Shown: positions 1-64,000 of the stretch, piece after piece
Layout of the letters: each line of letters starts with the position of its first letter
Numbering within the stretch: the stretch's first letter is position 1
Origin: Effusibacillus dendaii
GTDB taxonomy: Bacteria; Bacillota; Bacilli; Tumebacillales; Effusibacillaceae
Length of the DNA: 64,000 nucleotides
Direction: 5' to 3'
Assembly (NCBI RefSeq): GCF_015097055.1
Contig: NZ_AP023366.1
Span: forward strand, 844,501 to 908,500
The notes under the pieces: model-generated
The model's database searches: none
What the model was told of the DNA's origin: nothing
The model's input: only the letters and a program-made list of their open reading frames with translations
Program-made: the position numbers and the translations under genes

Positions 1-1048
1 GGACTCCGAGTGAAAGTAAGCGTCCCGTTTCCAAAGCTTTCTGGCTTTTGGTCTTCATGTATTGGTTCCATTCGGCAATGTTTGATTTGCTGTGCAGCCA
101 GTAACTCATATAAAGCAGCATCGCGGCGGCAATGACACCCGTCCAGCCTGCGATCAGGAAGTTGTTTTGACCAAAAGCGCCGGATGAGAATACGAATTTT
201 ACAATAAACGCCAAGACCGCACTTACCGCCAAACCTGTTGCGATCCCACTCCAAATCCAGCCTCTTCCCTTGCCGCTATTTGACTTTTTCACAAAGGTCA
301 ACAATGCCGCAACCACCAGAAGCGCCTCAAGTCCTTCCCGAATCGGGATCATTGCCGCATCCCACATGGTATATCCGGTCTTCTCGGTAAGCGGCGTCAA
401 GTATCCAACCATTTGACCAATCAGTTTGTCGGCCTCTTCATAATTGCCTGCGGAAATCAGCGCATTTATGGCGACCAGGTCGCGTTCCGAGTCGTTGTAA
501 ACGGCGGCTGACTGAACCAGAATATTCCCTTCCACACTGAGCCAAGCTTCACGGACTTTCGTGATATCAGAAAGAGCAGCCTGCTGGTTATGGTTTTGAA
601 CCTTTCCCCTAGCTTGCTGCAACATGCCAACAAAATCGGACAGCGTAATTTGGGCTTGCAGTTGGCTTGCTTGTTCCTTCGGATACTTTCCGCTGATGTA
701 ATCTTCCTCAACAGTTTGCAGACCTTGCAGCGCTTTGACCACTTCTTCCTGCTTGTTTTGCATAAAAGCGTATTGGACCTGCCCCATGTTTGACTCGATA
801 TCGCTGTATGCCTTTCTGGAATCGTCCTTTACAGTGGATTCAATTTGCAGCCATTGGTCGCCAAATTTTTTATAGGATTGCTGTGCTTCTGACAAATTGC
901 CTTGTTCGGCTGCTTTAAGCGCTTCTGCCACAAATGGCTCCACTTTTTTCATGTTCTCTGTTCCCTGACTGGCAGCTCTTGCGGAAAACGGTGCCATGAA
1001 GATAGATAAGAACATCACTGCCAACAGAAAGCGCACCGTATGTTTCAA
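1..1048 (-). CDS. FTR1-family high-affinity iron permease (EfeU-like), cut by the window edge
   Basis: The protein starts at a TTG at 1048 with a GGGGG Shine-Dalgarno just upstream and runs off the left edge, so the C-terminus is missing. It opens with a hydrophobic signal-like segment (about residues 5-25), followed by a roughly 200-residue helical extracytoplasmic region, then membrane segments. Near residue 235 the REGLEALL stretch matches the REGLE motif that FTR1/EfeU permeases use to bind ferric iron. The family moves iron across the cytoplasmic membrane, in bacteria usually with EfeO and EfeB; those partners are not visible here. A perfect Fur palindrome 55 bases upstream indicates iron repression. 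No ATG start is available in a sensible position. Identification as FTR1 is strong; the exact EfeU subtype is an inference. Confidence 0.88.
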   Translation of the reverse strand, partial: MKHTVRFLLAVMFLSIFMAPFSARAASQGTENMKKVEPFVAEALKAAEQGNLSEAQQSYKKFGDQWLQIESTVKDDSRKAYSDIESNMGQVQYAFMQNKQEEVVKALQGLQTVEEDYISGKYPKEQASQLQAQITLSDFVGMLQQARGKVQNHNQQAALSDITKVREAWLSVEGNILVQSAAVYNDSERDLVAINALISAGNYEEADKLIGQMVGYLTPLTEKTGYTMWDAAMIPIREGLEALLVVAALLTFVKKSNSGKGRGWIWSGIATGLAVSAVLAFIVKFVFSSGAFGQNNFLIAGWTGVIAAAMLLYMSYWLHSKSNIAEWNQYMKTKSQKALETGRLLSLGV

Positions 1049-1102
1049 ATGGAATCCCCCACTTTATGTAAGTTATTGCAATCCACCCACCGGGTTCGAT
1101 AC

Positions 1103-1117
1103 TGATAATCATTATCA
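1103..1117. promoter_or_regulatory. Fur box (perfect 7-1-7 palindrome)
   Basis: The sequence TGATAATcATTATCA is an exact match to the Fur 7-1-7 consensus. It lies 55 bases upstream of the iron permease start and overlaps the last codons and stop of the upstream YkvA-like gene, so Fur binding should repress the permease under iron sufficiency. Confidence 0.92.
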
Positions 1118-1396
1118 ATTAATATCGACGAATTTATAATATCTTGCCTTTCTGATTCTGTCAACAAGAAAAAATCCGAATCCCTTGATTTTTACAATCG
1201 GTGAAATAAAATAAGCCAGCGCTCCAAAAGCGGTCATTTTCGCCCAAAGAGGGGTGCGCGGATCGACCGCACAAAAATACATGGCTACTGCATCTTCCAC
1301 AAAAGGGATTTTGGCGGCGGTCTTTTTTAATTGGGGCCAAAAATTCTGCTTAACAAATTCCTCGTTTTTCTGATATTTATTCGGCTTGTCTGGCAT
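1115..1396 (-). CDS. Small YkvA/DUF1232-like protein with a degenerate C-terminus
   Basis: The 93-residue protein has a basic N-terminal half and a segment (about residues 48-66, [19 protein letters not shown]) typical of the start of the YkvA/DUF1232 domain. The usual continuation, with a D-x-x-P-D motif and an acidic pair, is replaced by an unrelated basic tail, and neither other frame restores it. The gene may therefore have a deleted domain core. It has a good Shine-Dalgarno (GGAGG) before the ATG. It sits directly upstream of the iron permease on the same strand and ends inside the Fur box, so the permease probably has its own promoter within this gene's 3' end. Function of the family is not firmly known. 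Confidence 0.6.
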
Positions 1397-1532
1397 GTTG
1401 TACCTCCGGATTCCTGATATGACCCGCAGACACGGATATAGCCCTTATTTAAACATTTTATCTGCGTTGCCAAACAACGCACTGATCAGTTCATTGTTTT
1501 CTATTGCCACTTTCCAGCCATTGTTTGAAAAA

Positions 1533-2489
1533 TCATTGCACCTGAAGATAGGCGGTGGCGCTTTGACCTCCTGCTGAAACCACTACTCTCCAACTTCCGG
1601 GAGTTGTTCTTGTTCCCACTTTCCAAGTCCAGGATACATGCCCGTTCGAATCTGACATTTTGGGCTCCAATCCCTCCGCTTTACTCGTACCACTCTTATA
1701 ATACACAGTGATGTTTGCTTGCGTATTTGGCGGTACTTGCGCCACTAACGTCGTATTATCACCAGGAGATACAGGTGATGTCAGGGAAACAATTTTTACT
1801 TCATCTGTAGACGCTGTTGATGGCGTAGACGGTTGACTTGATTGAGCAGAATTTGTTGTTGCATCGTTGGTAAATACGTCATTTGTGGATGTTACCGAAT
1901 CTTTGTAAATTCCCAGTGACCAAAGACCTTTATTACTCTCTCGCGCTTGTCTTTGGAGTTTCACAAATAAATCCGCGTATTTTACATTGGGTGGAATCGT
2001 CATTAATTGTGCGTATCCCTCTTTAAGAAGGATCGCATTAAACATGTATTGTTCGATTTCCTGTTCCGTTTTAGGCTCTTGTAAATACAGGTAAGCCAGT
2101 GTACGTCCGTATTTGTCTTTTGGTTGAACATCCTGTTCAATAAATACCTTTTTTCCTTGAAGTTGGGATTTCGTAAAATCACTGGCTGCTTTCCCGTAGG
2201 GTTGCACAGATGAATTCGGTTTTACAGTTTCAGGTGTATTTACACCAATGAGGCGGATTTTTTCTCCGCTCTCTGATTCAACTGTATCTCCATCCACAAC
2301 ATGCTTTACTGTCTCCCAACGCCCATTTATTTTTACAGAAGGCAGATTGGCATTCGGTTGAGACGAGGCGGAAAGATGATTGGCTGTTTGTACAGGTTGT
2401 TCCGTGTTACTGCTGCATCCTGCCAGAAGCAATCCTGCAGAAAACGCAAGGAATAGTCTTCTTAGCTGATTTTGAAGTCCGGCTTTCAT
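1533..2489 (-). CDS. Secreted thermonuclease-family lipoprotein (SNase-like)
   Basis: The 318-residue protein has a lipoprotein signal peptide with lipobox LLAGC (Cys25), so it should be anchored outside the membrane. Residues 60-195 form a staphylococcal-nuclease-like OB-fold domain: DGDT at 66-69, RLIGVNTPE with Arg79 and Glu87, and YGR with Arg129, matching the catalytic Arg-Glu-Arg triad of the family. A low-complexity Thr/Ser linker (about 200-230) leads to a C-terminal beta-rich domain (230-318) resembling extracellular Ig-like modules. Family members cleave DNA and RNA with calcium. It resembles B. subtilis YncB/YhcR-type nucleases in layout. The start has a GGAGG Shine-Dalgarno. A role in nutrient scavenging or competence is only inferred. 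Confidence 0.85.
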   Translation of the reverse strand: MKAGLQNQLRRLFLAFSAGLLLAGCSSNTEQPVQTANHLSASSQPNANLPSVKINGRWETVKHVVDGDTVESESGEKIRLIGVNTPETVKPNSSVQPYGKAASDFTKSQLQGKKVFIEQDVQPKDKYGRTLAYLYLQEPKTEQEIEQYMFNAILLKEGYAQLMTIPPNVKYADLFVKLQRQARESNKGLWSLGIYKDSVTSTNDVFTNDATTNSAQSSQPSTPSTASTDEVKIVSLTSPVSPGDNTTLVAQVPPNTQANITVYYKSGTSKAEGLEPKMSDSNGHVSWTWKVGTRTTPGSWRVVVSAGGQSATAYLQVQ

Positions 2490-2582
2490 AAAGTCCTCCC
2501 CATGCTGCTATAACTTTTCTGCCATTATAATTCAACAGAAAATTAACATCCCCTACTGTATAATCATTAACTAGAGTTCCCC

Positions 2583-4392
2583 CTGAAAAAAAGTCTAGGT
2601 TTGTGAAGCAAAACAAAAAGGAATTCAATGCCTCAAAATGGAAATTGTTGTTGTCCACACAACAATCCGTTCCAAGGGGCAAGAATTCCTTTTGAATTAG
2701 AGAATTCCACGTTGTCCCTCAAAAACCCTTTTGAGGTGAGCAAAAATAATGAATCTTAAATCCAATATCCACAAGGGATTTGCCTTGTTTTTGTTGAAAT
2801 CATGAGCAAGGAAATCAACGAATAAACCTCAAATTCCTTGCACATGGGAGTGGATATACATGTATCAAAATGTCTCTCATCTTGAAAACCAACTCCTTCT
2901 TCCGGACGACTTTTGCTTGCCGTTAGGCGGGAATTTGAAGAAAGAAAATCGTTGGGTCAAACTGACTCAGTTAGTGCCTTGGGCGTATGCAGAAAAAAAG
3001 TACGCCAAATCATTCCGCAACTCGTTTCGCGGTCAAAAGGCCGTCTCGATTCGTGTCGCGCTCGGTGCGCTCATCATCCAGGAGCGTCTTCAACTGTCCG
3101 ATAGGGAAACCGTTGAACAGATCGTCGAGAACCCGTACCTGCAATACTTCATCGGTCTTGAGGCGTTTCAGGATCAACCGCCGTTCCATCCGTCCCTCAT
3201 GACTCATTTTCGCAAGCGACTGGGCAAGGAAGTGCTTCAGGAAGTGAACGAGATGCTCGCCATCGAAGCGGCCAAGGCGGCACAAGACGAGGACAATGAC
3301 CCCAAATCCGGCACGAAGAGCAGGGACAACCGCACGTCCAAACACCTGTCAGTATCCGAAGGGACTCCAAACCAAGGCGTGTTGTTGCTGGATGCTACGT
3401 GTGCTCCGGCGGATCTGGCATACCCGACAGACTTGAATCTGCTGAACGAAGCGCGCGAGAAATCGGAAGACATCATCGATACGCTGCATGCCCCATCGGT
3501 CGGCCACACCCGCAAACCGAGAACGTACCGGGAGAAGGCCCGAAAAGCGTTTCTGGCTGTTGCCAAACAACGTCGTGCAAGCGGCAAGGTGATTCGTCGA
3601 GCGATCGGCAAGCAACTGCGGTTTGTTGCGCGAAATCTTCAGATCATTGTCGAACTATCCTCGCGGCAGCCGTTGACGCTTCTGGGCCGGAAACAGTATT
3701 GCGACTTGCTTGTCATCCAGGAACTGTATCGGCAACAACGCACTATGTTCGAGCGCAGATCGCATCAGATCGAGGGGCGGATTGTGAGCATCAGTCAGCC
3801 GCACGTTCGTCCAATGGTGCGGGGCAAGGCGAAAGCGCGCGTCGAGTTTGGCGCAAAAGTTGCGGTGAGCATGGTCAACGGCTATGCGTTTCTGGAACGC
3901 CAATCGTGGGACAACTTCAACGAAGGCGTAACGCTGATCGAATCGCTCGAAGCATACAAGAAGCGCTTCGGCTGCTACCCGAAAGTGGTGCTTGCCGATC
4001 AAATCTATCGCACACGGGAGAACCGGACGTTTTGCAAAGCGCATGGCATTCGCTTGAGCGGTCCTGCCCTGGGTCGACCGACGCAAGGGAAAGCGGCGGC
4101 AGAATAGCGGCAAATCGCAAAACAAGATGCAAGCGACCGAAACTCCATTGAATGCAAATTTGGTGAGGGCAAGCGCAAGTACGGGCTTGGCCTGATTCGA
4201 GCTCGTCTGGCAGAGACGAGTGAAGCCGTGATCGCCCTGCAACTGTTGGTCATGAACCTCGAGCGCAGGCTGCGGGTTCTTTTTTCCTTGTTGATCAGAC
4301 GGCTGTTTGTATTGAAATCACCCGATTTCATGTCAATCTGCACCGTTTGAGAATCGTTCGGCAGACCCTAATGTAGGAACTGTTTTTTTCAG
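2583..4392 (+). mobile_element. IS5-type insertion sequence, probably inactive
   Basis: The element is bounded by short inverted ends: CTG followed by eight A at 2583-2593, and its complement (seven T then CAG) at 4383-4392. No convincing target duplication is visible, so exact ends are uncertain. About 270 bases precede the transposase and contain nested palindromes: arms at 2617-2627 and 2683-2693 (AAAAGGAATTC type), an inner hairpin at 2644-2666, and a third (2806-2813 with 2834-2841) just before the start codon. These could limit transposase expression. GC content and codon use inside the transposase (CG-rich) differ from neighbours, a sign of transfer. Confidence 0.7.
2860..4350 (+). pseudogene. 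IS5-family transposase interrupted by an amber stop
   Basis: The frame opens at ATG 2860 (Shine-Dalgarno GGGAGTGG) and reads 415 codons to a TAG at 4105-4107. The same frame then continues without interruption to TGA at 4348-4350, giving a would-be length of 495 residues. The N-terminal DUF772-like region (about 50-130) and the catalytic aspartates (Asp178 in LLLDAT, Asp380 in LADQIYR) lie before the stop. The third acidic residue (Glu431 in SIECKFGEGKRKYGL, an IS5 signature) lies after it. The product therefore lacks its catalytic glutamate unless the stop is read through. A CAG-to-TAG change is the simplest cause. Family assignment is strong. Confidence 0.85.
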
Positions 4393-4587
4393 ACACTTCC
4401 AACATTACGGTTTCATTATCAAATATAACGGCCTCTTTTTTCTCCCAATCTGTGTAACAATTCATGATGCGTTGATCGAGAGGGGGATGTATTACCAAGG
4501 GATCTGTATCTGTGGGATAGGCCAAACCGGTGTTTTGTGGAGTAGCAGAAACTTGATACTATTTTTGTATCGAAACCTATACCAAAT
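4393..4587 (-). pseudogene. Possible remnant of a copper-amine-oxidase-like N-terminal domain
   Basis: Between the right end of the IS5-type element and the lipoprotein gene, the minus strand encodes a short peptide containing KKEAVIFDNETVMLEVSEK (about 4395-4455). This resembles the repeat unit of the copper amine oxidase N-terminal domain used in Bacillales surface proteins. The reading breaks off exactly at the IS end. Upstream the frame looks shifted. A matching C-terminal part of the same kind of domain occurs on the opposite strand at 5990, so both may derive from one ancestral gene. This is a weak, pattern-based call. Confidence 0.3.
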
Positions 4588-5136
4588 TTATTCAATCGGC
4601 ACTTCTCTTTCCGACTTTGCATCCTTACTATACTGATGTACCTTACCATCTTGACCTTTAAAGAAAATACTGTAACGTGTAACAATCTGAGTCTCGACGT
4701 TCCCTGGATATGGCCATTCAACAAATAATTGCATTTTCATTCGACCGTTTTTAATACCTTCCGAATCCACGTATTCATGTTTAAACGTATAAGTTTTATC
4801 AGCAATAAAATCGTAACGCCAAATCGGATTTCCATCGTGTACGTTTACAACTTTAGTGAATTGATCACCAAAACGTGTTTTTACTTTTTCTTCCGAATCT
4901 CCAATGTTTAAATTTTGTTTGATAAAATCAATGCTGATATCAGAAGTAGCATTATCCTTCTTTTCATTTTCCGGCTGATTTGGTTGCGGTGTAGTAGACG
5001 AGTTCGATTGTGACGGAGGCGTATTGTTTTCCGGGACGGTCGACGGCTTCTCCTTTGTACTGCATCCGAACAATAGTATTCCAGAAACTAAAAAAAGTGG
5101 GGTGATCCTAAAAAGGTTTAATTTTCCCATGAACAT
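4588..5136 (-). CDS. Hypothetical lipoprotein
   Basis: The ATG at 5136 has AAAGGA five bases upstream and is preferred over an overlapping TTG. The 182-residue product has a lipoprotein signal with lipobox LLFGC, then a Ser/Pro/Asn/Gln-rich linker (about residues 25-65) and a compact C-terminal domain (70-182). That domain contains an SmpA/OmlA-like opening (LNIGDSEEKVKTRFGD), a fold often found in small envelope lipoproteins that bind other proteins. I do not recognise a specific family. It lies between IS remnants in the decayed island and may be an isolated survivor. An extracellular membrane-anchored location is well supported; function is unknown. Confidence 0.7.
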   Translation of the reverse strand: MFMGKLNLFRITPLFLVSGILLFGCSTKEKPSTVPENNTPPSQSNSSTTPQPNQPENEKKDNATSDISIDFIKQNLNIGDSEEKVKTRFGDQFTKVVNVHDGNPIWRYDFIADKTYTFKHEYVDSEGIKNGRMKMQLFVEWPYPGNVETQIVTRYSIFFKGQDGKVHQYSKDAKSEREVPIE

Positions 5137-5175
5137 CAAGTTCCTTTAAAATCCCAGTATGATCTTTATGCCGGA

Positions 5176-5388
5176 CTAAGTCCTCTTTCTTTTCCAATAC
5201 ACATTCTCTCGTTTATGTTTAATGCCATTTATCCAAACGATTGCTTTGTCTTCGTTAACCTCAAACACGAGAATGACTTGATACAGCCCCAGCCTTGCCC
5301 ATTGTCCTTTCAATTTGCCTGTCAGGATTGGTTTGGCGGTTCCTTGACGTCCGGCGGATAGGCGAGAATTCGGCTGAGTCCTTTCCAT
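5176..5388 (-). pseudogene. RelE/ParE-type toxin remnant without its antitoxin
   Basis: The C-terminal 45 residues (TGKLKGQWARLGLYQVIL, then FEVNEDKAIVWINGIKHKRE) match the last strands of RelE/ParE toxins, where a K-L-K-G-x-W turn leads to a Y-R-V-I core and a terminal GHR-type motif. The first 20 residues look like out-of-family sequence, the usual N-terminal helices are absent, and no antitoxin gene is visible upstream (5389-5850). Intact toxins of this family cleave mRNA on the ribosome or poison gyrase. This copy is probably a 5'-truncated relic. It could also be a very small intact protein, but no good Shine-Dalgarno precedes its first codon. Confidence 0.5.
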
Positions 5389-5789
5389 TTCGCCAACAAC
5401 ATATGATTCCCATTATACCACAAATGGAGAGGAGCTTAGACAGAAAGATATCATCAGGTCGCCACACCATGACATCTTCTAAAGCTTCGATGAGGATAGA
5501 TAATAACGGTTGCCTTTGTCGCCGCGCACGTGCCCTCGTGTCGGCGAGAAAAAATCAGGCCAGGCAATCTACCTGCCTGACTCTTCTTTACCGCACGATG
5601 CCGCTAATACGGACAAGTCGTTTCCTTTGTGTTGGCAACAGAGCAAATCGAACAAAATCTGTGCTCCGTCTTTGGCACCTTGGAACGGTCCGCCCCTAAG
5701 AAATTCTTCGCGCGTTATGAACCAGACATTGGGCAATGGCATGCCAAGCAATACCCCATTAACAAGATGCTAAATTACTAAAAAAGTGC
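5389..5789. other. Gene-free stretch with decayed sequence
   Basis: No convincing gene is present. The minus strand has a 60-codon frame (5569-5751) of unknown nature. Its stop lies in a hairpin (TCAGGC ... GCCTGA, about 5554-5582) followed on that strand by six T, which looks like a surviving terminator. The rest shows no coding signal I can support and fits the decayed character of this island. Confidence 0.5.
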
Positions 5790-5988
5790 CACGATCTTTG
5801 GTAAAATGGTGTTTGCGAGACCAACATCACCCAAAGAAAGGAGCATCTTTTAGGTGAAGTCTACCACAAATACCTCCCAAATCAAAACTGAATTCACCCT
5901 AAAGAACGCCACTTCTTACGCCGGTGGCAAGGTTGTCTTTGATTTCCTTGAGAAAATAAAGCTGGAAGCTGCCTTTCGACAACTCGAC
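5790..5988 (+). pseudogene. IS1380-family transposase, 5' fragment
   Basis: After an AAAGGAG Shine-Dalgarno, a GTG at 5854 opens a frame whose first 45 residues are typical of IS1380-family transposase N-termini (TEFTLKNATSYAGGKVVFDF, then LEKIKLEAAFRQL). The match stops near 5985, where the sequence changes abruptly to glycosidase-like coding sequence in another frame. The remaining ~400 residues, including the catalytic DDE residues, and the right end of the element are missing. It is a stub left by deletion or recombination. Confidence 0.7.
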
Positions 5989-6540
5989 TGTGCCAAAGGC
6001 GATGCGCTTTTTTACAGAATCGTTGGGCTGCAAGGTAACATGGGATGGCAATACAAACAGCATATTTCTCATATCTCCTCCTAAACCCATGAAAGTGATC
6101 GGTTTCTGCGCTCACGGAGACCAGAATACAAGTAGTTGGACAAACATTTATCGGAAGAAATTATCCGATGGTTGAGAAAGGGAATACGTCGTCAGTGATC
6201 TTGCACTCGGTTGGTACAGTCTGGACAAATACGGAAATTTGTTAACGCAAATTGATACCGGATGGGTTAAACCGGACGGTTGGGAGCAGGTTCTGGAAAA
6301 AGAAAAAAATTTCAATTGCAGACAGAAATGACTGTTTATCTGAATGATCGAGACAATGTGCTGTCCGCCTTGTTGGCAAATCAATCGACCAGCAGCAAGC
6401 GATCGCTCAAATTATGCAAGAGTCCAAGTATTATCAGGGAGTCAATCTGGGTTTACCAATTTTGTCCGTTCCCTGGACGAACAACCGTTATCTCATCCCC
6501 AAGCCTTACCTCTCTCCACTCACTAACGCTAAAACTCACA
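5989..6540 (+). pseudogene. Broken GH18-type glycosidase with copper-amine-oxidase-like domain
   Basis: Several frames must be joined to read this gene. The first gives the end of a copper amine oxidase N-terminal-like repeat (MRFFTESLGCKVTWDGNTNS) followed by the beginning of a hydrolase domain (MKVIGFCAHGDQNTSSWTN). After a shift, 6180-6310 reads SDLALGWYSLDKYGNLLTQ and a W-V-K-P-D-G-W-E stretch. Another shift gives TEMTVYLNDRDNVLSALLAN and QIMQESKYYQGVNLG. This progression is that of GH18-like spore or cell-wall hydrolases of Bacillales. The catalytic region and the whole 3' half are absent. At least three frameshifts and a TGA make it non-functional. Confidence 0.65.
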
Positions 6541-6892
6541 CCCCATCACCTCCGGTGCTGTCCTTCTTCCCTTTCAGCTTCTTTGCGGTCTTGTCAATGC
6601 TTTCTAAAAAGTGCTTTTCTACTTCGGAAAGCTCATTTTTGGTCCGTTCCCTATACTTCTCATACTCTTCTATTGCCTTTTGAGTGGCTTGTTGGTGGCT
6701 GATTTTGCCTGCGTGCGTAAGAATCTCACTGTCGCTCATCTTAAGGAACTCGTCTAATTTACTTACCCAGTCGGCCATGTACATTGGTTTTCTGCGCATT
6801 GCCTGAAGCTCGGCAAATTCGATATAAGCATTGACGATACGGTTTAGTACAGCCAGTTCATCCTCTGTAAGATAGTTTTTGGATGTATAATG
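6536..6892 (-). pseudogene. RhuM-family (virulence RhuM) C-terminal fragment
   Basis: The frame is closed upstream by a TAA at 6893-6895. It reads through NYLTEDELAVLNRIVNAYIE and MRRKPMYMADWVSKLDEFLK to a charged C-terminus. This is the C-terminal third of RhuM-family proteins, which are about 330 residues long and occur in mobile or toxin-like loci. The N-terminal two thirds are missing, so this is a fragment. The internal ATG at 6799 is not preceded by a good Shine-Dalgarno. The family's biochemical role is not established. It abuts the glycosidase remnant tail to tail, suggesting independent decay of two acquired genes. Confidence 0.65.
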
Positions 6893-6913
6893 TTAAGCAA
6901 GAATCTGAAAGAC

Positions 6914-6943
6914 AAAGGGAAGTTCCAAATTGAACTTCCCTTT
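6914..6943 (-). terminator. Intrinsic terminator of the 69-residue gene
   Basis: A perfect 12-bp stem (AAAGGGAAGTTC / GAACTTCCCTTT) with a 6-base loop lies nine bases after the stop of the small gene at 6953. On the minus strand it is followed by a weak T-rich tail. Confidence 0.7.
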
Positions 6944-6952
6944 GGGTCCGTT

Positions 6953-7162
6953 TTACTCTGCCGATTGTGTTTGAAGAGCCGATTCTACTTGACTTATCAT
7001 CGTTTGAACCTGGGCTATCTCACTCGATGCTTGTTTTAAGGCTTCTTGACATAACGCCGGATTTGCAGCGGATTGCTCAATCGCTTGTGTAATAAGATTT
7101 TTGGCAAGTGTTGAGGATGCTTCCGCCTGTTTCAGTTTGTTAGTGTCAATTTGTTGCGCCAT
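6953..7162 (-). CDS. Small Gln/Ala-rich hypothetical protein
   Basis: The 69-residue acidic protein begins at ATG 7162 with a strong GGAGGG Shine-Dalgarno. It is composed almost entirely of predicted helix rich in Ala, Gln and Ser with heptad-like spacing (residues 8-65), and it has no signal peptide, cysteine or metal-binding pattern. It has its own terminator and so appears to be an independent gene in an island otherwise full of remnants. I do not recognise the family. Small helical proteins of this composition are common among spore and cell-envelope-associated proteins of Bacillales, but nothing here proves such a role. Confidence 0.6.
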   Translation of the reverse strand: MAQQIDTNKLKQAEASSTLAKNLITQAIEQSAANPALCQEALKQASSEIAQVQTMISQVESALQTQSAE

Positions 7163-7267
7163 TTTCGATTCCCTCCTAGTAGAGATTAGATTATAACCAC
7201 AACCTGTAGCTTGTTCTTTTCCTCCTGTTTTTATGACTATTCCAAGAGATGGGCAAAGCTTTCTCTT

Positions 7268-7946
7268 TTACCACCATTTTTTCCTCTTAAAGAACACAGC
7301 CATTGCAATTGTAACGATTATCATTAATCCCCAAACATAAGCATAGCCAAAGCTCCACTCATATTCTGGCACTCCTTTCACATTCATCCCATACAATCCC
7401 ACTATAAACGTCAACGGTAGAAAAAAGGTGCTTACAATCGTTAATGTTTTCAATTGCGTTCATTCGGTCTCCTTTTAATGACATTTGAAGTTCAAGCAGA
7501 CCTGTCATCGATTCCCGAAATGTGTCAACGGTGTCCACGACACGGCTTATATGATCAAACACGTCCATTAAATACACATTGATTTCCTGTTTTGTATAAG
7601 GAAAATCCGAATGCATTAAGGTTCCCAATACGTTTCTTTCTTCTATAAACAGTTTTCGTAAAGAATGCAATTTCCGTTACATGTGGAATATTTGATGGGC
7701 TAATTTCGCAAACGGGCCCTCGTTTATCTCATTCTCCATGTCCGTGACTTTCTCTTCTACCCAGTTCGCCAGATCCAAGTATTTATCTACACAAGTATCC
7801 AGTAGATAACAAATGATCGTTCCCGAATTTTTCATTTTATCAGGAAAACGGAGAAACTCCTCTCTTAATTCCGTAATGAAAGGGAGTTCCTCCTAATAAT
7901 AGGACAGAAAATCATCCAGATAAAACTCCAATTCTGTGATCTTCAT
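7268..7946 (-). pseudogene. CorA-type magnesium transporter gene with two stops and a frameshift
   Basis: From an ATG at 7946 (GGGGAAAG upstream) the frame reads MKITELEFYLDDFLSYY and hits TAG at about 7895. It continues through a helical stretch typical of the CorA cytoplasmic stalk, meets TAA at about 7677, then reads LHSLRKLFIEERNVLG. Near 7455 it shifts by one base into TLTIVSTFFLPLTFIVGLYG and the diagnostic GMN motif, then the last membrane segment and the basic KKWW end. The N-terminal beta domain seems to be absent as well. Intact CorA pentamers import magnesium and cobalt. Three independent lesions rule out a sequencing slip as the only cause. Confidence 0.8.
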
Positions 7947-7981
7947 GTTTTCACTTTCCCCTTTCTCGCCACAAACCAAAA

Positions 7982-8008
7982 CCCAATAAATCCAAAAGAT
8001 TTATTGGG
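7982..8008 (-). terminator. Terminator downstream of spo0A
   Basis: A perfect 11-bp stem (CCCAATAAATC / GATTTATTGGG) with a five-base loop is followed on the minus strand by TTTTGGTTT. It lies about 70 bases beyond the spo0A stop. Confidence 0.85.
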
Positions 8009-8075
8009 TGAGATGGGAAAAGTTTGGCTTTCATAAATTAACTATTGACAGCTATAAAGCCCAATACAACGCGCC

Positions 8076-8843
8076 TTAGCTAATCTTAGCCTCAATCCGC
8101 AATTTATCGGCTACCATCGCGATAAATTCGCTATTCGTAGGTTTTGCTTTGCCGACGCTGACCGTGTAACCGAATACGGAGCGAATCGCGTCGAGGCTGC
8201 CGCGTCCCCACGCGACTTCAATTGCGTGGCGGATCGCCCGCTCGACGCGGCTCGGCGTGGTGTTGTATTTATCGGCAATTTTGGGATAAAGAACTTTTGT
8301 AATAGATCCAAGAATTTCGACATCTTTGTACACCATGTTGATCGCTTCCCGCAAATATTGATACCCTTTGATATGCGCTGGAACACCGATTTCATGGATG
8401 ATGTTGGTAATGGAAGCGTCCACGTTTTTGCCGCGGGTCATCACCGGCAATTGTTTGCTTCCGCTCGGAACACGAACGACCTGACGGATGCGGTTAATCA
8501 GAATATCCATGTCAAACGGTTTCAGAATGTAATAAGAAGCTCCCAACTCGACCGCTCGTTTGGTGATGGTCTCCTGACCAAAAGCGGTCAGCATAATAAC
8601 CTTTGGTTGTTGTTTTAAATCCAACATTTGAATCTTTTCCAACACTCCGATTCCATCCAGTACCGGCATAATGATATCAAGAATCACGACATCTGGATTG
8701 TGAGATTCAATCATATCCAACACTTCGTTGCCATTAAAAGCAATTCCCACAATTTGCATATCGCGTTGTTCTCCGATAAAATCACGAAGCAGACCGGCAA
8801 ACTCCCGATTGTCATCTGCAATTAACACTTTGATTTGACTCAC
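8076..8843 (-). CDS. spo0A: Sporulation master response regulator Spo0A
   Basis: A GTG at 8843 with AAAGGGGGA eight bases upstream is the best start; it gives 255 residues beginning [11 protein letters not shown], and the longer in-frame upstream ATG adds 17 unrelated residues. The receiver domain (1-120) has the acidic DDN pocket, the phosphorylated Asp in [10 protein letters not shown], Thr in MLTAFG and Lys in ILKPFD. The C-terminal effector domain (about 135-255) carries the conserved [15 protein letters not shown] recognition helix. Spo0A~P activates or represses early sporulation genes through 0A boxes. It follows spoIVB, the order seen throughout endospore formers. Three 0A boxes lie between the two genes, indicating autoregulation. 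Confidence 0.97.
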
Positions 8844-8886
8844 TTTTTGGGTCCCCCTTTGACCACGGTTAGGATAGTAAATTAAA

Positions 8887-9023
8887 TTCGACAAACTGAT
8901 GGCTTATCCTTCCAAATCCGAAATCCAATAATCACGGTTGCACCAGATAAATTTTTTCGACAAATCCAAGTCTCTAGAAATTTATTAACTATTGCTAAAA
9001 TTTATGTCATTTGAAATGTCGAA
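8887..9023. promoter_or_regulatory. Three Spo0A-binding boxes upstream of spo0A
   Basis: Matches to the 0A-box core TGTCGAA occur at 8887-8893 (minus), 8956-8962 (minus, in TTTGTCGAAAAAA, nearly the full consensus) and 9017-9023 (plus, ATGTCGAAAAA). All lie in the 233-base interval between spo0A and spoIVB. Known spo0A promoters in Bacillus carry such boxes for autoregulation by Spo0A~P. A specific sigma-H promoter could not be placed with confidence. Confidence 0.75.
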
Positions 9024-9081
9024 AAATAGTCGTAAAACAGGTATAAAGTCCTATTATAAACACAGTTCTAAATACCTACAA

Positions 9082-9122
9082 AAACACCCGTCTTCGGTTT
9101 CAATGCCGATGTACGGGTGTTT
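9082..9122 (-). terminator. Terminator downstream of spoIVB
   Basis: Arms AAACACCCGT and ACGGGTGTTT form a perfect 10-bp stem around a 21-base loop, followed on the minus strand by TTTTTG. It separates spoIVB from the spo0A promoter region. Confidence 0.85.
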
Positions 9123-9127
9123 ACGTT

Positions 9128-10480
9128 TCAAGAAGCTTTATTTAACCGATGATCGGGAACAGCTGCGCTCGCCTTTGTTTGGATTCCTGCTTCATTTAAC
9201 ATCCATTCGATAAAGACTCCATATCCCTGCGTCGGATCATTGACGAAAACATGTGTGACGGCCCCCACCAGCTTTCCATCTTGCAAAATCGGGCTGCCGC
9301 TCATTCCTTGAATGATACCGCCCGTTTTTTCAATCAGTTTGGGATCTGTCACTTTAATGACCATACTTTTGGTGGCAGGAAATTTCTGCCGCAACACGTT
9401 CACGATTTCAATATCGTACTCTTCGACCTCCTGGCCGTTTACGACAGTCAAAATTTTGGCGGGTCCTTCCTTTACCTGTTCTGCCAACGCAATTGGAATC
9501 GGTTCGTTGACCTTACCGTAATCCGGGATCTGCGACATTGTCCCGTACACCCCGAATTCAGAATTTCTCTTGATCGTTCCTAGTACGTTACTCTCATCGA
9601 TCATCGTACCCCGTTTTTCCCCCGGTTGACCGCTTTCCCCCTTGTCGATGGATGTAACGCTGGAGTGTACCACCTGCCCATCTTTCACTTCAATCGGTTG
9701 ACCGGTGTCCAAATCGGAGATTACATGCCCTAAAGCGCCAAACACTTTCTGCTTTGGTGCAAAGAATGTCAGCGTACCGACACCCGCTGCCGAATCGCGG
9801 ATATATAATCCGATTCGATACGTTTGGGTCTCGTTATCCCATACAGGTGTGACATGTGTTTTGGTTGCCGATTTGGAACGCATTAGGGTTAATTCCAAGT
9901 CCCGTTTCTCCTTGCCGGCTCTGTTGATTAACATAGCCGCTTGTTCGACGCTTTGTACCGTTTTCCCATCGATTTTGGTTATTACATCCCCGACTTTAAT
10001 ATTGGCTGTCTCTGCGGGAGAGAGAGTTTTTTCTACACTTTTTATAAGGTTGTACCCGACAACCATAATTCCGGATGACCTGATTTTGACACCGATCGAT
10101 TGACCGCCGGGAATCACTTTTATGTCAGGAATCACGCTGACATGAACGGATTTTACAGGCAAAAAGCCGAATAACTTGACCTGTACATCTGCATCCCCCT
10201 GTGCAAGGGAGTCAATTTCGATTGGTTGTTTCAGATTAAGTGCCAAGCTGGAAGGCGAATCAGAACGGTGAATGGCAGCCACATGAGCATTACTTGTTGT
10301 GACGACAGCATGGACGGGCAGTCCAAGTTTCAGCCACGTGCTGTTCCCCTCCAAAACACGGATTTGAGAAGGGGTATTTACCCACTCCCGTATCGGTGTC
10401 CAACAAAAAAGCGCGACGATACAAGCAGCGAAAAGTAATCCGACCCATTTTTTCGTCCATTCTCTAGACACATTCGTCAC
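9128..10480 (-). CDS. spoIVB: SpoIVB serine peptidase
   Basis: The 450-residue protein has an N-terminal membrane anchor (about residues 12-30), a PDZ domain (about 125-215, with IKVGDVITKIDGK) and a C-terminal S55 peptidase domain. The catalytic His lies in GALGHVISD and Ser394 in GMSGSP. In sporulation, SpoIVB is made in the forespore, crosses into the intermembrane space and cleaves SpoIVFA, releasing the SpoIVFB protease that activates sigma-K. Length is close to the B. subtilis protein (about 426). It lies between recN and spo0A, as in other spore formers. Sigma-G control is expected from the family but I did not identify the promoter. Confidence 0.96.
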   Translation of the reverse strand: MTNVSREWTKKWVGLLFAACIVALFCWTPIREWVNTPSQIRVLEGNSTWLKLGLPVHAVVTTSNAHVAAIHRSDSPSSLALNLKQPIEIDSLAQGDADVQVKLFGFLPVKSVHVSVIPDIKVIPGGQSIGVKIRSSGIMVVGYNLIKSVEKTLSPAETANIKVGDVITKIDGKTVQSVEQAAMLINRAGKEKRDLELTLMRSKSATKTHVTPVWDNETQTYRIGLYIRDSAAGVGTLTFFAPKQKVFGALGHVISDLDTGQPIEVKDGQVVHSSVTSIDKGESGQPGEKRGTMIDESNVLGTIKRNSEFGVYGTMSQIPDYGKVNEPIPIALAEQVKEGPAKILTVVNGQEVEEYDIEIVNVLRQKFPATKSMVIKVTDPKLIEKTGGIIQGMSGSPILQDGKLVGAVTHVFVNDPTQGYGVFIEWMLNEAGIQTKASAAVPDHRLNKAS

Positions 10481-10570
10481 GCTCCTCCGCCGATATGTTT
10501 CCTAATGTGTATATATAAAATTGCCTTTCCACGGCGGTTTTATGCCGTCAAATGAGTTTTTGCAAAAAAG

Positions 10571-10622
10571 AAAAAACCGGGAGGATCCAGACAGCTCTAC
10601 CTGCTGTCCGGTTCACACCCGG
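10571..10622 (-). terminator. Terminator downstream of recN
   Basis: An outer stem (CCGGG / CCCGG) encloses an inner stem (10587-10595 with 10603-10611, one wobble pair). On the minus strand it is followed by six T. It ends the recN-containing transcript before spoIVB. Confidence 0.85.
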
Positions 10623-10635
10623 TATGTTTGACTAT

Positions 10636-12369
10636 TTAAGACGCTTTATTTTTTAAGGAACGCGCTTGTTCCATCATTTCTTCTGCATGTTTGCGGCTCG
10701 TTTCAGTTAACTCTGCGCCAGACAGCATACGAGCCAATTCTTCTACCCGCTCCGTATCGGTCAGCTGTTTCACCATGGTTTGAGAACGCCCCGATTGCTG
10801 TATTTTATGAATCATAAAATGGCAATCTGCCATGCATGCGACCTGCGGCAGGTGGGTGACACAGATCACCTGGTTAACCGCTGCAACTACCGCCATTTTT
10901 TCTGCTACGGCTTGTGCAGCCCGACCGGAAATTCCCGTATCAATCTCATCAAATATGAGGGTTTCTACGCCGTCTCCGGCCAAAATGGTTTTAACCGCAA
11001 GCAGTGTTCTGGAGAGTTCCCCACCTGATGCAATTTTTGAGAGCGGTCGTAACGGTTCGCCCGGGTTGGAAGAAAACAGAAATTCGATACGGTCAATACC
11101 CGATTCATTTACATGAACGAGCTGTCCGTCAATGTTGATTCCATCCGAATCGGCCATTGTGGAAAAACCGATTGAAAACGCGGTGCGCGGCATCATTAAA
11201 GAGGAAAGTTCGTTTACAATTTGTTTGCATAGTTTGTCTGCAATCGATTTTCGCCGTTCTGACAGTTTTGTGACTTCAGCTACCAATTCCTGTTCGTATT
11301 TCACCAGATTTTTCTGTAACCGCTCGATATTTTCCTCATGGTTTTCCAAACGGTTTAATTCTTGTTCCACCTGGTCGGCATAATGAAGAATTTCATTCAC
11401 GGTAGGAGCGTATTTTCGACGCAAACGCTGTAAGGCTGCCAAGCGTTCCTCCAGCGCCTGCAGTTTAACCGGATTAAATTCGACGGAATCCCGGTATGTC
11501 CGAAGTTCATGCGCTGCTTCTTCCAGTTGGTAGGCAGCTGATTTAATCAATTCCAAAGAAGATTGAAGCGTTTTGTCGTAACGGATCGTCTGTTCCAAAT
11601 CATGACTTAATTTATGAAGCGAGTCGAGTATCGGCTGCTGTCTGTTTTCACCTGTAAATAGAGCATCGTATGTATGGGATACAATAGTGGAGAGTTTTTC
11701 TGCATGTGACAACCTGTTTCTTTCCTGTTCCAGTTGTTCCTCATCTTCTGGCTGCAAACGGAGTGATTGAATTTCTTCCAATTGAAACCGGAGCATGTCC
11801 AAACGCTGTACACGTTCCTGTTCCCCTACCGCCGCCTGTTCGAGTTCTTTCTTGGCGGAACGGTATTTGGCATATGCAACTGCCGTGTTTTGTTTCAGCC
11901 GCTGAATGGGTTGTCCTCCGAATGCATCCAGTATGGCAAGGTGTTCTTCTGCCCGGAGCAAGGTTTGTTGTTCGTGCTGACCCGCCAAATCAACGAGCAG
12001 CGCTCCGATCTGGCGCAGCGTTTGTACAGTGACAATGCGACCATTGACACGGCAAACCGTTTTTCCGGAAGAGGCGATTTCTCTTACGATTACGAGAGAC
12101 TGATCTTCCCACTCAATTCCCAGTTCTTGCAACAGTTGGCGGAATGGTTGCGCGTTTTCAACAACGAATAACGCCTCGACAAGCGCTTTGTCGCACCCCT
12201 GCCGAATCAGATCGGAAGAAGCCCGTCCACCCAGAATCAATCCTAACGCATCGATCAGGATCGACTTTCCGGTGCCTGTTTCCCCCGTCAGCACGTTCAG
12301 GCCCTGTCCAAAATGAAGACGAATTTCCTCAATTAACGCCACATTGCGGATGTACAATTCCTGAAGCAT
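10636..12369 (-). CDS. recN: DNA repair ATPase RecN
   Basis: The 577-residue SMC-like protein has Walker A (GETGTGKS, residues about 30-37) at its N-terminus. A long coiled-coil centre (about 150-380) follows, and the C-terminus holds the ABC signature SGGELSR, Walker B with LIFDEID, and the D-loop GISGRAA. RecN is recruited to double-strand breaks and helps tether DNA ends for RecA-dependent repair. Length equals the family norm. It follows argR, as in B. subtilis, and ends in a strong terminator. No lesion is seen. Confidence 0.97.
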   Translation of the reverse strand: MLQELYIRNVALIEEIRLHFGQGLNVLTGETGTGKSILIDALGLILGGRASSDLIRQGCDKALVEALFVVENAQPFRQLLQELGIEWEDQSLVIVREIASSGKTVCRVNGRIVTVQTLRQIGALLVDLAGQHEQQTLLRAEEHLAILDAFGGQPIQRLKQNTAVAYAKYRSAKKELEQAAVGEQERVQRLDMLRFQLEEIQSLRLQPEDEEQLEQERNRLSHAEKLSTIVSHTYDALFTGENRQQPILDSLHKLSHDLEQTIRYDKTLQSSLELIKSAAYQLEEAAHELRTYRDSVEFNPVKLQALEERLAALQRLRRKYAPTVNEILHYADQVEQELNRLENHEENIERLQKNLVKYEQELVAEVTKLSERRKSIADKLCKQIVNELSSLMMPRTAFSIGFSTMADSDGINIDGQLVHVNESGIDRIEFLFSSNPGEPLRPLSKIASGGELSRTLLAVKTILAGDGVETLIFDEIDTGISGRAAQAVAEKMAVVAAVNQVICVTHLPQVACMADCHFMIHKIQQSGRSQTMVKQLTDTERVEELARMLSGAELTETSRKHAEEMMEQARSLKNKAS

Positions 12370-12446
12370 ACGATCACCATTCTTCAGTCCAGTTTCTTAG
12401 TTTTACCATACCATAACGAACGCTTGTTCGCAACCATTCTTTTTCA

Positions 12447-12893
12447 CTACAAATAACTGAGGAACTGGTTGACAATTTCGGGAGTTTCCTCTTTAACCCG
12501 ACAGATGATCAATATGGTATCATCACCGCTGATTGTGCCCAGAACACCGTCCCAATCCAGCGTATCAATCACGGCAGCAATCGCATTCGCATTGCCTGGC
12601 AGCGTTTTCAGTACAATCAGGTTTTCGGCATGGTCGATTGAAACGAAACTGTCTGCCAATATTCTTTTTAGCTTGACTCCGGGATTGTAGGATGTTTCCG
12701 GCGGCAATGAATATTTGTAGCGTCCATCCGGAGTTGGAACTTTAATGAGCTGTAGCTCTTTGATGTCCCTTGATACAGTCGCCTGCGTGACTTGGAATCC
12801 CAGTTGTTTCAATCCATCCACCAATTCGTCCTGCGTTTCGATCTCCTGTTTTTGAATTAATTCCCGGATTTTCAACAATCGTTTCCCTTTCAT
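12447..12893 (-). CDS. argR: Arginine repressor ArgR/AhrC
   Basis: The 148-residue protein has an N-terminal winged helix-turn-helix (about 1-70, with [17 protein letters not shown]) and a C-terminal oligomerisation and arginine-binding domain. The latter contains the [10 protein letters not shown] loop whose acidic pair binds arginine. Hexamers repress arginine biosynthesis and activate catabolism when arginine is present. Size matches B. subtilis AhrC (149). It lies between nadK and recN, the classical position. No ARG-box was searched for beyond visual inspection. Confidence 0.96.
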
Positions 12894-12930
12894 CGCTCAT
12901 TCCTCCCGCGTACGTATGAATTCCATGCGG

Positions 12931-13785
12931 TTAGTCGGAACCGTGCAGCTTTTGCCGCAATACGTCAAAAAATCCCCGCTCTTTCCACTTTACCAAAGTA
13001 GTGGAATGGAGAGACTTGCGCACCACAATCAGGTCATTCGCTTCCACCTTATAGCCGACCTGGCCGTCAATCGTGACTCCCATATCGTTGTGAGGAGCCG
13101 ACACCTCCACTTTGATTTCCTGGTCTTTTTGTATAATAAAAGGCCTTGAATTTAAAGTATGGGGACAAATCGGCGTCACCAGAATCACATTCGTGTGCGG
13201 GCTGACGATCGGCCCCCCGCAGGATAAAGAGTACGCGGTCGATCCGGTCGGGGTCGAGATAATCAGGCCATCCCCTGAATATTTATCTACATACATATCA
13301 TCAACGTAGACCGATAACGTAATCATCCGCCCAAAAGAGCCTTTGGCGATTCCCACATCGTTTAATGCAATATCTTTATGTAAAATCTGTCCGTTGCGGA
13401 TGATCGATGCTTCCAGCATCATCCGTTTTTCCAAATGGTAATCGCCTCTAAGCACTCGTTCTACCGCAGCAGGCAAATCTTCCGGTTCGGCTTCCGATAA
13501 GAACCCAAGATGCCCCAAATTAATTCCCAGAATCGGCAGCGAAGTATTTGCCAACTGTCTGGCCACGCCCAGCAAAGTCCCGTCCCCGCCAAGCACAAAC
13601 ACGAGATCCACCTTGTCTTGAAATTCAAGAATATCAAGCGCGATGTCCGGTCGATCAATTTTTTCAGCGGCTGCTCGGTCAACAAACACGGTGACCGATT
13701 TGGCCTCCAGAAACTGTACCAATTTCCTTGTGACATCAATGGCAGAATGCTTTGTTTGATTGACTGCGATTCCGATTTTTTTCAT
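12931..13785 (-). CDS. nadK: NAD kinase
   Basis: The 284-residue protein carries the NAD kinase signature GGDGTLLG (about 69-76) and the second conserved block SGDGLIISTPTGSTAYS in its beta-sandwich half. It phosphorylates NAD to NADP with ATP in the cytoplasm. In B. subtilis the nadK paralogues are placed elsewhere, but in Alicyclobacillaceae-like genomes and many clostridia the gene sits between tlyA and argR as here. The start ATG begins MKKIGIAVNQ. No unusual feature is seen. Confidence 0.95.
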   Translation of the reverse strand: MKKIGIAVNQTKHSAIDVTRKLVQFLEAKSVTVFVDRAAAEKIDRPDIALDILEFQDKVDLVFVLGGDGTLLGVARQLANTSLPILGINLGHLGFLSEAEPEDLPAAVERVLRGDYHLEKRMMLEASIIRNGQILHKDIALNDVGIAKGSFGRMITLSVYVDDMYVDKYSGDGLIISTPTGSTAYSLSCGGPIVSPHTNVILVTPICPHTLNSRPFIIQKDQEIKVEVSAPHNDMGVTIDGQVGYKVEANDLIVVRKSLHSTTLVKWKERGFFDVLRQKLHGSD

Positions 13786-13892
13786 CCGCTAGCGTCCTCC
13801 ATTCAACCAATACCGCATCCGCCACAGAAATACTATTCGCGACATGCCGGTTGAACTCCTTTTCCTGTTTTTGTGAGAAGTTTATATGACCC

Positions 13893-14735
13893 CTACTCTG
13901 GCTCTGTCTGAGTCAATTGAAGCAGTGAGCGGTGCGCTTCCTCAACCGTTTGTTCAATTGTTTTCTCTAACGGTTCACCGGCCAGTTCTTTTATGTCCTG
14001 CAAAGTCAGATGCGCCAAAAACTCAATATTTCCGTCACCGCCGGTAATCGGTGAGTAGGTTATCGATTGTACGGCAAAACCTTCCTGCATCGCCGCCGCC
14101 AGCGTCTGTTGCAGAACTTCGCGGTGTATGCCCGCCTCTCTGACAATCCCGTTTTTGCCGACCTTGTCGCGTCCTGCTTCGAACTGCGGTTTGATTAACG
14201 TCAACAAAGAACCGTCCGGCTTCAGGATTTGCCTGATGACAGGGAATAGAAGCCGTGTGGAAATAAACGACACATCCATCACAGCCACTTCAGGCTTCTC
14301 ATCCTTTAACTGTTCCGGCTGCAGGTGCCGAAAATTGGTCCGTTCCATCACAATCACCCGCGGGTCCTGGCGCAATTTCCAAGCCAACTGACCGTACCCG
14401 ACATCGACTGCATACACCAGTTTGGCACCGTTTTGCAAGGCGCAATCGGTGAATCCGCCAGTAGATGCCCCGATATCGATAACCACTTTGTCCTGCAGCG
14501 AAAAATGAAACGCCTTCAAGGCTTTTTCCAGTTTCAGCCCGCCACGAGATACATACGGATGTAAATTGCCCTTGATTTGAACCTCCGCTTCCATCGGAAC
14601 CTTGGTGCCCGCTTTGTCAATCCGTTCTCCATTCACAATCACAAGTCCGGCCATGACTGCTGACTTGGCCTTTTCCCTGGTGGGGAACAGGCCCCGATTG
14701 ACTAACAGGAGATCCAATCTCTCTTTGCCGCTCAT
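13893..14735 (-). CDS. tlyA: TlyA-family rRNA 2'-O-methyltransferase
   Basis: The 280-residue protein starts with an S4 RNA-binding domain (about 1-65, ERLDLLLVNRGLFPTREKAK). An FtsJ/RrmJ-like methyltransferase fold follows, with the SAM motif DIGASTGGFTDC (about 87-98) and a downstream KPQFEAG loop. TlyA enzymes methylate ribose 2'-OH groups of rRNA; in Mycobacterium this affects capreomycin sensitivity. The B. subtilis orthologue YqxC occupies the same place after dxs. A possible attenuator hairpin separates it from dxs (14810-14849). Confidence 0.93.
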   Translation of the reverse strand: MSGKERLDLLLVNRGLFPTREKAKSAVMAGLVIVNGERIDKAGTKVPMEAEVQIKGNLHPYVSRGGLKLEKALKAFHFSLQDKVVIDIGASTGGFTDCALQNGAKLVYAVDVGYGQLAWKLRQDPRVIVMERTNFRHLQPEQLKDEKPEVAVMDVSFISTRLLFPVIRQILKPDGSLLTLIKPQFEAGRDKVGKNGIVREAGIHREVLQQTLAAAMQEGFAVQSITYSPITGGDGNIEFLAHLTLQDIKELAGEPLEKTIEQTVEEAHRSLLQLTQTEPE

Positions 14736-14809
14736 AAATAACTCCTCACAAAAAATTTAAAACTCGGCTTCGCCAGGCTAAATAAATAAACTCCCATCGA
14801 CTCAAAACA

Positions 14810-14849
14810 GGGTAAGCCCGCAACCTGCCAGCCGGTCACAAGCTTACCC
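14810..14849 (-). terminator. Hairpin between dxs and tlyA (possible attenuator)
   Basis: Arms GGGTAAGC and GCTTACCC form a perfect 8-bp stem with a 24-base loop, followed on the minus strand by TGTTTTGA. The T-run is short, so it may only partly terminate transcription from dxs into tlyA. Confidence 0.55.
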
Positions 14850-14874
14850 GCATCAACCAAATCTATGCTTAACA

Positions 14875-16764
14875 TTACGCTCTTTGCCGTTTCTTGGGCA
14901 TCAGACGTTTCACGTGTTCGACGATTCGCTCCGTTGTCACCCCAACCGACTCCAATAACTGTTTGACATTGCCGTGCTCAATAAACCGATCGGGCAGCCC
15001 GATTGGGAATACCTCAACGCCGGAAATCATGTTGACCGCAAAAAATTCCATAACTGCCGATCCCATGCCGCCCGCTACAGCCGCTTCTTCCACGGTGATG
15101 AAGCGGTAGCCGCGAATCGCCAGATCCATCAACAGTTCACTGTCAAGCGGTTTGACAAACCGCATGTTGACAACCATTGGAAAGACGCCTTCCTTTTCAA
15201 GCGCATCAGCCGCTTTCTCAGCCAGTTCCACCATAGGTCCCAAAGCAAGCAGCGCCACTTGCGAGGAACCTTCCCGCAGGATTTCCGCTTTTCCAAACGG
15301 GATCTCATGAAACTGTTCGTCCATCTGGACACCTTTCCCTTCGCCGCGCGGATAACGGACAGCGACCGGACCCGGTTGTTGCAAGGCCGTATACAACATA
15401 TGCTGCATCTCGTTTTCATCTTTCGGCATCATGATCGAGAGATTCGGAATCGCTCTCAAAAACGATATATCGAACGCCCCCTGATGCGTTTCGCCGTCCG
15501 CGCCAACCAAACCGGCACGGTCTACCGCGATCGTGACAGGCAGATTTTGAATACAGATATCATGAATCGTTTGATCATACGCCCGCTGCAGGAATGTGGA
15601 ATAGATGGAGAGAACCGGACGCATGCCCGCACAGGCCAGTCCAGCTGACATCGTGGCCGCGTGCTGTTCGGCGATCCCCACATCAAAAAAGCGGTCCGGA
15701 AACTTTTCCGCATACTCCAAAAGACCAGAACCGCTCGGCATAGCGGGAGTAATCGCAATCACTTTATCGTTTTGCTCCGCCAACCGGATCATTGTTTTGC
15801 CAAACACGGAACTGTAAGAAGGTGCAGACGAAACTGCTTTCGGCAATTCCCCTGTCTCAATGTTGAACGGGGAAACACCGTGCCATTTGTCATAGGAGCC
15901 TTCCGCCGCCGCATACCCTTTTCCTTTTTTTGTTACAACATGAACAAGAACGGGACCTTTCGTTTGTTTGGCCTGTTCCAGCCCTTGCAACAAAAGCGGC
16001 AGGTTGTGGCCGTCAATCGGCCCCATATACGTAAAACCGAGTTCCTCAAACAGCATGCCGGGAACCATCAGGTATTTCAACGAATCTTTAATCCGTTCCA
16101 ATCCCTTTGCCACTTTGGTGCCAAGCGAAGGCAACTTCTGCAGCAGGCTTACAATCTCCGCTTTTGCATTTTTGTAATGGGAGTCGTTACGGATTTTGGC
16201 CAAGTAATTGGACACAGCGCCGACATTGGGATCGATCGACATCTCATTGTCATTCAAGACGACAATCAGGTCGGTTCCCATATGGCCGACGTGGTTCATC
16301 GCTTCAAACGCCATACCGCCTGTCATGGCCCCGTCTCCGATAATCGCCACCACGTGGTGATCTTCTTTCTTCAGATCCCGCGCCAACGCATATCCAGTTG
16401 CCGCCGAAATGGATGTGGAAGAATGTCCGACATCGAACATGTCATGTTCACTTTCGGATCGTTTAGGAAAACCGGACAACCCTTTATACTTGCGCAGGGT
16501 GGGAAACTGATCCTTGCGTCCGGTCAAAATCTTATGCACATATGCCTGATGACCCACATCCCATATCAATTTGTCAATGGGAGAATCAAACACTTTATGC
16601 AAAGCAAGGGTCAACTCGACAACCCCCAAATTGGCGCCGAAATGACCCCCCGTAACGGATAAACTTTCGATCAGAAAACGCCTGATCTCTTCCGCCAGTT
16701 CCTCAAGTTGTCCCACGTTCAACTGCTTCAAATCAGCGGGGCTGTTGACGTTTTCCAACCGCAC
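14875..16764 (-). CDS. dxs: 1-deoxy-D-xylulose-5-phosphate synthase
   Basis: I choose GTG 16764, which has GAGGCGG six bases upstream and begins with the familiar LENVNSPADLK. An ATG at 16806 would add 14 residues without a Shine-Dalgarno. The 629-residue enzyme has the thiamine-diphosphate motif GDGAMTGG followed by LNDNEMSI (about 140-180), a transketolase central domain with GLAGLVGADGETHQG-type sequence, and a C-terminal transketolase domain. It condenses pyruvate and glyceraldehyde 3-phosphate in the first step of the MEP isoprenoid pathway. ispA lies a few genes upstream in the same direction. The start overlaps the 3' end of the oapA-like gene by 32 bases, indicating translational coupling. 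Confidence 0.97.
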   Translation of the reverse strand: MRLENVNSPADLKQLNVGQLEELAEEIRRFLIESLSVTGGHFGANLGVVELTLALHKVFDSPIDKLIWDVGHQAYVHKILTGRKDQFPTLRKYKGLSGFPKRSESEHDMFDVGHSSTSISAATGYALARDLKKEDHHVVAIIGDGAMTGGMAFEAMNHVGHMGTDLIVVLNDNEMSIDPNVGAVSNYLAKIRNDSHYKNAKAEIVSLLQKLPSLGTKVAKGLERIKDSLKYLMVPGMLFEELGFTYMGPIDGHNLPLLLQGLEQAKQTKGPVLVHVVTKKGKGYAAAEGSYDKWHGVSPFNIETGELPKAVSSAPSYSSVFGKTMIRLAEQNDKVIAITPAMPSGSGLLEYAEKFPDRFFDVGIAEQHAATMSAGLACAGMRPVLSIYSTFLQRAYDQTIHDICIQNLPVTIAVDRAGLVGADGETHQGAFDISFLRAIPNLSIMMPKDENEMQHMLYTALQQPGPVAVRYPRGEGKGVQMDEQFHEIPFGKAEILREGSSQVALLALGPMVELAEKAADALEKEGVFPMVVNMRFVKPLDSELLMDLAIRGYRFITVEEAAVAGGMGSAVMEFFAVNMISGVEVFPIGLPDRFIEHGNVKQLLESVGVTTERIVEHVKRLMPKKRQRA

Positions 16765-17383
16765 GCTTACCGCCTCGCTTTCGCGATTTTTTCTTATTAT
16801 TTCCATTGAAAAGCGAAATATGAAGATTCTGGTTCAGCCAGTAAAAAAACTTTCCTACCTGTAAGATAATCGGGTTCGCATAACGTATCGCGATAGATTT
16901 TCCGATTGCCTTGCTGCCTACCGTTAAGGCCGCTACAAGAGCGGTGGCTAACACCGTGAAAACCCCTGGCGATACATGGACCGCCCCGCTAGCGAGAATC
17001 CGCACGACTACGGCTGCTGTTGCCGCACCGCTCAACACGCCCGCAATATCGCCCACCACATCGTTGCAAAAATTGGAAAATTTTTCGGCATTGCGTACGA
17101 TTTGAATCGCCTGTTTTGCGCCATTCACCCGTTCTGCCGCCAGTGCATGAAACGGCGTTTCACTCGCGGCTGCCGCGGCCAGTCCCATTATATCAAAAAA
17201 TACGCCAATGAAAATAATTAGTATAACAAGACTAACCCCCACCCACCATTCCGCCTGATCCAGAATGATGGTGGAAGTGTTGAAAAATCCGGATAGAAAA
17301 AAGGTGACGACAGTGATTAACGCCGTCCACCGAAGCGTGTCACGCCACGCACCGCTCATGTATAGAGTAGCACTCCGTTTCAC
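16733..17383 (-). CDS. oapA: OapA-like OLE-RNA-associated membrane protein
   Basis: This protein is mostly membrane-embedded, with hydrophobic segments at about residues 20-35, 45-70, 110-140 and 150-165. A conserved core contains DIMGLAAAAASETPFHALAA and NFCNDVVGDIAGVLSGAA, and the C-terminus is very basic (KKKSRKRGGKR). The core resembles the DUF21/CNNM transmembrane domain and fits my recollection of B. halodurans OapA, the membrane partner of OLE RNA. It directly follows the predicted OLE RNA and precedes dxs, the same neighbourhood as in Bacillus halodurans. The start is uncertain: GTG 17383, ATG 17359 and GTG 17434 are in frame and none has a convincing Shine-Dalgarno; the last would overlap the RNA's 3' end. 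Confidence 0.8.
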   Translation of the reverse strand: MKRSATLYMSGAWRDTLRWTALITVVTFFLSGFFNTSTIILDQAEWWVGVSLVILIIFIGVFFDIMGLAAAAASETPFHALAAERVNGAKQAIQIVRNAEKFSNFCNDVVGDIAGVLSGAATAAVVVRILASGAVHVSPGVFTVLATALVAALTVGSKAIGKSIAIRYANPIILQVGKFFYWLNQNLHISLFNGNNKKKSRKRGGKRAVGKRQQPR

Positions 17384-17440
17384 AAACCGAATGTCAAAGC
17401 TGTATGTAAGGGTGGCAACTTTCCGAGTAAACACTGTGGC

Positions 17441-18036
17441 TTAGGTCGAGTAGGTTTTCCCAAACAAACACCTTCACGTCGCCGTGGAGGCGGTTTCCCT
17501 TTACGTTTGTTTCGATCGTGTCACCAAAGATCGGACTCGATTACCACTTAGTCCACACTACAATCCTCGAAAAGTCACGTGCGATACGACAGTCTAGGAG
17601 ATTTCCTCAACAACGCCCACACATCTCCCTAGCCTCTTTTGCAACATGGATTTCATGCCTCACCGACATTCTGTTTTTGGCCATAAAACGGGATGTCTGA
17701 ATCCTGCAATCCCTCCATGCCACGCAAGGCAGGCTACGCTGCACACAAGTGTCGTGTCATCCAAGATTCCATTTTCACTCGCCATGCAGGTTCATACCCT
17801 ATGTTGTAATCATTCACACGCTGGTGGTTGACCACAATCATAGGCCTCCGCGGAAGTAGGGTCATCGCCCGCATGCCATTGCAGATCGCCCTACAACCTT
17901 AACTCCCAGTACCAACCCAAGGCTGGGCGCCTCAAGCCAGCACAAGGAACTTCATCGATGTGCCCTTTGACGGATTTTTAGGCCCGCCTTCAGGAGAGGG
18001 GGGTTGACTAGAATACTGCACCACCCGCTCGATTTG
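17441..18036 (-). ncRNA. OLE RNA (ornate, large, extremophilic), predicted
   Basis: About 600 bases hold no credible gene but lie between the DUF421 gene and oapA in the ispA-to-dxs interval, which is the published genomic position of OLE RNA. The minus strand has the expected features: a strong extended -10 promoter upstream, many helices, and a 3' domain in which AAACAAAC (about 17512) pairs with GUUUGUUU, enclosing a small CCGCC/GGCG hairpin. Stretches such as GAAUGAUUACAACAUAGGG and CAGCGUAGCCUGCCUUG agree with my memory of the family consensus, but I cannot run a covariance search. In B. halodurans OLE binds OapA at the membrane and helps tolerance of alcohol, cold and other stresses. 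Ends are approximate. Confidence 0.85.
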
Positions 18037-18041
18037 TTCTC

Positions 18042-18072
18042 ATTATACCATAGAACGCGGGCGGCAACCAAA
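18042..18072 (-). promoter_or_regulatory. Promoter of the OLE RNA
   Basis: On the minus strand an extended -10 element TGGTATAAT (hexamer at 18042-18047) is preceded at 18 bases by TTGGTT as a -35. Transcription would begin near 18035, at the start of the conserved RNA and about 100 bases after the DUF421 stop, so OLE need not depend on upstream operon transcription. Confidence 0.7.
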
Positions 18073-18151
18073 TGACGTGCGGTTGACACAGGGAAAGGCG
18101 GAAGGAAAGCGGCGATACAGAATAAACCGCCATTTAACCAAAATCAAGTTT

Positions 18152-18853
18152 TTATTGTTTTTTGATCGGATTTGTACCATCGTTCCAATCCACCGTTAAA
18201 GTTCCGTCCGATTCCCATTGGACAAGTGTAAGTTTCCGCAAATCCTGCGGTTTGATATTTTGTTTTTCCAACTGTGCAAGCACCCATTGCCTGCTTTTAT
18301 TCAGATAGATGAGATTGACATCCACCCAATGCCCGTCCAGAATTAGCGGAACGGGAAGCGACTGGGGAGTGGCCTCTATATTCAGATCTTTAGGTGTAAC
18401 AGGCGTTTGATCCGGTTTCGGAATGACAGATATGTCTCCCACATCCTCCATAATGGCAAACTCCACATCGGCCAGCGACAAGTATCCTTTCAACCGTAAA
18501 TGGCCCAGCAGTTCAGGCACTGTCATGCGCACTTGCCGCAGTCCCGGTTCGTTTATATTTCCGCGGTTCACGAGAACAGTCGGTTTTATATGGACAAGTT
18601 GACGAAATTTGTTGTTCAGCATCAGAAAGGAAGCGACAAGGTAGATCGCGACCAGAAAACCGCCCGTCAGGATCACTTCCCAAGTGTTTCTTCCGTCCGA
18701 CATGTTTGACGCAAACATCGATCCCAATAAAAATACGACAATCAGGTCAAACGTATTCATCTGTGCGACGGCACGCTTACCCATAATTCTCATAAAGCAA
18801 TAAACGGAAATAAAAACAGCCAATGTTTCGAGAAACCAAACAGCATATTTCAC
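18152..18853 (-). CDS. DUF421 membrane protein (YetF family)
   Basis: A GTG at 18853 with GGGGTGG seven bases upstream gives 233 residues; a TTG two codons earlier lies too close to the Shine-Dalgarno. Three N-terminal membrane segments (about 3-22, 32-50, 58-78) contain the family signature RIMGKRAVAQMNTFDLIV. They are followed by two cytoplasmic DUF421 subdomains with V-L-V-N-R-G and E-F-A-I-M-E-D type motifs. Homologues in Bacillus (YetF, YkjA, YdfS, YrbG) are common in spore formers, some associated with spore germination or membranes. Their biochemical role is not known. It stands between ispA and the OLE RNA on the same strand. Confidence 0.88.
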   Translation of the reverse strand: MKYAVWFLETLAVFISVYCFMRIMGKRAVAQMNTFDLIVVFLLGSMFASNMSDGRNTWEVILTGGFLVAIYLVASFLMLNNKFRQLVHIKPTVLVNRGNINEPGLRQVRMTVPELLGHLRLKGYLSLADVEFAIMEDVGDISVIPKPDQTPVTPKDLNIEATPQSLPVPLILDGHWVDVNLIYLNKSRQWVLAQLEKQNIKPQDLRKLTLVQWESDGTLTVDWNDGTNPIKKQ

Positions 18854-18912
18854 GATCAAACCACCCCTACTGGTTCAGTAAGGGTAGTATTTGCGTCTGC
18901 GCCCCATTGTAG

Positions 18913-19833
18913 TCAATTCACCCTGGTGAGCAAATAATTTGCAATCTCCCGCAGTACGGTCGTGTCGTGCGGCAGATGGTTCAGGGCGGACAGCGCTTGT
19001 TGCGTAGTTTCGTTCAGTTTTTTATGAGACTCTTCCAATCCGAACAGGCTTGGATAGGTCAGCTTGCCATGAGCCTCATCCGCACCTGTTGATTTTCCCA
19101 GTTGATCCGCATTTCCCTCCACATCCAGCAAATCGTCCTGAATCTGGAAAGCAAGTCCCAAATTCATCGCATACAAGGTTAAATGGAGGATCTCCTGTTC
19201 GTTTGCCCCTGCAAAAACGGCCCCCATCTGAACGGCCGCCCTCAGCAAATCGCCTGTTTTATGCCTGTGAATAAACTCCAGCGTCTGCGGATCCGGCTGC
19301 TTTCCTTCCGCCTGTATGTCGGCCATCTGTCCTCCGATCATGCCCGCATAACCACTTGCGTCCGACAAAATGCGTATCAATTGCAGCAACTCTTTTTCCC
19401 GTTGCGGCATCTCCACTTGTGACAAAACCTGAAACGCCAAAGTCAGCAACGCATCGCCAGCCAAAACGGCGACTGCTTCCCCATAAACTTTGTGGTTGGT
19501 GGGCTTGCCCCGCCGGAAGTCGTCATCATCCATGGCGGGCAGATCGTCATGGATTAACGAATACGTATGTATCAATTCCAGGGAACAGGCAACCGGCAGG
19601 GCTGCCTGTCGATTGCCCCCTAATGTTTCCACCGTCGCAAGCGCCAAGATCGGTCGAATTCGCTTTCCTCCCGCGAACAGGCTGTACCGCATCGATTCAA
19701 TCAGCAAACCGGTCGATTCTAAACCGGCGTGCCTCGAAAACATCCGCTCCTTGCCGCTCGGCAAAAGCTTATCCATTGCCTGTTCCACTTCGCAGGCGGC
19801 TTCTTTCAAATAATCCTCAATTACAAACGACAT
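18913..19833 (-). CDS. ispA: Farnesyl diphosphate synthase
   Basis: The 306-residue prenyltransferase contains both aspartate-rich motifs: LIHDDLPAMDDDDFRRG (first, about 92-108) and FQIQDDLLD (second, about 232-240), with GGKRIRP for diphosphate binding. The two residues before the first motif and its extra Asp are typical of bacterial farnesyl-diphosphate synthases. It makes C15 diphosphate from IPP and DMAPP for undecaprenyl phosphate, menaquinone and hopanoids. The gene begins two bases after the xseB stop, so the three genes xseA-xseB-ispA form one translational unit. Confidence 0.96.
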   Translation of the reverse strand: MSFVIEDYLKEAACEVEQAMDKLLPSGKERMFSRHAGLESTGLLIESMRYSLFAGGKRIRPILALATVETLGGNRQAALPVACSLELIHTYSLIHDDLPAMDDDDFRRGKPTNHKVYGEAVAVLAGDALLTLAFQVLSQVEMPQREKELLQLIRILSDASGYAGMIGGQMADIQAEGKQPDPQTLEFIHRHKTGDLLRAAVQMGAVFAGANEQEILHLTLYAMNLGLAFQIQDDLLDVEGNADQLGKSTGADEAHGKLTYPSLFGLEESHKKLNETTQQALSALNHLPHDTTVLREIANYLLTRVN

Positions 19834-19835
19834 CG

Positions 19836-20051
19836 TTATTCCTCCGGAATGAAAGGCTTTTTCTGCAACCCGGCAGAATCTTCGACGAGCATTTCAATTT
19901 TTTGCTCCGCCTGATCCAGTTTGTCCCGGCATACTTTGGCCAGTTTCATGCCCTCCTGAAAGCTGGCAATTGCCTGTTCCAACGGAATTTCCCCGTTCTC
20001 AAGGTCACGCACGATTTTTTCCAAACCGGCCAACGCTTCTTCAAATGTCAA
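19836..20051 (-). CDS. xseB: Exodeoxyribonuclease VII small subunit
   Basis: This 71-residue protein shows the characteristic small-subunit pattern TFEEALAGLEKIVRDLENGE, then IPLEQAIASFQEGMKLAKVC. Several copies assemble on the coiled-coil of the large subunit XseA; the complex degrades single-stranded DNA to oligonucleotides. Its start codon overlaps the stop of xseA by four bases (ATGA), a sign of translational coupling, and ispA begins two bases downstream. Length is normal. Confidence 0.96.
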   Translation of the reverse strand: MTFEEALAGLEKIVRDLENGEIPLEQAIASFQEGMKLAKVCRDKLDQAEQKIEMLVEDSAGLQKKPFIPEE

Positions 20052-21460
20052 TTCGATTCCTCCTCAATTCCCCAGACTTGGCAGTCAAGCGCGCCGTCGG
20101 AAAACTTCACTGTCACTCTGTCCCCCGGCTGTATCTGTCTGACGGAGCGCACCAATTCATGCCGTTCGCTTTCATATGTCAATGTGTAGCCTCTTTTTAA
20201 AATGTGCAAAGGGCTGTATGCGTCTAACTTGTCCAGCATACGGTCGAGACGGTTATTTTCCGCATTCAATCGGTTTTTTATCGCGGTTTGCAGCTTTGAC
20301 AGCAGATAACCATACCTTTCTTCCGTCCGGATCACCCGTTCCACAGGCGATTTCTGCATCAGGCGACCACTCAAATCGTTGAGCCGCTTGTTTCTTACAG
20401 ACACCCATTTGACAAGCCGCAGTTCCAGTTCATTTTCCAGGTGGTCAACCTGCTGCCGCAACTGCTGCACCCGATCGAGCGGTCTGCGAAAAACGGCAGA
20501 CCTTTCGAACCGCTCCAATTGCTTCCGATAGCCCTGTATCCTGTTTTCCATCGCAACCGCCAAGCGTTCCCGCAGGTTGTCCATATGGCGAATCAGTTCC
20601 GTCAGGTGCGGGACGGCCAATTCAGCGGCAGCGGTCGGCGTCGCAGCCCGAACGTCGGCCACAAAGTCAGCGATTGTAAAATCCGTTTCATGCCCAACGG
20701 CAGAAATCACCGGGATACGAGAGGCAAAAATCGCCCTCGCCACCACTTCTTCATTGAATGCCCATAACTCTTCCAGCGATCCGCCGCCTCGCCCGACAAT
20801 CATTACATCAATCTGCCATTCCGCCGATTCATTCAATGTATGAATGGCATTGGCAATCATCGGGGCTGCCTCCGCTCCCTGCACAAGAACGGGCAGCAGC
20901 AGAATATCGGCCAACGGATACCGTCTTCGAATCGTGGTGATAATGTCCCGGACTGCCGCCCCCGTGGGAGAGGTGACCACTCCGATCCGTTTCGGGAACT
21001 CGGGCAGTTGCTTTTTGTGAGTATAATCAAACAATCCTTCTTTTTCCAACCGTTCTTTCAGTTGTTGAAACGCCAAAAACAGGGAACCCATTCCATCCGG
21101 CTGCATATCTTCCACATATAGCTGGTACTGCCCGTCGCGTTCATAAACGGACAAATAGCCCCGGACAATCACTTTCATTCCTTCTTTCGGAAGGAATTGG
21201 AGGTTGCGGTTTTTGGAGGCAAACATCACCGATTTGACGCGGCTGCCCGCATCTTTTAATGTAAAATACATGTGCCCGCTGCTGTGGTGCGTGTAATTTG
21301 AGATCTCCCCACGCACCCAAACGTCTGACAACTCCGGGTCCTGTTCCAGCAACATTTTAATGGCCGCGGTTAATTCGGACACAGATAAAATTTGCTCATC
21401 CTGCAGCCGAGACTGTATTCTTGTTTCCCACGCGTTCAACTCGTCTTCCCCCGCAATCAC
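20048..21460 (-). CDS. xseA: Exodeoxyribonuclease VII large subunit
   Basis: The 470-residue subunit has an N-terminal OB-fold (about 20-115, with WVRGEISNYTHHSSGHMYFT). A catalytic domain follows, with GVVTSPTGAAVRDI and GRGGGSLEELWAFNE, then GHETDFTIADFVAD, and finally a long coiled-coil and C-terminal beta segment with ILKRGYTL. The enzyme attacks single-stranded DNA without requiring metal. The start is a GTG at 21460; a TTG seven codons further in has a better Shine-Dalgarno (GGGGGAAG) and gives almost the same protein, so the start is uncertain. folD ends four bases upstream. Confidence 0.96.
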   Translation of the reverse strand: MIAGEDELNAWETRIQSRLQDEQILSVSELTAAIKMLLEQDPELSDVWVRGEISNYTHHSSGHMYFTLKDAGSRVKSVMFASKNRNLQFLPKEGMKVIVRGYLSVYERDGQYQLYVEDMQPDGMGSLFLAFQQLKERLEKEGLFDYTHKKQLPEFPKRIGVVTSPTGAAVRDIITTIRRRYPLADILLLPVLVQGAEAAPMIANAIHTLNESAEWQIDVMIVGRGGGSLEELWAFNEEVVARAIFASRIPVISAVGHETDFTIADFVADVRAATPTAAAELAVPHLTELIRHMDNLRERLAVAMENRIQGYRKQLERFERSAVFRRPLDRVQQLRQQVDHLENELELRLVKWVSVRNKRLNDLSGRLMQKSPVERVIRTEERYGYLLSKLQTAIKNRLNAENNRLDRMLDKLDAYSPLHILKRGYTLTYESERHELVRSVRQIQPGDRVTVKFSDGALDCQVWGIEEESN

Positions 21461-21463
21461 CGG

Positions 21464-22315
21464 TTATCTCACAAGACTGCGTTTCGCTGATTCAACGGTG
21501 TTATACATCAACATGGTAATCGTCATCGGACCCACGCCGCCCGGAACTGGCGTAATCAAACCTGCCACCTGACTGACTTCGTCAAATAAACAATCCCCTA
21601 CCAGTTTGCCATCCACCCGATTGACTCCGACATCGACCACCGCAGCACCCGGTTTTACCATATCAGCCGTTACCGTACCTGCTCTTCCGACAGCAGCCAC
21701 CAAAATATCCGCCTGTTTGGTAAACGAGGTCAGATCCTTTGTGCGGGAGTGGCAAATCGTAACGGTCGCATTTTCTGCCAAAAGCAGCTGCGCCATCGGC
21801 TTTCCAACAATATTGGAACGTCCGATCACAACCGCGTTTTTACCGGCAATTTGCACACCTGAACGTTTCAGCATCTGGATCACGCCGTGCGGTGTACAGG
21901 GGAGAAAAGCGGGCAATCCGGTATACAGGTTGCCAACGTTGACCGGATGGAATCCATCCACGTCTTTTTGTGGATCAATCGCTTGAATCACCGCTTTTTC
22001 GGAAATGTGGGCAGGCAACGGGAGCTGCACCAGAATCCCGTGAATTTTCGGATCGCGATTGAACCGGTCAATCAGCGAGAGCACTTCCTGTTCGCTCACA
22101 TCGGCTGACAGTCGATGTACCTCCGAATAAAAATTTAATTCGATGGATGCCTTTTCTTTCCCTTTTACATAACTGTGGGAAGCCGGATCATCCCCCACCA
22201 AAATCACTGCCAATCCAGGTTGAACTCCCTGTTGTATCAGTTGATCCACTTCCTGTTTCAACTCGCTGCGAATCTGACTTGCCACTTCTTTGCCACTAAT
22301 GATGGTTGCCGTCAT
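21464..22315 (-). CDS. folD: Methylenetetrahydrofolate dehydrogenase/cyclohydrolase FolD
   Basis: ATG 22315 follows GGAGGG and begins [12 protein letters not shown]; the open frame extends 63 codons further upstream, but that part overlaps the flavoprotein gene and is not family-like. The 283-residue bifunctional enzyme has the active-site SYVKGKEKA (Tyr and Lys), the signature [11 protein letters not shown], and the nucleotide loop [11 protein letters not shown]. It interconverts 5,10-methylene-, methenyl- and 10-formyl-THF. This one-carbon role connects with the glycine cleavage genes elsewhere in the window. Confidence 0.96.
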
Positions 22316-22391
22316 TGGAATCCCTCCTGGAAATACGGAAAGTCTACGCCACCCAGACGCAGACTCCGATATTCGATCTTTGCTGCAATTG

Positions 22392-23426
22392 TTAGTGTTT
22401 TCCGAAGCCGGAAGAACTATGGCCCGGATGCAGTTTCGACTGCGGATCGAGATAAATCTTGGCGTTGTTGACCGCAGTAGGGCCTTCCCCGAAACCGGTT
22501 GCAATCAACTTGATTTTTCCGGGGTATGTCACGATGTCACCGACAGCGTAGACGCCTGGAATGTTTGTTTCTCCCTTGGTGTTTACCACGATTGCATTGT
22601 CCTGTATTTCAAGTCCCCACTCCAATATGGGCCCAAGCGATGCAGAGAAGCCCAATGCGCCGATAATGGTGTCGACCGGAATTTCCTCTTCCGTTTTGTC
22701 CTTACTGTTGACCAGCACAGCTTTTTGCAGTTTGCCCTCACCGGAAACCGATTTTAATTCTGTAAATACTTTTACTTCAACTGACGATGCGAACAGTCTG
22801 CGAACACTGTCCTCATGCGCGCGGAATTGATCGCGCCGGTGGATCAGGGTTACTTTTTGCGCCACCTCTTCTAACATTAACGCAAAATCGGCTGCCGAGT
22901 CGCCGCCCCCGACAACCAAACAGTTCATTCCCTTGAATTTGCTCACATCGTCAATAAAATAACGAATTCCTTTTCCTTCAAATTGAGCCGCGTTTTCAGC
23001 AGGTAACCGGCGGGGCGTAAAAGCGCCAATCCCGCCCGCAATCAGGACAGTTTTTGCGAGGTGTACCGTTGTATCACTGGTTAACCGAAAAATGCCGTCA
23101 GGCTGCTTTTCCAGTTTGAGTACCCGTTCATTCAAACAAACAGTTGGATGATAAGGTGCCATCTGCTCCTTCAAATTAGCGATTAAATCTTTCGCGTAAA
23201 TTTTCGGAAACCCTGCCACGTCGTAAATATACTTATCAGGATACAGCTCTGCCAATTGGCCGCCCAATTGCGGCAAACTGTCGATAATCTTGGTGCTCAT
23301 GTCGCGAATTCCCGCGTAAAAGGCGGAGAACAGTCCGACCGGGCCGCCGCCGATGATCGTGATATCATACACCCGATCATCTGTATTCCGTGTTTCTGTT
23401 TGCTTGAGTTCTTGGTTCTCTCCCAT
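22392..23426 (-). CDS. Ferredoxin/flavodoxin-NADP reductase (YumC type)
   Basis: The 344-residue flavoprotein has an N-terminal FAD-binding GGGPVG loop (about 26-31) and LPQLGGQL. An NADPH-binding [10 protein letters not shown] centre and a C-terminal [21 protein letters not shown] follow. It resembles thioredoxin reductase but lacks the C-x-x-C pair, which defines the YumC-type ferredoxin-NADP reductase class. Such enzymes pass electrons between NADPH and small iron-sulfur or flavin carriers. Its position between a TsaD-like gene and folD is not that of B. subtilis. A TATAAT-bearing stretch at 23484-23489 upstream may be its own promoter. Family assignment is firm; the physiological partner is not known. 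Confidence 0.92.
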
Positions 23427-23508
23427 AGAATTGGCCTCCTTAGGCGTTTCACCCTATAAAACTCTGGTTCACTCTATGGTAATATTATACTATAAGTTCA
23501 TTTAAATT

Positions 23509-24513
23509 CTACCTATTCGACAACAAAGTTTGTCGAATCGACAATCCAATTCGCGCCACGCCAAACGCATTATCTGTAGAATAACGAGGTTCTGCAAAAA
23601 ACAGCCGGGCTTTGACAGCCGGGTGTTCCAAACGGCGCTGCAGCCGCTTGCGAATATATAGATTTGCCGCTACGCCTCCGACGATCAAAACGTTTTGCAG
23701 GTTTGTTTCTTCCATCGCATTCCGAATTACCTTCTCCAATCCTTTTGCGATGCACGCTTCCACCGCACGGGCAACCGCCGCTTTGTCAGCCCCCGCCGCA
23801 ATCAACCGGTCGGCTGCCGTTTCCGGACCGGCGAACGACCAATTAAATCGTTCGATAACAGGAGACGGGAGACGGACGGAAGAGTTTTCGTGCGCGAAGG
23901 AGGCTAATTTTTCCAAATGAGGACCCGCAGGGAACGGCAGCCCCAAGGCCACGCCTATCCGATCAACGAACTGGCCCGCATGCAGATCGACAGAACTTCC
24001 CATCGGCTCAATTTGATATCCGACCGGGTGGCGTTTTACCCGCAACAAATCGCTGGTGCCACCCGACAGATGAATCGCCAAAAATTCCGGACTGTCGGCA
24101 AGCGGAGCCGAACCGCTCGAATCGGTTGCTTCACCGGCCGCACCATCGAAAACGGTTGCTTCACCGGCCGCTATATGCCCTTCCTGATGGCTCGTTTCGT
24201 AGAAGGGGATTTGCAGCGCAGCGGAGATGCTTTTTGCCAGACCTTCCCCTGCTAAAAAAACAGGCATATACGACCCTTCTGCCGGTCGCGGTCGAGTAGA
24301 AACACAAACGGCCTGAAGCTCTCGCAAATTGCCGATTTTCTCCATGAGCAGGGGCAGATTTTTGACGTGCTGAAACAACGCCTCCGACTGCTGCAGTCCC
24401 CGAGCTCCCCTATCTACCTGCAACAGTTGCCGCTCCTCTCTTACAATTGCGCCGTTTGCGTTTACCAAACAAAGTGAAGTCGTGTAATTGCTGGTATCGA
24501 TTCCGAGAATCAT
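23509..24513 (-). CDS. TsaD/Kae1-like paralogue
   Basis: The 334-residue protein has the actin-like ATPase fold of TsaD/Kae1: MILGIDTSNYTTSLCLV at the N-terminus, a shortened metal-binding block SHQEGH, IHLSGGTSDLL, and the C-terminal VLIVGGVAANLYIRKRL. It is diverged from authentic TsaD, which would be expected at a separate locus with TsaB and TsaE and makes the t6A37 tRNA modification. Its position immediately after nusB (its ATG overlaps the nusB stop by four bases) recurs in clostridia and Alicyclobacillaceae. A small internal duplication around residues 116-130 repeats G-E-A-T. Whether it still has carbamoyltransferase activity is unclear. Confidence 0.8.
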   Translation of the reverse strand: MILGIDTSNYTTSLCLVNANGAIVREERQLLQVDRGARGLQQSEALFQHVKNLPLLMEKIGNLRELQAVCVSTRPRPAEGSYMPVFLAGEGLAKSISAALQIPFYETSHQEGHIAAGEATVFDGAAGEATDSSGSAPLADSPEFLAIHLSGGTSDLLRVKRHPVGYQIEPMGSSVDLHAGQFVDRIGVALGLPFPAGPHLEKLASFAHENSSVRLPSPVIERFNWSFAGPETAADRLIAAGADKAAVARAVEACIAKGLEKVIRNAMEETNLQNVLIVGGVAANLYIRKRLQRRLEHPAVKARLFFAEPRYSTDNAFGVARIGLSIRQTLLSNR

Positions 24514-24932
24514 GGAATACAGGAACTCCTTAACTGATCCAGATCGTTCAGGACTTTCCCGAGAATACCGTTCACAAATTTGCCGGATTCGGCCGTAGAA
24601 AAAGACTTGGCCAGTTCCACCGCTTCGTTGACCACTACTTTTGGCGGCACATCCGGTTCGAACAACAATTCATAGACCGCCATTCGCAGCACCGCAAGGT
24701 CGACCGATGGCATGCGTTCCAGTTCCCAACCCACCGAATACTTTTTAATCAGCGGGTCAATGACCGACAGATGGTCGTATGTACCTGTTACAATTTTTCT
24801 TAGATAAGTTTGATCCACGGCAGGGCTGGCTTCTTCCAATACGTTGTGAATCGCTTCTGAAACCGGAATTTGTCCGACATCCATTTGAAACAAACTTTGC
24901 AGCGCAGTTTCCCGCACCAGTCTGCGGCTCAT
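24510..24932 (-). CDS. nusB: Transcription antitermination factor NusB
   Basis: The 140-residue all-helical protein begins MSRRLVRETALQSLFQMDVG and carries the C-terminal PKVVVNEAVELAKSFSTAESGKF-type stretch (about 98-122) diagnostic of NusB. With NusE (ribosomal protein S10) it binds boxA in rRNA leader transcripts and prevents premature termination. Its stop overlaps the start of the TsaD-like gene, so the two are co-translated. It lies downstream of the asp23 group, as in B. subtilis. Confidence 0.96.
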   Translation of the reverse strand: MSRRLVRETALQSLFQMDVGQIPVSEAIHNVLEEASPAVDQTYLRKIVTGTYDHLSVIDPLIKKYSVGWELERMPSVDLAVLRMAVYELLFEPDVPPKVVVNEAVELAKSFSTAESGKFVNGILGKVLNDLDQLRSSCIP

Positions 24933-25011
24933 TACGCAACCTCCTTATCTTAAAAACATACCGGCGATTTCTTTTGTTGTATAAAGTAGTGTTGCCTAAT
25001 AACAAAAGAAA

Positions 25012-25033
25012 TAGGGCATTCGAGTTGCCCTAA
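25012..25033 (-). terminator. Weak terminator after the DUF2273 gene
   Basis: A six-bp stem (AGGGCA / TGCCCT) overlapping the stop codon is followed on the minus strand by ATTTCTTTTGTTATT. It may end part of the asp23-amaP-DUF2273 transcript before nusB. Confidence 0.5.
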
Positions 25034-25260
25034 TCACGCGGTTTATTCGGTGTGATCCGTTCAATTACGTCTCGCCAGTCTTCCTGTGTGTCGATCCAGC
25101 GGCCAACGCCATAACCGGCCGCAATGAAAGCGGCAAAAATCAGCGTTTTCCAAAAACCCACGAGGAGAAACAACAGCCCTAAAAGTGCGCCGATCAGCAT
25201 ACCGACAATTCGCAAATTCGCCGTTTGCAAAAATGTGACTACCGAATTCCACCACTTCAT
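25030..25260 (-). CDS. DUF2273 small membrane protein
   Basis: The 76-residue protein has two adjacent hydrophobic helices (about 17-35 and 38-52, with IVGMLIGALLGLLFLLVGFW) and a polar tail. This is typical of DUF2273 proteins, which are almost always encoded between an amaP-like gene and asp23. In staphylococci and streptococci such proteins anchor Asp23-type envelope-stress proteins to the membrane. Its start touches the amaP stop (25260), so the two are translationally coupled. Function beyond membrane anchoring is unknown. Confidence 0.85.
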   Translation of the reverse strand: MKWWNSVVTFLQTANLRIVGMLIGALLGLLFLLVGFWKTLIFAAFIAAGYGVGRWIDTQEDWRDVIERITPNKPRD

Positions 25261-25811
25261 TATTCTACCCTCGATTCTACCCTCGGTCGAACAGGCATCT
25301 TCTTACCGGCCTGCGATTTTACAACATCACTCACGTACACCACTACGTTTTCAACGGTAACACCGGTAGTGGATTCCACATAATCTTTTACTTTTTGCTG
25401 GACAGTCGAAGTCAACTGCGGAATTTCCAAATCCGGATCCACTGTGACGCGAATGGCAATTCGAATACCTGACTCGCTGAGACGCACCTTTGTTTTCAAG
25501 TCGTTAATCCCTTTAACCAGCCTGACAGCCCGTTCGGTCAAACTTTCAATCGTTTGAAATGAAATACGGACGTCCCCTAATTCTGTTTTATGCGAAATTG
25601 CCTGTTGTTCCCTAGTTTTTCCACTGCGCAGAAACAGAAACCGCAAAGACACGGCAAGCAAAAGAACTATGCCGACCAACAGTTCATATGGATAAAAATC
25701 CAACAGTCCGTTCAACCAACCGAATCCAAAAATATGAGCGCCAAGCATCACGGATAAAATGGCCGTTGCCAGGCTGTATAAGAAAAGCAATAGTCGGTCG
25801 AATGCGTTCAA
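25260..25811 (-). CDS. amaP: AmaP-like alkaline-shock anchoring protein
   Basis: The 183-residue protein starts with two membrane helices (about 7-30 and 42-62), followed by a soluble domain related to Asp23 (about 80-170, QTIESLTERAVRLVKGINDLK). In Staphylococcus aureus, AmaP anchors Asp23 at the membrane. The gene lies between the asp23-like and DUF2273 genes, forming the usual three-gene set for this envelope complex. It overlaps DUF2273 by one base. Identification rests on this layout and the domain pattern. Confidence 0.85.
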   Translation of the reverse strand: MNAFDRLLLFLYSLATAILSVMLGAHIFGFGWLNGLLDFYPYELLVGIVLLLAVSLRFLFLRSGKTREQQAISHKTELGDVRISFQTIESLTERAVRLVKGINDLKTKVRLSESGIRIAIRVTVDPDLEIPQLTSTVQQKVKDYVESTTGVTVENVVVYVSDVVKSQAGKKMPVRPRVESRVE

Positions 25812-25876
25812 AAGCTTGTCCCTCCTCCGGTTTGTTAAAATCCCCCATGAAACGGTCGCTTCAAGGGGGACAAGGT

Positions 25877-26290
25877 TTAGCGAAGGCGAGGTGATGGGGA
25901 AACCGCTACCTCTTCTTCTTTTTCGTCGTTCTTGAAGGTTACACCCAAAATATGAACGTTAACTTCCACCACTTCGAGACCAGTCATATTTTCAATCGCC
26001 CGTTTCACGTTTGACTGAACTTCTGCCGCCACATCTTGGATGCGGGTGCCAAACTCCGTTACAACTGACAGGTCAACTGCACATTGTTTTTCTCCGACTT
26101 CCACTTTGACTCCTTTGCCCAGATTCTTCCGGCCAAGCAGTTCCGCGATCCCGCCAGCGACTCCACCGCTCATTCCGGCGATTCCACGTACTTCTGTCGC
26201 TGCCAGACCGGCAATTATCTCTATCACTTCCGGAGCAATTCGGATTTGCCCCATCTCGGTTACGTCAAATTCGAGATTATCGATTGACAT
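25877..26290 (-). CDS. Asp23/Gls24 envelope stress-response protein
   Basis: The 137-residue soluble protein has the Asp23 fold, with IRIAPEVIEIIAGLAATEVR and the GGIAELLGRKNLGKGVKVEV region, ending in an acidic/Ser tail. In B. subtilis, YqhY, encoded next to accBC, is of this family and is linked to acetyl-CoA carboxylase activity. The same adjacency to accC is found here. Together with the amaP and DUF2273 genes it probably forms a membrane-associated complex. Start ATG 26290. Confidence 0.93.
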   Translation of the reverse strand: MSIDNLEFDVTEMGQIRIAPEVIEIIAGLAATEVRGIAGMSGGVAGGIAELLGRKNLGKGVKVEVGEKQCAVDLSVVTEFGTRIQDVAAEVQSNVKRAIENMTGLEVVEVNVHILGVTFKNDEKEEEVAVSPSPRLR

Positions 26291-26365
26291 TGAAAAACCC
26301 CCTTGTTTGTCCGCATTACTAACATAAGTATATCAGAGGGCGAGAAATATGACAATTTAAGGCAA

Positions 26366-27706
26366 TTAGAGCGGATACATCTCTAAAAACTTGGTGTTCA
26401 CGTCGCCTTCCACAAATTTCGGATGACGCAGGACCTTCAGATGAAACGGAATGGTCGTTTTGATTCCTTCGATTCGAAACTCCTGCAATGCCCTTTCCAT
26501 ACGGGAAATTGCTTCCCGGCGTGTCGGCGCCCAAACGATCAGCTTTGCAATCATGGAATCATAAAACGGCGTAACCGTATAACCGGAGAACGCAGCCGAA
26601 TCTATCCGCACACCAAATCCGCCGGGCGGCATGTAAGTGTGGATCGTGCCCGGACTCGGCATAAAATTCTTGTCCGGATCTTCCGCATTGATCCGGCACT
26701 CAATGGCCCACCCGTTCAGTTCGACATCTTTCTGTGTAAAGGATAGTTTCTCGCCAAACGCCACCCGGATTTGCTCCTTAATCAGGTCGATCCCTGTAAT
26801 CAGTTCGGTTACCGGATGTTCGACCTGAATGCGGGTGTTCATCTCCATAAAGTAGTAGTTCCCATGCTTATCCAGCAGAAATTCAACTGTTCCGGCACCG
26901 GAATAATTGACGGCAAGTGCAGCCGCCACTGCCGATTCGCCCATTTTTTTGCGAAGAGCAGGTGACAGCGCGGGTGACGGCGCTTCTTCGATCAGTTTTT
27001 GATGGCGACGCTGAATGGAACAATCGCGTTCACCCACATATACGGCGTTGCCGTGTTTGTCGGCCATTAACTGGATTTCCACATGCCGTGGTTCTTCCAC
27101 AAATTTTTCCAGATACACGCCCGCGTTGCCAAAAGCGGTTTCCGCTTCAATTTGCGCCATCTGAATCGATTTTTCCAGTTCCTCACGATTGTTGGCGATC
27201 CGCATTCCTTTTCCGCCGCCGCCAGCCGTTGCTTTGATGATGACCGGGTAACCAATCTGTTCCGCTACCTGCAGCGCTTCTTCAATATCTTCAATCAGTC
27301 CGTCCGTACCTGGAACACAGGGGACATGGGCCCGTTTCATCGTATCCTTTGCGACTGATTTGTCGCCCATTTTTTCGATGGCTTCTACACTGGGGCCGAT
27401 AAAGGTAATGCCGCACGCTTCACAAATCTCAGCAAAACTGGCATTTTCGGCCAAAAAACCGTATCCTGGATGGATGGCATCCACTCCAACCGATGTGGCA
27501 ACCGCCATGATGTTTGGTATATTCAAATAGCTCTGTTTGCTGGCGGTAGGGCCTACGCAGTAAGCTTCATCCGCCATTTTCACATGCAGTGCTTCACGGT
27601 CTGGCTCCGAATAGATGGCAACGGTCTGAATCCCCATCTCTTTGCAGGCACGAATGACGCGAACGGCGATTTCCCCCCGGTTCGCGATCAGGATTTTTTT
27701 AAACAA
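26366..27706 (-). CDS. accC: Biotin carboxylase subunit of acetyl-CoA carboxylase
   Basis: The 446-residue enzyme begins [18 protein letters not shown] and has an ATP-grasp fold with the glycine-rich loop [12 protein letters not shown] (about 158-169), the [13 protein letters not shown] block, and catalytic [15 protein letters not shown]. It carboxylates the biotin on AccB with bicarbonate and ATP, the first half-reaction of malonyl-CoA synthesis. It follows accB by 17 bases in one transcript. Length is the family norm (about 450). accD and accA are not in the window. Confidence 0.97.
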
Positions 27707-27723
27707 TGTGAACGCCTCCCGAG

Positions 27724-28221
27724 TCAGTCAAGTTTGACAAGGAACAATGGTTGTCCGTATTCCACCAGCTGCCCGTTCTCCACCAGTACGGAAACGATTT
27801 CGCCGCGCACATCCGCTTCGATTTCGTTCATTAGCTTCATCGCTTCCACTATGCAGACTACGCTCTTCTCGGTCACTTTGGAACCCACTTGCACATACGG
27901 TTCCGAATCGGGTGACGGAGCCTTGTAAAACGTCCCCACCATCGGGGAAACGATTTTGTGGAGCGTCGGATCCTCCGCCGCCGTTTCCGCCTTTGCAGCC
28001 GGAACATCCGGTGTCGAAACGGGAGCGCTTGCAACTGGTGCAGGCGCAGCCGGAGCAGTAGCCGCCGTTTGTACCGCAGGTGCAGGAATTATTACAGGTG
28101 CCGCCTGCCCATATTCTTTTCTAATGATTAATTTGGTTCCATTTGCCTCCACGTTTAACTCCGTAACCGATGTTTCGTCGATTAGTCTCACCAGTTCACG
28201 GATCTCGTTCAATTTAAACAT
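27724..28221 (-). CDS. accB: Biotin carboxyl carrier protein
   Basis: The 165-residue protein has an N-terminal helix, an Ala/Pro-rich flexible linker (about 45-85), and a biotinyl domain (90-165). Its biotin-accepting Lys lies in the [12 protein letters not shown] motif, and the P-x-x-G-T-F loop ([13 protein letters not shown]) is present. It carries carboxybiotin between AccC and the carboxyltransferase. The start has GGGAGG upstream. An extended -10 promoter (28285-28290) lies 65 bases upstream, so accBC is probably transcribed independently of spoIIIA. Confidence 0.96.
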
Positions 28222-28284
28222 CGTCAGGCCTCCCTTTACGCTATGTAGCTTTAACGCGCGAAATACCCTTTGGCACTAATGGAA

Positions 28285-28294
28285 AGTATACCAT
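28285..28294 (-). promoter_or_regulatory. Extended -10 promoter of accBC
   Basis: On the minus strand TGGTATACT (hexamer at 28285-28290) matches an extended -10 element 65 bases upstream of accB. No good -35 is seen at 17 bases, as is common for extended -10 promoters. Confidence 0.5.
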
Positions 28295-28344
28295 ATTTTG
28301 TCCACTGCTTACTAGCAAGAGAAGCCTGCCGAAAAAACTACAGT

Positions 28345-28560
28345 GCTATCCACATACGCCGCGAATCGCTTGTCCCGAAACGGCCCGATTTCGATCTACA
28401 CGGTAAGAGAGCCATGCATGCGACCTTCCGATGGCAGGAAGGAGAAACCGACTTCGTTTTGAGACAAGCGAGACACGGCGTATGTGATACTCCGTCGAAA
28501 AGTCGGTTTCGACTTTCCGACAGGAAAGCAGCCTTTCGCATCTGTCCGCGAGACGCGGTG
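28345..28560. other. Gene-free, highly folded segment between spoIIIAH and accB
   Basis: No gene is supported between the spoIIIA terminator and the accB promoter, yet the DNA is dense in inverted repeats. CACATACGCCG (28351-28361) pairs perfectly with 28476-28486. Directly inside, after a symmetric four-base internal loop, TCGCTTGTC (28366-28374) pairs with 28463-28471, and further wobble-paired stems and a CTTCC/GGAAG hairpin follow inward. Next to it lie GTCGAAA/TTTCGAC (28494-28513), GACAG-GAAAG/CTTTC-CTGTC (about 28519-28545) and CCGCG-aga-CGCGG (28546-28558). This could be a structured RNA, probably read in the direction of the operon, or a palindromic repeat element. I do not recognise a known family. 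Confidence 0.5.
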
Positions 28561-28593
28561 CCTGTATGTCCGTCAGCAGACCGCCACAGAAAC

Positions 28594-28630
28594 AACAGCG
28601 GCGCTTTTAAGTAAAAGCGCCCGCTGTTTT
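28594..28630 (-). terminator. Terminator of the spoIIIA operon
   Basis: A long stem (28594-28608 with 28613-28628, one bulged base) around a four-base loop is followed on the minus strand by TTGTTT. It lies just after the spoIIIAH stop. Confidence 0.85.
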
Positions 28631-28641
28631 ACATCTGTTCG

Positions 28642-29304
28642 TTATGGTTTGTAAGACACAACGATCTGGCTGGCCGGTACATTCAGTTCCTTGCTGACAA
28701 TGCCGTAGATCTTAGCGACCTGTTCTTTTGTCAGGTCGTTGGTCTGGACCGTTACGGTGATGCGATCGTTATCTTTCGTAATCAACGCTTCCGGAAACCC
28801 TTGTTCCATCACGCGATTTTCCGCCTGCTCCGCCTTTTGGGCAAACTCTGTCAGTGATTTCAAATCCTGCTCTGCTTTGATTTTGGCGTCTGTAGATGTT
28901 TTGCTGTCGGCAATAACCTGCTGCAGCTGCTCCACTTTTTGTGAATAGGCGGTTTCACGATCAATGAACCGCTGCGCGAACCAATCCCCGCCAGTCATCG
29001 TCTGATGTGAATCACCTGATTGCCCCTGCTGTTGCGTTTTTCCATCTGATGCTTTTGCATCTGGCGCCTTTGCATTGTCCGGTTGCTTAGCATCTGTCGC
29101 CTTATTGTTTTGCGTCCCTTGTGTTTGATCTTGCGGTTTGCTATTTTGTGCCCCGCTGCCTTGCGCTTGCGGCTGCATCAATTTGCCATCGCTTGACAGA
29201 CTTGTGGGCACGGGAGCCAAGGTGCCATCCACCGTGTAGTACCCAATTACCATCAGGGAGAGAATCATCATTGCCGATAGCCATACTGTTTGACGCTTTG
29301 CCAT
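28642..29304 (-). CDS. spoIIIAH: Stage III sporulation protein AH
   Basis: ATG 29304, preceded by GGAGGAGG, gives 220 residues. A single N-terminal membrane segment (about 8-26) is followed by a Gln/Asp/Ala-rich linker (40-105) and a C-terminal YscJ/FliF-like ring domain (about 115-220). SpoIIIAH in the mother-cell membrane binds forespore SpoIIQ to form the channel across the intermembrane space that keeps sigma-G active. It is the last gene of the eight-gene spoIIIA operon. The linker is longer and more repetitive than in B. subtilis. Confidence 0.95.
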   Translation of the reverse strand: MAKRQTVWLSAMMILSLMVIGYYTVDGTLAPVPTSLSSDGKLMQPQAQGSGAQNSKPQDQTQGTQNNKATDAKQPDNAKAPDAKASDGKTQQQGQSGDSHQTMTGGDWFAQRFIDRETAYSQKVEQLQQVIADSKTSTDAKIKAEQDLKSLTEFAQKAEQAENRVMEQGFPEALITKDNDRITVTVQTNDLTKEQVAKIYGIVSKELNVPASQIVVSYKP

Positions 29305-29325
29305 TGTTTTTGCCTCCTCCATTTT

Positions 29326-29898
29326 TTACATTTTTTTAGGTTGGATGGAAATTCTATGTGGAGGAACTTCCAGCACTCGTTCAATCGATTCCATAATCAT
29401 CATTTGAACCCTAGGCTGTTCCGCTCCTTTTGCAACCACAAGCACCCCTCTGACATGAGGTTTAATCGTACGAAGGACAACCGGATGATCATTCGAACCG
29501 TTTGTCATGACCAACTGTTCATTTTCGTTAAATGTGGTGATTGTACGATTGCCGCCCTGTTTGTCGAGTTCTGTCGTGTTGGTACGCTGATTTTGCTTGT
29601 TGCTTGCTAACACCACCTCCTCTGTTGAATCCAGATTGACCATCACTGTGGCATCGGTTACTCCTTGTATCTGATTGAGTATTTCCGCCAGTCTTTTTTC
29701 GTAAAGCCGCTCATATTCGGCCATCGACAAACTATCCGTATTGATTTCCGTCTTTGCTTGGGCAGGCGGTTCCGGCAGCTTCGGCTGGCTGTTCGTTGGA
29801 GTTAGAAAACTTCCCGATACAATCAGCACAACTCCCGCTATGGCAAGCAGGTACATCCATTTGGGAACCCTTGAAAAAATACCGGTATCCATCTTCAT
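29326..29898 (-). CDS. spoIIIAG: Stage III sporulation protein AG
   Basis: ATG 29898 (GGGAGGTG upstream) overlaps the spoIIIAF stop by four bases and gives 190 residues. One membrane helix (about 12-32, YLLAIAGVVLIVSGSF) precedes a soluble ring-building domain (60-190) related to secretion-system ring proteins. In B. subtilis SpoIIIAG assembles into a 30-subunit ring in the mother-cell membrane as part of the feeding-tube channel. It has the C-terminal motif RVLEVPPHRISIQP of the family. Confidence 0.94.
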   Translation of the reverse strand: MKMDTGIFSRVPKWMYLLAIAGVVLIVSGSFLTPTNSQPKLPEPPAQAKTEINTDSLSMAEYERLYEKRLAEILNQIQGVTDATVMVNLDSTEEVVLASNKQNQRTNTTELDKQGGNRTITTFNENEQLVMTNGSNDHPVVLRTIKPHVRGVLVVAKGAEQPRVQMMIMESIERVLEVPPHRISIQPKKM

Positions 29899-30542
29899 CT
29901 TGTCACCTCCCACTCGACCTGAATGATTGAATCCGGGGTTTGCAGCCGATTTGCCAGACTCTGTTTGATTTGGTTCGCGATCTGGGTTTGCCCGTCAGAA
30001 GTGGCAGGGGCGGCAGGGGTGTTTGTTTTCGGCTGGATTTCGATTTCGACCGGCTTGACAGGCTGAATACTGCTGTTGGGGCTGGCCGTTTGTTTTTCCC
30101 TCAATTGCAGCCGCAATCGTTCAATTTCGTAGTTTTGCAAGGAAGTGAGGTCTGCTTGTTTTATTTTTGCATCGACCTGCAAGACTTTAACGGGATACGT
30201 CTGCTCCACCTGTTCCTTTATCAGTTTGGTAAGCTTTTGATTCCAGCTTTGTTCCGCTTCTTTTATTTGTTCCTGCTGGAAATCAGACGCTTTTTTCTGA
30301 ATCGTGTCGAGACTGGTGAACGTGGTGACAGACTGCGGCCAATTAATCCGGGAGATATCAAACCGGTTGTCAAACAACACCGATACGGGTTTTAGCATCG
30401 TCACCATAATCACCAGTCCCATCACCAATTTCACATAGTGCCGCATGCTTGAGGAGGGAAGCACCAGGTCTACCACTACCGCAAACAGAAGAACCAGCAC
30501 GATTTGCATTAGCCAGTTGGAAACGAACGTCACCTGTATCAC
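29895..30542 (-). CDS. spoIIIAF: Stage III sporulation protein AF
   Basis: The 215-residue protein has two N-terminal membrane helices (about 8-28 and 33-52) and a soluble domain rich in Gln and Lys (60-215) with the family-type SFQVEV-like C-terminal ending seen here as IIQVEWEV. It contributes to the SpoIIIA channel complex, where its soluble part resembles a ring-building fold. The start is a GTG whose bases overlap the spoIIIAE stop. No anomaly is seen. Confidence 0.93.
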   Translation of the reverse strand: MIQVTFVSNWLMQIVLVLLFAVVVDLVLPSSSMRHYVKLVMGLVIMVTMLKPVSVLFDNRFDISRINWPQSVTTFTSLDTIQKKASDFQQEQIKEAEQSWNQKLTKLIKEQVEQTYPVKVLQVDAKIKQADLTSLQNYEIERLRLQLREKQTASPNSSIQPVKPVEIEIQPKTNTPAAPATSDGQTQIANQIKQSLANRLQTPDSIIQVEWEVTR

Positions 30543-31798
30543 CTCACCATCAATTGAATATTGCCAGCCATCAAAATCATGGTGATGGAGAGAAAAAACA
30601 TGAATCCAACCGTCCCCATTGCGGAAAAAACGATGAACAGCGTCTTTCCGATTGTCGATAAACAGGATGTCACCGGGGAATTGCCCAACGGCTGCATGAC
30701 TGCGCCTGAAAGGGAATAAACAATCGCCAGGCTGATAATTTTCAACGCCGGGAATGTACAGATTAACGCCAAAATGATAAGTCCGGCTACTCCAATCGAG
30801 TTTTTTACAAGCATAGACGCGCCCACCACTGTATCAATCGAGTCGGAGAACATTTTGCCGACGACCGGTATCAAGGTAGAAGTGGCAAATTTGGCCGTAC
30901 GCAGCGCAATTCCATCAGCGATGCCTCCCATTGACCCTTTGACAGCCATTACGCCCAAAAATACGACAAACGCAGCGCCCAACACCCAATTGCCCACCGT
31001 CCGCAAAAATCCGCCCAGTTGCGACAGCTTGTATCTGCTGGAAAACTCGGAAATCATCAGCATCACGGCGGAAAAGAAAATCAGCGGAAACACCACATAC
31101 GTGACGATACCGGCAAATGCATTTACGACAAACACAATGGTTGGATAGAGAAGCGTCGTCGACGTTACTGCTCCGGAAGACGCCATTAATGCCAACAAAA
31201 GCGGAATGCTGCCCATCATAAAGCTGCTCATCGTTTCGATCGCCTGTTTTGCATATCCGATCGCCTGCATAAAGGAATTGACCGACAAGACAATCAATGC
31301 AATCGATATGACAGCAAACCCGATTTGCGAGACATTGTTTCGTTCAAACGCATTTTGCAAATTCTCCAGCAGGGCGGAGAGAACGGCCAGTACCAGAATG
31401 CTCCCCAGCAAAACGGAATTTTGCGCAATTTCGTAAAACAGAAACTTGACCAGTCCACGCAGTATGCCCTGCAAGGAAAATCCTTCGTCTTTCATCAGAG
31501 TAATGACGTTTGGCGAAGAGGTGCTCGGCAGGAAGCTGCTGTATTGGTCCACCAAATCCCGCCAAAATCGGTCCATATCTCCCGTATCAGTCGTTGTGTC
31601 TGCCGCAGGTTCCGGGCCGGCTGGGGACGGAGCAGCTGGACTTGCGGCGGCAGGGCTTGAGATGTCAGAACTTGGCGCAGCCAGCTGTCCTGCCGACATG
31701 CGCGGCGGCTGTCCGGAAGCGGTCGCAACTGATGCGGGAAGCCAGCCGATCCAAAAGAAAAGCAACATACACACGATGCAAAACGTTCGGCTTCTCAT
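30539..31798 (-). CDS. spoIIIAE: Stage III sporulation protein AE
   Basis: The 419-residue integral membrane protein has a signal-like N-terminus (residues 8-28), a Pro/Ala-rich extracytoplasmic stretch (30-75) and six to eight hydrophobic helices from about 115 onward. It is the multi-pass core of the SpoIIIA complex. The sequence STFIPVVGKMFSDSIDTVVG-type motif (seen as TLIPVVGKMFSDSIDTVVG) is diagnostic. It overlaps both neighbours by four bases. The protein is expressed in the mother cell under sigma-E in B. subtilis. Confidence 0.95.
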   Translation of the reverse strand: MRSRTFCIVCMLLFFWIGWLPASVATASGQPPRMSAGQLAAPSSDISSPAAASPAAPSPAGPEPAADTTTDTGDMDRFWRDLVDQYSSFLPSTSSPNVITLMKDEGFSLQGILRGLVKFLFYEIAQNSVLLGSILVLAVLSALLENLQNAFERNNVSQIGFAVISIALIVLSVNSFMQAIGYAKQAIETMSSFMMGSIPLLLALMASSGAVTSTTLLYPTIVFVVNAFAGIVTYVVFPLIFFSAVMLMISEFSSRYKLSQLGGFLRTVGNWVLGAAFVVFLGVMAVKGSMGGIADGIALRTAKFATSTLIPVVGKMFSDSIDTVVGASMLVKNSIGVAGLIILALICTFPALKIISLAIVYSLSGAVMQPLGNSPVTSCLSTIGKTLFIVFSAMGTVGFMFFLSITMILMAGNIQLMVR

Positions 31799-32196
31799 CC
31801 GGCTCCCCCCCGGACCATCACCTGCATAATCGTATCGATCACCACACGAACAACCGGAATCGCCAAAACCAAAATCAAGATCTTGCCGGCAAATTCGATT
31901 TTGGATGCAATCCCCGACTCTCCTGTATCACGCACCAGTTGGGCGCCAAACTCCGCGATATACGCGATCGCTATAATTTTCAGGATGGTGCCAAGCAATT
32001 TCAGATCCACATTCGCCTGCAGCGCTAACCGTTCAATTTCCTGGAAGATTAAACGGATCGGCGGCGCCAGAAACGCAAACAGAAAGACGCCAGTCAACAA
32101 AGAAATCAAAAGCGCTGCGATGGGGGATTGCAATTTGACAGTCAGTACCAGAAAGGCGGCAATCAAACCCAGGCCGACGAGTTGCAGTATATCCAT
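31795..32196 (-). CDS. spoIIIAD: Stage III sporulation protein AD
   Basis: The 133-residue protein is almost entirely hydrophobic, with four predicted membrane helices (about 3-22, 28-50, 72-90, 108-125). The helix at 72-90 with IIAIAYIAEFGAQLVRDTGE is characteristic of SpoIIIAD. It forms part of the membrane portion of the SpoIIIA channel. Its stop overlaps the spoIIIAE start by four bases, and it follows spoIIIAC by 24 bases. Confidence 0.94.
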   Translation of the reverse strand: MDILQLVGLGLIAAFLVLTVKLQSPIAALLISLLTGVFLFAFLAPPIRLIFQEIERLALQANVDLKLLGTILKIIAIAYIAEFGAQLVRDTGESGIASKIEFAGKILILVLAIPVVRVVIDTIMQVMVRGGAG

Positions 32197-32220
32197 GGTC
32201 TATCCTTCCTCTGGCAGAGT

Positions 32221-32427
32221 TTATTGAAACCGGAAAACGCTTGTGATTTGCGTCAGCAGATCATCCAGTTTGGACAGCACCAACAACAGCGCCACGGCCA
32301 CTCCGGTAAGGGTCGTCCAATTGGCAAACTCTTCTTTACCGGCCAGCTTCAGAACTGTATGCAAGACCGCCGTCAAAAATCCGATTCCGGCAATCTGCAA
32401 AATTGTACTGACAGCAACAGAAATCAT
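32221..32427 (-). CDS. spoIIIAC: Stage III sporulation protein AC
   Basis: ATG 32427, preceded by GGGGGA, gives 68 residues, the normal size; the open frame continues 24 codons upstream but that part is not family-like and overlaps spoIIIAB. Two membrane helices (about 5-25 and 35-55) carry the pattern ILQIAGIGFLTAVLHTVLK. The protein is a small membrane component of the SpoIIIA channel. Confidence 0.94.
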   Translation of the reverse strand: MISVAVSTILQIAGIGFLTAVLHTVLKLAGKEEFANWTTLTGVAVALLLVLSKLDDLLTQITSVFRFQ

Positions 32428-32444
32428 TTTTCCATCCCCCTGGA

Positions 32445-32963
32445 TCAATACATGATGATAACGACGGCCAAACCTGTTAACGCACCCAGATACCGCCACA
32501 TTTTGCCGAACCGGTCCCGTTCGTCTTTGGCGATTGACGCTTCCGCCTCCAAGCGTGTGCAGGCCAGCTGAATATGTTTGATCTGGTCCGTCCGGTCCGA
32601 ATTGCCTAGTGTATGTCCTAATGCGGTGAGTATTTCAAAGTCTTGCGGCTTAAGATGCAGCTTCGACGCAAATGACAGGAGGTTTTCCTGAAAAATCCGG
32701 CCTGCCGAACGGCCGTCCCCGTGGATCAGTCCCTGCCCGGATTCTGTCAGCAACAGACCGATTTTGCCTGCGATCCGTTCACCGATCCGGCAAAACGCCT
32801 CCGGCAGAGGGGTGGCCCCATAAAAAATTTCCGTTTCCAGCATCTGCAACGCTGTAATCAGTTGCTGCAGTTCCTTCGCCCGTTCGTGATAGAACCCTGC
32901 TCGCCACAGACCAAAACCGGTGGCAGCCAGAATCACCAGCGTAGACCCGATTAATTTGATCAT
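32445..32963 (-). CDS. spoIIIAB: Stage III sporulation protein AB
   Basis: ATG 32963 overlaps the spoIIIAA stop by four bases and yields 172 residues, matching B. subtilis (171). It has an N-terminal membrane helix (1-18), a GspF-like soluble helical domain (25-145, with LQMLETEIFYGATPLPEAF) and a C-terminal helix (about 150-170). SpoIIIAB resembles the inner-membrane platform protein of type II secretion and type IV pili. Length and all expected segments are present. Confidence 0.94.
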   Translation of the reverse strand: MIKLIGSTLVILAATGFGLWRAGFYHERAKELQQLITALQMLETEIFYGATPLPEAFCRIGERIAGKIGLLLTESGQGLIHGDGRSAGRIFQENLLSFASKLHLKPQDFEILTALGHTLGNSDRTDQIKHIQLACTRLEAEASIAKDERDRFGKMWRYLGALTGLAVVIIMY

Positions 32964-33976
32964 GCAAGTCGACCCTTTCTCTCGTACAAACAATTTCCCT
33001 GGTTGTCATGGACCGTTTCCAGCGTAATCGGACCCGCTCTTCGCGATAAAACGATATATCGCTCAAACGATCGGGTATCAAATAACGCCTGCAGCGCAGG
33101 ACGCTGACAAACTTCCTGCAACGAGACGCCATGCGCGGATGCAATGACTGTCACACCTGCATGGACCGCTTCGCGAATGGCGTCGCGATCTTCCTCCCGG
33201 CCCACTTCATCCGTGATCAGCACATCGGGTGACATGGACCGGATCATCATCAGCATCCCTTCCGCTTTCGGGCAGCCGTCCAACACGTCGGTCCGACAAC
33301 CTATCGCATGCTGTGCCACCCCGTTTACGGAACCGGCCAATTCGGATCTTTCGTCGACGATGCCGACTTTTAGCCCCCGCAGTTTTGGATGCAGGATGCC
33401 GTCGCTGATTTGTCTGGCGAGATCGCGCAGCAACGTGGTTTTTCCGCATTGCGGCGGTGATATAATAAGGCTGCTGCACAATCGTTGGGTAAGCGGGTTC
33501 ACGATGTACGGTTTGATCGAATCGGCCGCTCCCGGAATCTGTCTTGCAATTCGTATATTCAGGCCGCTGAATTGTTTTAGGGTTTGCACAAATCCGTCTG
33601 GTGACAGCACCGTTTTACCGGTTAAACCGACCCGGTGCCCGCCTGCGATCGTGAGATAACCGCGTCTTAATTCTTCTTCCAGCGCATAGAGAGAAGAGCG
33701 GGTTAACAGTTGGATGGTCTGTGCCACATCCTCTTCTGTCACACGGTAGGCTTTAGATGACTCCTGTACGGGCAACCCTTCCGAATCTACAAAAAAATCA
33801 TTTGCGTGCGTATACATTTGCAGCGGTTTCTCCTGCCGAATGCGAATTTCTTCCAGAAGTTTGAGATACCGGGACGGCACTTTACTGATCAGGTTTCGAA
33901 TGGTTGGCGCCAATACAGGCAAAATCTGTTCCTGTATAACCGGTTCCATTTCGTTTGGCAAATTTGTTGGGATCAC
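32960..33976 (-). CDS. spoIIIAA: Stage III sporulation protein AA (ATPase)
   Basis: GTG 33976, with a GAGGGGGG Shine-Dalgarno, gives 338 residues; an ATG 13 codons earlier lies beyond the Shine-Dalgarno. The protein has an N-terminal domain (to about 120), then Walker A SPPQCGKTT, the DERSELAG strand and a LITDEVGREED Walker B with a secretion-ATPase-like fold. It is the motor-like ATPase of the SpoIIIA channel and resembles GspE/PilB enzymes. It is the first gene of the operon, behind two tandem terminators that isolate it from the zinc-ribbon gene upstream. Confidence 0.95.
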   Translation of the reverse strand: MIPTNLPNEMEPVIQEQILPVLAPTIRNLISKVPSRYLKLLEEIRIRQEKPLQMYTHANDFFVDSEGLPVQESSKAYRVTEEDVAQTIQLLTRSSLYALEEELRRGYLTIAGGHRVGLTGKTVLSPDGFVQTLKQFSGLNIRIARQIPGAADSIKPYIVNPLTQRLCSSLIISPPQCGKTTLLRDLARQISDGILHPKLRGLKVGIVDERSELAGSVNGVAQHAIGCRTDVLDGCPKAEGMLMMIRSMSPDVLITDEVGREEDRDAIREAVHAGVTVIASAHGVSLQEVCQRPALQALFDTRSFERYIVLSRRAGPITLETVHDNQGNCLYERKGRLA

Positions 33977-34110
33977 CCCATCCCCCCCTCGTCCACCTTC
34001 GGATATTCCATACATATGGGAGGGCCTGTACGTTTATACCAGCTTGTTCGAAAAAATACGAGATTCCGCTAACATAAAAACTATTTTCGTAGATTCAGAC
34101 GCCTGACGTA

Positions 34111-34154
34111 AAAAAAATTGGCTTTCGCCAAGACTGCGGCAGGCGAAAGCCAAG
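34111..34154 (-). terminator. Second of two tandem terminators upstream of spoIIIAA
   Basis: A perfect 12-bp stem (TTGGCTTTCGCC / GGCGAAAGCCAA) with a 12-base loop is followed on the minus strand by eight T. It lies behind the first terminator at 34156-34202. Confidence 0.9.
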
Positions 34155-34155
34155 C

Positions 34156-34202
34156 AAAAACCCTCCCTCTTGACGCAGGTGTACGCCATCTTGAGGGAGG
34201 GC
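34156..34202 (-). terminator. First of two tandem terminators, after the CD1247-type gene
   Basis: Arms CCCTCCCTC and GAGGGAGGG form a 9-bp GC-rich stem, followed on the minus strand by five T. It begins about 20 bases after the stop of the gene at 34224. Confidence 0.85.
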
Positions 34203-34223
34203 TGATCAGACAAAACCGATTTT

Positions 34224-34667
34224 TTAGGTGGACATCGACACATCTTCGTTAACCAGAATCGTTTCGTTGCATTCGGGGCAAAGCACTTCCGCCACATCGT
34301 CGGCTTCAAACAAATCGGAATCGACGAATACCATCTGTTTGCAATTCGGACATTCGATCTCCAGGTATTCCACATCGTCGTCTTCCGCTTCCGTAGAACC
34401 GTACACCGAATACAATTGGACATCGTCTTCCTCTTCGTTGTATTCATCGTAAAAATCATTTTCCAGATCGGTCAAATCTTCATCGATGGCGGCCACATAC
34501 TCTTCCAGGTCATTCTGCTGCACATGGATCGTGTCCAGCGATCGAATCACATCATCCAACAGATCCAACACTTCAATCAAAATCCGGCCTTCTGCTGAAT
34601 TTTGATCGACGTTTAAACCGGCCGTTAATCCCATTATGTAAGCCATACGTTCTTTTAGATCCTGCAC
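34224..34667 (-). CDS. CD1247-type protein with acidic linker and zinc ribbon
   Basis: The 147-residue protein starts at a GTG with AGGGGGA upstream. The N-terminal half (1-65, MAYIMGLTAGLNVDQNSAEG) is the conserved CD1247-type helical domain. A very acidic stretch (66-100) follows, then a C-terminal treble with C-P-N-C and C-P-E-C (about 108-135) that should bind one zinc. Homologues occur in many spore-forming Firmicutes next to spoIIIA, but their role is unknown. It is transcribed ahead of spoIIIAA but separated by two terminators. Confidence 0.85.
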   Translation of the reverse strand: MQDLKERMAYIMGLTAGLNVDQNSAEGRILIEVLDLLDDVIRSLDTIHVQQNDLEEYVAAIDEDLTDLENDFYDEYNEEEDDVQLYSVYGSTEAEDDDVEYLEIECPNCKQMVFVDSDLFEADDVAEVLCPECNETILVNEDVSMST

Positions 34668-34765
34668 AGAAAATCCCCCTTTAACCGTTCGTCATAACTA
34701 GTATGCACCGGCAGGGTAGATTCAATCATAACGTGTGGATTTTACCAAAAAATCGGTCCTTTGGA

Positions 34766-35044
34766 TCAGAAACGGACGCCGTACAGAATAAATCCGACGC
34801 CAATCATCACAATCAACATTTTGGAAAAATCGAGTTTGTCTGCAAGACCAATCAAACCAATCGTCGTAACCAAAATCAGTACGGTCGGTCCCACTAACGA
34901 CAGAAACGCGTTCACCGTGACTGCCCGTTCAATTGTGCCGTAGTACAGCATCAACAGGGCGGCCATAACTTCGATAGCACCGGACAACATTCGCAATCCA
35001 GCCATTCCCCAAACCAGTTTGTCCTGTACGTCAAACATGTCCAT
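34766..35044 (-). CDS. yqhV: YqhV-type small membrane protein (DUF2619)
   Basis: The 92-residue protein has three membrane helices (about 13-33, 45-63 and 70-90) and the family pattern AGLRMLSGAIEVMAALLML. B. subtilis yqhV is located between efp and spoIIIAA, as here. It is produced during sporulation in B. subtilis, but function is unknown. Start ATG 35044 follows a GGGGGAATG run. Confidence 0.88.
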   Translation of the reverse strand: MDMFDVQDKLVWGMAGLRMLSGAIEVMAALLMLYYGTIERAVTVNAFLSLVGPTVLILVTTIGLIGLADKLDFSKMLIVMIGVGFILYGVRF

Positions 35045-35277
35045 TCCCCCATTCTTGACTGGCGTTCGTATCCTTTTGCCATTCTATTCGGGTTACAGAC
35101 AAGCTAGAACGTTACAGCGCAGTTCGATACGTCCGAACGGTTTGTGTTAAACGGCTACAGGCATTGTCCTTCTTTCCAAAAGCACGGCGCTGGGGAGACA
35201 AGGCTAGCTTTCGCAGTGCAGGACCGTACATGCAGGTTGAGAGAACGTAGATGTTTCTTACCAACGCCGCAAACAGC
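35045..35277. other. Intergenic stretch between yqhV and efp
   Basis: No gene is seen in this interval. It has a TTCG/CGAA palindrome around 35121-35136 and no clear promoter hexamer pair for yqhV, apart from the efp terminator at its right end. Confidence 0.5.
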
Positions 35278-35313
35278 AGAAAAAACTGCATCCCCGTCGA
35301 AGCAGGAACGCAG
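35278..35313 (-). terminator. Terminator of efp
   Basis: A stem of CTGCATCCCC (35286-35295) with CAGGAACGCAG (35303-35313), containing wobble pairs, is followed on the minus strand by six T. It begins 17 bases after the efp stop. Confidence 0.8.
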
Positions 35314-35329
35314 TCCAGAGAGTTGCTAT

Positions 35330-35887
35330 TTATGCGCGTGATACGTAATCACCGGAGCGGGTGTCAATGATCAGCTTGTCCCCAACCTCAATGAAGAACG
35401 GAACCTGTACTACATATCCGGTTTCCAGCTTCGCAGGTTTCGAACCGCCCGTTGCTGTATTACCACGGATACCCGGATCTGTTTCCACCACTTCAAGTTC
35501 TACCGTGTTCGGCAAATCCACGCCGATGGGCGCACCCTCGTAAATCATCACAAAACAGTTCATGTTTTCTTTCAAAAACTGAATTTCATACTCCAATTGA
35601 CTGGCTGGAATTTGTATCTGTTCGAACGTTTCGGTATCCATAAACGTATAGGAGTCGCCATCATTGTACAAATATTGCATTTCACGGTTTTCAATACGGG
35701 CACGCGGAACCTTTTCCCCCGCGTTAAACGTCATTTCCTTAACGGCGCCGGTTCGAACGTTTTTCAGTTTCGTACGGACGAAAGCTGCGCCTTTACCAGG
35801 CTTCACATGCATAAATTCGATGACACGCCAAATGGCGCCATCATATTCAATCGTTACGCCTGGTCGAAAATCGTTACTTGAAATCAT
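35330..35887 (-). CDS. efp: Translation elongation factor P
   Basis: The 185-residue protein has three OB-like domains, with the loop [17 protein letters not shown] carrying Lys32 in domain I and the conserved C-terminus [20 protein letters not shown] enters the ribosomal E site and relieves stalling at polyproline stretches. In Bacillus Lys32 is modified with 5-aminopentanol; the sequence is compatible with that. A strong AAGGAGG precedes the ATG. It lies between yqhT and yqhV as in B. subtilis. Confidence 0.97.
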
Positions 35888-35923
35888 GTTGTTTCCTCCT
35901 TGTGTTCCATGAAAGATAATAGA

Positions 35924-36994
35924 TTATGAAAGAGCCAACAAGTCCTTGGTGGAACTGGTCAGAATCTCAATTCCCGTTTCTGTGATGACAACATCGTCTT
36001 CAATTCGAACGCCGCCAAATCCGGGGATATAAATTCCTGGTTCCACAGTCACCACCATACCGGGCAACAGTTCCACATCGGAAGCGGTCGACAAACGTGG
36101 TTCTTCATGTATATTTAAACCGATACCGTGCCCAAGGCTGTGACCAAACTGCTCGCCATATCCTTTTGATGCAATAAGGCTTCGGGCCAGCGCATCCGCT
36201 TCTTTCCCCGTCATGCCGGGCTTAATATTTTGCAGTGCATGAAGCTGGGCAGCGAGTACAATTTCATAAATTTCTCGCTGTTTGTCGGACGGCTCCCCAA
36301 TCACCACGGTACGGGTAATGTCTGAACAATACCCCTTGTACAGGGCGCCAAAATCCAATGTAACAAAATCGCCCTGTTCCAGTTTCTTGTCAGATGCGAC
36401 ACCATGCGGCAAACTGGACCGGACTCCGGATGCGACAATCGTATCAAACGAAGGACCTGCCGCCCCCTGCCGCCGCATAAAAAACTCCAGCTCGATCGCC
36501 ACGTCCCGTTCGCTGATTCCCGGTCGCAAATAACCTAAAATATGGGAAAAAGCGGCATCGGCAATTTCTGCCGCCTGTTTCAATATCCCAATTTCCACCT
36601 GATCTTTCCTCATGCGCGGCTTATCGGTCAACCCTTTCGTCGGAACCAACTCGACAGGAGCCAGTGAGTCTTTGTATGAGGCATACATGGCGTATGTCAT
36701 ATGGTCTTCTTCAAACCCCAACCGCTTGATACCCAATCGGTTCGACTCTTCCCGAATGGTATCTACTGCCATCGCACCGTGTTTAACCACCCGAAAATCG
36801 GGAGCCTGCTTCTGCGCCTGTTCCATGTAACGAAAATCGGTTATCAGCACCGCTTCTTTGTCAGAAATCAACAGATAAGCAGCCGTTCCGGTAAATCCGC
36901 TTATGTATCTCCGGTTCTCCGGTTTGAGAATCAGAATCCCGTCAATCGATTGGGAAGCCATTCCTTCCCGTAATCTAGTCAACCGATCCCTCAT
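35924..36994 (-). CDS. yqhT: M24-family Xaa-Pro aminopeptidase (YqhT-type)
   Basis: The 356-residue metallopeptidase has a creatinase-like N-terminal domain (1-125) and a pita-bread catalytic domain. The metal ligands are all visible: Asp in DFGALYKGYCSD, Asp in the following SDITRT, His in LGHGIGLNIHE, Glu in VEPGIYIP and Glu in VRIEDDV. It removes N-terminal residues before proline with two divalent metal ions. The gene is between aroQ and efp, the same as B. subtilis yqhT. It might equally be called PepQ; substrate preference cannot be read from the sequence. Confidence 0.93.
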   Translation of the reverse strand: MRDRLTRLREGMASQSIDGILILKPENRRYISGFTGTAAYLLISDKEAVLITDFRYMEQAQKQAPDFRVVKHGAMAVDTIREESNRLGIKRLGFEEDHMTYAMYASYKDSLAPVELVPTKGLTDKPRMRKDQVEIGILKQAAEIADAAFSHILGYLRPGISERDVAIELEFFMRRQGAAGPSFDTIVASGVRSSLPHGVASDKKLEQGDFVTLDFGALYKGYCSDITRTVVIGEPSDKQREIYEIVLAAQLHALQNIKPGMTGKEADALARSLIASKGYGEQFGHSLGHGIGLNIHEEPRLSTASDVELLPGMVVTVEPGIYIPGFGGVRIEDDVVITETGIEILTSSTKDLLALS

Positions 36995-37024
36995 GGTGAT
37001 CCCACCTTTTATGCAAGAGTGTGC

Positions 37025-37477
37025 TCAGGCGAGCGTCCCCTTCCGCTGTATAAAGTCCACCAAAGCGAACAATCCCAACGTATATCCGTATTCGCCGAAA
37101 CCGCTGATTTGCCCGACAGCAACAGGCGCAATCACCGAATGATGGCGAAACTCCTCCCGTGCATGGATGTTCGACAGGTGCACTTCCACAGTCGGAATCG
37201 AAACGCTGCTGATCGCATCGCGAATCGCAATACTATAATGCGTATATGCACCCGGATTGATCAAAATTCCTGCTGCCTTGCCAAACGCCGCATGAATCCG
37301 ATCTATGATTTCCCCTTCGTGATTCGACTGAAAAAAATCAAGTTCAACCGGAAATGGACGTGCCGCCTCCGCCAACTGCCGGTTAATGTCTTCCAATGTG
37401 GCGGTACCGTATATCTGCGGCTCGCGCCGCCCCAGCAAGTTCAGATTCGGACCGTGAATGACAAGAATTTGAGCCAC
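37025..37477 (-). CDS. aroQ: Type II 3-dehydroquinate dehydratase
   Basis: GTG 37477 lies seven bases after AGGAGGG; an ATG two codons earlier is too close to the Shine-Dalgarno. The 150-residue enzyme begins with [18 protein letters not shown]-like sequence (seen as [19 protein letters not shown]), which contains the catalytic Arg and Tyr. It continues with [16 protein letters not shown] and [11 protein letters not shown] with its active-site His. It dehydrates 3-dehydroquinate in the shikimate pathway as a dodecamer. The B. subtilis homologue yqhS occupies the same spot next to yqhT. Confidence 0.96.
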
Positions 37478-37562
37478 GAACATCCCTCCTGAAAAATCAC
37501 TTTGTCATTGTAGCACAAATTGATCGGAAAGAGTAGTAAGAACCATTGTTGCCTAGATTTGT

Positions 37563-37568
37563 TATAAT
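37563..37568 (+). promoter_or_regulatory. Probable -10 element of the phosphatase gene
   Basis: TGTTATAAT is an extended -10 element (hexamer TATAAT at 37563-37568) about 30 bases upstream of the start codon, with no strong -35. It lies in the divergent interval with aroQ. Confidence 0.45.
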
Positions 37569-37598
37569 GTAAGGTATGTAAGGGTGAGGTGAATCGTA

Positions 37599-38195
37599 AT
37601 GATGACAGAGATATGCTTGGTAAGACATGGGGAAACCGCCTGGAACCGGGAAGCTCGCATGCAAGGTTCACAGGATACTCCTTTGTCTGAAGTTGGCATC
37701 CGGCAGGCCCGGATTGCTGCCGCTCAACTGGCGAAAGAATCGTGGGATGTGATTTATTCGAGTGATTTGTCGCGTGCCAAGCATACGGCCGAAGAGGCAA
37801 ACGAACATCTGCAAATTCCCCATTATGTGGAGAAGGGACTTCGGGAACGCAGTTATGGGATTTTGGAAGGGATGATCCGATCCGATATTGAACAGATGTA
37901 TCCAGGTGTATTCTCTGGGGAAACGAATCACGAAATCGCAGGCTTGGAGTCTTTTGAATCGTTGAGTCAGCGCGTAAAAGATACGATTGAAACGATTGCC
38001 CGCCGTCATCCAGGTCAACGAATCCTGATTTTTACGCACGGGGGCACGATCAATGCGTTTCTGCATGCGATTACCGGCCAGAAAGCGGGGAAAATCGGCA
38101 ATACCGCTATCACCAGAGTCCGCTTCGACAACCAAGAGTGGTATGTGGATTGCGTCAACGATTGTTCCCATTTGACGGAAACTCCGGTGGAGTAA
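37599..38195 (+). CDS. Histidine phosphatase (phosphoglycerate-mutase family)
   Basis: The 198-residue protein has the phosphohistidine signature LVRHGETAWN (about 6-15), a catalytic acid in GLRERSYGILEG and the second His in THGGTINAF (about 148-156). It belongs to the family of cofactor-dependent phosphoglycerate mutases and small phosphatases such as CobC, PhoE or GpmB. The sequence alone does not fix the substrate. The start is an ATG-ATG pair after GGTGAGGTG. It is divergent from aroQ and ends with a good terminator. Confidence 0.88.
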   Translation: MMTEICLVRHGETAWNREARMQGSQDTPLSEVGIRQARIAAAQLAKESWDVIYSSDLSRAKHTAEEANEHLQIPHYVEKGLRERSYGILEGMIRSDIEQMYPGVFSGETNHEIAGLESFESLSQRVKDTIETIARRHPGQRILIFTHGGTINAFLHAITGQKAGKIGNTAITRVRFDNQEWYVDCVNDCSHLTETPVE

Positions 38196-38228
38196 ATTTT
38201 TGGCCGAAGCGTACAACGTGCATCCACA

Positions 38229-38257
38229 AAGTCCCTCATCCGCAGGGGCTTTTTTCT
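38229..38257 (+). terminator. Terminator after the histidine phosphatase gene
   Basis: An 8-bp stem (AAGTCCCT / AGGGGCTT, one wobble) with a 7-base loop is followed on the plus strand by TTTTTTCTT. Confidence 0.85.
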
Positions 38258-38328
38258 TATTATAAAAGTATGCTTTTTTCCTTTATTGGCAATAGTAAGA
38301 GCGGATTCTACATCAAGGAGTGAGACGC

Positions 38329-38865
38329 ATGAAAAAGATGTTGCTGATTCCGCTCACAGCTGTTCTGTTAGTTACATTGTCCGCTTGTGCGGCAGGCAAG
38401 TCGGGTCCCCGCACGCAAACCCGTACACCCGCCCCGGCACCGATTACGGATTACAACGCGAACAATCCAAATGCCGGTAATGTACAAAATCCGGCGCGAG
38501 GCAATACCACAGCACAGAATGCGCCAGACGGAAAGTTTCGTGAGGCGCAAAATATCGCGAATGCGCTGGTTGGCAGGCACAACATACAAAGAGCAAGTGT
38601 ATTTGTAACCGACCAGACCGCTTACGTGGCCGTTGACATTCCAAATACGGTGCAGGGTCAATTGACCGATCAAATCAAAAACTCGGTAGCAAATGAGGTT
38701 CGGCGCGTAGACCCGAGCGTTCAGCAGGTATATGTCTCTGCTGATCCAGCGGTCATGCAGCAGTTCCAAGGATTCAGCAACGATATTCGAAACGGGCAGC
38801 CGATTCAAGGACTGTATACCCGTTTCACGGAAGTTATCCGCCGCATGATGCCGCAGCAGCGGTAG
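38329..38865 (+). CDS. YhcN/YlaJ-family sporulation lipoprotein
   Basis: ATG 38329 is eight bases after AAGGAG; a GTG three codons earlier overlaps the Shine-Dalgarno. The 178-residue product has a lipoprotein signal (lipobox LSACA), a Pro/Thr/Asn-rich linker (about 25-65), and the conserved YhcN domain (70-175) with AQNIANALVGRHNIQRASVF and DPSVQQVYVSADP. YhcN and YlaJ are found on spores, where some members influence germination. Expression in the forespore is typical of the family, but I did not identify a promoter. Confidence 0.88.
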   Translation: MKKMLLIPLTAVLLVTLSACAAGKSGPRTQTRTPAPAPITDYNANNPNAGNVQNPARGNTTAQNAPDGKFREAQNIANALVGRHNIQRASVFVTDQTAYVAVDIPNTVQGQLTDQIKNSVANEVRRVDPSVQQVYVSADPAVMQQFQGFSNDIRNGQPIQGLYTRFTEVIRRMMPQQR

Positions 38866-38890
38866 TCTATTATATTTGCAGGAGGTACCC

Positions 38891-39010
38891 ATGGTCAAAT
38901 CAGTCTCTCGGATTCCGCAGGTGGATCAACCGGATGAAATCACCCGGACAGACATGCCGGAAATCGGTGATGAAACCCCACATCCGCAGTCCCCTAACCC
39001 GCAGGTATAA
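38891..39010 (+). CDS. Small 39-residue hypothetical protein
   Basis: An ATG at 38891 is preceded by a strong GGAGG and opens a short acidic frame ending at TAA 39008-39010. The product is rich in Pro, Asp, Glu and Thr (for example MPEIGDETPHPQSPNP). It follows the YhcN-type lipoprotein by 25 bases and is followed by a good terminator, so it probably belongs to the same transcript. I do not recognise it; small acidic proteins of this type are common in sporulation operons. Confidence 0.55.
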   Translation: MVKSVSRIPQVDQPDEITRTDMPEIGDETPHPQSPNPQV

Positions 39011-39056
39011 AACAGAACGCCTCTTCTTCCAAATGAGGTTAAAGAACCTAAAAATC

Positions 39057-39094
39057 AAAAGCCGATATTTCTTTGTAAAGAAGTATCGGCTTTT
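39057..39094 (+). terminator. Terminator of the lipoprotein/small-protein transcript
   Basis: A perfect 11-bp stem (AAAAGCCGATA / TATCGGCTTTT) around a 16-base loop, ending in four T on the plus strand, can act in either direction. Confidence 0.85.
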
Positions 39095-39218
39095 GGCTGT
39101 TTAACTTTCATGTTGGCAGTCTTTTAATTTTACAAATGGTTCATATGCTTTATCGTAGAATAAACTTGAGAAAAATGCCACAATCATCATAATTTATACT
39201 TGTATCGACAAGGAGGTA

Positions 39219-39910
39219 TTGACGCTGGACAAAAAAATTTTATTCCGGTCGTTTGCATTACGGGTGGATAGCAATCGCTGTAGTATTTTTAACACTCTTA
39301 GTGTCGGCCGGTGTTCGTTCCGCACCGGGCGTGCTTATCCTGCCCTTGGAAAAGGCGTTTGGGTGGGATCGGATGAGCACCACTTTTCCGTTAGCTATCA
39401 ATCTGGCTTTATATGGACTCTGCTGACCTTTTGCGGCAGCCATTATGGAGGAGTACGGAATTAAACGTGTCATGGTATACGCACTCACGTTGTTGGCAAT
39501 GGGGGCCGGGCTTTCCGGATGGATGAAGACTACCTGGGCGTTTTCTCTATTGTGGGGACTGATAATTGGAATCGGTACAGGATTTACGTCTGCCGTACTT
39601 GGAGTTGTTATAACCAATCGCTGGTTTAAAGAACGGAAAGGGTTGGTCATGGGAATTCTCACGTCAAGCACCGCAACGGGGCAGCTTGTTTTCTTGCCAT
39701 TAGTGTAACAATATTTTCGGGAAACAAAGCGGAATTGTGCTTGGCTGGATTTAGGCATCCCATCAGTTAGGGGCTGCTGCAGCAGCATTTGGCGGTGGAA
39801 CTTTACACACCTTGACGGGCTCATATACGTTTATTTTTATTTTTGCAGGTGTACTTTGTGTTGTGGCATCCGGATTTTTTATTCAGATTCGGCGAAATAG
39901 GAAATTAATT
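39219..39910 (+). pseudogene. MFS transporter remnant with frameshift, stops and internal deletion
   Basis: After AAGGAGG a TTG at 39219 opens a frame that shifts near 39250 into LHYGWIAIAVVFLTLLVSAG, the first membrane segment of an MFS carrier. A TGA occurs where PFAAAIMEEYGIKRV follows, then the frame runs through helices with ERKGLVMGILTSSTATGQ before TAA at 39706. The final part (LGAAAAAFGGGTLHTLTGSY, then FIFIFAGVLCVVASGFF) corresponds to the last two helices. The middle of the protein is missing. Intact relatives of this oxalate/formate-type or ACS-type branch have about 400 residues. At least three lesions make it a pseudogene. Confidence 0.8.
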
Positions 39911-39911
39911 C

Positions 39912-39966
39912 AAAGAAACCGGACTTCCACCTGCGCCGGAGGCTTGGTGAAAGCCCGGTTTTCTTT
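39912..39966 (-). terminator. Terminator of the gcv operon
   Basis: AAAGAAACCGGACTT (39912-39926) pairs with AAGCCCGGTTTTCTTT (39951-39966). On the minus strand the hairpin begins in the gcvPB stop codon and ends in TTTCTTT. Confidence 0.75.
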
Positions 39967-41422
39967 ATTTCTGGTAACGCAAAACCGGGTTTCTGGCAGC
40001 AGTTGTTTCATCCAACCGGTTAACCAGCGTCGTATGCGGCGCATGTTTAATGACGTCAGGCGTTTGTTCTGCTTCTTTTGCAATCCGGATCAGCGTTTCA
40101 ATAAACTGGTCCAGTGTGTCGATGTTTTCCGTCTCGGTCGGTTCAATCATCATCGCTTCCTCTACGTTTAACGGGAAGTAGATCGTCGGCGGATGGAATC
40201 CAAAATCGAGAATTCGCTTCGCTATATCGAGCGTCTTGATGCCTTGCGCTTTTTGCCGTTTGCCCGACAAAACGAATTCATGCTTGCAGATCCGATCATA
40301 CGGCAAATCAAAATACGGCTGCAGTCGGCGCATCATATAATTGGCGTTAAGAACGGCATCTTCCGTTACCCGTTTCAGTCCGTCCGGCCCCATCGTACGA
40401 ATATACGCGTAAGCGCGTACCAATACGCCAAAATTCCCGTAAAACCCTTTCACTTTTCCGATCGATTGCGGACGGTTGTAATCAAGTACATACTGCCCAT
40501 CCTGATATTCAATTACAGGAACCGGCAAAAATGGGATCAGTTCTTTCTTCACACCCACCGGTCCCGCCCCCGGTCCGCCGCCTCCGTGCGGAGTCGAAAA
40601 CGTTTTGTGCAAATTCAGGTGCACCACGTCAAATCCCATGTCGCCAGGACGTGCGTAACCAAGGATTGCATTCGCATTCGCCCCGTCATAATAGAGCAGG
40701 CCGCCTGCCTCATGCACAATCCGGGCAATTTCTACGATATCTTCCTCAAACAGCCCCAGCGTGGAGGGGTTCGTCAACATCAGGGCCGCTGTATCGGAAC
40801 CGACCGCCTGGCGCAGCGAATCGAGATCGACACCGCCCCGCTCGTTCGATTTGATCGTAATCGTATCGTAACCCGCTACTGTGGCAGATGCCGGGTTCGT
40901 GCCATGCGCCGTATCAGGAACAATCACTTTATTCCGCTTTTCGCCGCGCGATTCATGGTAGGCACGAATCAGCATCAGACCGGTCCACTCCCCTTGCGCA
41001 CCGGCTGCCGGCTGCAGTGACACGCGGTCCATACCCGTAATCTCCTGCAGTTCCGTTTGCAGGTTGTATAACAGTTCCAGTGCGCCCTGTACCGTCTCGC
41101 TCGGCTGGTAAGGATGAATCGAGGCAAACCCGCTCAAGCGGGCCATTCGTTCGTTCCGTTTCGGATTGTATTTCATCGTACAGGAACCGAGCGGGTAAAA
41201 TCCGTTATCGACGCCATAGTTGCGGCGCGACAAAGCGGTGAAATGGCGGATCAAATCGACCTCGCTGACCTCCGGCAGTTCTGCCGCCTGTTGACGCAGA
41301 TACCCGTCCGGGATCATCGCCTCCAGTTTCTGTTCCGGCACATCACAAAGAGGCAAATCGCAGGCCATGCGGTCCGGCCGTGAAAGTTCAAAAATCAACG
41401 GTTGATTGTTTTCCTGTCTCAT
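39965..41422 (-). CDS. gcvPB: Glycine decarboxylase (P protein) subunit 2
   Basis: The 485-residue subunit carries the PLP-binding lysine in [18 protein letters not shown], with the preceding [20 protein letters not shown] loop. It is the catalytic half of the split P protein found in Firmicutes. With gcvPA it decarboxylates glycine and passes the methylamine to lipoyl-GcvH, in the cleavage system that supplies methylene-THF, CO2 and NH3. The start overlaps the gcvPA stop by four bases. A terminator follows at its end. Confidence 0.97.
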
Positions 41423-42768
41423 AGAATCGCCTCCAATCGCTCGGCCAACAGATCAATTTCCTCTTTTGTACGAAGTTCGGTTACGGCCAACAACATTCCG
41501 TTTTCATATTCCGGATAGGAACGTTCCAGTGAATAGCCTCCTACAATCCCCGCTTCCAGCAGTTTGCGGTTGGTCTCATCCGGATTGCCTGGCAGTTTGA
41601 CAGCAAATTCATTAAAGAACGGCACGTTAAAAATCGGCTCGATTCCTTTTACACCCACCAGTTTCGACTGGGCATAGTGCGCTTTTTGCAGATTCAGTTC
41701 GGCCACCTGCTGGAGCCCCTTTTTGCCTAAATAACTGAGATAAATTGTGGCTGCCAAAGCGTTTAAAGCCTGGTTGGAACAGATGTTGGAACTCGCCTTT
41801 TCCCGCCGGATATGCTGTTCGCGCGCCTGCAATGTCAGAACGAACGCCCGGCGTCCATCGAGATCTTTCGTTTGTCCGACCACTCGGCCCGGAATCCGAC
41901 GAACCAACTCTTTCGTGGTCGCCAACATGCCTAAGTACGGACCGCCAAACGCCACCGGATTGCCAAGCGGCTGACCTTCCGCCACCACAATGTCAGCGCC
42001 AAACCGGCCAGGTGCTTCCAATACACCCAGTGCAATCGGATTGACAGCCGTTACAAACAACGCTTTCTGCCGATGTGCCAATTCGCTGATCGTCCGAATG
42101 TCCTCAATCGAACCGAAAAAGTTAGGATACTGCACCAGAACGCCTGCCACATTGTCTGTCAGTTTGGCTTCCAAATCAGCCAAATCGGTCAGCCCGTTTG
42201 CGATTTTGATTTCTTCCACTTCAATCTGTTGACCGTACGCGTAGGTTCGGAGCACCTGCCGATATTCCGGGTGAACGGCGCGAGAAACCAGCAATTTCGA
42301 ACGGCGAGTCGCCGCACAGGCCATAATGCCCGCTTCTGCCAAAGCGCTGGCCCCGTCGTACATGGAGGCATTCGCCACATCCATGCCGGTCAGTTCACAG
42401 AACATCGTTTGATATTCGAAGATGGCCTGCAAAACACCCTGCGAAATTTCAGGCTGATAGGGGGTATACGCCGTGTAAAATTCGGACCGGCTGATCAATG
42501 CATCCACGACAGCCGGAATGTAATGCTGGTACGCGCCTGCGCCCAGGAAACTGATATACTCTTCCAAATTTACATTGCGAGCTGCCATTTTTGAAAAATT
42601 GCGGGTCAGCTCCATTTCCGACCAAGCGGGCGGAAGTTGAAGATCTTTTTTCAGGCGAACCGATTCCGGTATGTCGGTAAACAGTTCTTCCATGCTTGAA
42701 ATGCCAAGCGATCGCATCATTTTATCGCGATCTGATGCGGTGTTTGGGATATATCCGAAGCTTTTCAA
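41419..42768 (-). CDS. gcvPA: Glycine decarboxylase (P protein) subunit 1
   Basis: The 449-residue N-terminal half of the P protein opens with [18 protein letters not shown] and contains [18 protein letters not shown] and [20 protein letters not shown], family hallmarks. It lacks the PLP lysine, which lies in gcvPB, and forms a heterotetramer with it. It follows gcvT by 17 bases in the riboswitch-controlled operon. gcvH and lipoate enzymes are not in the window. Confidence 0.97.
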
Positions 42769-42785
42769 TGGTTCTCCTCCTGACT

Positions 42786-43883
42786 CTACTTCTCCCGTTT
42801 GTAAAAGGGGGTTTTGACGATCACGCCGCGAACCGGTTTATTGCGAATGATTACATCGATTTCCTGGCCGATTTTGGCAAAATCCGCTTCCAGAATCGCC
42901 AATCCAATGTTTTTCTTAACGGTAGGGCCCATGGTGCCGGTCGTAACTTCCCCAACCCGTCGGCCGTTAACCTGCACTTCATAATGGGTGCGCGGAATTC
43001 CTCGTTCGATCATTTCAAATCCGACCAATTTGCGGGAAGGGCCTGCTTCTTTCTGTTTTAACAGGGCCTCCCGTCCGATAAAATCGCCTTTTTCGAATTT
43101 GACGAACATACCCAATCCCGCTTCCAGCGGCGAAATCCACTCACTGATTTCCTGTCCGTACAGCGGCAGCTTCGCTTCAAACCGCAGCGTGTCGCGAGCG
43201 CCAAGCCCTGCTGGAACAACTCCATCCGGCTCTCCTGCGGAGAGAATTTTATCCCACAGTTCGCTCGCTTTGTCGGCGTCCACATACAGCTCAAATCCGT
43301 CTTCTCCCGTATATCCGGTGCGTGAGACCAGCGCTGAAATGCCGCCCACATCGACATTCTGCGCGAACCAGTAATAACGGATCTGCGACAGGTCAAAGTC
43401 GGTCAGTTTGCGGAGCACTTTTTCCGCCAAAGGCCCCTGCAGAGCCAATTGAGCAATCTGTGACGACAGGTTTTGAACCTGTACATCCCCTTTGACATGC
43501 TGTTTGATCCAGTTGTAATCTTTGTTGGTGTTGGCCGCATTGACCACCAGCCAGTAGCGGTTTTCCGCCAATCGATAGACCAGCAGGTCATCCACACAAC
43601 CGCCGTTCGGGTAGCACATCGGCGAATAGAGCGCCTGGCCGATTTCGACTTTGGACGCATCGTTTGTGATCAGGTTTTGGATATTCGATAAAGCGTCAGG
43701 CCCCAGCATTTCAATTTCACCCATATGCGACACGTCAAAGAGACCTGCGCGCGTGCGAACCGCGTCATGCTCCGCCAGAATGCCGGAAAACTGCACAGGC
43801 AATTCCCATCCGCCAAAATCGATTGTTTTTCCGCCATACCGTTCATACAGGGCAAACAACGGTGTCCGTTTCAATTCTGTCAT
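42786..43883 (-). CDS. gcvT: Aminomethyltransferase (T protein)
   Basis: ATG 43883 (GGGAGGG upstream) begins MTELKRTPLFALYERYGGK; an upstream in-frame extension of 67 codons runs into the riboswitch and is not coding. The 365-residue protein contains the folate-binding DVSHMGEIEM, DDLLVYR and SRTGYTGEDGFELY motifs. It transfers the methylene group from aminomethyl-lipoyl-GcvH to THF and releases ammonia. It is first in the operon gcvT-gcvPA-gcvPB. Confidence 0.97.
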   Translation of the reverse strand: MTELKRTPLFALYERYGGKTIDFGGWELPVQFSGILAEHDAVRTRAGLFDVSHMGEIEMLGPDALSNIQNLITNDASKVEIGQALYSPMCYPNGGCVDDLLVYRLAENRYWLVVNAANTNKDYNWIKQHVKGDVQVQNLSSQIAQLALQGPLAEKVLRKLTDFDLSQIRYYWFAQNVDVGGISALVSRTGYTGEDGFELYVDADKASELWDKILSAGEPDGVVPAGLGARDTLRFEAKLPLYGQEISEWISPLEAGLGMFVKFEKGDFIGREALLKQKEAGPSRKLVGFEMIERGIPRTHYEVQVNGRRVGEVTTGTMGPTVKKNIGLAILEADFAKIGQEIDVIIRNKPVRGVIVKTPFYKREK

Positions 43884-43920
43884 CCGTACCCTCCCTTTCC
43901 ATTTTGTAGTTTGTCCCGCG

Positions 43921-44376
43921 CCAAAAGAAAAAGACACACAAATGGGAAAAAATCCCTGTGTGTCTGTCTCTGTCTTTTTACCTGAGAGTCCCCAACCACG
44001 AATACAAATTAGAAACTGCGGATTTCTTTGTTGCGACGTCATTCCGATGCGCTGGACACGATGTCCGAGTGTCGACCATGTCACAGGACGTGACTGGGAT
44101 GGTCGACCTCACATAGGTTTCCACTATGCTCCGCTTCTCATTTCCGCCGCGCCTCGAACTCCTTGTTTCTAATTTGTCTTCTCGAAGCATGCTTTATGAC
44201 AAATCCATAAAACTATGAATCGTGGGTGTTGCCCCTTGGGTGGCTTATGTATGAAAGCTCTCTCCAGAGGTGCGTCCCGAATACGGTGACCTTTGCCTGA
44301 GAGATTCGTGAACGGAATGCAGGACACCCCTTTCACTTGCTCCTACGGCGACGCCATAACGCGTTCTCTCCCGTAT
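43921..44376 (-). promoter_or_regulatory. Tandem glycine riboswitch with terminator
   Basis: Two glycine aptamers lie in tandem upstream of gcvT. Aptamer 1 (about 44256-44374) shows the conserved CGGGAGAG opening, GGAGCAA, CUCUCAGGCAAAGG and GGGACGC...CUCUGGAGAGAG. Aptamer 2 (about 43966-44255) has GGGGCAACACCC and the end GGGGACUCUCAGGUAAAAAGACAGAGA. They are followed by an intrinsic terminator, with stem AGACACACA / TGTGTGTCT (43932-43940 with 43957-43965) and TTTTTCTTTT on the minus strand. Glycine binding is expected to free gcvT from termination. Aptamer 2 is unusual: about 235 bases separate its two conserved halves against about 32 in aptamer 1. Confidence 0.93.
44004..44177 (-). repeat. 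Closing 13-bp inverted repeat of the aptamer-2 insertion
   Basis: ACAAATTAGAAAC (44004-44016) and its exact complement (44165-44177) enclose 148 bases inside the P3 region of the second glycine aptamer. Within them lie a 9-bp palindromic stem with an inner 5-bp stem (GTCGACCAT / ATGGTCGAC, about 44071-44107), a GGACA-tcg-TGTCC hairpin (44053-44065) and a CATAG/CTATG hairpin (44111-44127). A further small hairpin (TTATG/CATAA) flanks the repeat. The whole segment is a compact folded module. Confidence 0.8.
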
Positions 44377-44453
44377 CAATCATCCGCAGTATAAAATTGT
44401 AAAATTAACACATTCTAAACCAGCAACCTGATTATACCACATGAGGTGAACCC

Positions 44454-46181
44454 ATGAAACTGGATTCTTTGCCGAACCCCCTTGTGCATGGGGCACCGGA
44501 CTGTATTATAGAAGATTCACTGTTTCCGCAGTTTCTAGAGCGCCTCGAAACTGACAATTGGGACAACTGGACTTTATTCCAATTGATTCGGAAAGCGGAA
44601 GAAACAAAAGTCGTTCCTTCTTTTGACGAACTGCTCTGTCTGCAGCATATCCCGGCGGTGATTCCGTATCCGCACCAGATTACCACTGCCAAACGGGTGC
44701 TCAACGAACTGCAGGGGCGAGCCATTCTGGCGGACGAAGTGGGGCTCGGAAAAACAATCGAGGCCGGTCTCATCCTGAAAGAATACGTAATGCGCGGATT
44801 GGTCAAAAAAGCGCTGATTCTCGTTCCCGCTTCTTTGGTGCTGCAATGGACCCGCGAACTGAATGAGAAATTTAACATCTCCGCTTTCGCCCAACGAAAC
44901 GAATGGTCCTGGACCACTTACGATATTTTGGTATCCTCAATTGACACGACAAAACGGGAACCCCATCGCAGCACCGTTTTGGAGCAGGATTGGGATCTGG
45001 TGATCGTAGACGAGGCGCATAAATTAAAAAACAAGAAAACAAAAAACTGGGAACTGATCAACCAACTGCGCAAAAAATATTTGCTGCTTTTGACTGCCAC
45101 TCCCATCCAGAACGACCTGAAAGAACTATACAACCTCATCACTCTGTTAAAACCAGGCCAACTGGGAAGCACCCAACAATTTGCGTCCACGTTTATTGAG
45201 GAAAAACGGAAACCCAAAAATGCCGCCGAACTGAAAAGCGCGCTTTCGGAAGTCATGATCCGTAACAAGCGAAGCGAGGGAGGCGTTTTTTTTACGAAGC
45301 GGAATGTGAAATCGATTCCGCTTGATCTCTCTCCGCAGGAACGGGAATTGTACGATGCGGTCTCCTCTTTTGTAAAGGAGGAATATGTCAAACGGCGGGC
45401 GGAGAAAGGGAACGTCCTGCCGCTAATTACATTGCAACGGGAAATCTGTTCGTCTCCTTATGCGGCTTTTCCCACGCTGGAAAGAATGTATAAAGATCCG
45501 AAAACATCCGAATCGTTGAAGTCGAGAATTATGCAGTTGAATCAGATGTGTCAAGCGATCCCGCTTGGTGAATACACGAAGGGAAAATTGGTGCTCGAAC
45601 TGGTCGCGCAGGCAAACGATAAAATGATCGTCTTTACCGAGTATCGGGCCAGTCAGGATTATCTGCTGTATATGCTGGAACAAAACGGCGTAAAAGCGAT
45701 TCCGTTTCGGGGCGGTTTCAAACGAGGCAAAAAAGACTGGATGACCGAACTTTTTGAAAAGAGAGCGCAAGTCATGGTCGCGACGGAAGCGGGCGGTGAA
45801 GGAATCAACCTGCAATTTTGCAATCAGGTGATTAACTTTGATTTGCCCTGGAATCCGATGCGGATCGAACAACGGATCGGACGCGTTCACCGCCTCGGAC
45901 AGGAACGGGACGTTTGCGTATACAACATGGCAACGCGAGGCACGATTGAAGAACATATCGTCAGTTTGCTGCAGGAAAAAATCCGCATGTTCGAAATGGT
46001 CATTGGCGAATTGGATATGATCATCGGCCGTATGGGCAAAAATTTGGAAAACGACATTATGGAGTGGTTTGTCAGTTCCAACAGCGAGCAGGAATTGGCC
46101 GCCCGGTTCGACCAGTTGGGACAGCATGTCGAACAGGCAAAACAGGAAATCCTGAAAGACACATTTCTTGATTATGTTTGA
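44454..46181 (+). CDS. yqhH: SNF2-family DEAD/DEAH helicase (YqhH-type)
   Basis: The 575-residue protein has SF2/SNF2 helicase motifs in order: Walker A in ADEVGLGKTIEAG, DEAH in VIVDEAHKLKNKKTKNW, TATPIQND, a second RecA lobe with VFTEYRAS, ATEAGGEGINLQ and the arginine finger in QRIGRVHRLGQ. It resembles RapA-type remodelers and B. subtilis YqhH, for which a role in transcription or DNA remodelling is assumed but not established. It is divergent from the gcv operon and followed by yqhG after eight bases, the same gene pair as in B. subtilis. Start ATG 44454 has GAGGTG upstream. Confidence 0.93.
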   Translation: MKLDSLPNPLVHGAPDCIIEDSLFPQFLERLETDNWDNWTLFQLIRKAEETKVVPSFDELLCLQHIPAVIPYPHQITTAKRVLNELQGRAILADEVGLGKTIEAGLILKEYVMRGLVKKALILVPASLVLQWTRELNEKFNISAFAQRNEWSWTTYDILVSSIDTTKREPHRSTVLEQDWDLVIVDEAHKLKNKKTKNWELINQLRKKYLLLLTATPIQNDLKELYNLITLLKPGQLGSTQQFASTFIEEKRKPKNAAELKSALSEVMIRNKRSEGGVFFTKRNVKSIPLDLSPQERELYDAVSSFVKEEYVKRRAEKGNVLPLITLQREICSSPYAAFPTLERMYKDPKTSESLKSRIMQLNQMCQAIPLGEYTKGKLVLELVAQANDKMIVFTEYRASQDYLLYMLEQNGVKAIPFRGGFKRGKKDWMTELFEKRAQVMVATEAGGEGINLQFCNQVINFDLPWNPMRIEQRIGRVHRLGQERDVCVYNMATRGTIEEHIVSLLQEKIRMFEMVIGELDMIIGRMGKNLENDIMEWFVSSNSEQELAARFDQLGQHVEQAKQEILKDTFLDYV

Positions 46182-46189
46182 GGTGACAA

Positions 46190-47032
46190 ATGAACAACAC
46201 GCAAATCCAGGAGTACTGCCGAAAATTCTTTGCGGCGACAAATTCGCCCATTTTACGGGATGAACCGAATTTTTTACAAGTGGAACTGCCGCGTGAGATC
46301 GATAAAGAGTTGACAGACCGGCCTTATTACTGGATGTGGGTAGAGACAATCGGTGAGCCGGTCCCCAATACGGTGCTCAATCTGGTGTTTGACCCTGACG
46401 TCGAGATTGAAGACGTGCAACGAACTGAGCTGATTGCGCTTGGCTGTTTTCGTCTGGAGAAAATATTTGAATCGGCAAGACGGAGAGGACAGTTTGTCCG
46501 GCTTACGCAAACCGATACACCCTCCCTTCTGCGTGTGCCGTTTTTGCTGACCACTTTAAAAATCTCCTGGATGGCCGACCGGAGACGGGATGAAATCCGT
46601 TCCTACGGGATTAATTTAAAAAGCGGCAAAATATATCCCGAACTGTACGAACAGGTTCGCGATCTGCCGTTCGTCAACTCCTATCCGGAATCAGAGTCGG
46701 ATTCTGTCAATCGATCGCTGCTCGCCGCTTCCCTGCAAACCGGCTGGCAACAGATAAAAGACACTGTTTTGGAACAACTGCAAAATGACGACCATTCATG
46801 GGCCGAACAGGCAAAAGAACGTCTGCAGTCTGAAATCGACCAACTGGAAACCTACTACCAGTCTCTGCTGTTGGAAAACGAGCAGAAGCAGGTGAATCTG
46901 GCAGCCGAGAAAGAGCTTCGCATCGCAGAACTGAAATGGCGGTCACAACCACGTATTGAAGTACAGCCGATTCATTTCGCCCTTCTCTATTTGGATGCGA
47001 CCCAACTGACAGACAGTTCGTCCGGTACATAA
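46190..47032 (+). CDS. yqhG: YqhG-family protein
   Basis: The 280-residue protein has an N-terminal domain of mixed helices and strands (1-165, with YCRKFFAATNSPILRDEPNF) and a C-terminal coiled-coil (about 185-250) rich in Gln/Glu. This matches the B. subtilis YqhG family of unknown function, always encoded after the SNF2-like yqhH. A functional link with YqhH is inferred from this conserved pairing. Its last 46 bases overlap the convergent gene on the other strand. Confidence 0.88.
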   Translation: MNNTQIQEYCRKFFAATNSPILRDEPNFLQVELPREIDKELTDRPYYWMWVETIGEPVPNTVLNLVFDPDVEIEDVQRTELIALGCFRLEKIFESARRRGQFVRLTQTDTPSLLRVPFLLTTLKISWMADRRRDEIRSYGINLKSGKIYPELYEQVRDLPFVNSYPESESDSVNRSLLAASLQTGWQQIKDTVLEQLQNDDHSWAEQAKERLQSEIDQLETYYQSLLLENEQKQVNLAAEKELRIAELKWRSQPRIEVQPIHFALLYLDATQLTDSSSGT

Positions 47033-47832
47033 ATCGGTGCTTTCGTCGCCGCAAATACATCCTGCACTTGCAAAAACGATAGGCCGCTGTCCAATGAATA
47101 ACGCGCCTGGACCGCCCAAACCGAATAGTAATCTTTTGGAAGCGCCGTATATACCAGATAACCGCCTTGCGGATCTGCCAATTGTTGCGTGGAAAACGGC
47201 TGCGAGTTGCCTGTGCCATGCGAAATCATGACCGCCACACCCCGGTCTGGATTCAAATCGGTCTGAAACGTTTCCTGTTTGACGTTTGCAGCCTGCTGCG
47301 GTTTTGTCTTTACAGAGTCTTCTGCCGTCTTAAGACCCGCCGGAAGCCTGTAAGCAACTGGAGTTCCGTCAGGAAGTGTTTCCCCATTGGACAAATTCAC
47401 CCATTTGGGTTGTCCCGTCGCTTGGTACAGGTGCATGCCCGGACCTGCGTACCGGTAAACGCCGCCTGCCCGATTTTGCATGATCGGCGGGGGTGTTTGT
47501 GAACTGTACTCCAGCAAAATCCGGTTTTGATCAGCCGTCACCAAATATCCCAAATCGCGGCCCTCGTTTTCGACATGCCAAACCGACACTCCTCCCGCAG
47601 TGTCTTCTTCAGACAGCACACAGGTGACAGACGCCCCTTTCCATGTTGCAAAATCAGAGTTTGCCGCCGCAATCCAATTGACCCAATTTTGCAATGCGAT
47701 ATCCGGACCTGTATTTGTTTCAGCAGACGATACCACATTTGCATTCGGCGAGGCAGAGGCTTGTCCACTTGCACCGCCAAGCAAAACCGATGATACGCAC
47801 AACGCCATGATACCTGCCACAAGTCGATTCAT
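46987..47832 (-). CDS. Secreted hypothetical protein
   Basis: ATG 47832 has GGAGGGG upstream and begins MNRLVAGIMALC, a signal peptide with cleavage likely near ASA (about 26). The 281-residue mature region is beta-rich and has no cysteine pattern beyond one residue, no lipobox and no recognised family motif. Its 3' end overlaps that of yqhG by 46 bases. The stretch upstream holds an inverted repeat GTTGAC...GTCAAC (47881-47899) and a TATAAT-like element (47856-47861). It could be a cell-surface or spore-coat-associated protein, but nothing proves it. Confidence 0.7.
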   Translation of the reverse strand: MNRLVAGIMALCVSSVLLGGASGQASASPNANVVSSAETNTGPDIALQNWVNWIAAANSDFATWKGASVTCVLSEEDTAGGVSVWHVENEGRDLGYLVTADQNRILLEYSSQTPPPIMQNRAGGVYRYAGPGMHLYQATGQPKWVNLSNGETLPDGTPVAYRLPAGLKTAEDSVKTKPQQAANVKQETFQTDLNPDRGVAVMISHGTGNSQPFSTQQLADPQGGYLVYTALPKDYYSVWAVQARYSLDSGLSFLQVQDVFAATKAPIYVPDELSVSWVASK

Positions 47833-47941
47833 CTCGATCCCCTCCATGCTCTGTCATTATAAAAGAGGGATTCTGCAATTGTTGACGGAACGTGTCAACA
47901 CCGTTTCGTCATTCCATCACAATATAAGAGACAAACCGACA

Positions 47942-47970
47942 AAAACCCCTGCGTGCAACGCAAGGGTTTT
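47942..47970 (-). terminator. Terminator of the 156-residue gene
   Basis: A 12-bp stem (AAAACCCCTGCG with CGCAAGGGTTTT, one wobble) and a 5-base loop are followed on the minus strand by TTTTTG. It lies about 36 bases after the stop at 48007. Confidence 0.85.
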
Positions 47971-48006
47971 GACGATTTCTGCAAAAGCTTTCTCAGACCC
48001 ATTTAT

Positions 48007-48477
48007 TCAGGCAGGCAGTTTCTTGACTCGTTCAATTTCGCCGGACAGCCATTTCTCCGCTTGTTCCAACAGTTTCAGTTTCTGTTTTTTATGGGCGGTC
48101 AATGCGGACAATACCTTTTGCTGTTTGGCCTGATCGTGTTCCCGCTCCGCCTTGCGGAGTTCATCAAACAGTTTTTTGTCTGCTTCCCGATACTTGTTGA
48201 TCTCTTCTAAAAAGGATTGGTACTTCCCCGTATCCAGTTTCAAGTTCTTTTGCTTGCTCAGCAACACCAGCTCATGATGCTCTTGTTTAAGAGTCTGTTT
48301 CATTATTTTGATCTGTTTCTGCAAATTCCGCAGCTCTTGCCAGTCTTTTGACAGCTCCTGTCGATTTTCCGACACGGAACTTCCCGAATTTGTTCCTGCC
48401 GCCCCCGCACCAGCCGGGGATACGCAAGCGACCGTTACTGCCGTCAGACAAATACTGACTGTTTTTTTCCAATTCAT
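48007..48477 (-). CDS. Secreted coiled-coil hypothetical protein
   Basis: The 156-residue protein has a signal peptide (about 1-27, ending in AGAGAAG) and a long, highly charged coiled-coil rich in Lys, Glu, Leu and Gln (45-150). There is no cysteine in the mature part and no lipobox. It has its own terminator and a good Shine-Dalgarno (GGGGG). The composition suggests an extracellular helical rod or a spore-associated protein. I do not recognise the family. Confidence 0.65.
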   Translation of the reverse strand: MNWKKTVSICLTAVTVACVSPAGAGAAGTNSGSSVSENRQELSKDWQELRNLQKQIKIMKQTLKQEHHELVLLSKQKNLKLDTGKYQSFLEEINKYREADKKLFDELRKAEREHDQAKQQKVLSALTAHKKQKLKLLEQAEKWLSGEIERVKKLPA

Positions 48478-48535
48478 GAAAAAACCCCCTTATGTCATTC
48501 AATAGATTTAGAATGACACAAAGGAGGTGGATTTA

Positions 48536-49459
48536 TTAGGAAATTGGAGTTACACCCGCAACGCCTTTGGCAGCAGGCGTAAGATGCAAAATCGCAGATG
48601 TGATTCCTTCTGAACGGAACCCCTTTTGCAAAGCCTCTCCGATTTGCTCCGCTCCTTCCTGGCAGAATGCGATCAAGGAAGGTCCGGAACCGGATAGAAC
48701 GGCCGCTAACGCGCCTGCCTCCCTGGCGAATTGAATCGCTTTCTGCATGCCCGGAACCAGCGGCATCCGATACGGCTCATGCAGCCGGTCTTCCATCAGT
48801 TCGCAAAACATCTGGAGATTCCCGTCGGACAGAGCGGCCACCATCAAACTGGCTCGATTCACGTTGTGCACCGCGTCCGCATAAGGGAGCGCAGGCGGCA
48901 ACGCCTTGCGGCTTGTCCGCGTGGCCAACTGAAAATCGGGAACCGCCACCACACAACGCATACCGATTGGTGCGGAGAAACGTTTCACATACACTTTTTC
49001 GTTCACGACGCCGGAAACAACCACTCCGCCAAAAATAGCCGGGGTCACATTATCCGGGTGCCCTTCCAAACGAACCGCCAGTTCCACCAATTTCTGTTCG
49101 GACAACGGGTAATTCAGCATTTCGTTTGCCGCCCACAGGCCGCCTACAATCGCGGTAGCGGAGCTTCCCATTCCTCGCGTGACAGGCACATTATTATGAA
49201 TCCGAATGTGCAGCCCTCGCTCTGTCAGAAGCTCATTTTCGCCCGCTTCCATAAACACTTGCTGCATTGCCTTATAGACGGTATTCGTTTCGTTGACCGG
49301 CACCAAGTGAGCGCCATCGCCGGTCACTTCGATCCGTAGTTGGCCGTTGCCGGACCAGTCTGCTTCAAGCGTATTATAAAGGGAAAGTGCCATGCCAAAC
49401 GTGTCAAAGCCGGGCCCCAGATTGGCAGTGGTCGCTGGAATGCGAACGCTTACCCCCAT
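48536..49459 (-). CDS. thrB: Homoserine kinase
   Basis: The 307-residue GHMP kinase has the substrate pocket RIPATTANLGPGFDTFG (5-21), the ATP-binding loop VPVTRGMGSSATAIVGG (about 92-108) and a C-terminal AVLSGSGPSLIAF. It phosphorylates homoserine for threonine synthesis. It follows thrC by 11 bases. The homoserine dehydrogenase gene, often first in this operon, is absent from the window; a PheB-like gene stands upstream instead. Confidence 0.96.
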   Translation of the reverse strand: MGVSVRIPATTANLGPGFDTFGMALSLYNTLEADWSGNGQLRIEVTGDGAHLVPVNETNTVYKAMQQVFMEAGENELLTERGLHIRIHNNVPVTRGMGSSATAIVGGLWAANEMLNYPLSEQKLVELAVRLEGHPDNVTPAIFGGVVVSGVVNEKVYVKRFSAPIGMRCVVAVPDFQLATRTSRKALPPALPYADAVHNVNRASLMVAALSDGNLQMFCELMEDRLHEPYRMPLVPGMQKAIQFAREAGALAAVLSGSGPSLIAFCQEGAEQIGEALQKGFRSEGITSAILHLTPAAKGVAGVTPIS

Positions 49460-49470
49460 TCCGATTCCCC

Positions 49471-50520
49471 CTATCCGAAGATGGCCTTAACGACCGCCTC
49501 TGCTTTTGCATCTACCACTTTGGGCTCAATCGAGACACCGTGCTTGATCGCGTTATCCGGGTCTTTTAATCCATTTCCTGTGAGCACGCATACGATTTTG
49601 TCCGTCTCCGAAAATGTGCCCTGCTTCGACAATTTCAACACACCTGCCACCGAAGCGGCCGATGCCGGTTCACAAAATACGCCTTCTGACGCAATCAGGC
49701 GGTAGGCTTCCAAAATCTCCTGGTCTTCCACCATATCGATTTTCCCCTTCGAATCGTTCGCCGCTGCAACTGCCTGCTGCCAGCTGGCCGGGTTTCCGAT
49801 CCGAATCGCTGTGGCAATCGTTTCCGGCTCTGGGATCGGTTGCCCTTTTACAATGGCGGCAGAACCGGCCGCTTCGAAACCGATCATTTTCGGCAATTTG
49901 CCCGAATGGCGGGCTTGCCGGTATTCGTTAAACCCTTTCCAGTAAGCCGTGATATTTCCCGCGTTGCCAACCGGAATCGCCAGGTAATTGGGCGCTTCGC
50001 CCAACGTATCACACACTTCAAAAGCGGCCGTTTTCTGACCGTCAATCCGGAACGGGTTCACCGAGTTCACCAACGTGATCGGATGCGTGTCAGAAATCTC
50101 CCGCACGATCTCCAGCCCTCTGTCAAAGTTCCCGTGGATCTCGATAATCTCCGCACCGTACATAATCGTCTGGGCCAATTTTCCAAGCGCGACTTTACCA
50201 TGCGGAATTACAACCACCGCTTTCATGCCTGCCCTTGCGGCATAGGCAGCAGCCGCCGCAGACGTATTGCCTGTTGACGCGCAAATAACCACTTCCGCTC
50301 CGTCTTCTTTCGCTTTCGAGACGGCCATTGTCATACCGCGATCCTTAAAGGAACCGGTTGGGTTCAAACCTTCGAACTTGAGCCATACTTCGGCTCCTAC
50401 CGCAGCCGAAATTTTGGGCGCTTGGTACAACGGGGTGTTCCCTTCAAACAATGTCACGATGGGCGTTTTGTCCGAAACGGGCATAAACTCGCGGTATTCT
50501 TCGATAATCCCTCTCCACAT
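49471..50520 (-). CDS. thrC: Threonine synthase
   Basis: The 349-residue PLP enzyme has the fold-type II Lys motif GSFKDRGMT (about 56-64), a glycine-rich phosphate loop [16 protein letters not shown] and a C-terminal [10 protein letters not shown]. It converts phosphohomoserine to threonine. It is of the short class typical of Firmicutes. The start ATG 50520 is preceded by AAGGAGAG. It belongs to one operon with thrB and, upstream, the PheB-like ACT protein. Confidence 0.96.
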
Positions 50521-50544
50521 CCTGCGTTCTCTCCTTATGTCTAA

Positions 50545-50988
50545 TTAGCTGTATCCTACAATTTCAACCGTTTTTACACCTTGTAAATCCTGTAAATTCT
50601 TTGTCAGTTCATCGGTCGATATGTTTAACTGACTGATATCAAGCGTCGTCGTCAAGTGAGCTGCCTGGCTTAACGGTATGCCTTGCGTGATCGTGATCAC
50701 GTTTCCACCATACTGAGCAACCGTGTTCAATACATTTGACAGGATACCGGAACGGTGTTCGAGAATCATCGACAACGTGATCAGACGCTCCCTCCGTTCG
50801 TCCTCATACAAAAACACCAGGTCTCGGTATTTGTAAAAAGCGGACCGGGATAGACCGACAGAGTTGACTGCATCATGCACGGTTTCGAAATCGCCGCGGG
50901 AAAGCATATTTTTCACTTCCACCGTCTTGACCATCGCGTCCGGCATGATTTCTTCGGCAACCAGATAAAATCGTCTGCTCGGCTTCAA
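50545..50988 (-). CDS. pheB: ACT-domain protein of the PheB/YgdT class
   Basis: TTG 50988 follows AAGGGAGAG and gives 147 residues, the length of B. subtilis PheB; the longer in-frame extension upstream (to 51192) is not family-like. The N-terminal half has a helix-turn-helix-like pattern (DAMVKTVEVKNMLSRGDFET and VGLSRSAFYKYRDLV). The C-terminal half (about 72-146) is an ACT domain (TLSMILEHRSGILSNVLNTV). Though the B. subtilis gene was called chorismate mutase, family members are probably amino-acid-binding regulators. Its place before thrC and thrB suggests threonine or homoserine sensing, as an inference. Confidence 0.88.
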   Translation of the reverse strand: MKPSRRFYLVAEEIMPDAMVKTVEVKNMLSRGDFETVHDAVNSVGLSRSAFYKYRDLVFLYEDERRERLITLSMILEHRSGILSNVLNTVAQYGGNVITITQGIPLSQAAHLTTTLDISQLNISTDELTKNLQDLQGVKTVEIVGYS

Positions 50989-51048
50989 TTGACTCTCCCT
51001 TTCCGTTGAGACTGCTGGTGGCACATACCCGAGAGCGGTTGTCAGACT

Positions 51049-52053
51049 ATGTTCACTGCAGAAGGAATCCAGTCTTTTTATAGTAGACAGTATAACATTC
51101 GACATAAAAAGGCTCAATCTTTTTCTTGCACCAAAAAAACAGACATCGCCTGGCTGATGCCCGAATTTCCGCAAATTCATTCCGATGGTCATATCATCTT
51201 TGTTGCCTTTTTTCTTGTCCCTGTTTTAAAAATTTTTCAGATTGATCTACCGTCCCTGCATTTTTATGTATTTCGCAGAAAGTTTGCCTATGATGACGGT
51301 CTCGTCCTGCTGGTGGCCATTTAGTTTCTTGTATTTTTCGTGATACTAAGCGCCAAACTTTCTTATCGATTCTTCTGCGCCTATATGTGTCCACACCATA
51401 CTCTATCGGGTTTTTTGACCCGGCTGGGTCAGAAATACAAAGGTGTTGATTGGCTGCTGGCAGCCATTCTTGCGCCGCTAGTTTCCTTTTCGCTTATTTC
51501 CTACTTTATCGATCCGAGAACGCTTCTGCATACGGTGTGGGCGTTGAAGATAAATGGGGTTTTGGGGCTATTCCTGCTGTTAACCGCCGTACTGTTCTTA
51601 TTGGTTGGGATATTGCGTTTTCGATTCTGTTCCAACGCCTGTCCATACGGATTCTTGCAAATGGTGTTCAAAGATGCTCCTGCCAAAGAAAAAAAGCGGA
51701 GCGGCCCGGGAACATGGCTGCCCCTGCTGCTGCTTTTTATAAATGGTGTGTTCCTCGTTTATCTGGTAGTGTCCCATCCCGGGTATCATGTTCGGATCAA
51801 CCAAACAACCAAAATTCAAAATCCGGAGACTTATTTATTTGTGGGAAACGTTGAAATTGAAAATTTGGAAAACGCAAGCCACCATTACAGTTTATCCGTC
51901 ACCGGCACTTCCCCGGGACAGAAAATCTTGTTGCCGGAAAAAGTGTTGGTAGAAGCGGAAAATGTAAAGAGAGTTCCGTTAGTGATCACCGGAAAAAAGT
52001 CACTGATTCGCCGTTTGAGATACATGTTAAAAGCGATAATGGAAAAATCCTAA
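51049..52053 (+). pseudogene. FixG/CcoG-like membrane iron-sulfur protein interrupted by TAG
   Basis: One frame runs from about 51049 to 52053 with a single in-frame TAG at 51322-51324, in the stretch LLVAI(stop)FLVFFVILSAK. The 5' part reads PVLKIFQIDLPSLHFYVFRR and YDDGLVLL, typical of NapH/CcoG-type N-termini. After the stop come CAYMCPHHT, several membrane helices, CSNACPYGFLQ, and a C-terminal Ig-like domain with NVEIENLENASHHYSL as in FixG/CcoG. The two canonical 4Fe-4S clusters of CcoG (CxxCxxCxxxCP) are not seen, so it is a divergent form. The stop makes the full protein unlikely, though an internal start could give the C-terminal 237 residues. Confidence 0.7.
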
Positions 52054-52078
52054 TTGCGCGCATATAAATTTAAAGTCT

Positions 52079-52127
52079 CAGCCTGCAGACGTGCTCCGTG
52101 CAAGGAACTTTGTCTACAGGCTTTTTC
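52079..52127 (+). terminator. Terminator after the FixG-like remnant
   Basis: AGCCTG-CAGAC pairs with GTCT-ACAGGCT across a 20-base loop, followed by TTTTTCC on the plus strand. It overlaps the 3' end of the convergent CoA-transferase gene. Confidence 0.7.
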
Positions 52128-53622
52128 CAAGCATCGTTCCTTCTCTTTGATATCGGACGTGCCATGAAAGAGCCTTTTCCAACACATGCGGCGTCTGTCC
52201 CCCTCGTTTTACCGCTTCCTGGTAATATTCAAGTAACTGCGGACGATACTGGGGATGCGCGCAGTTGTTTATAATCACAGAGGCCCTCTCACGCGGAGAA
52301 AGACCGCGCAGATCTGCTAAACCCTGTTCCGTTACGATCACGTCTACATCGTGTTCCGTATGGTCAACGTGCGAGATAAACGGAACGATACAAGAAACGT
52401 TTCCGTTTTTAGCTGTTGATTTGGTAACAAAGATTGTCAATCTTGCATTCCTGGCAAAATCGCCTGAACCGCCAATACCATTCATGATTCTGGAACCAAA
52501 CATGTGCGTAGAATTGACATTCCCGTAAATATCGACTTCGATGGCGGTATTCATCGCAATTAAACCAAGGCGGCGTACGATTTCCGGGTGATTGGATATC
52601 TCCTGAGGCCGCAGCAGGAGTTTATCGCGATATTTTTCAAAATTACCTAATACCTTGTCCGCTTTTGCCGGGGAAAGTGTGATCGAACATCCTGATGCAA
52701 ATCTGATTTTTCCTGCATCGATTAAATCAAATACGGCATCCTGCAGCACTTCAGAATAAACTTCCAAGTCGGTAAATTCGGACTTCAGGAAACCATGGAA
52801 TACTGCATTTGCCACAGAACCGACTCCTGACTGCAGCGGTGCAAGATTTTTCGCAAGTCGCCCGGCCTTTACTTCCTCACAAAAAAAATGAACAAGATGA
52901 TCCGCCATGATCGCAGTATCTTCATCAGGTTGTATGATCTTTGAAGTAACGTCACGCTGATTTGTAAGAACAATTCCTTTAATCTTGTCCGGATCAATCA
53001 TGAAAGCGCTTGCTCCGATCCGCTGATCGACTGCCGTGAGTAGAATGGGGCGGCGGCGTCCTTGTTCCTCCGGGTTATACAAATCATGAATTCCCATCAA
53101 TTGTGTGGGTTGCGCCTCATTGAGTTCAACAATAATCGCTTTCGCTTTCTCTACAAAAATATGAGAATTCCCAACCGATGTTGTAGGAACGATATATCCC
53201 TCTTCCGTAATTGCAACCGCTTCCACAATCGCGATATCAATTTGGGGAAGTGCGTTTTGCCGTATCATTTCGGCTGTATGGGAAAGATGTTGATCGATGT
53301 ACCGTATTTCCCCTTCGTTAATGCTGTCTCTCATTCTTTTCTCTGACTGGTATGGCAGACGGAGATTGACGATACTGGCTTCCGCCAGAATGCCGTCGAT
53401 TTCGGAATTGATCGACGCACCCGTATATACATTAATTTTAAATGGCTTTTTTTCTCTTTTTACACGTTCTACTAAAGCATACGGAACGACTTTCGCGTCA
53501 CCGGCTTGCGTAAACCCGCTCATCGCCACCGTCATCCCATCCTTAATCCACGAAGCAGCTTCTTCTGCGCTTACAATGCGGTTCATCAAATCCCGATTGA
53601 ACAAGCGGTTTGTCACATCCAT
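52114..53622 (-). CDS. Acetyl-CoA hydrolase/CoA-transferase family protein
   Basis: The 502-residue enzyme belongs to the acetyl-CoA hydrolase/transferase (Cat1-like) family. It has a GFTQAGDAKVVPYAL N-terminal domain, a glutamate-bearing VTEQGLADLRGLSPRERA block (about 425-442) and GIGGSGDFARNARL. In related enzymes a Glu forms a CoA thioester and the CoA is passed between acetate, succinate or propionate. Substrates cannot be decided from sequence. It sits alone, with its own start region containing an upstream remnant fragment; it is not obviously part of the neighbouring operons. Start ATG 53622 has GGGGG upstream. Confidence 0.9.
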   Translation of the reverse strand: MDVTNRLFNRDLMNRIVSAEEAASWIKDGMTVAMSGFTQAGDAKVVPYALVERVKREKKPFKINVYTGASINSEIDGILAEASIVNLRLPYQSEKRMRDSINEGEIRYIDQHLSHTAEMIRQNALPQIDIAIVEAVAITEEGYIVPTTSVGNSHIFVEKAKAIIVELNEAQPTQLMGIHDLYNPEEQGRRRPILLTAVDQRIGASAFMIDPDKIKGIVLTNQRDVTSKIIQPDEDTAIMADHLVHFFCEEVKAGRLAKNLAPLQSGVGSVANAVFHGFLKSEFTDLEVYSEVLQDAVFDLIDAGKIRFASGCSITLSPAKADKVLGNFEKYRDKLLLRPQEISNHPEIVRRLGLIAMNTAIEVDIYGNVNSTHMFGSRIMNGIGGSGDFARNARLTIFVTKSTAKNGNVSCIVPFISHVDHTEHDVDVIVTEQGLADLRGLSPRERASVIINNCAHPQYRPQLLEYYQEAVKRGGQTPHVLEKALSWHVRYQREGTMLGKSL

Positions 53623-53639
53623 TCAAAGTCCCCCAACAA

Positions 53640-53978
53640 TACTATTTTTCTGTTTTTTTTAAAATATCATGCTTTAAACGGATTCTGCCGCAAATTCATG
53701 ACAAAGCAGCATTTTTGGCGATAAGGCAGAAATTTTATAAATGGCTATGTTAAATTACATTTGATATTTGATATCTACGAACATTCGTTCCGTTATTGAG
53801 GTAACATTGCGTTCGGAGATGATTTACCCATAAATCTCGAGGATCTGAAAAAGGTAGCTGACGCTTTAGACAACAGTAGCAAGCTGGAACTCCTTGAATT
53901 TTTGTAATCCCGTTACACAAAGTGTATGTTTGATATACTTCTTTTTAGATGTTATCTCAGTTCTTAAGGAGATAGGCT
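53640..53978. other. Intergenic region with a small coding remnant and probable promoter
   Basis: No intact gene is visible. On the plus strand a short open stretch (53815-53907) reads like the end of a helical protein (LEDLKKVADALDNSSKLELL) and stops. It is followed by an inverted repeat TACAC-aaa-GTGTA (53914-53926) and TGATATACT, an extended -10-like element (about 53930-53938). These would drive rightward transcription into the methyltransferase gene were the IS1182 element not in between. Confidence 0.45.
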
Positions 53979-55457
53979 CTAAAAGTCCGGTGAAAAATGC
54001 CGGTTTACGGTGTGGAATGGCCTTATGCACGAAAAAATAGCTGAACATAACCTGAAAATGGCAGAGGTTAGAGTTTCTTCCCTGATCACGGATTCCGGAT
54101 TTTGGCATGCCAAAATACCGGTTTGAGGTCGTTTTTTCTTAAACCGACATAACCTTTTCAGATTTTGGACGATGGCGGTCAGCAGTGTCTGCTCTTGCAT
54201 ATTCTCCAGACCCCTACTCCGTGCACGATCCAGCCCGTGCACCGTTTTTGCTTCTGCAAAGGCATGTTCGCAACGAGTACGCCTTTTTTGGATCTGTCGA
54301 TACTTGCCTTCCAGTTGGATTCGTTTGGCTTTGTTTTTGATCAGAACTTCTTGTACTTTGACCTCTCTTTTTCCCTGTTTTTCTGGATCATGGGTTTGTC
54401 TCTTCCAGGTTGGGATCGGTTCCAGTTCCAGATTCCGAAGCGAAACAAGCGGAATCATCCCTTGTGCAAATAATGCGCCAAGATATTCCGGGGTTCCATA
54501 TGCTTTGTCGGCGGATACGGTGCGAATCCAAATCGTCGGATGTTGAAAACGAAGGGCTGCCAGTTGTCGAAGGCTGATCTCCCGTTCCGCCGTGCCCGCC
54601 GCAAGACTTGCCTGCGTTGACAAAATGACGCCGGAAGTCACATCGACGACGTTATGGACCAAATAGCGCAAATAGGCTTCCTGCCCTTTGCTCTTCTTGT
54701 ATAACCGGGCGTCCGGATCGGTTACGCTTCGGTGTGTCGCATTGGAAAACTTCTTACCGTGAAAGTCTTCATGGACAGCCTCTTCTTGTAAGCGTGTCGT
54801 CTCTGAAGCGGACCTTACGGAGGACGACGGAGGGGGATCGGAATCCTCCTTTTTCGGGTCCACAGGCATTTCGTCTTGATCCTGACGAGCTAATTCTGAC
54901 AAGTACTCCTCAATGGAATGCACCGGGGCCAATGTGATTTCCTGCAGGCTGTGAACGGATGCGTTGGCTCGTACCTGCGATCCGTCCACCCCTGCGTGGA
55001 CGTCCGGTTTTACCAAGCCAGCCGCAATGCACTGATCGACAACATGGATCATCATTTGCTCGAAAATCCCATGCTTTCGCCACAATTTGCGGGTCTTAAC
55101 CAAGGTCGTTCGATCCGGAAGGGAGGGGCGGTTCGGACTCGGTCGCTGAACGGATTCGAAATCCAGCCCGCAAAACCACAAATAGCCCGCATGCATAGAT
55201 AGCAATTGATACAATTCCCGTTCGGAGTGGTTGAACAGGTAGGAAAGCAGCATCAATCGAACCATCCGCTCCGGGTCAGCCGCCGGGCGGCCGGTACGTT
55301 CCGTGTACAGCGGCGCCACCCAGTCATGGACAACGGAAAAATCAAGCGCTTCGTTCAGTTGGCGCAGGATATGCTTTTTGGGCACCAGTTCATCCATGTC
55401 TATAAATTGGAACATCTGAGGCTGGATGGCCGATGACTTACGAGCTTTCATGTTCAA
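53979..55457 (-). CDS. IS1182-family transposase
   Basis: The 492-residue transposase has an N-terminal DUF772-like domain (about 15-125, with MFQFIDMDELVPKKH and a R-L-M-L-L-S-Y-L pattern). The catalytic core has Asp in AGVDGSQVRANASVHS (about 178), Asp in VSADKAYGTPEYL (about 315) and Glu in RCEHAFAEAKTVHGL (about 408). These match the DDE triad of the IS1182 branch of the IS5/IS1182 group. The frame runs through the terminal repeat, and its TAG stop lies inside the CTAA/TTAG target duplication (53979-53981) rather than in the element itself. No lesion is seen, so it is probably active. Confidence 0.93.
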   Translation of the reverse strand: MNMKARKSSAIQPQMFQFIDMDELVPKKHILRQLNEALDFSVVHDWVAPLYTERTGRPAADPERMVRLMLLSYLFNHSERELYQLLSMHAGYLWFCGLDFESVQRPSPNRPSLPDRTTLVKTRKLWRKHGIFEQMMIHVVDQCIAAGLVKPDVHAGVDGSQVRANASVHSLQEITLAPVHSIEEYLSELARQDQDEMPVDPKKEDSDPPPSSSVRSASETTRLQEEAVHEDFHGKKFSNATHRSVTDPDARLYKKSKGQEAYLRYLVHNVVDVTSGVILSTQASLAAGTAEREISLRQLAALRFQHPTIWIRTVSADKAYGTPEYLGALFAQGMIPLVSLRNLELEPIPTWKRQTHDPEKQGKREVKVQEVLIKNKAKRIQLEGKYRQIQKRRTRCEHAFAEAKTVHGLDRARSRGLENMQEQTLLTAIVQNLKRLCRFKKKRPQTGILACQNPESVIREETLTSAIFRLCSAIFSCIRPFHTVNRHFSPDF

Positions 55458-55540
55458 TCACTCTTTCGATGGTTTGTTACAGTATCAATTCGGCAAACCC
55501 GTGGTAAAAGCCTGCTAAGGCGGGCTTTTTCACCGGACTT
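53983..55540 (-). mobile_element. IS1182-family insertion sequence, intact with target duplication
   Basis: The element is 1558 bases long, with 15-bp perfect terminal inverted repeats AAGTCCGGTGAAAAA (53983-53997) and its complement (55526-55540). It is flanked by a 4-base direct repeat CTAA (53979-53982 and 55541-55544), a typical IS1182 target duplication. The single transposase gene spans nearly all of it. It has inserted about 18 bases upstream of the methyltransferase start, between the probable promoter and the Shine-Dalgarno AGGAGG. Intact ends, duplication and reading frame point to a recent insertion. Confidence 0.92.
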
Positions 55541-55558
55541 CTAAAGGAGGATATTAGA

Positions 55559-56461
55559 ATGAAAGAAAACCAAGTCAGTCTTACTGCAATAATGACCGCG
55601 TACTTACGTGCCTACCATGCCATGAATGATACCCCAAAAATTTTTGATGACTTTCGAGCCTATCGTTTGATACCAGAGGAAAGACGTGCACTCATTGAAC
55701 AAGGATTTTCTAGAGCTCTCCAGATTCATGTTCCTGAAAGCAACTTGGCATGCTCCGCCCAGGCGACAAATACCTTGCCGTCTTTATTGCAAACCATGGG
55801 ATTACCTAATGTCCTTAGCCGTTCAAGATATACGGAAGACAACCTTGAGCAGGCTGTAAAACAAGGGGTGAAGCAGTATGTGATACTCGGGGCGGGGATG
55901 GATACCTTTGCTTTCCGTCGTCCGGATCTCTTAAGTCAGGTTCAAGTATTTGAGGTTGACCACCCGGCCACACAAGCCTTCAAACTTAATCGACTGGCTG
56001 AATTAGAATGGGAAATCCCATCAAATCTTCACTTTGTACCTGTGGATTTCACAAAGGAGAGTTTGGCTGATGCACTCAAGGGAACTTCTTATGACTTGCA
56101 GACTAAAAGCTTTTTTAGTTGGTTAGGCGTCACAATGTACTTAACCCGAAACGAAGTGTTCGCAACGCTGCGTTCCATTGCCGATATTGCCCCCGAGGGC
56201 AGTGCGATTATTTTCGATTACTTTGTACCACAAGAAGCTACTCCACATATGAAAGAGATGCGGGAGGATTTACGAAAGATAGGTGAGCCGATTAAAACGA
56301 CCTTTGACCCGTCAACACTAGCTTTTGAACTGGAAAGTTTAGGGTTTCGTCTTCATGAGAACTTAAGCCCATCCGCTATCCAAGAACGCTATTTTCAGAG
56401 TCGAACGGACGGTTATTATGCGAGTAAACATGTGCGCTTTGCGTGGGCAGTAGTCGAGTAA
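55559..56461 (+). CDS. Class I SAM-dependent methyltransferase (LCM/TIGR00027-like)
   Basis: The 300-residue protein has the SAM-binding loop VILGAGMDTFAFRRPDL (about 103-119), an EVDHPATQAFKLNRL acidic/base block (about 126-140) and the C-terminal SWLGVTMYLTRNEV. It belongs to the leucine-carboxyl-methyltransferase-like group of TIGR00027/COG3315 methyltransferases, whose substrates are mostly unknown. An AGGAGG Shine-Dalgarno lies just upstream. The IS1182 insertion ends 15 bases before the start, so its natural promoter has been separated. Expression may now depend on outward transcription from the IS or be lost. Confidence 0.88.
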   Translation: MKENQVSLTAIMTAYLRAYHAMNDTPKIFDDFRAYRLIPEERRALIEQGFSRALQIHVPESNLACSAQATNTLPSLLQTMGLPNVLSRSRYTEDNLEQAVKQGVKQYVILGAGMDTFAFRRPDLLSQVQVFEVDHPATQAFKLNRLAELEWEIPSNLHFVPVDFTKESLADALKGTSYDLQTKSFFSWLGVTMYLTRNEVFATLRSIADIAPEGSAIIFDYFVPQEATPHMKEMREDLRKIGEPIKTTFDPSTLAFELESLGFRLHENLSPSAIQERYFQSRTDGYYASKHVRFAWAVVE

Positions 56462-56828
56462 AAAATATGTTCTTCCATATTAGATGATTATTAACGCCAG
56501 GTTGAGTGTTCGGCTTTTTTTATACGCATTTTTACCAAAATGCATACAACAATTTTTTTGAGATCATGGTGTGGGTTTTCTCATTGAAAGAATGGTATCA
56601 ACATTAAAGCTCTAATGGAGATATCATTCTTTCCCCATTTAAAATGGTGGCATTGTTCTTTCTAAATAACATTTTAGAAATATTTATATAAGTTTGCTTA
56701 TTGTGCTAACGGATACAATAGTTCAATTGACTGCCTTATCAGCAAGTCGGTTTACTTTTGACATAAAATTAACATTGAGATTTAACATAGCCTTATAAAT
56801 AAAACTCCTGGTTGTTACGCGTAAAAAC
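56462..56828. other. AT-rich intergenic stretch without a gene
   Basis: No coding region is supported. There is an inverted repeat GAAAGAATG (56586-56594) with CATTCTTTC (56625-56633), extended by ATC/GAT, and a small TTCTAA/TTAGAA hairpin near 56660-56680. A weak GCC...GGC stem with seven T (about 56496-56521) probably terminates the methyltransferase transcript. Confidence 0.5.
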
Positions 56829-56858
56829 ACCTGCTCGGTGCAAACTGCCCAAGCAGGT
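56829..56858 (-). terminator. Terminator of the LytTR regulator gene
   Basis: Arms ACCTGCT and AGCAGGT with an internal GG/CC extension form a stem, followed on the minus strand by GTTTTTAC. It lies about 25 bases after the regulator's stop. Confidence 0.8.
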
Positions 56859-56881
56859 TTAGTGACAGAGGAATGTATTTT

Positions 56882-57544
56882 TTAAAAACCCATCAAATGA
56901 CGGAAACGACTGGCATATTTCTGACTGACCGAGACTCGCAGGTTTCTATTTTTTTTCAATACCAGCACGAACGTGGAATGAAAATCCGGATGAATTTCCG
57001 CAATCTCGTTTACATTTACAAGGAAAGAGCGGTGGCAGCGGATAAACTGTTCGGGAGGCAGCATCCGCTCCAACTCCACAAGACTGTATTTATTCAAGTA
57101 TTTGCCGCCTGTGGTATAAAGAAACGTCTTACCGGTTTCCGAAGTGATTAAATAAATATCTGAAAACGGGACAGGAACCCAGCGGCCATCTGCTTTCCCA
57201 ATCAGGAACTGATAACGCGGCAGATACGATTCAGGATATGACGGATAAATTAAGGTAAAGCATCCGATTGTCATATCTCCATTTGTAATCGGGGTGCTTG
57301 TTGCATAATAATCTATGCCGAACGGGCTTGAATCCACAAACTTTGACAGACGAACTCGTTTTCTTAATGCGAGCCGTGTCAACGTCCCTTCCTGAATTTC
57401 ATCCCCAGGTTTTATTCGTAAGTCAATACTTTTGCTTGGTTGATAAAAAATAAACCGGGACTGATCGGCTATCGCAATGGAAGCTTCTTGCGGAATCGGA
57501 TCACGGATCGCCTCTACAATAGTTTGGATTGATGTTAGGTCCAC
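56882..57544 (-). CDS. LytTR-type transcriptional regulator with N-terminal sensor-like domain
   Basis: The 220-residue protein, starting with GTG after GGGAGG, has a C-terminal LytTR DNA-binding domain (about 120-218) with DIYLITSETGKTFLYTTGGK and FIRCHRSFLVNVNEIAEI, the family signature. The N-terminal region (1-115) has no receiver-domain Asp and resembles a small-molecule-sensor or PAS-like domain (EAIRDPIPQEASIAIADQ). It probably senses a ligand directly rather than phosphorylation. It is encoded beside the catabolic cluster and may control it. LytTR proteins bind imperfect direct repeats; none was identified with confidence. Confidence 0.85.
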   Translation of the reverse strand: MDLTSIQTIVEAIRDPIPQEASIAIADQSRFIFYQPSKSIDLRIKPGDEIQEGTLTRLALRKRVRLSKFVDSSPFGIDYYATSTPITNGDMTIGCFTLIYPSYPESYLPRYQFLIGKADGRWVPVPFSDIYLITSETGKTFLYTTGGKYLNKYSLVELERMLPPEQFIRCHRSFLVNVNEIAEIHPDFHSTFVLVLKKNRNLRVSVSQKYASRFRHLMGF

Positions 57545-57636
57545 CTGTATTGCCTCCCTGGTTTCTTCTTGAACTGGTTTAACGCTCTTGGACCGATTGT
57601 AACATATTTTTGAACTTGCCCCATCCTGCTTATTCT

Positions 57637-58782
57637 TCAGACGAGGAAACGAAGAGCCAATGCTTTATAAAACTGGATCGCATCCAGATACTTGGCTGTC
57701 TCCACAAATTCATCCGGTTGATGCGCCATCTTTTCATCCCCGGGTCCGTAAACAATTACGGGCAGGTCGCCGCCAGCTCCCGGCACAAAAACAGAAGCGT
57801 CTGTAAAATATCGTACGCCGGCCGGTTGGAAATCTTTTTGGAACAGTTCTTTCGCCGTTGCAAGAGAAAGACCTATCAGTTCATGAGTGACAGGTGTCCG
57901 GACAGACGGTTTGTCGTTAAGAACAGCCAATTCAAATTTTGCCGACGTATCCGCTTCGATCTCTTTGAATAATCTTTCCACGTCTGCCACAATCTGAAGA
58001 TGATCCTGCCCCGGAACCGTCCGAATATCAATTTGAAGTCGGCACACATCGGGCACCACATTTGTCTTGACCCCACCGGAAATCACACTCAGGTTTAAAG
58101 TCGGCTCTCCGAGTAAATGGTCCCTGTCATACCGGAATTTAAATCGGTCTCTCAATGCATTAATGAAACGGTTCATATGCTCGATCGCATTCACACCCTG
58201 TTCAGGCATTGAACCGTGGGCCGTCTTGCCGTAAGCTGTAATCTCCAGCCAGAGAGCTCCTTTATGGGCGGTAAAAATCTCTCCGTTGCTGGGTTCACCG
58301 ATAACCATGGCACCAACCTCCTGCAGAAGCCCCTCCTCAACCATTGCACGGGCCCCGCAGCAGTCCACTTCTTCTCCGGCTGTTGCAGCCAGTACCAAAT
58401 CTCCCTGCAGAGTCACTCCCGACCTGGCGATCTCTGTCATCGCCACAACCATGGCGGCCAATCCGCCTTTCATGTCAGACGCTCCCCGTCCGTAGACATG
58501 TCCTTCATGTTCCACCGCCCCATAAGGATCGAATTTCCATGAAATGTCCCCTGGCGGAACTGTATCCATATGTCCGCTGTAAACCAGACTTTTTTTAGCT
58601 CCCGTTCCTTTGATTCGCGCTACCAGATTGGCACGGTTGGTTCCAAGAATTCTTACCTCCGACTCAATTCCACTCTTTTTTAACATTGCTTCGATCAGAC
58701 GTGCAACAGGTTCTTCATCCCCTGGCGGGTTGACGCTTTTTAAACGAATCATCTCTTTAAGAAATTGAACGGCTTCCTGCAT
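57637..58782 (-). CDS. M20-family metallopeptidase/deacylase (ArgE/DapE-like)
   Basis: ATG 58782 has GGGAGG upstream and gives 381 residues. The dinuclear-metal ligands are visible: His and Asp in SGHMDTVPPGDI, Asp in GRGASDMKGG, Glu-Glu in TAGEEVDCCG, Glu in VIGEPSNGEIF and a terminal His in DEKMAHQPDEF. A dimerisation domain (about 175-290, HGSMPEQGVNAIEHM) lies between. The family includes ArgE, DapE, carboxypeptidases and acyl-amino-acid hydrolases; the exact substrate is unclear. It is 46 bases after an isocitrate-lyase-like gene, apparently in one transcript. Confidence 0.9.
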   Translation of the reverse strand: MQEAVQFLKEMIRLKSVNPPGDEEPVARLIEAMLKKSGIESEVRILGTNRANLVARIKGTGAKKSLVYSGHMDTVPPGDISWKFDPYGAVEHEGHVYGRGASDMKGGLAAMVVAMTEIARSGVTLQGDLVLAATAGEEVDCCGARAMVEEGLLQEVGAMVIGEPSNGEIFTAHKGALWLEITAYGKTAHGSMPEQGVNAIEHMNRFINALRDRFKFRYDRDHLLGEPTLNLSVISGGVKTNVVPDVCRLQIDIRTVPGQDHLQIVADVERLFKEIEADTSAKFELAVLNDKPSVRTPVTHELIGLSLATAKELFQKDFQPAGVRYFTDASVFVPGAGGDLPVIVYGPGDEKMAHQPDEFVETAKYLDAIQFYKALALRFLV

Positions 58783-58828
58783 CTCTATTCCTCCCATTTA
58801 TTCACCTATTTTTTTAAAGTTCTTAACT

Positions 58829-59707
58829 TCACCCAGTCATCTGCTCATTAATCAATGTTTTCTCTCTTTGCTTTATTTGCTGCAGACCAAGCAGTTCTTC
58901 ATAGTCATGAATCGTCATCATCTTATCGAGGAATTCGGCAGTAGTACCGGTTTCCTTCAAAGATGACATCAACCGCATGGTTGTTTCGGCATACAGAAAT
59001 GTAGAGGATAGCGGGAATATAACAAGTTTATACCCTATGTTCTGCAATTCCTTGACGTTCATATAGGGGACTCGGGTATTTTCCAACATGTCATACATTA
59101 GTGGAGCATCAATTTTTCGAGCGACTTCTTTTAGTTCATCAACTGTTTCCAGCATCTCAATATAGATGATATCGGCCCCTGCATCCGCACACGCTTTCCC
59201 TCGGCTGATCGCCTCTTCCAATCCCATTGATACGCGGGAGTCAGTACGTGCAATTATTAAAAAATTTTTGTCTTGTCTAGCAGTAACGGCTGCTCTAATT
59301 TTGGCTACATGCTCATCCTTTGATATATATTTTAGCCCATCCATAGCGCCGCATTTTTTAGGGGTAATCTGATCTTCAATATGAATAGCCGATACCCCTG
59401 CGGCTTCATATTCTTCTACCGTTCTAATTACGTTGTTGATGTTTCCATATCCCGTGTCCGCATCACAAATAACGGGCAAATTAACAGCCGATACAATCCC
59501 CCGGGCTCTACTGACCATTTCCGGCATGGTTACTAAACCGATATCCGGTTTCCCAATCAAACTTGCTGAAACACCATTACCGGTCATATAAGCTACATCA
59601 AACCCGACTTTTTCTATGATTTTTGCTCCTAATGCATCATGACAGCCTGGTGCCACAATGATCCTCTCTTGCTGTAAAAGATTTCTCAAAACCTTTCGCC
59701 TGTCCAC
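58829..59707 (-). CDS. Isocitrate lyase/PEP mutase superfamily enzyme
   Basis: The 292-residue protein starts at GTG after AAGGAGG. It has the superfamily active-site elements PVICDADTGYG (metal-binding Asp), HIEDQITPKKCGAMDG (the K-K-C-G motif with the general-base Cys) and ARTDSRVSMGLEEA. It is closer to 2-methylisocitrate lyase or oxaloacetate/dimethylmalate-type lyases (about 290 residues) than to true isocitrate lyase (about 430). Such enzymes split or build carbon-carbon bonds next to carboxylates. The partner methylcitrate-cycle genes are absent, so another substrate is possible. A perfect palindrome (59768-59779) lies about 60 bases upstream. Confidence 0.88.
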   Translation of the reverse strand: MDRRKVLRNLLQQERIIVAPGCHDALGAKIIEKVGFDVAYMTGNGVSASLIGKPDIGLVTMPEMVSRARGIVSAVNLPVICDADTGYGNINNVIRTVEEYEAAGVSAIHIEDQITPKKCGAMDGLKYISKDEHVAKIRAAVTARQDKNFLIIARTDSRVSMGLEEAISRGKACADAGADIIYIEMLETVDELKEVARKIDAPLMYDMLENTRVPYMNVKELQNIGYKLVIFPLSSTFLYAETTMRLMSSLKETGTTAEFLDKMMTIHDYEELLGLQQIKQREKTLINEQMTG

Positions 59708-59767
59708 TTTTTCAGCCTCCTTACTCGACTGGCTTATAACTTGTGAAAGACCGACAAGCCTAATATG

Positions 59768-59779
59768 CGGACTAGTCCG
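59768..59779. promoter_or_regulatory. Palindromic operator candidate upstream of the lyase gene
   Basis: CGGACTAGTCCG is a 12-bp perfect palindrome 61 bases upstream of the lyase start. It resembles the site at 62719-62730 and the palindromes recognised by TetR-family regulators of acyl-CoA metabolism. Confidence 0.55.
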
Positions 59780-59790
59780 TCTTTACCCGA

Positions 59791-61125
59791 TTAAAGATTG
59801 GAAGTTTCGTTTTCCCTGATTGCTGGATGATGCGATGTTGTAATTTGTTGTTCTTTCAGGATAAACGAACATAATGCCGCTAAGGCTGAAGCGAGAGCGA
59901 AAAATACAAATACCATTCTGAAATCCTGTGTCCCGTCAGGCCCCACTTTCACCAGATATCCGGCAATAAGAGGAGAAACGAATGAACCTAACTGGCCAAC
60001 TCCATTAGCCACTCCGATCGCACTTCCAATTATTTCTTTTGGGTACCTTTTCTGTAAATATGCATAGATAGAACCGAAATTCAGGTTAATAAAGAATCCT
60101 GACAGCATTAACAGAGTCAACAGAAGCCCTGTATTGCCTTTTTCAACAGTGCCAAGCAACCATAAGACCGGGATACACCCTAAATATGCAATTAGGGCGA
60201 TCGGTTTCATTCGATTAAACACTTTATCCATTAACCACCCACCAAGAATCATCGCAAAGAAGGCAACAACATATGGAGCCGAGGCGAAAAATCCCATCGC
60301 TTTAAGATCCATGCCATGCTGTTTGACCAGAAAAGTGCTTAACCAGGTAGTACTCCCCCAATATACTGCCAACTGGCAAAACAATACCACCAAATATACG
60401 TAAAAGTAACCATCTTTCAGAAAAATCCCATAGTTTTTTTTCTTTTTTTCTACTGGAGTTTTTACGTCGTCAGGGGTGTTTGCAACGATGTGCTCATACT
60501 CCTCTTTTTTCAATCGACCTTTGTCGAGCATTTCTTTGGGCGAATCTGTTACAAAGTACCACAGGGCCCAGATACCCAACAGCCCTGGAAGTGCCAGAAC
60601 ATAAAACACAGGTCTCCACTGACCTTCGAAGAAATATACAGACAGAGTAGTTATAAGAACGGGAACAATTGCAGGTGCGACAGCCCATGAAGTTGTAAAG
60701 AACGACATGGCACGTCCTCTTTCTTCAGTTGGGAACCAGTTATTAATCGACCGGGAAGCAGGCGGGAAATGATGTCCTTCCCCAAGTCCCAATCCGATTC
60801 GAAGTACAATGAATTGCCCAAAGCTCTTGACTACACCTGTCAAAGCGGTAACGGCTGTAAATACGGTGATTGCGAAGCCCATGATTTTTTTGGATCCGTA
60901 TTTGTCAGCGAGAAACCCAGCCGTCACTTGAGCAATGGCATATGCAAAGAAAAACACGGATGCCAGTTGCCCCACCTGTACCGGGGTAAGTTGAAGATCC
61001 TTTTGAATGAACGGAAGAAAAGTTAAAACAGATAACCTGTCAAAATAATTGATAATGTAAAGCAACCAAACGATCAGCAAAACTATATGGCGATATCCCC
61101 AAACTGTCCCAGCAACTTTTTTCAC
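59791..61125 (-). CDS. MFS transporter, anion:cation symporter type
   Basis: The 444-residue carrier starts at GTG 61125 and has twelve predicted membrane helices with a central loop (about 205-245, containing EYEHIVANTPDDVKTPVEKK). The sequence LADKYGSKKIMGFAITV after helix 2 is the major-facilitator signature, and GLGEGHHFPPASRSINNWF marks the ACS branch (hexuronate, glucarate, phthalate and related anions). It likely imports an organic acid. It follows the acyl-CoA synthetase gene by 13 bases, implying one operon, and the pair suggests uptake plus activation of the same acid. Confidence 0.9.
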   Translation of the reverse strand: MKKVAGTVWGYRHIVLLIVWLLYIINYFDRLSVLTFLPFIQKDLQLTPVQVGQLASVFFFAYAIAQVTAGFLADKYGSKKIMGFAITVFTAVTALTGVVKSFGQFIVLRIGLGLGEGHHFPPASRSINNWFPTEERGRAMSFFTTSWAVAPAIVPVLITTLSVYFFEGQWRPVFYVLALPGLLGIWALWYFVTDSPKEMLDKGRLKKEEYEHIVANTPDDVKTPVEKKKKNYGIFLKDGYFYVYLVVLFCQLAVYWGSTTWLSTFLVKQHGMDLKAMGFFASAPYVVAFFAMILGGWLMDKVFNRMKPIALIAYLGCIPVLWLLGTVEKGNTGLLLTLLMLSGFFINLNFGSIYAYLQKRYPKEIIGSAIGVANGVGQLGSFVSPLIAGYLVKVGPDGTQDFRMVFVFFALASALAALCSFILKEQQITTSHHPAIRENETSNL

Positions 61126-61138
61126 TTTGTGAACCCCC

Positions 61139-62677
61139 TTAGTATTGAGAACTGGTGTATTGTTCTTTTAACTTTCGCTTCAACAACTTTCCTGTAACGG
61201 TTTTTGGAATTTCATCGATAAATTCAACTTCTCTCATTACCTTATATCGTGCTAATTTTGAAGAACAGAACTGAATAATTTCTTCCTTAGATACATCCAC
61301 TCCCCTCTTTTTGACAATGAAAGCTTTGGGTATTTCCCCTAATCGCTGATCGGTAACTCCAATAACAGCGGCTTCCAACACGGCGGGATGTTGATAAATC
61401 ACATTTTCCACCTCAGCGGGATAGACATTATAACCGCCAACGATAATTACTTCTTTGATCCTATCTTTGAGATGGAGATAACCATCCTCATCCATATAAC
61501 CTATATCCCCGGTATGAAGCCAACCGTCTTTTACAGTCGATCGGGTTGCCTCGGGATTTCTCCAATATTCCTTCATAACACAGTGTCCCTTTGCAATAAT
61601 TTCCCCTGTACTCCCTCTTGGAACTTCATTCCCTGTTGGATCCACAATTTTGACTTCAAGGTGGGACATAGGATAACCAACGCTTTCAAACTTCCTTTGC
61701 ATGTCTAAGCGATCAACAGAAATAACCGGAGAAGCTTCCGTTTGTCCATAGGCTTGAATCGTGAATGTGCGGAATCTCTCTTCAAACCGTTTTCTTACTT
61801 CCAATGGCATCTGTGCTCCGCTCGTAATGCATATTTCCAAACTGGATAAATCAAACTCTTCTTTTTCCGGTAACGATAAAAACATGTAATACATGGCTGG
61901 CACTCCGATAAAGAAATTGATTCCGAGTTCTTTAATTTTTCTTGCAACATATTCTTTTTCGAATTTTTCAAATAACAAAAACCTGCCCCCTTTCAAAAAT
62001 ATCAGTATCAGACCTGCCATCAATACCAATAAGTGGGATAAAGGAGTAACAATACAACCGAAATGTTTATCTGTTAATTGAATGTGATCTGCGTAAAATT
62101 CGGCATTGGATTGTAAATTATAATGAGTCAGCACAACACCTTTAGGGAGCCCTGTGGTTCCGGAAGTATACAAAATAGTCGCGGCATCATCCGGTGATAA
62201 ATCAATCGCCAGAAAAGGAGAATCCGACTCCCTTTTGATAAAACTGAAAAACTTAAACTTTTCACTTTCTATAACAGACTCCTTATGATCATCGGTAAAA
62301 ATTACTGTTTCAAGATTAGGCAGGTTTTCAATAACATGATTTAAGATTGGAAAATGAGTGGAGTGTGTAATTAGTACTTTAACTTCCGCATCTGCAAGTA
62401 CGTGTGAAATCTCTGCCTCCTTAAGCAAAACGTTCATGGGCACAGCTAAAGCGCCAAGTTTCAATATTCCGAAAAATGCGCCTATAAAACTTAATCCATT
62501 TGGCAACCAAATTGAAACACGATCTCCTTTTCCCACTCCCAGGTCTCTCAAAGTTAGTGCAAATTGATTTGACAAGTTATTCATGTAATCATAGTCATAA
62601 TTTACATCATCAAAAATAACCGCAGTTTGTTTTCCCCTTTTTACGGCTTGAAATTCAACTGAAAATGCCAGGTTCAC
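61139..62677 (-). CDS. Acyl-CoA synthetase (AMP-binding)
   Basis: The 512-residue adenylate-forming enzyme has the P-loop LYTSGTTGLPKGVVLTHY (about 168-185), the AYGQTEASPV motif (about 308-317), the GWLHTGDIGYMDEDGY hinge and the C-terminal catalytic Lys in KTVTGKLLKRKL. It activates a carboxylic acid to its CoA thioester via acyl-AMP. Its substrate is not determinable, but neighbours suggest a medium-size organic acid imported by the MFS carrier. An operator-like palindrome lies 42 bases upstream. The TetR gene ends 75 bases upstream. Confidence 0.92.
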   Translation of the reverse strand: MNLAFSVEFQAVKRGKQTAVIFDDVNYDYDYMNNLSNQFALTLRDLGVGKGDRVSIWLPNGLSFIGAFFGILKLGALAVPMNVLLKEAEISHVLADAEVKVLITHSTHFPILNHVIENLPNLETVIFTDDHKESVIESEKFKFFSFIKRESDSPFLAIDLSPDDAATILYTSGTTGLPKGVVLTHYNLQSNAEFYADHIQLTDKHFGCIVTPLSHLLVLMAGLILIFLKGGRFLLFEKFEKEYVARKIKELGINFFIGVPAMYYMFLSLPEKEEFDLSSLEICITSGAQMPLEVRKRFEERFRTFTIQAYGQTEASPVISVDRLDMQRKFESVGYPMSHLEVKIVDPTGNEVPRGSTGEIIAKGHCVMKEYWRNPEATRSTVKDGWLHTGDIGYMDEDGYLHLKDRIKEVIIVGGYNVYPAEVENVIYQHPAVLEAAVIGVTDQRLGEIPKAFIVKKRGVDVSKEEIIQFCSSKLARYKVMREVEFIDEIPKTVTGKLLKRKLKEQYTSSQY

Positions 62678-62718
62678 AAAAAGCCCTCCCCGTTTCCGGT
62701 GATTGAAACGACCTCCAA

Positions 62719-62730
62719 CGAACTAATCAG
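62719..62730. promoter_or_regulatory. Operator candidate upstream of the acyl-CoA synthetase
   Basis: CGAACTAATCAG on the plus strand agrees with the palindrome at 59768-59779 in 9 of 12 positions, with an additional matching T after it. A second inverted repeat CGTTTC...GAAACG (62691-62710) is adjacent. Confidence 0.5.
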
Positions 62731-62752
62731 TTTGATTTCACAATATGTTGCT

Positions 62753-63379
62753 TTATTTGTTTTTCAGCATGAATTTTTCATACAACGGATGGTTTCGTAA
62801 GTCATGATTTAAAACAGAATTTAAAATCAGATCGACAAAAATATCTGCGATCTCCTCAATCGAATACTCTCCATTCTTGCGATACCAGATGTAAGTCCAA
62901 TCGACCATGCCAAAAATCGCCATTGCCAAAATTTTTGACGGCAACTCCATCCGGATTTCCCCTGTTGCCAGACCTTCGTTCAAAATTTTAAGCATTAACT
63001 CTACATATTCATCACGTTTCTGTTCTACAATTTCGAAAAACTCACCTGTCAGATATCTGTACTCCTGGAAAAATATTGTCACCGAAGCTTTATACTTATC
63101 GATACCAATCAATAAATCTTTAATGATTGCAGCAAGACGTTCTATCGATGTATTCCATGCGTTATAACATTCATAACCTCTTTCTAACGTGTACTGAATA
63201 TAACGATCATGGATTGTAAAAAGAAGTTCTTCTTTCGATTTATAGTTGTGATAGAACGCCCCCTTTGAACTGCAACTCACTTCGATAATTTCATCAACAG
63301 AAACTTTATGGTACCCTTTTTTCTCAAATAAGTTGATCGCAATCTGTAAGATACGTTCCCTTGTTTCAAGCTCCGCCAT
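62753..63379 (-). CDS. TetR/AcrR-family transcriptional regulator
   Basis: ATG 63379 has GGAGGAAC upstream and begins MAELETRERILQIAINLFEK; an open extension to 63535 overlaps the SDR gene and is not family-like. The 208-residue protein has a TetR helix-turn-helix (about 10-55, KVSVDEIIEVSCSSKGAFYH) and a helical ligand-binding C-terminal domain with a TetR_C pattern (about 80-200). Similar regulators (FadR, PaaR, BkdR types) control acyl-CoA metabolism and are released by acyl-CoAs. It probably controls the neighbouring operons through the matching palindromes. Confidence 0.9.
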   Translation of the reverse strand: MAELETRERILQIAINLFEKKGYHKVSVDEIIEVSCSSKGAFYHNYKSKEELLFTIHDRYIQYTLERGYECYNAWNTSIERLAAIIKDLLIGIDKYKASVTIFFQEYRYLTGEFFEIVEQKRDEYVELMLKILNEGLATGEIRMELPSKILAMAIFGMVDWTYIWYRKNGEYSIEEIADIFVDLILNSVLNHDLRNHPLYEKFMLKNK

Positions 63380-63476
63380 TTCTTGTCCTGTTCCTCCGCC
63401 ATTTTTATTCCCTAATTTTACCTGAGATCGATTACACAACCATTCTAACATTTTAAATTTTGCGTGATATTCCTTA

Positions 63477-64000
63477 CTACTGAGCTGTCCAACCGCCATC
63501 GACAAATATAGTTTGGCCTGTAATATACGCTGCAACCGGAGACGCTAGGAATAATGCCGCTCCGGCAATTTCATCGATTGTCCCAAGTCTCCTTAAAGGG
63601 GTCTTATTTAGGATGTAATTTCGAAAATGTTCATCTTTAAACGCATCATGATTCATATCTGTTTCGACATATCCGGGACCGATCGCATTCACTTGAATAT
63701 TGTATTTAGCCCATTCCAAAGCCAGAGCTTTAGTGAGTTGCATTACCCCCCCTTTGCTAGCGCAATACGTGGAAAGTGAAATGTCTCCGACAGCCCCCAT
63801 GATCGAGGAGATATTAATAATTCTGCCTGCTGATCTTTCCTTCATTACCTGTGCAGCAGTCTGGCTGAAAAAGAAAACCGATTTCAGATTGGTTTCAATT
63901 GTTGAGTCCCAGTCTTCCACCGAAATGTCAAACGCCTTTTTAGGAAAAACGACTCCCGCATTATTTATTAATACATCGATTCTGGTTTCTTTTTCTCTAA
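63477..64000 (-). CDS. Short-chain dehydrogenase/reductase, cut by the window edge
   Basis: Only the C-terminal 174 residues lie in the window; the N-terminal NAD(P)-binding loop is beyond the right edge. What is visible includes the N-N-A-G motif (DVLINNAGVVFPKK), the catalytic Ser, Tyr and Lys in NISSIMGAVGDISLSTYCASKGG, NAIGPGYVETDM and the C-terminal TGQTIFVDGGW. This is the classical SDR family, closest in pattern to FabG/KduD-type oxidoreductases. It is transcribed toward the TetR gene and likely belongs to the catabolic cluster. Exact substrate is unknown. Confidence 0.92.
   Translation of the reverse strand, partial: REKETRIDVLINNAGVVFPKKAFDISVEDWDSTIETNLKSVFFFSQTAAQVMKERSAGRIINISSIMGAVGDISLSTYCASKGGVMQLTKALALEWAKYNIQVNAIGPGYVETDMNHDAFKDEHFRNYILNKTPLRRLGTIDEIAGAALFLASPVAAYITGQTIFVDGGWTAQ

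Follow-up and report, generated by a model that had tools for sequence, protein, structure and literature searches.

OLE is a large membrane-associated bacterial RNA, and few bacterial RNAs whose biochemical action is not known are as elaborate. The biology of the OLE complex has been described (PMC11332333, PMC9723947, PMC12265935, PMC12286853) and the full-length RNA of Halalkalibacterium halodurans provides the closest point of comparison. OLE variants 1 and 2 from the TANB77 and RF39 clades belong to the same RNA class and have short or missing P7, P8 and P9 elements (PMC11332333). Here we analyze an OLE locus in a 64,000-nucleotide stretch of the Effusibacillus dendaii genome (contig NZ_AP023366.1, positions 844,501 to 908,500), referred to as the window. 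The window RNA shares with its H. halodurans counterpart the whole model, the conserved loops, the ispA-ole-oapA-dxs position, a predicted promoter of its own and genes for OapA, OapB and OapC. It differs in the presence of a DUF421/YetF gene between ispA and ole, and the genome differs in encoding two MpfA-type transporters. In contrast to variants 1 and 2, the window RNA retains P7, P8, P9 and P13 and consequently represents the full-length type, with a P8 about 22 nt longer than that of the Rfam model. OLE is a known and catalogued class, the window copy does not constitute a new family and its novelty is low. The original prediction overstated the value of another natural instance, given that a GTDB survey lists 2,822 OLE hits in Bacillota (PMC11332333).

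The OLE RNA, its promoter and its neighborhood

Searching the ole interval against Rfam returned the OLE family RF01071 as the single strong match, covering model positions 1-616 and thus the full length of the 616-position model. The score of 522.7 bits compares with a gathering score of 50 bits and falls inside the range of 451-578 bits found for intact OLE members. This search had been named as the check on the original prediction and it bears the prediction out; the feature proposed at 17441-18072 is real while its coordinates shift slightly (Table 1). The gap of about 600 bases without a credible gene was also correctly recognized, with 792 nt separating the neighboring genes (18152 to 17359) and no open reading frame longer than 61 amino acids inside the RNA on either strand. 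Standard pairs make up 145 of the 158 pairs of the Rfam structure, compared with 62 ± 6 in shuffled sequences (maximum 83, n = 1000). When 81 OLE loci were aligned in the same orientation, 115 pairs had two-sided changes and 88.8% of cells were paired, values that dropped to 61-75 pairs and 40-47% when partners are slid by 1-3 positions. Within the genus alone, represented by four sequences of which the other three share 80-83% identity with the window, 27 pairs have changed on both sides versus 3-7 when slid. Thermodynamic folding of the window RNA is modestly unusual (z -2.3), so that folding energy by itself would not have decided its identity. At the level of sequence and conserved pairing, a complete and structurally intact OLE RNA beside oapA, which encodes its membrane protein partner, is confirmed.

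Table 1. Features of the OLE locus in window coordinates.
Feature	Position	Strand	Evidence or remark
dxs, downstream neighbor	14875..16806	-	
oapA, 208 aa membrane protein with DxxxD (DVVGD) and basic C-terminal tail	16733..17359	-	CNNM 5.1e-05; alignment
OLE RNA (RF01071), full-length type	17396..18040	-	522.7 bits, 145/158 standard pairs, covariation over 81 loci
P9 loop palindrome UGGCCA, self-kissing dimer contact	17678..17683	-	GGCC core in most full-P9 loci
P6.1 loop (AAUGGC), pairs with P5.1 loop	17875..17880	-	GGC in 81/81 loci
P5.1 loop (CGCCCA), kissing-loop dimer contact	17924..17929	-	GCCCA in 79/81 loci
Palindrome CAUCGAUG near P4a	17953..17960	-	In 76/81 OLE loci
P4 A-rich loop (CUAAAAAU)	17974..17981	-	Kept in 81/81 loci; RNA dimer contact in cryo-EM models (PMC12265935)
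Extended -10 promoter TGGTATAAT of ole	18042..18050	-	TGNTANNNT here in 65/74 loci
DUF421/YetF-like membrane protein between ispA and ole	18152..18859	-	PF04239 2.3e-32
ispA (farnesyl diphosphate synthase)	18913..19833	-	Upstream neighbor of ole, 81/81 loci

The loops that form dimer contacts in cryo-EM structures (PMC12265935, PMC12286853), namely P4, P5.1/P6.1 and P9, are all present in the window RNA at the sequence level. Most loci whose P9 is full carry its GGCC core, which is missing in about 20 loci. Two palindromic OapA sites have been described for OLE (PMC12265935) and the CAUCGAUG palindrome fits the description of one of them, making it a candidate OapA site.

As originally predicted, ole appears to be served by its own extended -10 promoter. 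The TGGTATAAT element gives a predicted start near 18035. Across the class, the extended -10 (TGNTANNNT) is located directly 5' of a conserved TGG(T/C)GCAGTA in 65 of 74 loci compared with 0-3 of 74 at shifted control positions. A generic -35/-10 scan missed the ole promoter, which is explained by its weak -35. An ole promoter is already known in H. halodurans (PMC9723947) and class-wide promoter conservation at a fixed place, which we did not find stated in the literature searched, extends that finding. In four loci of one genus (L053, L054, L055 and L061; family f11, genus g12), the -10 box lies 35-36 nt before the conserved start, elsewhere mostly 14-21 nt. These loci share a conserved GUCCGACGAAA-containing insert 5' of ole that could form a hairpin; the insert, located between promoter and ole, has no Rfam match.

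The gene order in the window is nusB-TsaD-like-TrxB-like-folD-xseA-xseB-ispA-DUF421-[gap]-oapA-dxs-tlyA-nadK-argR-recN, in agreement with the neighborhood described in the original prediction. DUF421 intervenes between ispA and ole in only two of the 81 loci, the window and one congener. Further copies of the family are found elsewhere in the genome and related members elsewhere in congeners. The insertion is therefore read as a lineage-specific rearrangement; DUF421 is an unlikely OLE partner and its gene probably lies outside the OLE unit. No terminator was found between ole and oapA on their strand, and in at least eight loci oapA is followed by tlyA without dxs. Two other features of the window can be recorded here. 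The TsaD/Kae1-like paralogue at 23509-24513 scores well under the TsaD equivalog cut-off and has a relative near nusB in 56 of 81 OLE loci. An ordinary glycine riboswitch (RF00504, 53.7 bits) is found at 44274-44383, 5' of apparent glycine-cleavage genes (gcvT, gcvPA).

OapA and the other partner genes

The protein encoded on the downstream side of ole carries a DVVGD motif whose D100 and D104 are invariant in both alignments. It matches the CNNM profile (PF01595) at 5.1e-05, under the Pfam cut-off, and a weak CNNM match of OapA has been published (PMC11332333). The four best PDB matches of a predicted OapA model (pLDDT 77) are all to archaeal CNNM MtCorB with probabilities of 0.99-1.00 and E-values of 0.013-0.18. 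By E-value this structural match is weak (best 0.013) and was counted against our main explanation. The model nonetheless supports a helical membrane protein with a CNNM-like fold. While this predicted fold is shared with CNNM-type proteins, window OapA differs from them in being 208 amino acids long, in having no CBS or CorC domain and in carrying DxxxD. The OapA call of the original prediction (16733-17383) stands in its identity, based on DxxxD, the weak CNNM match, the predicted resemblance to the CNNM fold and the joint occurrence with OLE (86 of 86 genomes). Its start does not: ATG 17359 is more likely than GTG 17383 because congeneric proteins start at the aligned position and a GGAG precedes it.

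OLE is found in all four genomes of the genus and in none of ten others of the order. Among 399 sampled genomes of the class, 85 contain OLE above threshold, and intact OapA is encoded in exactly these 85 and in G262, in which OLE is cut by a contig end with its 3' 89 nt present. Thus 86 of 399 genomes contain both OLE and OapA, and in the remaining 313 neither is present in intact form. The co-occurrence has no true exception in the 399 genomes, the only partial cases being decayed, and a published phylogenetic profile agrees (PMC11332333). In a separate collection, 80 of 80 named OapA loci carry OLE motifs or an Rfam match. As for the decayed cases, G123 contains an OapA pseudogene with five stops; G115, a genome without OapA, contains an OLE relic (L146:2599-2672) with about 50 nt of the 5' end left.

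Seven loci lack oapA next to ole, and in all seven genomes a divergent OapA is encoded at another site (E 1e-37 to 1e-47; L136-L142 in genomes G032, G152, G025, G142, G171, G046 and G181). The unlinked proteins keep DxxxD, and a Lys/Arg-rich N-terminus replaces the C-terminal basic tail. The OLE RNAs of the seven genomes retain the P4a palindrome and the dimer loops. We lean towards the reading that the OLE-OapA partnership outlasts physical separation in 7 of 85 OLE-bearing Bacilli, which have a divergent, N-tailed OapA elsewhere and OLE still beside ispA. If so, the OLE-OapA pair would work in trans and the basic tail would be a movable element, possibly contacting RNA. Several unlinked oapA copies are located near a CBS-domain gene and other common neighbors.

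The genome also encodes the other known partners. OapB, a protein of 109 amino acids encoded between map and infA, matches the solved H. halodurans OapB (PDB 7k9b) with an E-value of 1.3e-24; the PF00467 profile failed to detect it and it was located by gene position and the 7k9b match. An OapC/YbxF orthologue is encoded between rpoC and rpsL; the genome has a second, separate L7Ae-family protein in a YlxR-YlxQ context. The widespread protein bS21 is present as well. Two full MpfA-type (CNNM-CBS-CorC) genes were identified (L143 and L144; G000:C1:1801951-1802532 and 2132627-2133211). In OLE-bearing species the usual number is zero or one, a trend not followed by the window genome. Since this anticorrelation is statistical (PMC11332333), two copies are an exception worth noting that neither contradicts nor excludes OLE.

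A probable functional OLE ribonucleoprotein and alternative explanations

Very probably, the window contains a functional OLE RNA gene whose product forms an OLE ribonucleoprotein as in H. halodurans. This explanation rests on the Rfam match, covariation, the in-place promoter, OLE/OapA co-occurrence, the OapB, OapC and bS21 genes and the kept dimer loops. Judged from the genome itself, family membership, an intact structure, a conserved promoter and genes for OapA and the other partners are all in place. Transcription, dimerization and assembly, membrane location and a stress function would follow by analogy to other species. The extended -10 promoter, together with read-through from the ispA operon, would yield an RNA of roughly 630 nt starting near 18035 that would adopt the conserved OLE structure and dimerize via the P4, P5.1/P6.1 and P9 loops. 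OapA, produced from the next gene, would anchor the RNA at the membrane, and OapB, OapC and probably bS21 would join to form a stress- and Mg2+-related ribonucleoprotein.

Three other explanations were considered. The location of ole directly 5' of oapA, with no intervening terminator found on that strand, could indicate a structured leader that acts mainly in cis to control oapA-dxs expression, and the position just after ispA is kept in all 81 loci, including those whose oapA now lies elsewhere. We consider such a leader improbable: both the retention of OapA elsewhere in the seven unlinked genomes and the at least eight loci running from oapA to tlyA without dxs, which leave no fixed downstream target, argue against a purely cis role, and known OLE is an abundant separate RNA of about 630 nt that binds OapA, OapB and OapC (PMC9723947). 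Slightly less probable still is a decaying, inactive but recognizable OLE copy whose role has passed to the two MpfA-type transporters. The genome does encode both transporters in full and degraded copies exist in relatives (the G115 relic and the G123 pseudogene), but the window RNA scores within the intact-member range, the compensatory changes within the genus indicate continuing selection on pairing, and both an open, well-conserved OapA frame and an intact promoter are retained. A protein gene that escaped recognition or an intergenic region that folds by chance, as the modestly unusual single-sequence folding energy might have suggested, has a negligible probability; it is refuted by the Rfam match, and the covariation and the lack of any open reading frame longer than 61 amino acids also speak against it.

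A point against the preferred explanation of a functional OLE ribonucleoprotein is that the two MpfA-type genes may mean a weaker need for the OLE complex in Mg2+ homeostasis here. By itself, the window OLE adds a single copy to a class already known from thousands of genomes. Minor new points are the DUF421/YetF gene between ispA and ole, the occurrence of two MpfA-type genes with OLE and the unlinked divergent oapA in seven relatives. Specialists might make use of the promoter conservation across the class and of the group of divergent, unlinked OapA proteins, and a genome that combines an intact OLE with every known partner gene and a pair of MpfA-type transporters offers a setting for testing functional overlap between MpfA and the OLE complex.

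Follow-up and report, generated by a model that had tools for sequence, protein, structure and literature searches.

The glycine riboswitch of the gcvT operon in Effusibacillus dendaii raises the question of what the roughly 200 extra folded bases within its second aptamer are, where they came from, and whether the switch can work with them inside. The window, that is, the whole 64,000-nt stretch of DNA analysed here, contains on its minus strand gcvT (42786-43883; NCBIfam TIGR00528, 446.4 bits), gcvPA (41419-42768; NF001696, 677.8 bits) and gcvPB (39965-41422; NF003346, 800.4 bits), all above the cut-offs, and upstream of them a tandem glycine riboswitch in the arrangement of Rfam family RF00504. 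Judging from sequence comparison, the insertion can probably be explained in part, as a diverged dispersed hairpin repeat in P3b of a glycine riboswitch that probably still works.

Structure of the gcvT leader and of the insertion

Aptamer 1 (44274-44383, minus strand) matched RF00504 with 53.7 bits against a gathering score of 32. Aptamer 2 with its extended P3b (43966-44272, minus strand) was delimited by the invariant columns and by alignment with the leaders of three congeners, and the expression platform, a terminator hairpin followed by a U run (43923-43965, minus strand), was read from the sequence and seen in the folded leader; it was missed by a simple terminator scan. With its two aptamers, its terminator, gcvT-gcvPA-gcvPB downstream and an apparently intact aptamer core, the leader resembles other tandem gcvT switches of RF00504, and it differs from them in that P3b of aptamer 2 spans about 240 nt and contains a repeat element. 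A divergent gene for an SNF2-type helicase (44454-46181, plus strand), whose best NCBIfam match, DISARM DrmD, lies far below the cut-off, adjoins the leader. Elsewhere in the window, a full-length OLE RNA was found with 522.7 bits (17396-18040, minus strand).

The conserved 5′ half of aptamer 2 (CUCUGGAGAG...CCACCCAAGGGG, 44269-44231, minus strand) and its 3′ half (ACUCUCAGGU...GACAGAG, about 43990-43968, minus strand) are both present and far apart, as originally predicted, giving a P3 of 242-243 nt compared with 36 nt in aptamer 1. P3b and its extension, as read from the sequence, occupy 44225-43996 (minus strand), starting from a possible base formed by CCACGA/UCGUGG, the pairs of which had a probability of only 0.01-0.04 in unconstrained folding. 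The 5′ spacer of the P3b loop (44178-44219, minus strand) holds the palindrome AAGCATGCTT and leads to the insert proper (44004-44177, minus strand), whose ends pair in a perfect 13-bp stem (44177-44165 with 44016-44004); when one mismatch was allowed, the inverted repeat became a 17-nt pair (44165-44181 and 44000-44016). Inside it lie a palindrome of 9 perfect base pairs (44107-44099 with 44079-44071) topped by a 5-bp inner hairpin, and two more hairpins. The 13-bp inverted repeat, the nested palindromic stem and the two further hairpins had all been described in the original prediction, and folding the insert alone and in context, the check proposed there, gave an identical fold. Alone, the insert folded at −71.8 kcal/mol (z −6.58), a value reached by none of 200 shuffles, and in the whole leader the 13-bp stem had pair probabilities of 0.87-1.0. 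Two ORFs (70 and 173 aa) overlap the insert. These results confirm that the insertion of about 200 extra folded bases in P3 of aptamer 2 is real.

The core of the insert and the Bacillaceae-1 hairpins

Bacillaceae-1 (RF01690) has been an orphan RNA since 2010 and is characterised by a pair of hairpins whose loops read RUCCU. When the leader was scanned with Rfam at lax thresholds, a match to this family appeared at 44118-44053 on the minus strand with 25.7 bits against the gathering cut-off of 35, and the core is thus not a member by Rfam's own cut-off. The same cut-off divides clear copies of the subfamily to which the core is related, with scores of 19.0 and 17.6 below it and of 35.8 and 36.7 above it. 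Like Bacillaceae-1, the core consists of two hairpins, of which the first has GUCCU as its loop, and its relatives are dispersed in this genome, often in rRNA and tRNA operons; the core's second loop, unlike those of the consensus used in the lax scan, is AUCGU. Matches to CRISPR-DR26, ctRNA and sR58 in that scan were far below their cut-offs and were taken as chance. RF01690 itself produced 33 matches in this genome at E ≤ 10, 17 of them over the cut-off, and at E ≤ 1 it had hits in 22 of the 61 genomes. The subfamily signature, CGACACTMG followed by the second hairpin, had eight exact pattern matches here and none in three congeners, and close copies of the subfamily were found in another genome (G002).

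A covariance model (R1) was constructed from 12 aligned copies of the repeat with the riboswitch copy left out. Searched against the window, R1 hit the core at 44107-44054 with 47.2 bits (E = 1.9e-11), the next match having an E value of 0.41; searched against the genome, it recovered the core (E = 1.0e-9) as one of 26 matches at E ≤ 0.01, and 11 of the 14 genomes searched contained R1 matches. In the alignment including the riboswitch copy, 8 of 13 stem pairs show double changes and 95.2% of cells pair; sliding the partners destroys the pairing, and the covariation score of the family was reached by none of 500 shuffles. Because of the match to a model from which it had been left out, the copies in the genome and the covariation of the stems, the core (44053-44107, minus strand) is shown, at the level of sequence and predicted pairing, to be a diverged 55-nt member of a dispersed double-hairpin repeat family related to Bacillaceae-1.

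The divergence of the riboswitch copy is uneven. All 13 pairs are kept, together with 13 of 21 conserved unpaired columns, compared with 16-18 of 18-21 such columns in the 12 other copies, and its linker, UCCCA, is found in this copy alone, the other 12 having A-rich linkers. We read the drift of the loops under maintained pairing, in this single copy, as the likely result of selection for staying folded and not for the repeat's own job.

State of aptamer 2 and variation of its P3b

At the gathering score, the Rfam glycine model suggested as a check in the original prediction reported aptamer 1 and did not report aptamer 2. The glycine-GGAnGA model at a lax threshold covered the 5′ part of aptamer 2 (74.6 bits; gathering score, 110), and R2, a covariance model specific to aptamer 2, aligned its 5′ half correctly but put the 3′ half in the wrong place (21.4 bits). 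We take the trouble that R2 and RF00504 have with aptamer 2 to be caused by the long insert. When the flanks of the insert were joined, aptamer 2 kept 33 of the 34 columns that are invariant in 16 other aptamer-2 sequences, the exception being the G after aptamer 2, which is A here. This comparison shows the conserved core sequence of P1, P2, P3a and the joining regions to be kept and, together with the congener alignment, supports the originally predicted placement in P3, in which the aptamer could still fold. As 33 of 34 invariant columns are kept, we infer glycine binding and a riboswitch that is probably still working.

We consider it likely that the extra sequence arose by insertion at the terminal part of P3b in aptamer 2, with a diverged, mobile-looking hairpin repeat as its core inside about 120 nt of flanking sequence that the 13-bp stem closes upon itself, and that it is now mostly a tolerated passenger. 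Since this stem would make the insert an independent folding unit, neither helix P1 nor the glycine pocket at P3a would be disturbed, and the riboswitch would still act as an ON switch upstream of gcvT-gcvPA-gcvPB; a misfolded insert would be harmful to it, which would explain why the fold is kept. Counted against this explanation were the lack of a flanking direct repeat of at least 9 nt, the lack of copies of the outer sequence, and the result of folding the leader without constraints, in which native P1 and P3a of aptamer 2 were not favoured. Such folding often misses ligand-bound folds.

The insert may instead have been taken into service, stabilising P3b or providing a contact and so tuning the switch, which would agree with the retention of every pair while unpaired bases drifted and with the linker peculiar to this copy. 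One form of such service would be a P5-like contact in which the altered linker's AUCCC pairs with a GGGAU of the terminator arm; PMC13104608 reports a C-tract/G-tract pseudoknot of this kind for 66% of such ON switches. The two motifs are present, but the pairing was no better than chance and was rejected: a 5-bp match is expected fairly often, and the best helix between P3b and downstream sequence was no better than in shuffles (0.97 of shuffles had one as long). We regard such recruitment as unlikely. That the insertion inactivated aptamer 2, leaving a single-aptamer switch through aptamer 1, appears distinctly unlikely, for drift would be expected in a dead aptamer and nearly all invariant columns are kept here. 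The G-to-A change after aptamer 2 fits inactivation, as does the behaviour of the Bacillus subtilis switch, in which, according to PMC5666159, mutation of the aptamer 2 binding site did not reduce regulation; aptamer 1 was required there for full expression. The original prediction had offered a second sensing domain or a ribozyme beside a mobile RNA. The strong independent fold of the insert would suit a sensor or ribozyme, yet no such Rfam family was found in the insert at E values up to 10 and the core was traced to a dispersed repeat family, making this reading extremely improbable; the suggestion of a mobile RNA was supported for the 55-nt core, as a dispersed repeat.

The passenger explanation agrees with the variation of P3b in other leaders. 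In the three congeners, the orthologous gcvT leaders have an aptamer 2 P3 of 20, 37 and 23 nt. We surveyed 80 named gcvT loci, 32 of which had a pattern match (2 of them false), together with eight of the genus's riboswitch loci; two loci that are not riboswitches (L133, L137) and an aptamer 2 with a false 3′ half (L085) were dropped, and loci missed by the pattern (L088 and L112, for example) were inspected by eye. The believable pattern matches other than that of the window gave P3 values of 5 to 70 nt. P3b is nearly absent in three genomes (G011, G012, G013; loci L238-L240), about 75 nt long in Alicyclobacillaceae bacterium I2511 (L112), and holds a 105-nt stretch in G006; the latter is a single copy and was not counted in favour of a repeat origin. 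In these predicted structures, P3b of aptamer 2 tolerates very different lengths. The most telling case is a pair of Anoxybacillus tepidamans strains: P3b of aptamer 2 in the gcvT glycine riboswitch of strain PS2 has 109 extra nt (L088, 1793-1901), and the same P3b in strain DSM 16325 (L090) has a 4-nt loop, an empty site. The PS2 insert is a partial copy of a different dispersed repeat, with 10 matches in the PS2 genome, itself included, and at least 40 in the DSM 16325 genome (40 of the 96 candidates were scored). This pair appears to give independent support for repeat insertion at P3b. Together with the E. dendaii leader, it would provide concrete cases of an aptamer growing by capture of dispersed hairpins at one peripheral helix, through which the origin of large, variable RNA domains becomes testable.

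The claim that no glycine riboswitch with such an insertion had been described was too strong, and repeat insertion at the same site in PS2 weakens it too. The working tandem gcvT riboswitch of Neisseria gonorrhoeae has a 73-nt folded, Y-shaped P3 loop in aptamer 2, as described in PMC13104608. It shares with the present leader an extended, folded and species-variable P3 in aptamer 2 of an ON switch, which works there and probably here, and differs in that its P3 is three times shorter, its control is translational, and the passages on it mention no origin from a repeat. In the pneumococcal trp operon, PMC3049150 places a BOX repeat between two T-box riboswitches; there too a small dispersed repeat lies in a composite regulatory leader that seemingly still works, but between riboswitches and not within an aptamer. 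In the literature searched, which consisted mostly of papers outside subscription, we found no case of a repeat or transposable element within a riboswitch aptamer.

Origin of the insert and behaviour of the repeats

The flanking sequence of about 120 nt, including the 13-bp stem, behaved differently from the core. In BLAST searches, the whole insert (236 nt) matched only itself in its own genome, and across 61 genomes only the core hairpin was matched, in G002 and G013. For the outer 5′ part, a search of four genomes of the genus returned nothing significant beyond itself (next best E = 0.093). Because these outer 120 nt are without copies, only the core family is shown to be dispersed; the copies elsewhere for which the original prediction had proposed a search exist for the core, and the 174-nt unit as a whole is single. 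Congeners without the insert were found, as in the refuting test formulated there, and the duplicated flanks which that test also named were not, no direct repeat of at least 9 nt flanking the insert. The outer arms resembled the flanks of other copies no better than shuffles did (264 of 300 for the left arm, 33 of 300 for the right), and the idea that they are remnants of a host Bacillaceae-1 element was rejected. Either the hairpin was brought by an inverted-repeat element, or the outer part is an older extension of P3b.

The whole unit (44004-44177) may be read as a MITE-like element with 13-bp terminal inverted repeats and the hairpin repeat nested inside, which concerns its origin and is compatible with a passenger role. 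The perfect inverted termini argue for this, as does the frequency of nesting: among 17 other copies viewed, several of them related and so not independent events, 7 lie within another Bacillaceae-1-type element (1120k, 93k, 2288k, 1449k, 443k, G002_8 and G002_14), the 55-nt double hairpin sitting within the inner hairpin of the other element (loci L061, L076, L080, L205, L063, L207 and L208). Against it stand the single copy of the outer part in the genus, where a MITE should have several, the lack of a flanking duplication at the lengths searched, and the outer arms' chance-level resemblance to other flanks. We hold a MITE-like origin to be possible, if somewhat doubtful.

Downstream of a cluster of tRNA genes, another copy (1126k; L038, about 1240-1330, minus strand) occupies the loop of a long terminator-like hairpin. 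As read from the sequences, the next four bases are GTCG in 11 of the 17 copies, a count to which the same relatedness applies. In a flank-pairing test of 18 places, which bears on hairpin-loop targeting as a possible general rule, the mean was −5.8 kcal/mol compared with −4.7 kcal/mol for mismatched flanks, and in 3 of the 18 no more than 3% of shuffles were as low. The strand carrying RUCCU was on the transcribed side in 31 of 32 copies near tRNA or rRNA genes (62 loci were examined, 30 of them with no such neighbour), copies in rRNA operons not being independent. The strand of Bacillaceae-1 is described as uncertain, and CsrA sites on the other strand are proposed, in PMC4333381; the orientation of the RUCCU motifs speaks against that proposal for the copies examined here. 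As to the nature of Bacillaceae-1, its copies here resemble a dispersed, nested repeat that stable RNA operons retain in the sense orientation. A single joint reading of its own copies, the terminator-like hairpin after the tRNA genes and the riboswitch P3b would be that Bacillaceae-1-type hairpins are mobile and land sense strand up within hairpins of transcribed structured RNAs, usually next to GTCG, and that peripheral helices of riboswitches thus grow by capture of sequences that can later be put to use; we put this forward tentatively and consider it rather doubtful. Two further observations were made among these loci: four Bacillaceae-1-type units arranged in tandem, each about 56 nt long (L016, about 1333-1567; G000:C1:829741-829975), and a broken gene for a Y1 transposase that lies about 0.9 kb from a composite of nested hairpins (L209; G000:C1:443969-444320).
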